From a virus: DNA of 26,670 nucleotides. A program made the position numbers and the translations under genes. Under the pieces are notes generated by a model. That model did not search any database and was not told where the DNA came from. It saw only the letters and a list, made by a program, of their open reading frames with translations. Positions 1 to 26,670 of the stretch are shown piece after piece. Each line of letters starts with the position of its first letter. Within the stretch, counting starts at the first letter, position 1. The stretch covers positions 1 to 26,670 of IMG/VR virus record IMGVR_UViG_3300050013_000156. One strand, written 5' to 3'.

Positions 1-49
1 TTTGGCTTGAACGGTTTTCAAGCCAGGAGGAAACGGGGATTACACTCAT
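1..49 (-). CDS. Possible start of a further gene, running off the window
   Basis: An ATG at 49-47 opens a frame that stays open to the window edge (16 codons: MSVIPVSSWLENRSSQ). It lies 28 nt after the stop of the gene at 77-322, with purine-rich GAGGGGAGAAGG upstream but too far away for an ideal ribosome binding site. It is too short to identify. A hairpin at 4-24 lies inside it, so this stretch could instead be an untranslated 3' end. Confidence 0.25.
   Translation of the reverse strand, partial: MSVIPVSSWLENRSSQ
4..24. repeat. 8-bp perfect stem-loop
   Basis: GGCTTGAA at 4-11 pairs with TTCAAGCC at 17-24 around a 5-nt loop. No T-run follows within the window on either strand, so it is not called a terminator. 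Confidence 0.45.
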
Positions 50-76
50 AAAGGTTGACCGTCACCTTCTCCCCTC

Positions 77-322
77 TTATGAGATCTTTTTGTTTAGGTC
101 TATGAATTGCTTCATTATACCAGCCGTCTTCAGGATCTCCATTACGGTCGGTGGATTAGGAAATTGAACCCCAAGCATTTCCTCTTTGTTATTGTGTTCT
201 TTGTAATATTGAAATAATTCTCTTGCTTGTTCATTCTGAGAAAGATATGTTTCTGTAAGGATTTGTCTTGCCTCTTGAAGTAATTCAAGACGCAGTTGGT
301 ATGGGGTCTTTTCTGTATTCAT
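77..322 (-). CDS. Small hypothetical phage protein (81 aa)
   Basis: The ATG at 322 is preceded by AGGAGA with a 7-nt spacer, a strong ribosome binding site, so the start is secure. The protein is mostly charged helix (Q/E/K-rich, residues 1-55) with a short PNPPTVMEIL segment and no recognisable domain, signal or membrane segment. It is the first gene behind the promoter at 371-399, with a leader of about 40 nt that contains a 24-bp palindrome. I do not recognise the family. Confidence 0.75.
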   Translation of the reverse strand: MNTEKTPYQLRLELLQEARQILTETYLSQNEQARELFQYYKEHNNKEEMLGVQFPNPPTVMEILKTAGIMKQFIDLNKKIS

Positions 323-343
323 CTGTGTGTCTCCTGTGTTTAA

Positions 344-367
344 AATTAGTAGATATATCTACTAATT
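344..367. promoter_or_regulatory. 24-bp perfect palindrome over the predicted transcription start
   Basis: Bases 344-355 are the exact reverse complement of 356-367 (core TTAGTAGATATATCTACTAA). The predicted start for the promoter at 371-399 is near 364, so the palindrome covers about +1 to +21. It could be an operator for a dimeric repressor or a hairpin at the 5' end of the mRNA. It is followed 17 nt later by the ribosome binding site of the 77-322 gene. Confidence 0.6.
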
Positions 368-370
368 AAT

Positions 371-399
371 ATTATATCATATACTTGAATTATTGTCAA
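371..399 (-). promoter_or_regulatory. Sigma70-type promoter P1
   Basis: The -35 box TTGACA is at 399-394 and the -10 box TATAAT at 376-371, with a 17-nt spacer. It drives the 81-aa gene at 77-322 with a true leader. After the -35 box it reads TTGACAAT, as in the other two promoters of this window that have leaders. Confidence 0.85.
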
Positions 400-417
400 T
401 CTTTAATATTGGGAAAG

Positions 418-465
418 TATAAATAATAATGGGACACCAAATGATGTTAAGTCACTTAATGTCCC
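418..465 (+). promoter_or_regulatory. T4-late-type promoter and hairpin leader of the HNH endonuclease gene
   Basis: TATAAATA at 418-425 matches the T4 late -10 consensus. It sits back to back with the minus-strand promoter P1, 19 nt from its -35 box. The sequence that follows, nTAATGGGAC...TCCCTAAACAT, recurs at 8931-8984 in front of the GIY-YIG gene. GGGACA (431-436) can pair with TGTCCC (460-465). The shared context makes this more than a chance match to an AT-rich octamer. Confidence 0.65.
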
Positions 466-493
466 TAAACATTGTACTTGAAAGGAAATACGA

Positions 494-1021
494 ATGCCTA
501 CAATTATTTATAAAACAGCAAGAGAAGCAAAAGCAGTAGGATCTAAATTTTATAACGGAAAACCTTGTATACATTGTGGTCAAAATTTACGATATTCATC
601 TGTTTATAGTTGTGTAAATTGTACAAAAAAGCGATCACAGATGGATTATAAATTTCCAACAATTGAACAAGAAAAAAGAAATAAAATATATGAAAATTCC
701 GATAAAAGAAAATTGAATAAAATAAAGGAGCATATAAAACGTCATTATAATTTATCCATCGAAGAATATAATGATTTATTTAAAAAACAAAAAGGATCAT
801 GTGCCATTTGTTTTAAAAAATTTATTAATTCACCTAATGTGGATCACGATCATGTAACAAATAAAGTTAGAGGTTTACTTTGTAAGAATTGTAATATGGG
901 TTTAGGACAATTTAATGATAGTATTGAAAAATTACAAAATGCTATTAATTATTTAAAATTAAACCGGGATTCTGTTTCCACGCTCCCGGAAGGCGCATCC
1001 ACAACAACCTTAGGCTGCTAG
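494..1021 (+). CDS. Endonuclease VII-like HNH homing endonuclease
   Basis: This 175-aa protein has a zinc-binding N-terminus (CIHC near residue 26 and CVNC near 40). Its endonuclease VII core is CAIC...DHDH...GLLCKNCN...GQF (residues 102-140), the zinc-plus-HNH arrangement of T4 endonuclease VII and of many free-standing phage homing nucleases. The start at 494 has AAAGGA 9 nt upstream, behind a late-type promoter. The last 19 residues (NRDSVSTLPEG...) are encoded by the antisense of the tmRNA tag and 3' hairpin and are not part of the usual domain. The gene therefore seems to have lost its own stop by inserting at the tmRNA 3' end. It lies on the plus strand, opposite to its neighbours, which fits a mobile gene. 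Confidence 0.9.
   Translation: MPTIIYKTAREAKAVGSKFYNGKPCIHCGQNLRYSSVYSCVNCTKKRSQMDYKFPTIEQEKRNKIYENSDKRKLNKIKEHIKRHYNLSIEEYNDLFKKQKGSCAICFKKFINSPNVDHDHVTNKVRGLLCKNCNMGLGQFNDSIEKLQNAINYLKLNRDSVSTLPEGASTTTLGC
955..989 (-). terminator. Hairpin with T-rich tail ending the tmRNA transcript
   Basis: CCGGGA (989-984) pairs with TCCCGG (969-964) around a 14-nt loop and is followed by TTTAATTTT. It may be a factor-independent terminator or the 3' hairpin of the tag-coding piece of the permuted tmRNA; the two roles can coincide. It lies antisense inside the C-terminal codons of the HNH gene. Confidence 0.55.
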
Positions 1022-1391
1022 TGGGAGTTCGAAATCATTAGATTCGAATTTTGTTGTTTTCTTCCGATTAATGAGGGTTGCTACTCATGTCGCGTCTTCA
1101 CTCGCATCAATCCCGTCGAAAGCCTTTCGTCCCCGTATAAATGATAGTTTAGAATTACCCATCCACACTTAGAATTTCTTCTCGGAAGTATATCATTATA
1201 TGGATTGGAGACGGGCGGATTTGAACCACCGTCCGAAAAAGTGTCTGTAAAGGTATATACGACAATACCGTTAAAATGTCAAAGATCTAATCAAGCGGAA
1301 CGCATTTGTTACTCTAGGTACCATTGCACTTCGCCAGCCTATTAGAGCAATATATTAAATTAGGCCGATCTGCTACCAACAAATGCGTTCC
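964..1391 (-). ncRNA. ssrA: Circularly permuted (two-piece) tmRNA
   Basis: tmRNA acts as both tRNA and mRNA to free stalled ribosomes and add a degradation tag. On this strand the 3' part comes first. A T-arm of 5 bp with loop TTCAAAT (1234-1214), preceded by the tmRNA-typical TTTCGGACG, runs into the acceptor strand CGTCTCC (1213-1207) and an A at 1206. After a 71-nt intervening segment comes the 5' part: GGGGACG (1134-1128), which pairs with the acceptor strand with one G-U, then AAAGGCTTTCGACGGGAT, the tmRNA D-region hallmark. GTGAAG/CTTTAC and GCGAC/GTCGT can form helix P2. The best tag frame (about 1063-1010) ends KKTTKFESNDFELPLAA-stop; the resume codon is uncertain. Upstream, a 14-bp stem (1391-1378 with 1310-1297) encloses an H-type pseudoknot: GGCCTA/TAGGCT and ATTGC/GCAAT. 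CCA is not encoded. This is the permuted order known from alphaproteobacteria and some cyanobacteria and betaproteobacteria. Confidence 0.88.
1297..1391 (-). repeat. 14-bp inverted repeat enclosing a pseudoknot (5' part of permuted tmRNA)
   Basis: GGAACGCATTTGTT at 1391-1378 is perfectly complementary to 1310-1297. Inside, GGCCTA (1366-1361) pairs with TAGGCT (1341-1336), and ATTGC (1351-1347) with GCAAT (1327-1323), in the interleaved order of an H-type pseudoknot. This is what is expected of a tmRNA P5/pseudoknot domain placed at the 5' end of the permuted precursor. Confidence 0.75.
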
Positions 1392-1434
1392 AGTGCCCAA
1401 GAACTCCCATTTGGAAATAATCCTAATGCGTACC

Positions 1435-1626
1435 TCAAGCACTAATCCAACCCGCCGAAACAATTATATCCAGCGCATCATCAAATTTTTCTTTTTTTAA
1501 TAATACATTAGTGTCATGCCGGACTTTGCGTTTAGATGCTCGTATTTGGAATTGTCCCCATGAACTGCGGGATCCAAAACAAGATGCCCTGTAACTACAT
1601 TTAATTACGTTTTTCTTTCTTGCCAT
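1435..1626 (-). CDS. Small basic hypothetical protein (63 aa)
   Basis: The ATG at 1626 has AGGAGA 7 nt upstream. The protein is strongly basic in residues 1-46 (KK, R, K-rich, three S/R clusters) with two cysteines and a C-terminal helix DDALDIIVSAGWIS. The family is unknown to me; a nucleic-acid-binding role is possible but not shown. It lies between tRNA-Pro and the tmRNA and is presumably co-transcribed with them. Confidence 0.7.
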   Translation of the reverse strand: MARKKNVIKCSYRASCFGSRSSWGQFQIRASKRKVRHDTNVLLKKEKFDDALDIIVSAGWISA

Positions 1627-1640
1627 TTGAGTCTCCTATC

Positions 1641-1658
1641 TTAATAGAATGACTTCAT
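1641..1658 (-). CDS. Possible five-codon leader ORF (MKSFY)
   Basis: AAGGAGGT, a perfect Shine-Dalgarno, lies 3 nt before an ATG at 1658 that opens only ATG-AAG-TCA-TTC-TAT-TAA. It sits between the 3' end of tRNA-Pro (1677) and the ribosome binding site of the 63-aa gene. It may be a minigene or leader peptide, or simply a ribosome loading site. The spacing is shorter than ideal. Confidence 0.3.
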   Translation of the reverse strand: MKSFY

Positions 1659-1676
1659 ATGACCTCCTTATAAAGT

Positions 1677-1751
1677 TGGTCGGAGAAATTGGGATCGAAC
1701 CAATGTAATCCAGTTCCCAAAACTGGTGCCTGGCCTCTAGGCTACTCTCCG
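1677..1751 (-). tRNA. tRNA-Pro (anticodon UGG)
   Basis: The 75-nt gene folds fully. The acceptor CGGAGAG (1751-1745) pairs with TTCTCCG (1687-1681), the discriminator is A, and CCA is encoded (1679-1677). The anticodon stem is CCAGT/ACTGG with loop TTTGGGA, giving anticodon UGG, and the T-arm is ATTGG-TTCGATC-CCAAT. The C1-G72 pair start is typical of bacterial tRNA-Pro. It lies in the same minus-strand unit as the tmRNA. Confidence 0.96.
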
Positions 1752-1764
1752 TAATTCCTAAATC

Positions 1765-1772
1765 TATTTATA
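1765..1772 (-). promoter_or_regulatory. Possible T4-late-type promoter for tRNA-Pro and tmRNA
   Basis: TATAAATA at 1772-1765 lies 13 nt before the tRNA 5' end, a sensible place for a late promoter of the tRNA/tmRNA unit. The octamer is expected several times by chance in 27 kb of this base composition, so position is the only support. Confidence 0.35.
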
Positions 1773-1775
1773 ACC

Positions 1776-1925
1776 TCAAAATGTTACCGAAGCCGTTATA
1801 ACAGCGGCTGCTAACCAATAAATCATTTTACGATAATCTCCCATATATCCATAAACTCCAGAGGCACATAAACAAATCAAAATCTGTAAACAAGGGAAAA
1901 TATAAACTAATAATTGTGGGGCCAT
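1776..1925 (-). CDS. Small two-helix membrane protein (49 aa)
   Basis: From the ATG at 1925 the product is almost all membrane: helix 1 LLVYIFPCLQILICLCASGV (residues 5-24), a short loop YGYMGDYRKM, and helix 2 IYWLAAAVITASVTF (residues 35-49). A GCGGA element lies upstream. A GTG at 2003, 2 nt after the stop of the 47-aa gene, would add a 26-residue Cys-containing N-terminus but has no ribosome binding site. No family is recognised. Phages use such proteins in lysis or membrane remodelling, which is only a guess here. Confidence 0.5.
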   Translation of the reverse strand: MAPQLLVYIFPCLQILICLCASGVYGYMGDYRKMIYWLAAAVITASVTF

Positions 1926-1962
1926 GTGTCCGCTTTGACTATGTATCGCACCGTTCTGGCTT

Positions 1963-1980
1963 AATTTGTTGCAACAAATT
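1963..1980. repeat. 18-bp perfect palindrome
   Basis: AATTTGTTG at 1963-1971 is the exact reverse complement of CAACAAATT at 1972-1980. It lies between the 47-aa ORF and the membrane-protein start. It could be a binding site; its role is unknown. Confidence 0.4.
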
Positions 1981-2005
1981 GTCTTGTCCCATAAACGACC
2001 CACAA

Positions 2006-2149
2006 TTATTTACCAATAAAATTCATTGAACATGAAACCTGCCGGTTCCCACGGTCCGAATATCTAGATTTTTTACCTTCGCTCTGCGCGCCATCAGCAA
2101 TCAGTGTAAATAAATTCTTAATTGCAACTAGATTTTGTCTCATGTTCAT
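2006..2149 (-). CDS. Small hypothetical protein (47 aa) on a leaderless mRNA
   Basis: The frame starts MNMRQNLVAIKNLFTLIADG and ends FIGK-stop. The basic middle (EGKKSRYSDRGNR) follows an amphipathic helix. The start codon at 2149 is 7 nt below the -10 box of promoter P2, exactly as in five other genes of this window, which supports it being real despite its size. No family is recognised. It heads the unit that continues into the membrane protein, tRNA-Pro and tmRNA. Confidence 0.5.
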   Translation of the reverse strand: MNMRQNLVAIKNLFTLIADGAQSEGKKSRYSDRGNRQVSCSMNFIGK

Positions 2150-2155
2150 ATTTAA

Positions 2156-2184
2156 AGTATATCATTTGATAACAGGAATGTCAA
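2156..2184 (-). promoter_or_regulatory. Sigma70-type promoter P2 (leaderless class)
   Basis: TTGACATTCC has its -35 box at 2184-2179, and the -10 box TATACT is at 2161-2156, with a 17-nt spacer. The ATG at 2149 falls at about +1. It overlaps the last codons of the SprT-like gene and serves the 47-aa ORF, tRNA-Pro and tmRNA unit. Confidence 0.85.
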
Positions 2185-2647
2185 TAAGTTTTTTATGGTA
2201 ACTCTGTTGCAATGGGATCCCATGATTTTTAAGCCGTTCTTTCCACTTAAAAAATTCTTTTCCATGTGTACATTTTTTATTAAATTCCCACTCCCACTGA
2301 TGTACCATTTCGTGTGAAAGAATTATAATAAAACTTTTGAAATCAGCAAATTCGGGATTTATTTCTAATTTACAAACCCGTTTAGTTGGATCTTTAGTTT
2401 TGACACAAGGGACCACAGCAGCCATTTGGTTAGGAAATTTTTTAATGATAATATCATAAAATTTGGGGACCACTGAATCAAAAATTAATTCATTTAAAAT
2501 TCCATGCCACTTGCGAATATCTTGGATGTTGGGGTAATATGGCCCGGGGTTATGAATTTTATTTAAAACCGGTAAAATATCCACATAACTATTTATATAA
2601 ATAATAGTAAAGGATTTAAATGTATTAAAATACCTTTTCCGATTCAA
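2162..2647 (-). CDS. SprT-like zinc metalloprotease
   Basis: The 161-aa protein carries the zincin motif SHEMVHQWE (H112, E113, H116) with a likely third ligand in CTHGKEF (H128), the order seen in SprT/Spartan-like proteins. LNELIFDSVVPKF before it is also typical. The zinc-ribbon tail of full SprT is absent. In the cell such proteases clear DNA-protein crosslinks; the phage role is unknown. It overlaps the upstream phosphoesterase gene by ATGA. The first 20 or so residues (MNRKRYFNTFKSFTIIYINS) are antisense to a homing-endonuclease scar at 2596-2632, so the original start may have been the GTG at V22. Confidence 0.85.
   Translation of the reverse strand: MNRKRYFNTFKSFTIIYINSYVDILPVLNKIHNPGPYYPNIQDIRKWHGILNELIFDSVVPKFYDIIIKKFPNQMAAVVPCVKTKDPTKRVCKLEINPEFADFKSFIIILSHEMVHQWEWEFNKKCTHGKEFFKWKERLKNHGIPLQQSYHKKLIDIPVIK
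2596..2632 (+). other. Homing-endonuclease deletion scar 1
   Basis: TATAAATA (2596-2603) continues as TATAAATAATAGTAA, like the late promoters before the two intact plus-strand endonucleases, and then joins directly to a 25-bp sequence (2608-2632). This is identical to the 3' end of the endonuclease relic at 8586-8610, encoding KGFKCIKI. It looks like an endonuclease cassette reduced to its promoter and its last codons. The remaining frame ends PFPIQ-stop at about 2650. Confidence 0.65.
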
Positions 2648-3153
2648 TAAATTGGTTTATCTTTCAAAAGTTTTTCAATTTCATCAAAATGATAAGGATA
2701 ATATTTATTTGTGTCAATTCCACAATCCATAGATCGAATTAAACTGGGGGTCTTTCCGTGGCAATGTCCGTATAGGTGAAAATCTCCCCGGGAACGTCCA
2801 TTCCAAGAGAGTATCGGGTAATGAAATAATACCAAACCATGACTTAACTGGATCTTTTTATATATGCCATACCATACGACTTTAGGATGGGCCAACAATT
2901 TTTTCTTATCGTGATTCCCTTCGATAATGTGGACCTGGATATTAGGCAAGCGGTCCAAAAAATTCTTCAAAGGAAATTGAGTGTGGCACACATCTCCTAA
3001 ATGGTATAAAGTGTCACCCGGCCTCAGAACTTCATTGAACCTTTGAATAATTCCCTCATTCATTGCCTCATGGGTCTGCCATGGCCTATTGCAATACTTC
3101 AGGATATTACAGTGCCCCAGGTGCGTATCGGCGGTAAAAAATATATTAGGCAT
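2644..3153 (-). CDS. Calcineurin-like metallophosphoesterase
   Basis: The 169-aa protein has all the metal motifs in order: ADTHLGH (D9, H11), YHLGDV (D54), EGNHD (N80, H81), LFHYP (a histidine after residue 105) and LYGHCHGK. It belongs to the small phage and bacterial phosphoesterase group that hydrolyses phosphodiesters or phosphomonoesters with two metal ions; the substrate is unknown. It starts directly after the stop of the PEP-CTERM gene and overlaps the SprT-like gene by 4 nt, in the P3 operon. A second, unrelated PPP-type enzyme is at 14877-15590. Confidence 0.92.
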   Translation of the reverse strand: MPNIFFTADTHLGHCNILKYCNRPWQTHEAMNEGIIQRFNEVLRPGDTLYHLGDVCHTQFPLKNFLDRLPNIQVHIIEGNHDKKKLLAHPKVVWYGIYKKIQLSHGLVLFHYPILSWNGRSRGDFHLYGHCHGKTPSLIRSMDCGIDTNKYYPYHFDEIEKLLKDKPIY

Positions 3154-3735
3154 TTATTTTCTTTTAAAGAAAACCAATAATGCTAATCCACCAACCATCA
3201 AGAAAGTAGGCTCCGGAGTAACTTGTAACAAATACGTTTGAGGTATACCATCTTCCAAAGGAAATTCAGAACCTTCTAATGGTACAAGTATTTGAAACGC
3301 TGACAGATTAATAGTATCATAATTTAATTCAGATTGCAATACAAAATTATTGGTTTCTAAAATATCCTCCGAAAAACTAGTTGAAGGAGTATTAAATATA
3401 ATCCATATTGCCTGTTGTATTGCAATCGTTTGATTTGGTTGAATTGCAAATTGCGTATTTAACCAACTAGCTTCTTCTAATTGGATAAATTCTGAACCCG
3501 AAAAATTTGTAATTGGAACTTCAGTGGCTTCCCAAACTTCTCCGTTATATACATCATCAAAAAATGAAATACATGGTCCAGAAATAGGAATATTATTTAC
3601 GGTTAGATTATAAGGTCCCACATAATCGGTCCCATTTGTAATATTTCCCCCATTAATAAAATTTACATTAAAAAATACTGGTGTCGCAAGCAATAAAATT
3701 GAATTAACAAAAAATAAACTTAAAAATTTCTTCAT
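3154..3735 (-). CDS. Secreted PEP-CTERM protein
   Basis: The 193-aa protein begins with a signal peptide (MKKFLSLFFVNSILLLATPVFF). It ends with a PEP-CTERM sorting signal: PEP, a hydrophobic helix FLMVGGLALLVFF, then KRK. In bacteria this signal is cut by exosortase, which places proteins on or outside the outer membrane of polysaccharide-producing Gram-negatives. The body shows YVGPY...C...FDD...Y.GE.W.A...EEA.WL..QF...AIQ.AIW.IFN, a pattern I associate with acidobacterial PEP-CTERM proteins (memory, not a search). Residues are N/F/S-rich with few cysteines. It overlaps the gene before it by ATGA, so it is embedded in the phage operon. It is probably a host-derived accessory gene. Confidence 0.88.
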   Translation of the reverse strand: MKKFLSLFFVNSILLLATPVFFNVNFINGGNITNGTDYVGPYNLTVNNIPISGPCISFFDDVYNGEVWEATEVPITNFSGSEFIQLEEASWLNTQFAIQPNQTIAIQQAIWIIFNTPSTSFSEDILETNNFVLQSELNYDTINLSAFQILVPLEGSEFPLEDGIPQTYLLQVTPEPTFLMVGGLALLVFFKRK

Positions 3736-4178
3736 ATTTTTTCCTTTTGAAACAAAGTTTCTCTTACTAAATCCTCAGTCAATAAAGGGATACCCAAATC
3801 ATGCTTGAAAATTTTCCCTAATAATTCCGCTTCACTAGGATGTACTGCCTCCAATAAAGCTACCAATAATTCTGTTTTCTTCTTTAATGGAATCTTTTTA
3901 GAATCCATAAAAATATAAAGTCTCCTCATTTCTGTAAAGAGGGAAGAAAAATTGTGTCCCACTGGAGCGGGATCCGGTTTGTACGCAGGAAGTTCCTTGA
4001 AGGAAAAATTGTCAGTTGCTCCCTCAGGACGGAAGACATAAGTAAACATTAGGCGAATCGCTGGACTATTATATTTCAATAGAACGGTTTTAATTTGTTC
4101 TTCTGTGGTGCACTTAGAAATTTCATCAAGAATTTCTGGTATAATTTTAATATTCATAAGATTTTGTATGCTCTTCAT
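3732..4178 (-). CDS. Conserved phage protein, DUF6433-like
   Basis: The 148-aa protein has the layout I recall for a myovirus family (DUF6433): EILDEISKCTTEEQIKTVLLKYNSPAIR at the N-terminus, then an E-L-P-A-Y-K-P-D-x-A-P-G-H block (residues 62-75), then helices ending in LLEAVHPSEAELL. The function is unknown. The start at 4178 lies inside the end of the shifted frame of the DUF4177-like gene and has no good ribosome binding site; M8 is an alternative. It overlaps the PEP-CTERM gene by 4 nt. Confidence 0.78.
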   Translation of the reverse strand: MKSIQNLMNIKIIPEILDEISKCTTEEQIKTVLLKYNSPAIRLMFTYVFRPEGATDNFSFKELPAYKPDPAPVGHNFSSLFTEMRRLYIFMDSKKIPLKKKTELLVALLEAVHPSEAELLGKIFKHDLGIPLLTEDLVRETLFQKEKI

Positions 4179-4328
4179 TTATTATCCGTTTAAAAATAAA
4201 TCGGTCAAAATAATGCCTGTAATTGCTGGTCGAAATTAATTCCCAACCTTGGTCAATAAATCTTCTAAAGCATCTTCAATTTCTAAAGATGATCCACCTA
4301 ATTCTACAATTTTATAATTTCTTTTCAT
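4147..4328 (-). pseudogene. DUF4177-like small protein gene with a frameshift
   Basis: From the ATG at 4328 the frame reads MKRNYKIVELGGSSLEIEDALEDL and then stops after LTKVGN (about 4239). Moving back one base after the TTA codon gives a continuation IDQGWELISTSNYRHYFDRF followed by IFKRIINEEH..., stopping at 4147. Joined, this is the DUF4177 pattern: KVVEL...ALxxLxxxGWELxS...FIxKR. The two halves therefore belong together with one base missing (or two extra). No canonical X-XXY-YYZ slip site is present at the break, so a mutation or sequencing error is more likely than programmed shifting. It overlaps its neighbours on both sides, as intact genes here do. Confidence 0.7.
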
Positions 4329-4552
4329 GGTATTATAAGTTTTGGTACGTTATATTTATGGTCTGGTATATTAACTAAAACATAAAATTCATTTGTTCCC
4401 GGAGCACAATGAACTAATCCTGGTCTGTCTCCTTCACCTATCATTCTTCCAATTTCATTTTGAATATTATTCCAATCTAAACAATTGGTAATATACTCAC
4501 CATCCGAATAATATTTTCCTGTTTCTTCAAAATACGTCAATTCTACTCTCAT
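4325..4552 (-). CDS. Small hypothetical protein (75 aa)
   Basis: The ATG at 4552 (MRVELTYFEETGKYYSDGEY) is preferred. GGAGGAAGG lies about 11 nt upstream, while the longer frame would need a TTG at 4588 inside the previous gene. The product alternates aromatic and charged residues with beta character, ending YVLVNIPDHKYNVPKLIIP. No family is recognised. It overlaps the DUF4177-like frame by ATGA. Confidence 0.72.
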   Translation of the reverse strand: MRVELTYFEETGKYYSDGEYITNCLDWNNIQNEIGRMIGEGDRPGLVHCAPGTNEFYVLVNIPDHKYNVPKLIIP

Positions 4553-4580
4553 AAATGATAAAACCTTCCTCCGCAAACTC

Positions 4581-4724
4581 TCACACAATGTCCCATGAAT
4601 AAGTTAAATGTTGATAATATTCTTTAAAACAAATATCACATATAGTATAACCAGAAGCCCTATCAACTTCAATATAATCAGGAAGTATAGGGCAATCATT
4701 TCTACAAAATTCAACAATACACAT
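4581..4724 (-). CDS. Small zinc-ribbon-like protein (47 aa)
   Basis: The ATG at 4724 has AGGAG 7 nt upstream and starts right after the RNase H stop. The product has C2, C7, C11 and a CDIC motif (ICDICFKEYY), so two pairs of cysteines could hold one zinc. Sequence and spacing (MCIVEFCRNDCPILP...GYTICDIC) are coherent, but no family is recognised. Confidence 0.68.
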   Translation of the reverse strand: MCIVEFCRNDCPILPDYIEVDRASGYTICDICFKEYYQHLTYSWDIV

Positions 4725-4725
4725 A

Positions 4726-5640
4726 TCAAAACTCCTGTATCCGGTCCATCATTTGCATCAATTTATATTTTACAAAATAATCAAAAAGATGTTTTCTGCT
4801 TTCTGTAAAGGGAGACTCCCATTCAGTCAAAATGGACTCTTGAATCTCCTGTGGAATCTTATCAAACGAAATGAGCCTCTCATTCCTTCGATAACCTCTT
4901 AACATTTTGATATCACAAAAATTTTCTGGCTTGGATTCTTTTACCCAACGGGATAATTTATCTTTTCTAATAGGCGTCTGACGTATGTTTTGCACAAAAC
5001 AATCATCAGGAGAAAGAAAGTTAGGAACTCCATCACCAGAATCCCCTATCATAATATGTTCCCTAAGGAATTCAATAGGGTTATTACACTTTATGAACTT
5101 TTTTTGCACAGGAGCATATTGTTCAATATTTGGATACTTTTGTAAATTTTGGAAATCTTTATCACATGAAAGTATCAACACCTTTTCCGCTGTATGCTCT
5201 CGTTTTGCAACGACCGCAATGATATCGTCAGCCTCACAACCATCGATATTAAGGACCTTATAAGGAAGATACTCCTTTATTTCCTCTCGGATTTTATTCA
5301 ATGAATCGAAAATAATTTTCCAATCAAGTCCACTGGAATCTCTAGTCTTTTTTCGATTCGCCTTATAAAAAGGAAAAATTTCCTTGCGCCAATAGTGACC
5401 GGAATCACAGCAAATAACCATTTGTCCGTATTTTTCTTTAAATTTAGTGTGGTAATATCGTAAGGAATTCAATACCATATGACGAAGTAAATCTTCCTCA
5501 ATTTTAGTTTTATTACCTGGTATACCAGGTGAACTGTTTCCTAAATCTGGTAAATTTATATCAACAGGTTTATCATGGAAACTCCTAATATTAACAAAAA
5601 TATTAGAGATCATGATTTGTGAAAAATCTAATAATAACAT
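4726..5640 (-). CDS. rnh: T4-type RNase H / 5'-3' exonuclease
   Basis: At 304 aa it is the size of T4 RNase H (305 aa). This FEN/PIN-type 5' nuclease removes RNA primers and flaps during lagging-strand synthesis. Acidic metal ligands are visible in order: LLDFSQ (D5), ICCDSGHYWRK (D79), DGCEADDIIA (E136, D138, D139), LSCDKDF (D160, D162), and the helix-hairpin-helix-like IGDSGDGVPNF (199-208). FYKANRKK matches the basic arch seen in T4 RNase H. The start codon lies 6 nt below the -10 box of promoter P3, so the mRNA is predicted to be leaderless. It heads the operon running to the SprT-like gene, and cooperates with the primase at 20063-21088. Confidence 0.93.
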   Translation of the reverse strand: MLLLDFSQIMISNIFVNIRSFHDKPVDINLPDLGNSSPGIPGNKTKIEEDLLRHMVLNSLRYYHTKFKEKYGQMVICCDSGHYWRKEIFPFYKANRKKTRDSSGLDWKIIFDSLNKIREEIKEYLPYKVLNIDGCEADDIIAVVAKREHTAEKVLILSCDKDFQNLQKYPNIEQYAPVQKKFIKCNNPIEFLREHIMIGDSGDGVPNFLSPDDCFVQNIRQTPIRKDKLSRWVKESKPENFCDIKMLRGYRRNERLISFDKIPQEIQESILTEWESPFTESRKHLFDYFVKYKLMQMMDRIQEF

Positions 5641-5645
5641 AATTT

Positions 5646-5674
5646 ATTATATCACAATATCAAGGGAACGTCAA
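5646..5674 (-). promoter_or_regulatory. Sigma70-type promoter P3 (leaderless class)
   Basis: TTGACGTTCC has its -35 box at 5674-5669, and the -10 box TATAAT is at 5651-5646, with a 17-nt spacer. The ATG of the RNase H gene begins 6 nt after the -10 box. Confidence 0.87.
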
Positions 5675-5678
5675 GAAG

Positions 5679-5790
5679 TATAAATAAAGCAATTCCGTGC
5701 AATTTTAGTTCACTTGATACAAAGTATCGTCTGAGTGAAAAGAATCGCGTGGTGAGTCTGGAAACGTTGAATCCGAGCATTCTACAATCT
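5679..5790 (+). ncRNA. Orphan late-type promoter with a structured, non-coding tail
   Basis: TATAAATA (5679-5686, context GAAGTATAAATAAAG) reads away from P3 but no gene follows. The next 100 nt are less AT-rich than their surroundings. They contain a nested stem-loop in which TTCACT (5709-5714) pairs with AGTGAA (5734-5739), enclosing GATAC-AAA-GTATC (5716-5728). There is no convincing ORF on either strand between 5641 and 5795. It may be a small RNA, or the relic of a mobile cassette such as those at 494 and 9007. Confidence 0.35.
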
Positions 5791-5795
5791 ATGCA

Positions 5796-6248
5796 TCATA
5801 CACTTTTACATATATGAGATTTACCACCATACTTATAAATGATGGTTTTGGAATTTAAATCATCATCATTTACCACGTTAGCCGGAAGATATTCGTACAT
5901 GGGATATAGGTCATTTTCATTTTCCCTGATAAGTTCCAAAACCTTAGACCTCTTTTCTGAATCTACTGGATACACAATTATCCGGGCATATATGTGGTCT
6001 GCGGCTGCATTAGATATCAAAATGGCAATATCTTCTGCCATTTCATATGGAAATGGTTCAATGACTTCTCCCTGTTGCCTAACCATTTTTTCATATGCAA
6101 TAGTATTGGCTTCTGATGCGAGGGAAATATTACCTTCCGGATCAACCACTGTAGTTGCTACACCCTTTGGTGTAACTATGATTAGATCCTTTGGATCAAA
6201 TGGTAATTTACTAAATAATTTACGATATAACCGGCGCAGGAATTTCAT
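5796..6248 (-). CDS. Hypothetical phage protein (150 aa)
   Basis: The likely start is the ATG at 6248 (MKFLRRLYRKLFSKLPFDPKD) or the one two codons before. The longer frame to 6305 lies deep inside the previous gene. A basic amphipathic N-terminus is followed by an alpha/beta body with AEDIAILISNAAADHIYARIIVYP (about 72-95) and an acidic stretch EYLPANVVNDDDLNS. No motif or family is recognised. It is the last gene of the P4 operon and overlaps its upstream neighbour by about 30 nt. Confidence 0.75.
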   Translation of the reverse strand: MKFLRRLYRKLFSKLPFDPKDLIIVTPKGVATTVVDPEGNISLASEANTIAYEKMVRQQGEVIEPFPYEMAEDIAILISNAAADHIYARIIVYPVDSEKRSKVLELIRENENDLYPMYEYLPANVVNDDDLNSKTIIYKYGGKSHICKSV

Positions 6249-6456
6249 TAGCATTTTCTTTCTTTTTATTATTAAAATTATATAGTAACCAAAATTCTTT
6301 GGCATTCACTTTAATAAAATCTACATCTTCATTTTCAGGATCAATTTTCATATAAACAATGGGTTTTTGATTACACGGAATCATCCGAGCTTTCAAAACT
6401 CCCATTGCTTTTCCTTCGGGGGTTAAATCAATATCTTTTTTAACTTGTGGTTCCAT
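6220..6456 (-). CDS. Small hypothetical protein (78 aa)
   Basis: The frame begins MEPQVKKDIDLTPEGKAMGV immediately after the stop of the gene at 6457-6657. It has a strand-rich centre (QKPIVYMKIDPENEDVDFIKV) and a basic asparagine-rich tail. I see no cysteines pairs, signal or membrane segment, and no known domain. It lies within a chain of tightly packed small genes in the P4 operon. Confidence 0.72.
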   Translation of the reverse strand: MEPQVKKDIDLTPEGKAMGVLKARMIPCNQKPIVYMKIDPENEDVDFIKVNAKEFWLLYNFNNKKKENANEIPAPVIS

Positions 6457-6657
6457 TTAATCATCCTCTTCCACATACAATTGTAATAAGGCATACAAAA
6501 TATCATCTGGATCCATTTCACAACTTTTTCGACAATTTTGACATTCATATTCCCAATAATTATCAATTTTATCTGGCGGGTAAAGACCAGATGGATAAAA
6601 TCCAGAACCACATTTATAAGGACAAAAATCTTTCTTAATTTCTTCTTCTTTATTCAT
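6457..6657 (-). CDS. Small zinc-ribbon protein (66 aa)
   Basis: The ATG at 6657 (MNKEEEIKKDFCPYKCGSGF) has GAGG 6 nt upstream and overlaps the stop of the 50-aa gene, so it is preferred to an earlier ATG at 6681. Two knuckles, CPYKC (about residue 12) and ECQNC plus a further C (about 42-50), could bind one zinc. The C-terminus is acidic (EMDPDDILYALLQLYVEEDD). The function is unknown. Confidence 0.75.
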   Translation of the reverse strand: MNKEEEIKKDFCPYKCGSGFYPSGLYPPDKIDNYWEYECQNCRKSCEMDPDDILYALLQLYVEEDD

Positions 6658-6802
6658 AATGATCCTCACTAAAATAATCACCTAAATCCAATAATGCTCT
6701 ATCAATTGTTCCTTCTGCCCACTTCCTATAAGTTATATCGGTAGCTACCCGATGAATAGATTGATAATGTTTAATTAAATATTGTATCCAAATTTCTCTC
6801 AT
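6650..6802 (-). CDS. Small hypothetical protein (50 aa)
   Basis: The frame MREIWIQYLIKHYQSIHRVA...EDHYE-stop starts with an ATGA overlap with the 393-aa gene and ends overlapping the start of the next gene. Both junctions are of the kind used by all neighbours, which supports a real gene. It is helical and aromatic-rich; no family is recognised. Confidence 0.62.
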   Translation of the reverse strand: MREIWIQYLIKHYQSIHRVATDITYRKWAEGTIDRALLDLGDYFSEDHYE

Positions 6803-7980
6803 TTAATTACCCTCAAAAGCAATACGGTATTACCAATATGTCCCTTCATCGGATACTTAGTGGCTCTAATTTCTTCCAATAGGTGACGCAATACAACTTT
6901 ACCAGCATTAATAACATTAGGAATCATTTCTTGCGGCTTTCTAACCTTTTTCAAATAACTGGTTTTTTCATCATAATTATCAATTGATTTCCGATTTACA
7001 GTTAAACCAGTATCATCAAGAGCAACGAAAACTCCAAGTTTCCTTGTTTTCGTATTGAATATCCACAACTGTTGCGCCCCTAAAATATCCGAAGGATCAA
7101 TTGAACTAATTTTCAATTCACTATCGGACTTTTGATAATCAAATAATTTCAATATTTGCGCGGCGGTCTTTTGTTTCTTCTTTCTTGGTTTACGGTCTTT
7201 CTTAACGGTCTTCAATAATTCTTCGGAAGGAGTCCCAGTCAACCAAATATATACCTTTTTGATAGTAGGTTTAGAGTAAACTTGATACATTTCCTTGATT
7301 TCAGGATCATTTTCATCAAGGACTTGTTTCATGTCAATAATCAATTTACTAAAGTGTTCGTGGATCTTTAGTCGTTGGGTATTGGTAGCACCCACTTTAA
7401 GTACACTATCAGCCATACTCTCAGTGGGAAACTTCTTTTTACCAACAAATCCACAATCATCTAACATACCATCCACTAAAGCAATACATTCAGATATTTT
7501 GGAATCTCTTACAATCCGCTTTACAGCAAATAAATCATCTGTGGTCACTTCAATTTTTGACCACTGGTGAATAAGTTCTTCTAAACGGATTACGTGCTTT
7601 TCTTCAATTGGGTATCCCCGGAGTATTAATCTGGCAATAATTCCATAAGAATGCGGTTCACCTGGTTTAAATATATCAGGTGAAATCTTTTTAATATTTT
7701 TCAACAATTTTGGGAAATTCTTTTCGGTGTAATCTTCAATGAAAGTTTTTAGATTTTTTTCCTCCGACATTAGGGAATACCAATTTATTGCTTCACCTAG
7801 AGCAATGTTATATTCTAACCTTGCTTCAGATCCAGTAAGTAAAGGATTGAGTGGTTTAAAAACTGGTTCCATGCCATAATCAACCACTGAAGAATTTTTA
7901 AGTGCCTTCTTGGAAATAACATCTGTATTTCCAATTGTCGCTATGCGTTTCTTTTTTGGCCTACCACGTTTTCCTGCCAT
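6799..7980 (-). CDS. Large hypothetical protein with AT-hook-like N-terminus (393 aa)
   Basis: The product starts MAGKRGRPKKKR, an AT-hook-like R-G-R-P motif that can enter the minor groove of AT-rich DNA. It has helical segments (70-260), a second basic patch KKDRKPRKKKQK (about 262-273), and a C-terminal alpha/beta part (WIFNTKTRKLGVFVALDDTGLTV). It is the first gene behind promoter P4. No enzyme motif or family is recognised; a DNA-binding, replication or transcription role is possible only by analogy with the motif and the early promoter. Confidence 0.82.
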   Translation of the reverse strand: MAGKRGRPKKKRIATIGNTDVISKKALKNSSVVDYGMEPVFKPLNPLLTGSEARLEYNIALGEAINWYSLMSEEKNLKTFIEDYTEKNFPKLLKNIKKISPDIFKPGEPHSYGIIARLILRGYPIEEKHVIRLEELIHQWSKIEVTTDDLFAVKRIVRDSKISECIALVDGMLDDCGFVGKKKFPTESMADSVLKVGATNTQRLKIHEHFSKLIIDMKQVLDENDPEIKEMYQVYSKPTIKKVYIWLTGTPSEELLKTVKKDRKPRKKKQKTAAQILKLFDYQKSDSELKISSIDPSDILGAQQLWIFNTKTRKLGVFVALDDTGLTVNRKSIDNYDEKTSYLKKVRKPQEMIPNVINAGKVVLRHLLEEIRATKYPMKGHIGNTVLLLRVIK

Positions 7981-8013
7981 ATGTTTTCTCTTTTGAAATT
8001 AATTTACTATCTA

Positions 8014-8042
8014 AGTATACAATTTTTTAAAGGGATTGTCAA
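8014..8042 (-). promoter_or_regulatory. Sigma70-type promoter P4 (with leader)
   Basis: The -35 box TTGACA (8042-8037, TTGACAATCC) and the -10 box TATACT (8019-8014) are separated by 17 nt. The transcript should begin near 8007, giving a leader of about 27 nt before the ATG at 7980 that includes AAAAGAG as a ribosome binding site. Confidence 0.83.
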
Positions 8043-8059
8043 GTAGTTAATGTATATCA

Positions 8060-8067
8060 CATAAATA
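8060..8067 (+). promoter_or_regulatory. Possible late-type promoter (CATAAATA) of the FmdB-like gene
   Basis: CATAAATA differs by one base from the T4 late consensus. It lies 18 nt behind the -35 box of the divergent P4, the same geometry as the late boxes at 418 (19 nt) and 8931 (17 nt). The start codon of the plus-strand gene follows 38 nt downstream. Confidence 0.4.
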
Positions 8068-8104
8068 TATGTGTTGTTTATATTATTTTGAATGGAGAAA
8101 CAAA

Positions 8105-8422
8105 TTGCCTTTATATTCTTACAGATGTTCTGAATGCGAAGTTATTATTGAAGCCCGACTTCCTATGACCGAATACCTCCTACCAGAAACATTACCATGT
8201 CAATCGTGCGGCACAGAAAAAACAGTTAAAATCTTTCTTTCATCCCCACCCGCAATCGGAGACCCAATTCGTTTAGGAATCACTCATCCACCAGAGGCAT
8301 TTACCGAGGGTATTTTAGGAAGAATGAAACGCAATATTCCTGATAGAGCCACATTCACCCCCGATGGAAAAATTAAAAGTAATAAAATAAATTTCAATAA
8401 AGCACAATATCAACCACGGTAA
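8105..8422 (+). CDS. FmdB-like zinc-ribbon protein (105 aa)
   Basis: A TTG at 8105 preceded by GGAG with 7-nt spacing gives MPLYSYRCSEC, the usual FmdB family start. The ATG at 8069 would add 12 unlikely residues. The zinc ribbon is C8-x2-C11...C32-x2-C35 (RCSEC...PCQSCG). The remaining 65 residues are polar (PPEAFTEGILGRMKRNIPDR) and do not match anything I know. FmdB-like proteins are often annotated as putative regulators and appear in many phages. It lies on the plus strand against its neighbours, followed at once by an endonuclease relic. Confidence 0.85.
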   Translation: MPLYSYRCSECEVIIEARLPMTEYLLPETLPCQSCGTEKTVKIFLSSPPAIGDPIRLGITHPPEAFTEGILGRMKRNIPDRATFTPDGKIKSNKINFNKAQYQPR

Positions 8423-8424
8423 TT

Positions 8425-8616
8425 ATAAACAGAAAGAAACAGATTGAAGCAGTTTCTAAAACCTATCAAATTACCTATCCATCTGGTGAAACAAAAATCA
8501 TTAAAAATCTAAAACAATTTTGCAAAGATAATAATTTAGGGCATAGTTGTATGTATTCTTTAGCACAAAGGAAAAGACCTCATCATAAAGGATTTAAATG
8601 TATTAAAATATCCTAA
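8425..8616 (+). pseudogene. Relic of a homing endonuclease (C-terminal DNA-binding part)
   Basis: An open stretch without start codon, reading KKQIEAVSKTYQITYPSGET then KIIKNLKQFCKDNNLGHSCM and ending HHKGFKCIKIS-stop. This is the NUMOD-type C-terminal module of phage homing endonucleases: a hairpin YxITxPSGET, a helix IKNLKQFCKDNNL, and a KGWKC-like end. Compare KYKTKNLKKFGRDYNLSF in the intact gene at 9007. The nuclease domain is missing. Its last 25 bp recur exactly at 2608-2632 and 21 bp recur at 14861-14881. Confidence 0.75.
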
Positions 8617-8879
8617 TTTTCCAATTCAATTTCAATTAAATTATTTACAACAAAAGATCTCCATCCAAGAGAACCGGTATCATAATATCGGATTAAATCC
8701 TCAGAATATAATTTTGGTTGTTGGCCTTCTGCCGGCATTTTAGGGCGTGCCTCCACAGGGATTAAATCAAAATTTAAAGTTCCTTGAGCCTGTCTAATAA
8801 ATCCGTCCACTTTCACATAAACCAAATTACAAATACCTTGTTGTAATCTGGTTTTTATTTCTTTTTTTATAAGTTTCAT
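8613..8879 (-). CDS. SH3-like beta-barrel phage protein (DUF2693-like)
   Basis: The protein of about 88 aa shows the DUF2693 pattern as I know it: KTRLQQGICNLVYVKVDGFIRQAQGTLN..LIP, then LIRYYDTGSLGWRSFVVNNLIEIE at the C-terminus. These are small phage proteins with a predicted SH3-like barrel and unknown role. ATG codons at 8885 and 8879 are both possible. The second lies 7 nt below the -10 box of P5, matching the leaderless geometry elsewhere, so 8879 is chosen. Confidence 0.82.
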   Translation of the reverse strand: MKLIKKEIKTRLQQGICNLVYVKVDGFIRQAQGTLNFDLIPVEARPKMPAEGQQPKLYSEDLIRYYDTGSLGWRSFVVNNLIEIELEN

Positions 8880-8885
8880 AATCAT

Positions 8886-8914
8886 ATTATCTCACAAGTT
8901 ATTAGGAATGTCAA
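8886..8914 (-). promoter_or_regulatory. Sigma70-type promoter P5 (leaderless class)
   Basis: TTGACATTCC has its -35 box at 8914-8909, and the -10 box GATAAT is at 8891-8886, with a 17-nt spacer. The ATG at 8879 is 7 nt below the -10 box. Confidence 0.82.
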
Positions 8915-8930
8915 ATGAAATATTGGAAAG

Positions 8931-8984
8931 TATAAATAGTAATGGGACCTTATAAGGATTGATGCTTACAAGATCCCTAAACAT
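8931..8984 (+). promoter_or_regulatory. T4-late-type promoter and leader of the GIY-YIG endonuclease gene
   Basis: TATAAATA at 8931-8938 is preceded by GGAAAG and followed by GTAATGGGAC...ATCCCTAAACAT, nearly the same as the leader at 411-473 before the HNH gene. GGGA (8944-8947) can pair with TCCC (8974-8977). The start codon at 9007 follows an AGGAGGT element. The box is 17 nt behind the -35 box of divergent P5. Confidence 0.65.
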
Positions 8985-9006
8985 CGCATTACAGGAGGTA
9001 ACGCAA

Positions 9007-9804
9007 ATGTCTACAAATACTTATAATACAGGAATCTATGTGATTCTCAATAAAATATCCAAACATTTTTATCCGGGATCCTCCATTGATTTAAATAAAC
9101 GTTGGCGCATACATAAAATTGCTTTAAATCATAATAAACACCACTGTATCCATCTACAAAGATCATGGAACAAATATGGTCCCAATGCCTTTACATTCCT
9201 CCATATTGAATATACCACCTTGGATGCACTAACACCGGTATGGTCCGAAAAACACCAATGTAAAGTAATATTACCTGAACAATTTTGGTTAGACAAATAT
9301 TGGGGCACTGGATTACTTTATAATAGTTGTCCGATTGCTGGGTCTACAAAAGGACGAAAAAAATCTAAAGAACAAAAAAATAAAGAAATATTATATTGGA
9401 CAACAGAAAATAGAAAAAAACAATCCCAAAAAGTTAGTGGAGAAAATAATGGTATGTTTAGAAAACATCACACACCAGAAGCTTTAGAAAAGTGTGTAAA
9501 ACGTGGGAAAGAACATCCGATGTATAAAAAACATCATACTGAAGAAGCTAAAGAAAAAAATCGTCAATCACATTTAGGTAAAAAAGCAACACCCGAAGCT
9601 ATAGAAAAAATGCTAAAGAAAAAAGAAAAATATCTTTATATTTTAATGGATCCATTAGGTAAAAAATATAAAACAAAAAACCTAAAAAAATTTGGAAGAG
9701 ATTATAATTTATCTTTTCCTTTAATAATTAATAAACCTATAACAAGAGGGCCAAATAAAGGATGGCAATTAATATCTAAAATTCTGCTCCCGATCCAACA
9801 TTAA
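9007..9804 (+). CDS. GIY-YIG homing endonuclease with NUMOD3 repeats (265 aa)
   Basis: The ATG at 9007 has AGGAGGT 7 nt upstream, so the earlier in-frame TTG at 8959 is rejected. The N-terminus is a GIY-YIG nuclease: TGIYVILN, then FYPGSS (in place of YIG), KRWRIHK with the conserved R, and a glutamate in LPEQFWLDKYWG. It is followed by NUMOD3-type DNA-binding repeats (RKHHTPEALEK, KKHHTEEAKEK, LGKKATPEAIEK) and a terminal helix-turn module KTKNLKKFGRDYNLSF. These free-standing enzymes spread themselves by cutting uninhabited alleles. The gene is on the plus strand between P5 and the convergent kinase gene, whose 3' end it overlaps by 29 nt. Confidence 0.92.
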   Translation: MSTNTYNTGIYVILNKISKHFYPGSSIDLNKRWRIHKIALNHNKHHCIHLQRSWNKYGPNAFTFLHIEYTTLDALTPVWSEKHQCKVILPEQFWLDKYWGTGLLYNSCPIAGSTKGRKKSKEQKNKEILYWTTENRKKQSQKVSGENNGMFRKHHTPEALEKCVKRGKEHPMYKKHHTEEAKEKNRQSHLGKKATPEAIEKMLKKKEKYLYILMDPLGKKYKTKNLKKFGRDYNLSFPLIINKPITRGPNKGWQLISKILLPIQH

Positions 9805-10723
9805 ATAAAGGAAGACCCAAAGATCTCCACATTCTACAAACACGATTCCGATCATCCACTATAACGAACACGTTAAATTTTCCTCTAATGTGTTCGTCAA
9901 AAAATTCCTTTTTGACAATTTCATCCGATCGACCGTCTCCAGTGGTCCTCATTACCAATTGGTAATAACCATCATTTAAACCAAATCCGCATTTATTTAA
10001 TAAAAATCGTTCAGTAGGTTCTCGATATTTATCTTCTCTTCCTGAGAAGAAATAAATTTGAGAAATTTTGGGGAATGAAGCATTATTAAGAGCATAAGAA
10101 ATAGCATAAGTCTTCAATAGATTCAAAACCGTTGGATTTGGTTCATCTATAACATCACAATGCGAAGCATCATACGGACTCCTACGGTTCCCAAATAAAG
10201 CAAGGGTACCATCAAGATCACAAATTATAGTCCAAGGGAGTTTAGGGTCCACTGGATATAGATCAACCTCCGGAATCAAACCACCTTCGTGTGCCATTTT
10301 CAATATCACCTCAGGACCAACAAATCGTTCACCACGCAATTCTCTTGCTTTATCACGATCAATACAAACCTGAATAGGAACATCACGGAAATCCTTTAAT
10401 ATAATCTCGATTTCAGGGAAATTCTGTTTCAACCAAGTATTCATTGATTGGAAAGTTTTTTCATTTAGATAGGTATTGGATAAAATAACATCATTACCAT
10501 CTTTTAAAGCTCGTTCAATCCTTTCTGTACGAACCTTTTTAACTTTCTTTTCAAACTCTGGAGTCCATGGAGACCCATCAGAAATTTCTTCCCTGATATC
10601 GTCATTATTAATATCTTGAATTTTATATGTACCTAGGCCACAATTTTCAATAAATTGCTTGGCCCAAGTTGTTTTTCCGCTTGCTGGTAACCCTCTACAT
10701 ATCCAAACTATTCTTTGTTTCAT
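9776..10723 (-). CDS. pseT: T4-type polynucleotide 5'-kinase / 3'-phosphatase
   Basis: The 315-aa protein (T4 Pnkp is 301 aa) has an N-terminal kinase with P-loop GLPASGKT (11-18) and a LSNTYLNEK region. The C-terminal HAD phosphatase has CDLDGTLALF (D169, D171; T4 uses D165, D167), FFSGREDKYR, and VIVDDRNRVCRMW. It heals RNA ends after host anticodon nuclease cleavage, adding 5'-phosphate and removing 2',3'-cyclic or 3' phosphate. Its partner RNA ligase 1 is at 12730-13917. It follows the 136-aa gene by 2 nt in the P6 unit and converges with the GIY-YIG gene. Confidence 0.95.
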   Translation of the reverse strand: MKQRIVWICRGLPASGKTTWAKQFIENCGLGTYKIQDINNDDIREEISDGSPWTPEFEKKVKKVRTERIERALKDGNDVILSNTYLNEKTFQSMNTWLKQNFPEIEIILKDFRDVPIQVCIDRDKARELRGERFVGPEVILKMAHEGGLIPEVDLYPVDPKLPWTIICDLDGTLALFGNRRSPYDASHCDVIDEPNPTVLNLLKTYAISYALNNASFPKISQIYFFSGREDKYREPTERFLLNKCGFGLNDGYYQLVMRTTGDGRSDEIVKKEFFDEHIRGKFNVFVIVDDRNRVCRMWRSLGLPLFNVGSGAEF

Positions 10724-10725
10724 GA

Positions 10726-11136
10726 TTATATTTTATTCAACCGCAACCATTTCTGCCTATGTTCCGCAGCAAGTTTTAAACAATGTTCGGAACTTATTCC
10801 ACTACGAACTCGCGCCGCCGGCTCACCACAATAACATGATGCTCTAAATTCAGCTTGTACTATTTCTCCTCGAAATGGTTGAATATATTCCTTAGAAGAA
10901 CGTGGATATTCTACAATCACACCAGATTGAAGCATAATACCGCAATTCCATACCTCCACATTTTCAGCCAAAACTTCACTATCAAGTTTCCACTCTTCTA
11001 TATTAAAATCCTCACTAGAATTATCACAAGAAACTTTTCCATCAATCCATTTTTGTGCTAATTTTTTAGAACTAAAAATACAATTAATTCCATAATCAGA
11101 ATACTCTCCACTAGTCACAATATATATTTTCTTCAT
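10726..11136 (-). CDS. Conserved phage protein with DUF7336-like N-terminus (136 aa)
   Basis: The start KKIYIVTSGEYSDYGINCIF, with SSKKLAQKWI behind it, matches a recurrent phage and bacterial module (DUF7336-like; MKKVYVLTxGEYSDYxI...VFST). The C-terminal half continues with a CYCGEPAARVRSG segment. The function is unknown. The ATG at 11136 lies 7 nt below the -10 box of P6, so the mRNA should be leaderless. Confidence 0.78.
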   Translation of the reverse strand: MKKIYIVTSGEYSDYGINCIFSSKKLAQKWIDGKVSCDNSSEDFNIEEWKLDSEVLAENVEVWNCGIMLQSGVIVEYPRSSKEYIQPFRGEIVQAEFRASCYCGEPAARVRSGISSEHCLKLAAEHRQKWLRLNKI

Positions 11137-11142
11137 AATTAA

Positions 11143-11171
11143 AGTATAATATAAGATAAAGGGAATGTCAA
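11143..11171 (-). promoter_or_regulatory. Sigma70-type promoter P6 (leaderless class)
   Basis: TTGACATTCC has its -35 box at 11171-11166, and the -10 box TATACT is at 11148-11143, with a 17-nt spacer. It drives the 136-aa gene and the polynucleotide kinase; the ATG is 7 nt from the -10 box. Confidence 0.87.
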
Positions 11172-11414
11172 TTAAAGAATAACAGATTTTTCTGGTACAA
11201 TATCATGAACTTGTTTATTAACCGTTTCCTCAAGCGTTTGACGGACCGCTTCCACCACATAAAGAGTGAAAGCCACCTCTTCTTTATAAAGAGGATTTGT
11301 CTTTAATACATTTTCTGCGGTTTCCTTCACCAGTTTCAGAACATCAACTCCACCTTTATCGTATGCGCGGTTAACCTCAAGGATTAATTCGCGTGCTAAT
11401 TGTTTATTTTCCAT
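11172..11414 (-). CDS. Small helical hypothetical protein (80 aa)
   Basis: The start follows the stop of the previous gene by 1 nt, with GGAAG upstream. The product is almost all predicted helix (LARELILEVNRAYDKGGVDV, then ETAENVLKTNPLYKEEVAFT), without cysteines or motifs. No family is recognised. It is the last gene of the P7 operon; its stop abuts the -35 box of P6. Confidence 0.75.
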   Translation of the reverse strand: MENKQLARELILEVNRAYDKGGVDVLKLVKETAENVLKTNPLYKEEVAFTLYVVEAVRQTLEETVNKQVHDIVPEKSVIL

Positions 11415-11415
11415 A

Positions 11416-11637
11416 TTACTTTACTTCCTTTTCCACCGGAACAGGAACTTCACTGATTTTCTCAATTACTGAAGGTGGAAAATAAACCAATATTTTACTT
11501 TTTCCATCCTCTGAATTTTCCGTATTATAAACTCCTAAACTTAGGATAGTTTTACATGCGGAGTCAAAATTTTTAGCTTTTCCCTCAACTTCAATTCCTT
11601 TTTTCCCTTGTCCTTTTACATAAACTAATGCTCTCAT
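11416..11637 (-). CDS. Small hypothetical protein (73 aa)
   Basis: AAAGGAG lies about 9 nt before the ATG at 11637, which overlaps the nuclease stop by ATGA. The product has a beta-rich start (MRALVYVKGQGKKGIEVEGK), then a helix and a strand KILVYFPPSVIEKI, and a valine/proline tail. No family is recognised. Coupling to the nuclease gene suggests a shared context only. Confidence 0.75.
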   Translation of the reverse strand: MRALVYVKGQGKKGIEVEGKAKNFDSACKTILSLGVYNTENSEDGKSKILVYFPPSVIEKISEVPVPVEKEVK

Positions 11638-12296
11638 ATTTTAAATCTCCTTTTATATTCTTCTCTTACTTCTTTTAATTTCTTCCACCACAAATGTGGT
11701 TCACTTATAAATTCACTGGCAATTCCTTGCTCATTTGCAATAAGGATGACAATCTTTTCAGCTTTAATTCCAGTCCTCTCATAAAATGCCCAGGCATAAA
11801 ATGCCCCTTGGATAAAGTAATCTTCTATCCATTCCTCACGCTTACTACGTCCACTCCCCTTGAAGTCAATGACAGAAAGTGTTCCTCCATAATCCGCAAT
11901 ACAATCGGTTCGGCCACCTATTCGGAAAATATCTGAATATAAGGTAGATTCTTGGCAAGATATATTATTGATCTTTTTCAAATACGGCAAAAGGTCTTCT
12001 AATAAAGCACGAACCAATAAAGGATGTCCAGCCAGTGATTTGTTATCCAAGTAATGTTCCAATGCCAAATGAAGGGCTGTGCCTCTTGTTTTCCCCCAAT
12101 TAGATGCACGGTCGGCTTCCTTATCCCCGACCCGTTTTCTCCATTCCCTAAGAATTTCCTCTTTAAGTGGAGCCAAAATTGTCGTTATACTTGGGAAAAT
12201 ATCACCCTTAGGAGTTTTATATAACCGGGGACCCTTGCCATCAATGGACACTTGGGTAGCGACTTCTGAAATTACTACGGGTGTATGAATAAACAT
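11634..12296 (-). CDS. PD-(D/E)XK nuclease of the RecB/Cas4-like group (220 aa)
   Basis: From the ATG at 12296 (TAATG overlap with the MazG stop; a longer frame exists but enters that gene) the motifs are RGTALHLALEHYL (H76), a glutamate in CQESTLYS (E116), IGGRTDCIADYGG (D131), SVIDFKGS (D144, K146) and QGAFYAWAFYE (Q163, Y167). This is the RecB-like order H...E...GGR-D...D-x-K...Q-x3-Y. Such nucleases process DNA ends in phage recombination. No cysteine cluster for an iron-sulfur site is present, so it is not a full Cas4. Confidence 0.9.
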   Translation of the reverse strand: MFIHTPVVISEVATQVSIDGKGPRLYKTPKGDIFPSITTILAPLKEEILREWRKRVGDKEADRASNWGKTRGTALHLALEHYLDNKSLAGHPLLVRALLEDLLPYLKKINNISCQESTLYSDIFRIGGRTDCIADYGGTLSVIDFKGSGRSKREEWIEDYFIQGAFYAWAFYERTGIKAEKIVILIANEQGIASEFISEPHLWWKKLKEVREEYKRRFKI

Positions 12297-12733
12297 TATT
12301 TCGGACTTTCCGTGGGGTCCCATTGGAATGGTTGATGTTCATTAAAATCAAAAATTGATTCTTTACCAGTGCCACCTAATTTATTAAATGTTGCATCCAA
12401 TCGGTCACATTCTTGTTTCCTAATCAAGCGGGAATTTAATTTTACAATCGCAGCATCAAGTGCCTCCTCAAAAGGTATTTCCATTTGATTAGATAAAGCG
12501 ATAATAGGAACTAAAACATCTCCTAATTCCTCAATCATATGTTTCCTTGATGTAGATTTCTCTGGAGAAAATGGTCTCCCAAAAAATGAGCGGACCACTT
12601 GACGCAATTCACCAGCCTCTTCAATAAGCGTGGCAAGTAAATGGTCAAACTCTACAATATTAAATAATGCGGAACTTGGCCACATTTTCAATCTAATATT
12701 ATTAACAGCTTTAATTTGGTCTTGCAATATCAT
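12296..12733 (-). CDS. MazG-like nucleotide pyrophosphohydrolase (145 aa)
   Basis: The all-helical MazG/dUTPase-like metal motif is present: LIEEAGEL (E38, E39, E42) and MIEELGDVLVPIIAL (E69, D72). A longer loop FGRPFSPEKSTSRK separates the two helices. These enzymes cleave (d)NTPs to NMPs, and in phages have been proposed to tune the nucleotide pool or host stress signals. It overlaps RNA ligase (ATGA) and the nuclease (TAATG), so all three are translationally coupled. The substrate cannot be told from sequence. Confidence 0.9.
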   Translation of the reverse strand: MILQDQIKAVNNIRLKMWPSSALFNIVEFDHLLATLIEEAGELRQVVRSFFGRPFSPEKSTSRKHMIEELGDVLVPIIALSNQMEIPFEEALDAAIVKLNSRLIRKQECDRLDATFNKLGGTGKESIFDFNEHQPFQWDPTESPK

Positions 12734-13917
12734 ATCTTATCCACAATCTCCAATAACTTATCCGTAGGCATTCCAAGTACCCCTTGGCGAATACTCTTTA
12801 TTTTTTCTTTTCGTAAAGAAAATAAAACTCCTGATAATTGATTTTCTACAGCTTTTAGTGCAAAATCTTTCTGAATTTCTATATCTTTAATTGTATCATA
12901 AAATAATTCGGCTGTCAATACAAGTTTATCAACTTTCTCTTTCATTTCCAAATACATTGCTTTTTCAGCAGGCCATTCATCCAAAATCTTATAGGAAAGC
13001 ATTTCATCCGATTCACCCGCTTGAATAATTTCCATCAATCGCTTACGTGGATTTCCATCTCGGATGTGGTGGATTGCTATATAGGCAGGACTCTTAATTT
13101 TAATACGATAAAAATTCTTATCAACAACTACATAACCTTCCATTTTAAGTGGATTTAATTTGGAGGCCGCTTGAATTACTTCTTCTAAATTGGTTAAGGG
13201 AAATTCTTTCACGACGTATCTTACATCGGTACGTTCCTGAATCAGATTCAATTCCTGTTCTGTGAAATTATTTCTTATACCAATTAAAGTAATTCTTGAA
13301 CCATCATTTGCATAACCAGTTACATCTACCAATTCATTTATTGATTCAAGCATTTCTGTTTTAGTATAATCACAAACTATCCTATTATAAGGGGAAGTCA
13401 ATTCCCATAAATAGGTATAATTGATATTGAATTTTCCAGTAATACTTAAACCTTGCATGCAATGTTCGCAAGAATTCCAAAATAAACGAGAAAATATTAG
13501 TGGAACAGAAACCCCATCTTCTATCCAAGGGAAATCACCAACAGGACCAGAAGCATCTGGACTCCCACGGGTCGCTATTTGCCATTCACCATCATAAAAA
13601 TACATAATTATAAGGGTCCCGTCCACCTTTTCTTGGACTCTTGCGGAATTCCAGTCTATAGAGTCTGCTTGGAATTCTCCGTAATTGAAGAACCGATTGA
13701 ATGGATATGCAATTATTTTCCAATTATCTTTAGAATTTAAAATGAGTCCACGGCACTGGTTCACAAGAGGATCCCCCTTTGGGCTATCAATCATATTATA
13801 CACAAATTGATATAACTCTGGATAATCTGGGTGCCGTTTTACTGAGAGAAAATAAGGGTCCTTAGTTAATATTTCAGGATCAATTCCTGTTCTTAATAAT
13901 TCTTGTATGTAGAGCAT
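12730..13917 (-). CDS. rnlA: T4 Rnl1-type RNA ligase
   Basis: The protein is 395 aa from the ATG at 13917 (T4 Rnl1 is 374 aa, with nucleotidyl lysine K99). The nucleotidyl lysine motif is QEKVDGTLIIMY (K97-V-D-G). Further motifs are CRGLIL (55-60), ATRGSPD, YLWELTSPYNRIV (motif III), MEGYVVVD (motif IV) and YRIKIKSPAYIAIH (motif V). It seals RNA ends made ready by the kinase/phosphatase at 9776-10723, repairing tRNAs cut by host anticodon nucleases. A TTG at 13929 would add four residues without support. It overlaps the 53-aa gene before it by 25 nt. Confidence 0.95.
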   Translation of the reverse strand: MLYIQELLRTGIDPEILTKDPYFLSVKRHPDYPELYQFVYNMIDSPKGDPLVNQCRGLILNSKDNWKIIAYPFNRFFNYGEFQADSIDWNSARVQEKVDGTLIIMYFYDGEWQIATRGSPDASGPVGDFPWIEDGVSVPLIFSRLFWNSCEHCMQGLSITGKFNINYTYLWELTSPYNRIVCDYTKTEMLESINELVDVTGYANDGSRITLIGIRNNFTEQELNLIQERTDVRYVVKEFPLTNLEEVIQAASKLNPLKMEGYVVVDKNFYRIKIKSPAYIAIHHIRDGNPRKRLMEIIQAGESDEMLSYKILDEWPAEKAMYLEMKEKVDKLVLTAELFYDTIKDIEIQKDFALKAVENQLSGVLFSLRKEKIKSIRQGVLGMPTDKLLEIVDKI

Positions 13918-14054
13918 AATTGTTTCCAATCATTTTCAAAAAATTCCATTTGATATAAGTATAAAGTTTTAATTAATTCTTCCCATTTATAATTATACCA
14001 AAATTTGGATATCCCATTCCTTTTATTACATTGTGAAGTATAAAATGGTGTCAT
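13893..14054 (-). CDS. Small aromatic-rich hypothetical protein (53 aa)
   Basis: The frame MTPFYTSQCNKRNGISKFWY...STYKNY-stop has GAGGA 7 nt before the ATG at 14054 and begins 3 nt after the upstream stop. It is rich in Y, W, N and K. No family is recognised. It overlaps the ligase start. It fills what would otherwise be an empty gap between two coupled genes. Confidence 0.68.
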   Translation of the reverse strand: MTPFYTSQCNKRNGISKFWYNYKWEELIKTLYLYQMEFFENDWKQLCSTYKNY

Positions 14055-14057
14055 AAT

Positions 14058-14813
14058 TTATTCCTCACTTCCTCTCCCAATAAATTCCGTAATTTTTACC
14101 GAAGTAAACTGGGTTTCCTTAATCCCCGTAACTATATTGGGTTCATTTTTCTTAGGAGTCCCAGAAAATTCAAAGCAGTCCCATAATTGGATATTGAGGG
14201 TCTCCACAGAACTAATTGTATCTGATGGTGGATGTTTAGAAAAAAATAATCCAATATTTCCTATTTGATCGGAAATCCGGTAGACATAAAGTGTTACGTT
14301 TTCTCCAGTTTTTTCGTCTATTTTCTTAAAATTGGAAACATCTATAAGTTTAACTACAAACGAATCCCGAACACCAATTTCTCCCATATAATTAGAAGAA
14401 CTATATTTTTCCGCCAATTTCATTAGTTTATTTGTTCTGGTGTAATGAGTTTCATACATCCAAGGAAGTGCTACAATAAAACCCAACATACGTTCTGATA
14501 CCATTCCAGTCCCCATGAGGTCATGTACTGTAGAAAGGAATGAATCATTAGGATCCCTTGGTTGAGTAGAAAAATAATCTTTAATTTCCAATCTCTTTTG
14601 AATATATTTTTCTATTAAAATATTTTTTTCTTTAATTGGCAATTCTAAGAAAATTGGAAGATATTGAAGTACGAATTTGGATGTTGGAATCTCATTTGTA
14701 GTAGAAGCTGTTTTTTGTGATATATATTCCTTTCGTTCTTCTATTATCTTCAATGTAACAGTAAGTACATCAGGAATATTATAAACACTTGTTGTCTTTC
14801 TAAGTTTCTTCAC
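14058..14813 (-). CDS. Phage protein with a C-terminal OB-fold-like domain (251 aa)
   Basis: Residues 1-145 are helical. Residues 146-246 follow a beta pattern common in phage proteins: GVRDSFVVKLIDVSNF...TLYVYRISDQIGNIGLFFSK...LNIQLWDCFEFSGTPKKN...KETQFTSVKI. Strands around a GNxxLxF turn and a final T-x-x-K suggest an OB fold that could bind nucleic acid (inference). The start is a GTG at 14813, 8 nt below the -10 box of P7; the overlapping ATG is followed at once by TGA. It heads the operon with RNA ligase, MazG and nuclease. Confidence 0.8.
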   Translation of the reverse strand: MKKLRKTTSVYNIPDVLTVTLKIIEERKEYISQKTASTTNEIPTSKFVLQYLPIFLELPIKEKNILIEKYIQKRLEIKDYFSTQPRDPNDSFLSTVHDLMGTGMVSERMLGFIVALPWMYETHYTRTNKLMKLAEKYSSSNYMGEIGVRDSFVVKLIDVSNFKKIDEKTGENVTLYVYRISDQIGNIGLFFSKHPPSDTISSVETLNIQLWDCFEFSGTPKKNEPNIVTGIKETQFTSVKITEFIGRGSEE

Positions 14814-14820
14814 ATTTTAA

Positions 14821-14849
14821 ATTATAACAAAATAAACAAGGAATGTCAA
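14821..14849 (-). promoter_or_regulatory. Sigma70-type promoter P7 (leaderless class)
   Basis: TTGACATTCC has its -35 box at 14849-14844, and the -10 box TATAAT is at 14826-14821, with a 17-nt spacer. The GTG start is 8 nt from the -10 box. It drives seven genes down to 11172. Confidence 0.88.
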
Positions 14850-14860
14850 GCGGTGAACAC

Positions 14861-14896
14861 AAAGGATTTAAATGTATTAAACTTTCTCCACAATAA
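14861..14896 (+). other. Homing-endonuclease deletion scar 2
   Basis: AAAGGATTTAAATGTATTAA (14861-14880, plus one more base) matches the ends of scar 1 and the relic at 8586. The frame reads EHKGFKCIKLSPQ-stop. It lies between the -35 box of P7 and the end of the phosphatase gene, the same position an intact endonuclease holds between P5 and the kinase gene. No late promoter box remains here. The last five codons of the minus-strand phosphatase are antisense to it. Confidence 0.6.
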
Positions 14897-15590
14897 TATT
14901 ACCATCATCATCTACTATGGCAATGTGATTTAAATTTGTGTCAATACAAAAATTAATAGAATCCGGAGATACTATTTTTCTAACTTCATAATTTTGGGTG
15001 TGACCGAATATTTGATTTATATTTGGAATATATTCAAAGTCACGGGCGTCAGCCCATGTGAGGCCTCCAACCGGATGCCGGCCTCCTCGGCGCCTCCCGG
15101 CCGCCAATAATTCGGTTATTACACCTTCATAATTCAGGCGGTCCATTGTAATTTCACATAATTCGGTTAAATATTCTTTAGTCATTCCTTTTACTGGATT
15201 AACAAAATATGAATTCAGCCCAGCATGAGTAAAAAGCCAAGTCTTGCCATTTATTTCAAGCCAATGGAATAATTTTACTTTATCCCACTTCAATTTCAAC
15301 CACTTATCAATATACTCTTGCTTCCATTCAAAATGGCCACTACACTGTAATCCCTTACAATGAGGGAATCCATATGGGAGGTCGTGGTTCCCCCACAACA
15401 CAACATTATTCGGATCATCTATTAAAGAAGCATGGACCCTAGCGGTCTCTTCAATCTGACCGGCATCGGAAAATTCAAACGAATCGTGGAAGTCCCCAAG
15501 GAAAATCCTATTTTTAATGTAATCGTACTTCTTTAGGATTTTCTCCAAATCATACGTTTTATCGTGGACATCCGGAACTATCAAATACAT
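14877..15590 (-). CDS. PPP-type serine/threonine phosphatase-like metallophosphoesterase (237 aa)
   Basis: The motifs are VPDVHDK (D7, H9), FLGDFHDSF (D33, H35), VVLWGNHDLPYG (N, H, D), LFTHAGLN (H) and IFGHTQNY (H), with NFCIDTNLNHI after it. This is the order of PPP family phosphatases and ApaH-like enzymes, as in phage lambda PP. The substrate could be a phosphoprotein, a dinucleotide or a cyclic phosphate; sequence alone does not decide. The cluster RRRGGRHPVGGLTWADAR around residue 165 is a basic surface. The start follows the previous stop as TAAATG. Confidence 0.9.
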   Translation of the reverse strand: MYLIVPDVHDKTYDLEKILKKYDYIKNRIFLGDFHDSFEFSDAGQIEETARVHASLIDDPNNVVLWGNHDLPYGFPHCKGLQCSGHFEWKQEYIDKWLKLKWDKVKLFHWLEINGKTWLFTHAGLNSYFVNPVKGMTKEYLTELCEITMDRLNYEGVITELLAAGRRRGGRHPVGGLTWADARDFEYIPNINQIFGHTQNYEVRKIVSPDSINFCIDTNLNHIAIVDDDGNIIVEKV

Positions 15591-16007
15591 TTATTTTTCT
15601 TTCTCTGGGAAAAATTTACCCAGGATATTGGAATTATAAAATTTTTTTGTGCCATCAGGAAACTTGGCATAAAGTACATCTAATTTAAATTGTAATTCAA
15701 CCTCAGCATAAGTCAAATCCTTTTTGCTATTATAAAATTTTAATATTTCTCTTGTAAAATTCTCTTCACCTAAAGTGGCAATTTCTTCCAATAAATTGTC
15801 ATTTGAACCATAATAATTACGCCAATTACTTTCCTTGATAGTATGTTTCCGATTCTTTCTACCAGGAACCTTTTTGGTTGTATGAGAATATAATTGTTTT
15901 TTACCTATATATTGCCTTTGAGTTTCTTTATTTGTGATGCAATACGTAAAACCTACTGCATTTTCTGGTAAAGTGGTGACAGTGTTCCCTTTATAAATCC
16001 ATTCCAT
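15591..16007 (-). CDS. GIY-YIG-derived, Seg-like conserved phage protein (138 aa)
   Basis: VGFTYCITNKETQRQYIGKK gives the two GIY-YIG strands (TYCIT and YIG). They are followed by TTKKVPGRKNRKHTIKESNW, then YYGSNDNLLEEI, ENFTREIL, and YAEVELQFKLDVL with a possible catalytic E. This version is widespread in T4-like phages and shorter than homing enzymes, lacking NUMOD repeats. It may be a domesticated nuclease. It is on the same strand as its operon neighbours, unlike the mobile copies at 494 and 9007. Confidence 0.82.
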   Translation of the reverse strand: MEWIYKGNTVTTLPENAVGFTYCITNKETQRQYIGKKQLYSHTTKKVPGRKNRKHTIKESNWRNYYGSNDNLLEEIATLGEENFTREILKFYNSKKDLTYAEVELQFKLDVLYAKFPDGTKKFYNSNILGKFFPEKEK

Positions 16008-16025
16008 ACCACATATTTAGTGGTT

Positions 16026-16313
16026 TTATTCTTCAGAATGAATCACAATACTTTCATAAGTATCTTCAAAAATATCTGGCCTACAGGGATGTAATTCTCC
16101 CTTTATACCTTTAATTATCCAATCAGGTTTATTAGCCAACATAACTCCTTCAAGAGTTTTAATTGATATAGTGTCGTACCCGAATACTAAATTTCCCTTT
16201 TCATAAGCATCACGAATCCATTCAGGAAGACCTTTCCATTTGTGTTCGGCACAATATAAGGCTTCTGTAACTCGGAATGCTTCTACCACTACAGGTTTTT
16301 TACGAAATTTCAT
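16026..16313 (-). CDS. PGDYG-type conserved phage protein (95 aa)
   Basis: KFRKKPVVVEAFRVTE at the start and PDWIIKGIKGELHPCRPDIFEDTYE near the end are the two conserved blocks of a very common phage and bacterial small protein (PGDYG-type: WIIxGVxGExYPCxPxIFxxTYE). The function is unknown. The start lies 1 nt after the previous gene's stop in the P8 operon. Confidence 0.88.
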   Translation of the reverse strand: MKFRKKPVVVEAFRVTEALYCAEHKWKGLPEWIRDAYEKGNLVFGYDTISIKTLEGVMLANKPDWIIKGIKGELHPCRPDIFEDTYESIVIHSEE

Positions 16314-16314
16314 A

Positions 16315-16515
16315 TTATTTCTCTATCATCCATTTCCCAGAATTTAAAAGTTTCTCTAAACTCTTCAATTTAGTTTTACTCTTTTGAACAAACACCTTAA
16401 ATTCTCCTCTTTTTTCCTTAGGAGCCTTTTTAATAGATCGTTCAAATTCCGCTAATTCTTTCCGAGTATCAGAAATTAATTTATTAATTTCCTCTTTAGA
16501 TAATTTTTTCTTCAT
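16315..16515 (-). CDS. Small coiled-coil protein (66 aa) on a leaderless mRNA
   Basis: The product is a lysine- and glutamate-rich helix throughout (KKKLSKEEINKLISDTRKEL, then EFERSIKKAPKEKRGEF), with heptad-like spacing and no motif. The ATG at 16515 is 7 nt below the -10 box of P8, with no room for a ribosome binding site. It is the first gene of the P8 operon. Confidence 0.75.
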   Translation of the reverse strand: MKKKLSKEEINKLISDTRKELAEFERSIKKAPKEKRGEFKVFVQKSKTKLKSLEKLLNSGKWMIEK

Positions 16516-16521
16516 AATAAA

Positions 16522-16550
16522 ATGATATCACTTTATAAAAGGAAAGTCAA
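16522..16550 (-). promoter_or_regulatory. Sigma70-type promoter P8 (leaderless class)
   Basis: TTGACTTTCC has its -35 box at 16550-16545, and the -10 box TATCAT is at 16527-16522, with a 17-nt spacer. It begins immediately after the RNR stop codon; the ATG at 16515 is 7 nt from the -10 box. Confidence 0.82.
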
Positions 16551-19500
16551 CTACAATTCACAAGAGGTTCCTGACATACATGCCAATTCTTTAGCACTGG
16601 TAGTTCTATCATCATTTTCATATTCGGATATTTTAGACCAATCAACATTAGTAGGCATCAATTTTTGAAATTCATTATATTCTTCTTCCGTTATTTCTCT
16701 ATATGGTACCTGTTTATATGTCCCACCATCATACGGCAAAAATGTTACTCCGCCAATAATATCAAAATTTTTATAAACCCAGGAAGCAACATCTATCCAT
16801 TCCGAATCTTTTACATATACAGTAATACTAATATTATGTTCTGCCCAATTATGTTTAAATCTTTTCATTAATTCCAATTGCTGAATTGCGCCATAATCAT
16901 CACGAAAAATAGAATTCAATGGGGACTTTATAGGAAAAGAAAAGATTGTAGTATTTTGAGGTTTTAAAACACAGGGTTCATTTGGAATTTTCTGGTCAAT
17001 CATCAATTGAGTTAAGGGATCTTTATTATCCATTCTAACCGTTCTTATGTAAAATGGAGAATATCTAGGATGTATACCAGATCCTGAATTTACCAATTGT
17101 GAGGTATTTCCGCTAGGTTTTACTGTAGTAATAGCAACCGATTGATTTATCTTAAAAATTTGACTCCAATATTTATTTACTTCAATTGATTCCAATTTTA
17201 ATTTTTTTAATAATTCTGGACCATTTACAGGATCAATTAATAAAGTATTATCAAGGATACCAGTTAGTGAGACTCCCAATAATCTTTCCTCGTCAGCATT
17301 CTTTTTCCAAATTTTACGTAAATATTTAAATGAAGTTAAACAAGATTGCATTGTGCCGATAAATGTGGCCACTTGAATTTTATTTTTTAATGATTCAAAT
17401 GTATCCTCTGGTCTTACAACCACTTCGGATAAATTACAGAAGGAATTAGGTCTCAACAGGATTTCGCCGCATTGCAAATTATTTATACAAATATATTTGT
17501 CTTTTCCATTTTTTTGTTTTTCTAAAAATCCGCCAATAAAAAAATTATGAAATTCATCTACAGTACCACTATATACATCCTCAAAACCATCAAGTTCAAT
17601 AGATATAATTTTATGGTTATAAAATTCTGCCTCTTTTTCTAAATCTTTCCAAAACCTAAATGGAGAGGTTTTTCTGGAAATTTCAAAAGATACATTTTCT
17701 TTTTTACAAGATTCTATCCATTCTTTTTTATCTGGTTCTCTTTTTAATTTAAATTTTAAATTTGAATATATTTCAATTTGTTTTTTCCGGAGTTTTGATT
17801 TCTTTTTACTCCATCCTTTCTTTAAAGCTTTTATTGTTTTCTCCCTATAAATAGGATTTTCCCAATTTTTTTGTGCCACACAAGAAAAATGCCTCATAGT
17901 TTCCGGTCTGGTTGTAATAAATTCTTGTTTACAACTTTCACAAACTTTATTAAAAAATATTTCTGAATTTTCAATAAAACAATCATATCCTTGTTCTAAA
18001 TATTTTTTATAACTTTTTTGTAACCTAGGATCCAAATCAATCATCATCTTATCAAACCCACAAACATTTGCAGCCCACAAAGACAATCCTCTTATATCAC
18101 CGATATTATTTTTACGCCAATCAGAAAAATTTAATGGTAAATTGTGTTCTTCAGCATAATTATGCCAATCATTAGTAGAAAATCTATAACCAATCTTTTT
18201 TGTTAATATTAAAGCGTGTTCTTGTAATTGTTCGTTTGTAAATCCGCCAAAATTTTGATTTTTTTCTCCTGTATTATTTAAAGATTGTTTTTCTCTATAT
18301 TTGTCCCACTTTTCTTTATCCCATTCTACTTTAGCTCTTCTCATGGGATTTTTATCACCCAACATATTCCTTGAATGTAAGTAATCGTGGTCTTTTTTTG
18401 TCATTATTTGGAGATTTTCAAAATTATTATTTTGACCATTAAAATCTTTATGATGTACCACAGAACCTTTTGGTATAATGGCATTATAAAAAAATGGTGC
18501 AATAATTCTATGTTCCATTTTATTATTAGAAAACCCATTATTTATCCAAAAATAATCTTGAGGATTAGAATTTGTTTTGGGAAAAATATCTTTCATGGAA
18601 CATTCAAAACGAGTACAAATATTTAAACTATCTCCGGGGTTCAAATCTTTCACTTGAATATATTGTTTTTCTTTATTTAAAAATTTATGATTTCCAGTAG
18701 CTCTTATGATATGATTATTTTCTAATGTTATTTTATAAATTGGTTGCTTATATCCCGTTATTCTAGGATTTCTCATATATCGAATATCAATTTTATTTTT
18801 TTCATCATAACAAAATACTGGAACATCTAATCCAGTTTCGGCCAATTCTTTAATGGATACAAATCCTCTACCATCAGCTACATAAATTAAATTTTCACCA
18901 GTTAAACAGGGATTTACGCCAGCCACCTTAGACCAATCTCTACGTTCATTTCCAGATTTGGATAAATTCCATAAACTTAATATACCACGTTCTCCAGATT
19001 TGCTACGATATAAAGAAATCCACTCTTCTAGAAAGGTACTAAGTTCTGGTTTCGTATAATAAACCGCAGAATTATTAGCATATGATCTCTGAGAATTCGT
19101 TTCCCACCAATTACCAGATTTAGCGTGAGATATTTCATTATCAAAAATATCAGATAAACCAATTAAAGCGGCCCTTCTGGTTCCTCCAGATTCCGCAATT
19201 AATCCAATTTTGCAACAAATGTCATGGCATTCAATACTTTCTAATTTTCTTCCGGCGGCATTTTTAAAAAGTTTAACCACAAATTCAAACAAATCTACTA
19301 AAGGACCCGGTCCACTAGCCCTACCACCAAAAGTTTTTAAAATTGATCCATAAGGTCTTACTTTAGAAATATCCCAATTAGGAATTTTACCAGCATATAA
19401 TAGAGATATTAATTCTCGCAAAGCAGAAGCCCAACCAATCTTAGAATCCGGAACATCTATAATTGTATTTGTTGGGTAAAATTCAGCAGGGATATCTGGT

Positions 19501-19898
19501 AATTTGGATATATATTTCTTTTCAACAGAAAAACCCACACCACAACCACAACAAGACAAATACAAAATTTCATCAAAAGAATGTGGATGATCTATGGTTA
19601 TAAAAGAACAATTATAAGATGCAGCAGCATGGCTTTTGAGTGCCGGCCCAGCAGTTTTTAATGCTCTCATTGATGGAACAACTTCTAAATTTAAAATACT
19701 ATTTTTAGTTTTTTCTAATTCTTTAAGAAAATCCTTTTTATCTTTAGATTCAAGATTATGATTTTCTACCATATAATCAGAGAAAAAATCAATATATCTT
19801 TGAACGGTTTCCTCCCAAGTTTCGCGTCTATTTAAATCATTACGCCATCTACTGTACTTGGAAAGGTGTATAAAATTCTGATAATCTGTTGGAAGCAT
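16551..19898 (-). CDS. nrdJ: Class II (B12-dependent) ribonucleotide reductase precursor with intein
   Basis: The 1115-aa precursor consists of extein 1-330, intein 331-809 and extein 810-1115; the spliced enzyme is 636 aa. It reduces ribonucleotides to deoxyribonucleotides without oxygen. Visible marks are AASYNCSF (C97), GVNP joined to CGEILLRPNSFCNL (thiyl cysteine and glutamate of NPCGE, and a second cysteine 11 residues on, as in the Lactobacillus leichmannii enzyme C408/E410/C419), VKPSGNTSQL, and a C-terminal redox pair CMSGTSC. The monomeric triphosphate-reductase type fits best; it is shorter than the 739-aa Lactobacillus enzyme. The start follows the ThyX-like ORF as TAAATG. It is in one unit with primase. 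Confidence 0.93.
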   Translation of the reverse strand: MLPTDYQNFIHLSKYSRWRNDLNRRETWEETVQRYIDFFSDYMVENHNLESKDKKDFLKELEKTKNSILNLEVVPSMRALKTAGPALKSHAAASYNCSFITIDHPHSFDEILYLSCCGCGVGFSVEKKYISKLPDIPAEFYPTNTIIDVPDSKIGWASALRELISLLYAGKIPNWDISKVRPYGSILKTFGGRASGPGPLVDLFEFVVKLFKNAAGRKLESIECHDICCKIGLIAESGGTRRAALIGLSDIFDNEISHAKSGNWWETNSQRSYANNSAVYYTKPELSTFLEEWISLYRSKSGERGILSLWNLSKSGNERRDWSKVAGVNPCLTGENLIYVADGRGFVSIKELAETGLDVPVFCYDEKNKIDIRYMRNPRITGYKQPIYKITLENNHIIRATGNHKFLNKEKQYIQVKDLNPGDSLNICTRFECSMKDIFPKTNSNPQDYFWINNGFSNNKMEHRIIAPFFYNAIIPKGSVVHHKDFNGQNNNFENLQIMTKKDHDYLHSRNMLGDKNPMRRAKVEWDKEKWDKYREKQSLNNTGEKNQNFGGFTNEQLQEHALILTKKIGYRFSTNDWHNYAEEHNLPLNFSDWRKNNIGDIRGLSLWAANVCGFDKMMIDLDPRLQKSYKKYLEQGYDCFIENSEIFFNKVCESCKQEFITTRPETMRHFSCVAQKNWENPIYREKTIKALKKGWSKKKSKLRKKQIEIYSNLKFKLKREPDKKEWIESCKKENVSFEISRKTSPFRFWKDLEKEAEFYNHKIISIELDGFEDVYSGTVDEFHNFFIGGFLEKQKNGKDKYICINNLQCGEILLRPNSFCNLSEVVVRPEDTFESLKNKIQVATFIGTMQSCLTSFKYLRKIWKKNADEERLLGVSLTGILDNTLLIDPVNGPELLKKLKLESIEVNKYWSQIFKINQSVAITTVKPSGNTSQLVNSGSGIHPRYSPFYIRTVRMDNKDPLTQLMIDQKIPNEPCVLKPQNTTIFSFPIKSPLNSIFRDDYGAIQQLELMKRFKHNWAEHNISITVYVKDSEWIDVASWVYKNFDIIGGVTFLPYDGGTYKQVPYREITEEEYNEFQKLMPTNVDWSKISEYENDDRTTSAKELACMSGTSCEL
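17472..18908 (-). mobile_element. 479-aa intein with HNH endonuclease, inside the RNR active site
   Basis: It begins C-LTGENLIYVADGRGFVSI, with block B in IIRATGNHKFL, an HNH core SVVHHKDFNGQNNNFENLQI, and block F in VYSGTVDEFHNFFIGGF. It ends ICINNLQ before the +1 cysteine, which is the catalytic cysteine of NPCGE. The last residue is Gln instead of Asn and the penultimate one is Leu instead of His, so splicing chemistry is of a rarer type. Removing it restores GVNPCGEILL exactly. A zinc-like pair CESC...C (about 345-370 of the intein) may help bind DNA. Confidence 0.93.
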
Positions 19899-20066
19899 TT
19901 AACCTAATCTTTCTTTATAATTTGGAATAAATTCTTTCACATTCTCATTTTCAAATTCATGTCTATATTGTGCCCACCCGCGGTGTAATTTAACTTCCAT
20001 TGTAACCAGCCGAACACCTTCTGGACTTATAGAATCACAAATTATTTTCGCTGTAGGTTGACTCAA
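19899..20066 (-). CDS. 55-aa protein with a ThyX-like N-terminus (truncated or derived)
   Basis: A TTG at 20066, with GGAG 7 nt upstream, gives MSQPTAKIICDSISPEGVRL followed by VTMEVKLHR, which is the first strand-turn-strand of FAD-dependent thymidylate synthase ThyX (xAKIIxDSxSPxGxRLTTxxxxYPR). In ThyX this is followed by FIHxExxTHRxFSRNxxSSRAIP. Here it continues GWAQYRHEFENENVKEFIPN and stops. The catalytic region is absent, so it cannot be an active ThyX. It sits between primase and RNR, where thyX would make sense. It could be a decayed gene or an unrelated short family; a GTG at 20078 is an alternative start. Confidence 0.65.
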   Translation of the reverse strand: MSQPTAKIICDSISPEGVRLVTMEVKLHRGWAQYRHEFENENVKEFIPNYKERLG

Positions 20067-21088
20067 TTTCTTCTCCACTCATTAATCGCTATTCTTGCTT
20101 GTAATCCTGTAAATGTATTATTATCTATGATATTCATAATTTCCTTAGAAGTCTTTCCAGATAAAATCATATCATTCAAATCCTTTTCATATATATTATC
20201 CGGCCACACACATAATTTTTTACCACTATCTGCTATTCGTTTCATATTTTCTATCAGCGTTTTATTCCGTGGTTCATTATCATATAGGAAAACCAAATTA
20301 TCAAAAAGGGATAAATCCGAAGAACCCAAATTGGATCCAGCGGCAGCAATAGAATTAGAAATGCAAAGACTGTCAAAAGGACCTTCCACCACGTATACTT
20401 TATTGGTGGGAACCACCCGATCCAATCCGTATATTTTTGGAGACTCTTTATCCACTTTGATGGTGATATATCGGAGTCCTTTGTTACTGAAGGATCGTCC
20501 TTGTATTGCAGTAATTCGTTTTTCTTTATTTCGGAAGGGAATAATAATGCGGGGTTCTTTAATCGTAATTCCATATTCATTATCTGGTTCAATCTTATCA
20601 ACTAACGATTTAAAATCATTAATAAAATATATATCATTCCAATATTCTACTGGAATCTGCCTTTGTGCAATATACGTTCTAGCATAATGCAAATCGGATA
20701 AGTCAGCAATACTAACACAAGTATCCAAAATATAATTATTTGATCCAGTAGAAATATGATCTTGGAAATTAGGTTTGAAATTAAATTTACCATATTCATC
20801 TTTCTTATCAGGAGTTTTCTCTTTATACCTTTCAAAAATATATTGTTCATATAAATCAAAATTTATTTCTTTAAGGAAATCACCTAAGGAACAACTACGA
20901 CCACAATTATGACAATAATAATGTAAATTATCACCTTTTGTAATAAAGTATCCCCTTGCTTTAATTTTACTTTTTGCTGAATCCAGGCAAAATGGGCACC
21001 GCAGGTTGTAAGTCTTTGTATTTTTTCTTTTAAATTTATCTAACTGAGGACCCACTTGAGAAATATATTTATGATCTATGAATAACAT
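20063..21088 (-). CDS. DNA primase, T4 gp61-like
   Basis: At 341 aa it matches T4 gp61 (342 aa). An N-terminal zinc finger is RCPFC (C31, C34)...YYCHNC (C59, C62). A TOPRIM domain follows, with VYVVEGPFDSL (E235), FLYDNEPRNK (D270, E272) and WPDNIYEKDLNDMI. It makes RNA primers on the lagging strand together with the gene 41-type helicase, which is not in this window. The ATG at 21088 has no clear ribosome binding site; upstream is a 100-nt leader with a 14-bp stem. Its last codons overlap the start of the ThyX-like ORF. Confidence 0.93.
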   Translation of the reverse strand: MLFIDHKYISQVGPQLDKFKRKNTKTYNLRCPFCLDSAKSKIKARGYFITKGDNLHYYCHNCGRSCSLGDFLKEINFDLYEQYIFERYKEKTPDKKDEYGKFNFKPNFQDHISTGSNNYILDTCVSIADLSDLHYARTYIAQRQIPVEYWNDIYFINDFKSLVDKIEPDNEYGITIKEPRIIIPFRNKEKRITAIQGRSFSNKGLRYITIKVDKESPKIYGLDRVVPTNKVYVVEGPFDSLCISNSIAAAGSNLGSSDLSLFDNLVFLYDNEPRNKTLIENMKRIADSGKKLCVWPDNIYEKDLNDMILSGKTSKEIMNIIDNNTFTGLQARIAINEWRRN

Positions 21089-21099
21089 AATTAACCGGT

Positions 21100-21178
21100 G
21101 AGTAGATTTCTATCAATCATGAATCCCAGTATATTTAATCCATAACATGTATGGCCGCCGGGTAATAGAAATCTACTC
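21100..21178 (-). promoter_or_regulatory. 14-bp stem-loop in the primase mRNA leader
   Basis: GAGTAGATTTCTAT (21178-21165 on this strand) is perfectly complementary to 21113-21100, around a 51-nt loop that holds a smaller hairpin CCATA-CATGT-TATGG. The transcript from P9 should start about 4 nt before the stem. The stem ends 11 nt before the primase ATG, which lacks a Shine-Dalgarno. It could regulate translation, protect the 5' end, or be a small RNA in itself. Confidence 0.65.
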
Positions 21179-21188
21179 TTATGAATTA

Positions 21189-21217
21189 ATTATAACACAA
21201 ATATATGAAATTGTCAA
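21189..21217 (-). promoter_or_regulatory. Sigma70-type promoter P9 (with leader)
   Basis: The -35 box TTGACA (21217-21212, TTGACAATTT) and the -10 box TATAAT (21194-21189) are separated by 17 nt, a perfect consensus. It serves primase, the ThyX-like ORF and RNR, with a structured leader of about 95 nt. Confidence 0.9.
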
Positions 21218-21220
21218 ATT

Positions 21221-21910
21221 TTATTTTTGAGGAATTTGTTGTTCCGGAACTTGTAATTGAACTGTTGTTTGCTGTGGATTAATAGCCTTATGGAATACAT
21301 TTGAAAATAATTCTTGCATAAAGAACCCAGCGACTATAGCTCCACCAACTATTAAATATCGCCAAAATTCCAATTTTTGTATTTTTTGATTAGCTGTATT
21401 TTTAAAGTCAGTAATTTCCGCAGTTATTTCTTTAAATGCTTTATTATTATTTTCAACATGTAAATCTATTTTTTCTTCCAATTTTATTATTTCTGCGCTA
21501 GTTTCATTTTTTAATTCTACGAAGGTTTCTTTATAAAATCCCAATTGATTATCATGGATAGTTACCAATGATTTTATCGAATCCAAAACCTCAGTTAATT
21601 TATCTACAGTAGTATCTATTTTAATAAAATATTTTTCAAATACGGTAATATCTCTTTTAATAGTACTAATTTCGGCAATTAAATTGTAAAGTTGATTGTT
21701 TGTCAAGGATGCACCAGTATCACCTTTCGGACCGGTGTCACCGGTAATACCTCTGTCTCCAACATGACCGGTGTCACCGGTAATACCTCTGTCTCCAACA
21801 TGACCGGTGTCACCGGTAATACCTCTGTCTCCAACATGACCGGTTTCACCTTTCTGTCCGGTTTCTCCTGGTTCACCTTTGTGCCCAGTTTTACCTCTTA
21901 AATTTTCCAT
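21221..21910 (-). CDS. Membrane-anchored collagen-like protein (229 aa)
   Basis: From the ATG at 21910 (an earlier ATG at 21964 overlaps the previous gene) residues 5-66 are Gly-X-Y triplets (KTGHKGEPGETGQKGETG, then three identical GHVGDRGITGDT units). A long helical, coiled-coil-prone region follows (ISTIKRDITVFEKYFIKIDT onward, to about 190), with one membrane helix YLIVGGAIVAGFFMQELF and a Q/P-rich tail. Phage collagen-like proteins are usually fibre or decoration parts, but a C-terminal membrane anchor is unusual and suggests display in the cell envelope. The function is unknown. It ends at the P9 -35 box; I see no terminator. Confidence 0.82.
   Translation of the reverse strand: MENLRGKTGHKGEPGETGQKGETGHVGDRGITGDTGHVGDRGITGDTGHVGDRGITGDTGPKGDTGASLTNNQLYNLIAEISTIKRDITVFEKYFIKIDTTVDKLTEVLDSIKSLVTIHDNQLGFYKETFVELKNETSAEIIKLEEKIDLHVENNNKAFKEITAEITDFKNTANQKIQKLEFWRYLIVGGAIVAGFFMQELFSNVFHKAINPQQTTVQLQVPEQQIPQK
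21730..21837 (-). repeat. Three perfect 36-bp tandem repeats in the collagen-like gene
   Basis: Units at 21730-21765, 21766-21801 and 21802-21837 are identical and encode GHVGDRGITGDT each. A partial fourth unit follows with divergence. Identity at synonymous sites means recent duplication, so copy number probably varies between relatives. Confidence 0.95.
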
Positions 21911-21923
21911 ATCTGACCAACTT

Positions 21924-22169
21924 CTATTTTTTAGAATAACATGATTTACATACCATATTGCCATTCAATAAAACTTTTGGTTCCATGTGTTCTTCACAAA
22001 TACCTAATGACTCAAAAACATTTTTTAATTTTGTAGCTAATTGTATATCATTATTATAGCCATTAAATTTTCTCTTTATGGGAGGTGTCCCCAACGGAAT
22101 ATCAATTCCAGTCAAACCCACACCTGTACTCAATCCAATATCCTCAACTAAATTTTTATAAGTCTTCAT
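21924..22169 (-). CDS. Small protein with C-terminal zinc knuckle (81 aa)
   Basis: The ATG at 22169 (MKTYKNLVEDIGLSTGVGLT) has GAGGA 8 nt upstream; an upstream in-frame start at 22202 lies inside the previous gene. The middle is GIDIPLGTPPIKRKFNGYNND. The C-terminus has a possible CxxH...CxxC site (ICEEHMEP...MVCKSCYSKK), as in small phage zinc proteins. No family is recognised. It overlaps the genes on both sides if the longer starts are used. Confidence 0.75.
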   Translation of the reverse strand: MKTYKNLVEDIGLSTGVGLTGIDIPLGTPPIKRKFNGYNNDIQLATKLKNVFESLGICEEHMEPKVLLNGNMVCKSCYSKK

Positions 22170-22482
22170 TAAAGAATTCCTCAAATAAATTATTAGCTTC
22201 ACAAGAATCTGGATTTACATCTTCTCTGAATAATCCATATACAGCAAGATATTTTGCTAATTGGCTTTTTCCTCCAGGAAGTTTTTCTATAAAACGGCGA
22301 AGATTAAGACAAAATTTTATCATTGTGTTATATGCATTTTTCTCTTGGTATGTATTTAATTCCCAAGTTTTCTTTAATACTTTTCCATCACGATCAATGA
22401 TGCCCAATTTATACGCATCCAATTTTATATATGGTTCCGTAAGATACTTTATCATCTTTATCATCAGTAGGTACTCTAGCAT
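22156..22482 (-). CDS. Conserved T4-like phage protein (108 aa)
   Basis: The block YIKLDAYKLGIIDRDGKVLK, followed by NLRRFIEKLPGGKSQLAKYLA, matches a hypothetical family I recall from many T4-like and cyanobacterial myoviruses; no function is assigned there. The start overlaps the previous stop as TAATG, with GGAG 8 nt upstream. It lies beside the 134-aa conserved protein, and the pair is typically found near virion genes. Confidence 0.78.
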   Translation of the reverse strand: MLEYLLMIKMIKYLTEPYIKLDAYKLGIIDRDGKVLKKTWELNTYQEKNAYNTMIKFCLNLRRFIEKLPGGKSQLAKYLAVYGLFREDVNPDSCEANNLFEEFFNEDL

Positions 22483-22886
22483 TAAAGTGACTCCAACTGT
22501 TTCATAATATTTTCATCAATTTTTATTTTCATTGTCTCAATATCTCTGCCGCATATACCATGAATTATTTTTGGTTGTAAATTTAAAAATACCAAAAATG
22601 TTTTCAAAATTGGATATAAAATAGGATCCATTTTGTAATATAACAATCTAATGGCCACATATCTTTCAAATACATTAAAAAATATAATCAAATGATTCAA
22701 AGATAATCGGAGTCGGCCTGGACTCATTTCTCCAATTTCCAAATATTTATTGAATAATCTTTTCAAATATTTTAATAATAATAAATCCTCTTTAAATTCT
22801 CCAATATTCTTACAGTGTATATTAGTATAACCAGATACAGCAAAATCAAAAAAATTATCTTCTGTTAAATTCGTTTTATCGAGCAT
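22482..22886 (-). CDS. Conserved phage protein (134 aa), DUF7207-like
   Basis: KEDLLLLKYLKRLFNKYLE followed by LRLSLNHLIIFFNVFERYVA and LKTFLVFLNLQP is a pattern recurring in T4-like phages (FKEDLxxxKYIKRLxxRY...RLxLNHIIVLxNVFG...LKTFLVFLN). The function is unknown. The sequence CATAAATA lies 9 nt before the ATG but also contains the previous gene's stop, so it is not called as a promoter. The protein is mostly amphipathic helix. Confidence 0.78.
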   Translation of the reverse strand: MLDKTNLTEDNFFDFAVSGYTNIHCKNIGEFKEDLLLLKYLKRLFNKYLEIGEMSPGRLRLSLNHLIIFFNVFERYVAIRLLYYKMDPILYPILKTFLVFLNLQPKIIHGICGRDIETMKIKIDENIMKQLESL

Positions 22887-22897
22887 TCACCAAATAT

Positions 22898-23365
22898 TTA
22901 TGCTTCAGATATGGATGGTGGTACTGGTGGATCAGGTACAGCAAAAATTTCAGTATTTAAATGATATAATGGTCCACTCTTTAAAAATTGAAATTTAATT
23001 CCTAATCCATGAGGGAAAAACTTTAACCACGCATTATCGTTAGGAGGCAAAGAACCACCCTCAACACTAACAACATCGTTATGAGCCACTAATATTTTCT
23101 CAAATGAACCCACGTTACCCAAAAAATAAACACTATCGAATGTCAATCCAAATGATAATTTCAATCGAGTTTTAATTCGTTCAATAATATAATATGGATT
23201 CAATGCTGGTGTATCTGTTAAGACCACCAGCATTGAATTAATTTCTTCTAATAATCTTTCACGTTCATTAGAATTTAACCCGCTATTAATATTACCAGGT
23301 GAAGGTATTGTTGGGTTCGTATTGTCTTCTTTTAAGAAGTGTTGAAATGTTTTATTAAAAGACAT
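22898..23365 (-). CDS. Hypothetical phage protein (155 aa)
   Basis: The N-terminus MSFNKTFQHFLKEDNTNPTI is of the type seen in phage head/neck operons (FKxFLxE). It continues with a helix NERERLLEEINSMLVVL, a mixed domain RIKTRLKLSFGLTFDSVYFL and a proline-rich end. No domain is recognised. It lies directly downstream of the 619-aa structural protein, which suggests a virion or assembly role (inference). Confidence 0.72.
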   Translation of the reverse strand: MSFNKTFQHFLKEDNTNPTIPSPGNINSGLNSNERERLLEEINSMLVVLTDTPALNPYYIIERIKTRLKLSFGLTFDSVYFLGNVGSFEKILVAHNDVVSVEGGSLPPNDNAWLKFFPHGLGIKFQFLKSGPLYHLNTEIFAVPDPPVPPSISEA

Positions 23366-23373
23366 ATTATTCC

Positions 23374-25233
23374 TTAATTGACATACACGGTTGTAACTGT
23401 TGGAGGAGTAAATGTTAATGGTGATGTTTCATTTCCAGCTTCATCTAACATTGTTCCTGAATTTAAATTAAGCGGAGAATGAACACTGAAATTACCAGCA
23501 GTACAAGAATCTCCAACAACAACGGGATATGTAAACGTTAATGTATTTGTACCAGATCCGGTTGCATAAACCGCTTGTTTATTTCCTGAAGTAATATTTA
23601 ATTGAATTTCAGGAGATCCTGTAACTGTTACAGCTTTATTAAATGTTGCTGTTAATGTTACCACATTAGTTGTTACCAAATGTGTTCCATTGGCAGGTCC
23701 AGTCATTCCTGTAATCGTGGGTACAACACCATCTATAATAACGGCGCTCGTATTTGGAGAAGTAAAGAAAGCATTAATTGGAATACTATTTGCATCCACT
23801 AATGTTCCTCCATTTAATTGAACTTCCGGAACCAATGCCACTTGACCTGCAACACCAGATACAGCAGATGTTACCACATATGTCCAAAGTAATGTTGCTG
23901 TTCCTGTTCCACTTGCATAAGAAACACTAGCATCAACACCATTAATTACCAATTCAAGAAATGGAGTTCCACCACTTGTATTAACTGTAATCGGACGATC
24001 ATAAATGGTTGTAATTGTAACTGTTGAACCCAAATCATATGTTGCAGCATTTAATGTTGGTGTAGTTAAAATACTACCAGAAACACCTGAAGTAACTGTT
24101 AAAAGTTGTAAATCAGGCACAACAGTTATACCACCAGATAAATTAGTAACTGCTTGAACAGCTACATTTGTTGCACCAGTTCCTGGCAATGATGCTGTTA
24201 CTAAAGCGGCCGCGGCCGGAGTAGCATTTACAATATTTTTAACTAATGTTGCTGTTGAACTTGAAGTTATAGTTCCAGAACTAGTAGCTAATGTAACTGT
24301 AATAGCAGTTCCAGAAACCGAACAAGAAAGTCCGTTTGTTCCACCAGTATTTACATAAGCAACTGTAATCGCATTGCCTTCTACACCAGGATAATTTAAT
24401 GCCGGATAAGAAGCTCCACTTGCAAGAGCGGTATATAATACTTGTCCGTTTGTTGTAGATCCAGTTGTTAAAGTGGCTGTTGTATTTGTTGGATTTGTTA
24501 ATGTGGCAACATTACTATTTAAATAGCTCTTAATTGTTCCACCATTTAAATTAATATTTCCTGAAATTACAACACCATTTGCAGCACATACATCAGAAGG
24601 TACGCATCTATAAACAAACAATAAAGTAGCTGTTCCACCTGTTGTAGATGAAGTATTTTCTCCAATATCAAATCCAGCTTTTGGTGTGTAAAGTGCTTTA
24701 CGCGCAACACTATTGATTGTAATGGGAAGATAAGGCTGCCCGGTTACTTTAATTTGGGAATTAAATTGCACTGCAAATGTCAAATAACTATATGTTGAAT
24801 ATGCTGTTGTTTTGCTAGCAATTGCTTGTCCACTTGTTGCAACAAATCCCCCATATAATGAAATTGAATTAATTGTTGGTGTTTGAACAACTCCAGGACC
24901 AACAACCGTTGTAACAACTACGGCTGTAGAACCACTTGTTCCACCTGTTAATGTTTCTGCAACTTGGAAAGGTCCACCAGATACATAATTTACTACTAAT
25001 GTTTTTGTTGATGCCACATAACTAGCAACAACTCCTGTTGCGCTTGATGTTCCACCTGTTACCGTTTCGGCCACTGTGAAAGGTCCTGAAACAGTTTTTA
25101 ATGTGAATGTTGCACCACCCTTGGTATCGAAAACTTCCAAAACTTCATTTGTTACGGGGTGTACATATCCGTTTTTCCCAATCACAGCGTTTGGGCAAAA
25201 GCGCGGCTTTTGAGTTCTAGTCCATAATGCCAT
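23374..25233 (-). CDS. Large beta-rich virion protein with Ig-like repeats (619 aa)
   Basis: GGAG precedes the ATG at 25233. Residues 1-35 (MALWTRTQKPRFCPNAVIGK...) are the only part with normal composition. Two copies of a GPFxVAETxTGGTSxxTxVV unit follow (about 50-108). There are several Ig/cadherin-like sheets with GTATLLFVYRC, GTATLLWTYVV and TNTLTFTYPVV near their ends. One segment, YPGVEGNAITVAYVNTGGTN...LVKNIVNATPAAAALVTA...LSGG, recurs in many phage structural proteins. T, V, G, S and A make up most of it. It is probably a decoration, fibre or tail-surface protein; which one is not decided. Confidence 0.82.
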   Translation of the reverse strand: MALWTRTQKPRFCPNAVIGKNGYVHPVTNEVLEVFDTKGGATFTLKTVSGPFTVAETVTGGTSSATGVVASYVASTKTLVVNYVSGGPFQVAETLTGGTSGSTAVVVTTVVGPGVVQTPTINSISLYGGFVATSGQAIASKTTAYSTYSYLTFAVQFNSQIKVTGQPYLPITINSVARKALYTPKAGFDIGENTSSTTGGTATLLFVYRCVPSDVCAANGVVISGNINLNGGTIKSYLNSNVATLTNPTNTTATLTTGSTTNGQVLYTALASGASYPALNYPGVEGNAITVAYVNTGGTNGLSCSVSGTAITVTLATSSGTITSSSTATLVKNIVNATPAAAALVTASLPGTGATNVAVQAVTNLSGGITVVPDLQLLTVTSGVSGSILTTPTLNAATYDLGSTVTITTIYDRPITVNTSGGTPFLELVINGVDASVSYASGTGTATLLWTYVVTSAVSGVAGQVALVPEVQLNGGTLVDANSIPINAFFTSPNTSAVIIDGVVPTITGMTGPANGTHLVTTNVVTLTATFNKAVTVTGSPEIQLNITSGNKQAVYATGSGTNTLTFTYPVVVGDSCTAGNFSVHSPLNLNSGTMLDEAGNETSPLTFTPPTVTTVYVN

Positions 25234-25234
25234 A

Positions 25235-25942
25235 TTATTTCTCCTTTAAATTTAACCATCTTTTCTTTTGTGCTTCACTCATTTTCTTTTTTGTTTCTTC
25301 TGAAGCCTTTTTACCTAAATGAGTCAATCTTTGTTTTTCTTTTGATTTTTCCGAATGATTCCTACCATAAAAAGGATTATTTTCACCATACAAATTTCTT
25401 TTTATATTTTTCTTTTTCAATGTTTCGGAACATTTCTTTTTAGATTCTTCCGCATGTCTAAATCCTTTATGAGATTTAGACATATTCTTTTTAGATATTT
25501 CGGAATGTTTTCTACCTAACCAATTATTCGGAATTCCTTTGTGGACTTCAGATAAATGTTTTTTTGTTTCTTCAGAATGTGGTTGATGTTTTACTTTTTT
25601 AGCTGATAAACTCATTTTTTTGCGAGTTTCATCAGAAGGTTTTCCACAACCATCTCCACCTAGAGTTAAATTATATCCATGATGATATGTATCATATTTA
25701 AATATCATAATAATTTCTAAATTTTTGGCTTCTTTTAAAGTGGGTATATTATCTATAAGTATTTCATGAGTCCAAGAATCTTTGGGATATTTTCTAATAG
25801 CTTTTGAAATTTTTCTTTTAGAAATGTTATTTCTAGACTCCTTTAAATGCCCCTTCCAACGATTTTCAATAGTTAAATGGGTATATCCAATATACGCTTT
25901 ATTGGAAATATTATTTGTATGTTTATAAATTAAATATTTCAT
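25235..25942 (-). CDS. GIY-YIG homing endonuclease with NUMOD3 repeats (235 aa)
   Basis: The ATG at 25942 (MKYLIYKHTNNISNKAYIGY) carries the GIY-YIG signature with KAYIGYTHLTIENRWKGH and the conserved R. It is followed by a run of NUMOD3 repeats (KPSDETRKKMS, QPHSEETKKHLS, RKHSEISKKNMS, RNHSEKSKEKQ, KASEETKKKMSEAQKKRW). It sits exactly between two genes, with a TAATATG junction on each side, and its last codons supply the GGAG ribosome binding site of the structural gene. Unlike the other free-standing copies it is on the minus strand and co-oriented with its neighbours. Confidence 0.9.
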   Translation of the reverse strand: MKYLIYKHTNNISNKAYIGYTHLTIENRWKGHLKESRNNISKRKISKAIRKYPKDSWTHEILIDNIPTLKEAKNLEIIMIFKYDTYHHGYNLTLGGDGCGKPSDETRKKMSLSAKKVKHQPHSEETKKHLSEVHKGIPNNWLGRKHSEISKKNMSKSHKGFRHAEESKKKCSETLKKKNIKRNLYGENNPFYGRNHSEKSKEKQRLTHLGKKASEETKKKMSEAQKKRWLNLKEK

Positions 25943-25943
25943 A

Positions 25944-26198
25944 TTAAACAATTTTTGATGGTTTGTTAGGTTCAACCGTCTGGCGATCTGGATGAAATTC
26001 CGGATTTATTATAATTTTCTCACCAGTTACTTCCTCAATTTCTTCTTCCTCTTTTTTCTTTTTACCTTTTTCCACAAGAAGTTTCTTTTTTTCATCCTCA
26101 GTTAAAGGGGACCTTTCTGGGTTCTCTTCTTTACCCTCTAATATAGAGAGGACTTTATCCATTAGGGTTTGAGGTATTTGGAATGATTCTAGGCTCAT
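25944..26198 (-). CDS. Small charged phage protein (84 aa)
   Basis: AAGGA lies 7 nt before the ATG at 26198. MSLESFQIPQTLMDKVLSILEGK is an amphipathic start, followed by a very charged stretch (EDEKKKLLVEKGKKKKEEEE) and a proline-rich tail. It is likely disordered in the middle and could be a scaffold or internal head component (inference from composition and place). A late-type box lies 20 nt upstream. Confidence 0.75.
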   Translation of the reverse strand: MSLESFQIPQTLMDKVLSILEGKEENPERSPLTEDEKKKLLVEKGKKKKEEEEIEEVTGEKIIINPEFHPDRQTVEPNKPSKIV

Positions 26199-26217
26199 AT
26201 AATTTTCCTTATAATAG

Positions 26218-26225
26218 TATTTATA
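26218..26225 (-). promoter_or_regulatory. Possible T4-late-type promoter for the virion genes
   Basis: TATAAATA at 26225-26218 lies 19 nt before the ATG of the 84-aa gene, leaving room for a short leader with AAGGA, and falls in an intergenic gap ahead of probable virion genes. Chance occurrence of the octamer remains possible. Confidence 0.45.
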
Positions 26226-26230
26226 ATTCT

Positions 26231-26670
26231 TTAACTCCTCATTATTTGGAAAGGTGAATTAAAACTGTCATATTTGGGAAAATTTCCAGCAAGTTCCTTA
26301 ATTTTTCTTACAGTTTCCGCTAATTTATTTCCATCAGTTTTAGGATCCTCTGGACGCATATATTCCCTATTTTCATTTTGGTCAGATTCATGGCAATTTG
26401 CTTTATCCAATCCATAGGCGTCATGAGAATCTCCCCGAATAGCAGAATCCCCTTTATCGAATACCTTCTCAGAATCCTTTTCTTCCTTCAATTTACCGGA
26501 CATTTTCTGTTTTCCCTTCTTCTTATAAACAGCATCACGTAAAGAGAAATCTGAAGACCCTGGTTTATAGATGCCATTACCAGTACCATGAGATCCCTTT
26601 ATTCCCAAATGACCAGCGGATTTCTCAGCGTCCTTTTGATCGGTGAATTCATAGGGTAACAACTTTTTGG
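26231..26670 (-). CDS. Hypothetical phage protein, N-terminus outside the window
   Basis: The frame is open to the edge; the TTG at 26662 is only an internal possibility. The visible 143+ residues are polar and probably disordered: FTDQKDAEKSAGHLGIKGSH then GTGNGIYKPGSSD, a KKKGKQKMSGKLKEEKDSEK stretch, and a CHESDQNENREYMRPEDPK segment. The pattern AEKxAxxLGIxGxHGxGxGxYxPG is one I associate with phage proteins of unknown function. It lies upstream of the late-type box. Confidence 0.7.
   Translation of the reverse strand, partial: KKLLPYEFTDQKDAEKSAGHLGIKGSHGTGNGIYKPGSSDFSLRDAVYKKKGKQKMSGKLKEEKDSEKVFDKGDSAIRGDSHDAYGLDKANCHESDQNENREYMRPEDPKTDGNKLAETVRKIKELAGNFPKYDSFNSPFQIMRS

Follow-up and report, generated by a model that had tools for sequence, protein, structure and literature searches.

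A T4-like phage fragment (IMG/VR virus record IMGVR_UViG_3300050013_000156; the window, here the whole stretch of 26,670 nucleotides that was analysed) carries a genuine circularly permuted, or two-piece, tmRNA gene on its minus strand, as the original prediction had proposed. The gene shows sequence and structural homology to permuted tmRNAs and keeps their key elements, which suggests that it would be expressed, processed, charged and used for tagging, and may benefit the phage. We put at about 0.88 the probability that the phage encodes a two-piece tmRNA that is processed, charged with alanine and, in dependence on host SmpB, adds a tag bearing an LAA degron.

A covariance search with the permuted model, named in the original prediction as its check, returned RF04321 (tmRNA_permuted) over its full length and above the cut-off: cmscan aligned model positions 1-213 of 213 to 1264..1010 on the minus strand at 87.9 bits and E 6.8e-16, the gathering cut-off being 47 bits. 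A second covariance model, made from 45 aligned viral coding pieces with the window's own sequence excluded, also matched end to end (1134..957, minus strand; model positions 1-172 of 172; 26.8 bits, E 4e-5). The gene and its two pieces are placed as follows:

1010..1264, minus strand: core of the permuted tmRNA gene, from the full-length RF04321 match
1206..1264, minus strand: acceptor piece, from the sequence and the RF04321 alignment, its 5' end being approximate
964..1134, minus strand: coding piece, from the 45-piece viral covariance model and cofolding

Score, gene order, G3:U70 with A73, P2 and an LAA tag place the gene in RF04321, the two-piece tmRNA family of Alphaproteobacteria, Betaproteobacteria and Cyanobacteria, with which it shares the permuted order, the 7-bp G3:U70 stem, the T-arm, the D-region, P2 and the LAA tag, and from which it differs in having no encoded CCA and in its diverged resume context and first tag codon. 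Among lineage models RF01850 (beta_tmRNA) scores best and aligns to the same gene end to end, but its 45.5 bits fall short of the 84-bit cut-off, which many viral relatives exceed, and the gene is not filed in that subtype. No match was returned by blastn of the gene against phages, and near relatives were found in IMG/VR neither by two gene-specific patterns nor by a wider pattern for the 5' half; in bacterial genomes a 5'-half pattern gave two matches, both standard tmRNAs. By its sequence the window's tmRNA is a divergent copy, in which CCA is not encoded and the conserved resume-codon context is gone.

The neighbouring genes support a T4-like origin of the fragment, to judge by a gp61 primase, a T4-type RNase H, Pnkp and an Rnl1-type ligase:

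1677..1751, minus strand: tRNA-Pro (UGG) with encoded CCA (ARAGORN; RF00005, 55.7 bits)
1435..1626, minus strand: 63-aa ORF (ORF63) between tRNA-Pro and tmRNA, with no known relative found
494..1021, plus strand: Endonuclease VII-like ORF (PF02945, E 1e-22; phrog_2633, E 2.8e-30)
9776..10723, minus strand: T4-type polynucleotide kinase/phosphatase, Pnkp (phrog_505, E 2.7e-68; PF25109)
12730..13929, minus strand: T4 Rnl1-type RNA ligase (phrog_562; PF09511, E 2.8e-16)
20063..21088, minus strand: T4-like gp61 DNA primase (tblastn, best hits in cyanophages and Melnitz, at about 41% identity)

The tRNA-Pro that had been named as a neighbour is thus in place, while the RNA repair set said to lie next to the gene does so only loosely, Pnkp and the ligase being 8-12 kb off; no relative of the ligase was found in IMG/VR. 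The Endonuclease VII-like ORF converges on the tmRNA gene and runs into the 3' end of the latter: the homology of the ORF ends at about residue 158, and its last ~17 residues are encoded antisense to P5/PK2. It resembles in position the T4 segB endonuclease gene beside tRNA-Arg, and may be a homing-type gene that settled next to the tmRNA. Further along, a ribonucleotide reductase (16551-19898), whose hits are annotated as B12-dependent, is interrupted by a stretch matching HNH endonucleases, which is likely an intein. No SmpB gene was found in the 18 phage records searched, the window included, by a search that was positive in 10 of 14 control genomes, so that SmpB must be supplied by the host.

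Read along the minus strand, the T-arm, the 3' acceptor strand and A73 precede the intervening sequence, which is followed by the 5' acceptor strand and UUUCGACGGG:

1264-1259, minus strand: P2 3' strand UGUCGU (acceptor piece)
1230-1214, minus strand: T-arm GGUGG-UUCAAAU-CCGCC (acceptor piece)
1213-1207 and 1206, minus strand: 3' acceptor strand CGUCUCC and discriminator A73 (acceptor piece)
1205-1135, minus strand: intervening sequence of 71 nt, from the sequence, which processing of the precursor should remove
1134-1128, minus strand: 5' acceptor strand GGGGACG (coding piece)
1121-1112, minus strand: D-region UUUCGACGGG (coding piece)
1093-1088, minus strand: P2 5' strand GCGACA (coding piece)

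The acceptor pairing and the 71-nt gap had both been anticipated correctly. All seven base pairs of the acceptor stem GGGGACG/CGUCUCC form, G3:U70 included, and with A73 next to them they make up the identity of alanine; the stem covaries in viral relatives (GGGGAUG/CAUCUCC, GGGGGUG/CACCUCC), and the intervening sequence measures 47-74 nt in those found by pattern. P2, which had been said to be able to form, does so where the family has it, as the 6-bp UGUCGU/GCGACA, and in relatives both strands change together (UGCUGU/ACAGCA, UGUUGU/GCAACA, GGUUGU/ACAACU). In strength alone this duplex is within chance, since 0.67 of shuffled sequences do as well when both windows are searched freely, and its support therefore comes from position and family covariation. 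After A73 the gene reads AUC and CCA is not encoded, while ACC is encoded there in 79/79 distinct viral relatives and the phage's own tRNA-Pro, in contrast to the tmRNA, has its CCA encoded; the CCA position of tmRNA genes is not always CCA (PMC11915505). A sigma-70-like TTGACA-17-TATATA spotted by eye inside the acceptor piece was taken as chance: a start there would exclude P2', and it is absent from the output of the promoter scan, for which T at position 6 is mandatory.

The coding piece holds the remaining elements:

1088-1071, minus strand: PK1-region hairpin AUGAG/CUCAU
1010..1045, minus strand: tag frame (E)SNDFELPLAA-UAA, from translation
999..1024, minus strand: P5-type hairpin CCAC-U-AGCAGCC/GGUUGUU-GUGG, its loop containing the stop codon UAA, from folding
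964..997, minus strand: PK2, with S1 UGCGC/GCGUG and S2 CCGGGA/UCCCGG, from the sequence, S2 being in the MFE fold

The frame closed by UAA at 1010-1012 translates as ...KFESNDFELPLAA, and its end, FELPLAA-UAA, agrees with the predicted tag frame ending in ELPLAA and a stop. Relatives with readable tags nearly all have AND....LAA or close forms, and a ten-residue alignment to AND...LAA tags gives SNDFELPLAA here, starting from UCU at 1042-1040; tag residues 2-3 are then N-D and residues 8-10 L-A-A, and the length is the modal ten codons. In a fold comparison the relatives likewise hold the stop codon in a hairpin loop. PK2 can form, its loop 3 having the AACAGAA that is conserved in many rows of the viral coding-piece alignment, and we infer the pseudoknot by homology.

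The start of the tag is where the gene departs from its relatives. Their resume context (A/G)UAAAY-GCN is not present in the window's gene, which has AAAAUUCGAAUCU instead; membership in the family stands, because this context is typical of relatives and no condition of the covariance-model cut-off. Where the relatives have UAAAY before GCN, the window's gene has AAAU followed by UCG, and a start at this point would give a different frame, SNLMISNSH. The spacing from UUCGAC to the resume codon is 68-76 nt in most relatives, a range that suits UUC at 72 or GAA at 75. In E. coli tmRNA an A at -4 of the resume codon is important. The resume codon is uncertain, and GAA at 1045-1043 is favoured, since it keeps A at -4 and stays in the LAA frame; the predicted tag would then be (E)SNDFELPLAA.

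On the reading that we prefer, tRNA-processing enzymes would cut the minus-strand transcript: RNase P would cleave at G1, where the coding piece begins, and the acceptor piece would be trimmed at its 3' end and receive its CCA at A73. The 71-nt intervening sequence would be lost, with the acceptor stem and P2 keeping the two pieces joined. Charging by the alanyl-tRNA synthetase of the host would go by G3:U70 and A73, and host SmpB would deliver the tmRNA to stalled ribosomes. Translation would then continue on the coding piece and append a short tag, (A)(E)SNDFELPLAA being the likeliest, with a C-terminal LAA degron. A rescue system and possibly a tag of the phage's own had been suggested: a tag of its own is plausible, given an uncertain resume codon, and rescue would rely on the host, as no SmpB is encoded.

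The altered resume region lends itself to another account, in which the tmRNA is decaying or non-tagging and its tRNA-like half would enter ribosomes or titrate SmpB, the tag frame being disturbed. The AAAU retained directly before UCG in the RF04321 alignment would lead to SNLMISNSH-UAG, which has no degron, and ARAGORN at -ps80 chooses the SNLMISNSH frame too; CCA is not encoded and the resume context is lost; and there is a precedent in phage DS6A, for which a tmRNA made of the TLD only, which inhibits tmRNA, is on record (PMC4131195; PMC11915505). Against this, the LAA frame keeps N-D, L-A-A, the modal ten-codon length and UAA in the P5 loop, the elements P5, PK2, acceptor stem and T-arm are all intact, and with GAA as resume codon the LAA frame still has its A at -4; we regard loss of tagging as quite improbable.

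The default ARAGORN call of a standard one-piece tmRNA at 1636-1206 with the tag VSAGWISA is almost certainly wrong, since it combines the genuine T-arm with a GGAGAC that lies shortly ahead of ORF63, takes the start of this ORF, which lacks UUCGAC, for the 5' half and the end of ORF63 for the tag, whereas an Rfam scan at gathering thresholds gives the permuted form only and ARAGORN itself, at a lowered threshold, recovers the permuted gene and agrees on its tRNA-like halves. The ARAGORN check named in the original prediction therefore bore out the permuted form at the lowered threshold and failed at the default. At -ps80 the tRNA-like halves are as expected and the tag frame differs; because the lowered threshold agrees on the permuted form, the default miscall comes down to a limit of detection, of which the divergent resume region is the probable cause. 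Default ARAGORN misannotates such genes, and two-piece phage tmRNAs are probably under-counted in viral data.

A pattern for the permuted gene matched 108 IMG/VR stretches, and of the larger records sixteen were re-scored with RF04321, all of which (16/16) exceeded the cut-off, about half being contigs of 140-174 kb. Seven related phage isolates were chosen for sharing the primase or a phrog_11903-type protein with the fragment, and three of them, the T4-like or related Methylophilales phage Melnitz, Synechococcus phage BUCT-ZZ01 and Rhizobium phage RHph_I1_18, have, like the window, a permuted tmRNA above the RF04321 cut-off. The tmRNAs of Melnitz and RHph_I1_18 are alpha-type, whereas the window's is closest to beta-type, under that cut-off; a glutamine riboswitch (RF01739) adjoins ssrA in Melnitz and has no match in the window at 900-1800. 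Mycobacteriophages (Bxz1 and others; PMC4131195) also bear ssrA, but theirs is one-piece and not permuted. Another related phage, Ochrobactrum phage vB_OspM_OC, gave no permuted tmRNA match and has an annotated putative ArfA rescue factor (L116 3804-4001). The novelty implied in the original prediction is not supported: the Melnitz paper reported a two-piece phage tmRNA and found 53 of 133 unique phage tmRNA structures to be two-piece (PMC9004378), and such tmRNAs are common in environmental phages, in IMG/VR among them, so that the window's gene is a divergent addition and not a new type.

Directly upstream of the tmRNA lies a structure that had been attributed to it:

1297..1391 (arms 1297-1310 and 1378-1391), minus strand: perfect 14-bp stem GGAACGCAUUUGUU/AACAAAUGCGUUCC with a 67-nt loop
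1297-1391, 1909-2010, 3332-3427, 11402-11487 and 21100-21178: perfect inverted repeats in the window

The stem is real and far beyond chance (z -3.56 against shuffles; stems of at least 12 bp in 4/60 Markov-1 sequences of window length). It is one of five perfect 12-14 bp inverted repeats in the window, with loops of 50-80 nt, where about 0.07 are expected from Markov-1 shuffles. The original prediction of a 14-bp stem holding an H-type pseudoknot within the tmRNA survives for the stem alone: GGCCUA/UAGGCU could pair together with AUUGC/GCAAU or GCUCUA/UAGAGU, but the loop folds like shuffles (z 0.15), which does not demonstrate the pseudoknot, and the stem is outside both the RF04321 and the beta_tmRNA match. 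No Rfam family, riboswitches included, was found at 1297-1391 up to E 10, nor was GOLLD or another large phage RNA found at the window; T4 species 1/2 RNAs (rnaC/rnaD), considered as a model for long stems, have predicted folds without an end-to-end closing stem.

The stem could be part of the tmRNA precursor, as an extra domain of the acceptor piece or as a site (e.g. for RNase III) where processing generates the 5' end of that piece. Its perfect 14 bp and its z-score are consistent with this, the promoter scan reports no promoter-like site directly upstream on the same strand, and L048, L062 and L118 have stems of 20-24 pairs with one end at, or inside, P2' of the acceptor piece. It nevertheless stands outside both family matches, is absent from most permuted relatives, has a loop no better structured than chance and has counterparts between tRNAs, hence is not tmRNA-specific; we consider a place in the precursor possible, if on the unlikely side. 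Still more tentatively, and with some doubt, the stem may belong to a class, so far undescribed, of RNA modules with long stems (14-25 pairs; loops ~40-115 nt) that lie between stable RNAs in phage tRNA/tmRNA arrays, and may create or protect the 5' end of the acceptor piece; if so, it would let the tmRNA be expressed from a polycistronic transcript. Such modules were recorded at:

L139 17255-17332, 17419-17520, 17591-17676 and 19029-19130; L143 3005-3101; L151 1521-1598: long-stem modules of ~16-20 pairs
L042 2094-2197; L047 2547-2634; L090 8693-8778; L062 1004-1093; L048 7502-7610: further long-stem modules of ~16-20 pairs

In loci selected for tmRNA, 12 of 17 stems of at least 16 pairs, one of the 12 being an acceptor/intervening-sequence stem, fall within the 9% of sequence near tRNA/tmRNA genes, and in six other large phage contigs and part of BUCT-ZZ01, 14/18 stems fall within 3% of sequence; the two sets are partly dependent, as the BUCT-ZZ01 tmRNA stem is in both and one L139 stem spans two neighbours. 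The modules occupy gaps between phage tRNAs and tmRNA, often from the CCA end of one tRNA to the first base of the next gene. Many share the arms ACCATATTNAAGCACATT...AATGTGCTTNAATATGGT and some have a T-arm-like GGTTCGAATCC; in those with ACCATATTNAAGCACATT arms the loops vary, and a T-arm lies within the loop in L139 17419-17520 and L143 3005-3101. The window's arms, TGGAACGCATTTGTTG, fail the ACCATAT-family consensus ACCATATTNAAGCACATT, so that architecture alone is in common. No Rfam family for long-stem modules was found in the L143 region that was searched. A second subfamily (L129 14459-14590, L143 2464-2587, L167 6470-6595), in which the loop GTAAGCCATGGGCTTGATCATGCCTGAGTAACTATGTACA...CCGTTGAGCATAGCAAATAGTGC is conserved and the arms differ yet remain fully paired, looks like an undescribed structured RNA of phage tRNA arrays. 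An inner motif GCTGGTAAAACCGATAAATTCC...CAGGATTTGCA is common to long-stem elements of different phages at L118 1792-1922, L042 2192-2335 and L047 2844-2987, the arms of L118 and L042 being unrelated; at L029 1867-1954 a stem of 22 pairs, unusually long for a pre-tmRNA, takes in both the acceptor stem and the intervening sequence of a permuted gene; and GOLLD RNA with an internal tRNA occurs at L042 120-579 and L047 562-1022, both phage contigs that also have a permuted tmRNA.

The simplest idea of what the phage gains is that it keeps the gene to maintain translation while host RNA is degraded. The two-piece tmRNA described here lends support to the idea that T4-like phages come with a rescue RNA and tag of their own and borrow host SmpB, and its altered resume region is a case in which the setting of the tag frame can be put to the test.
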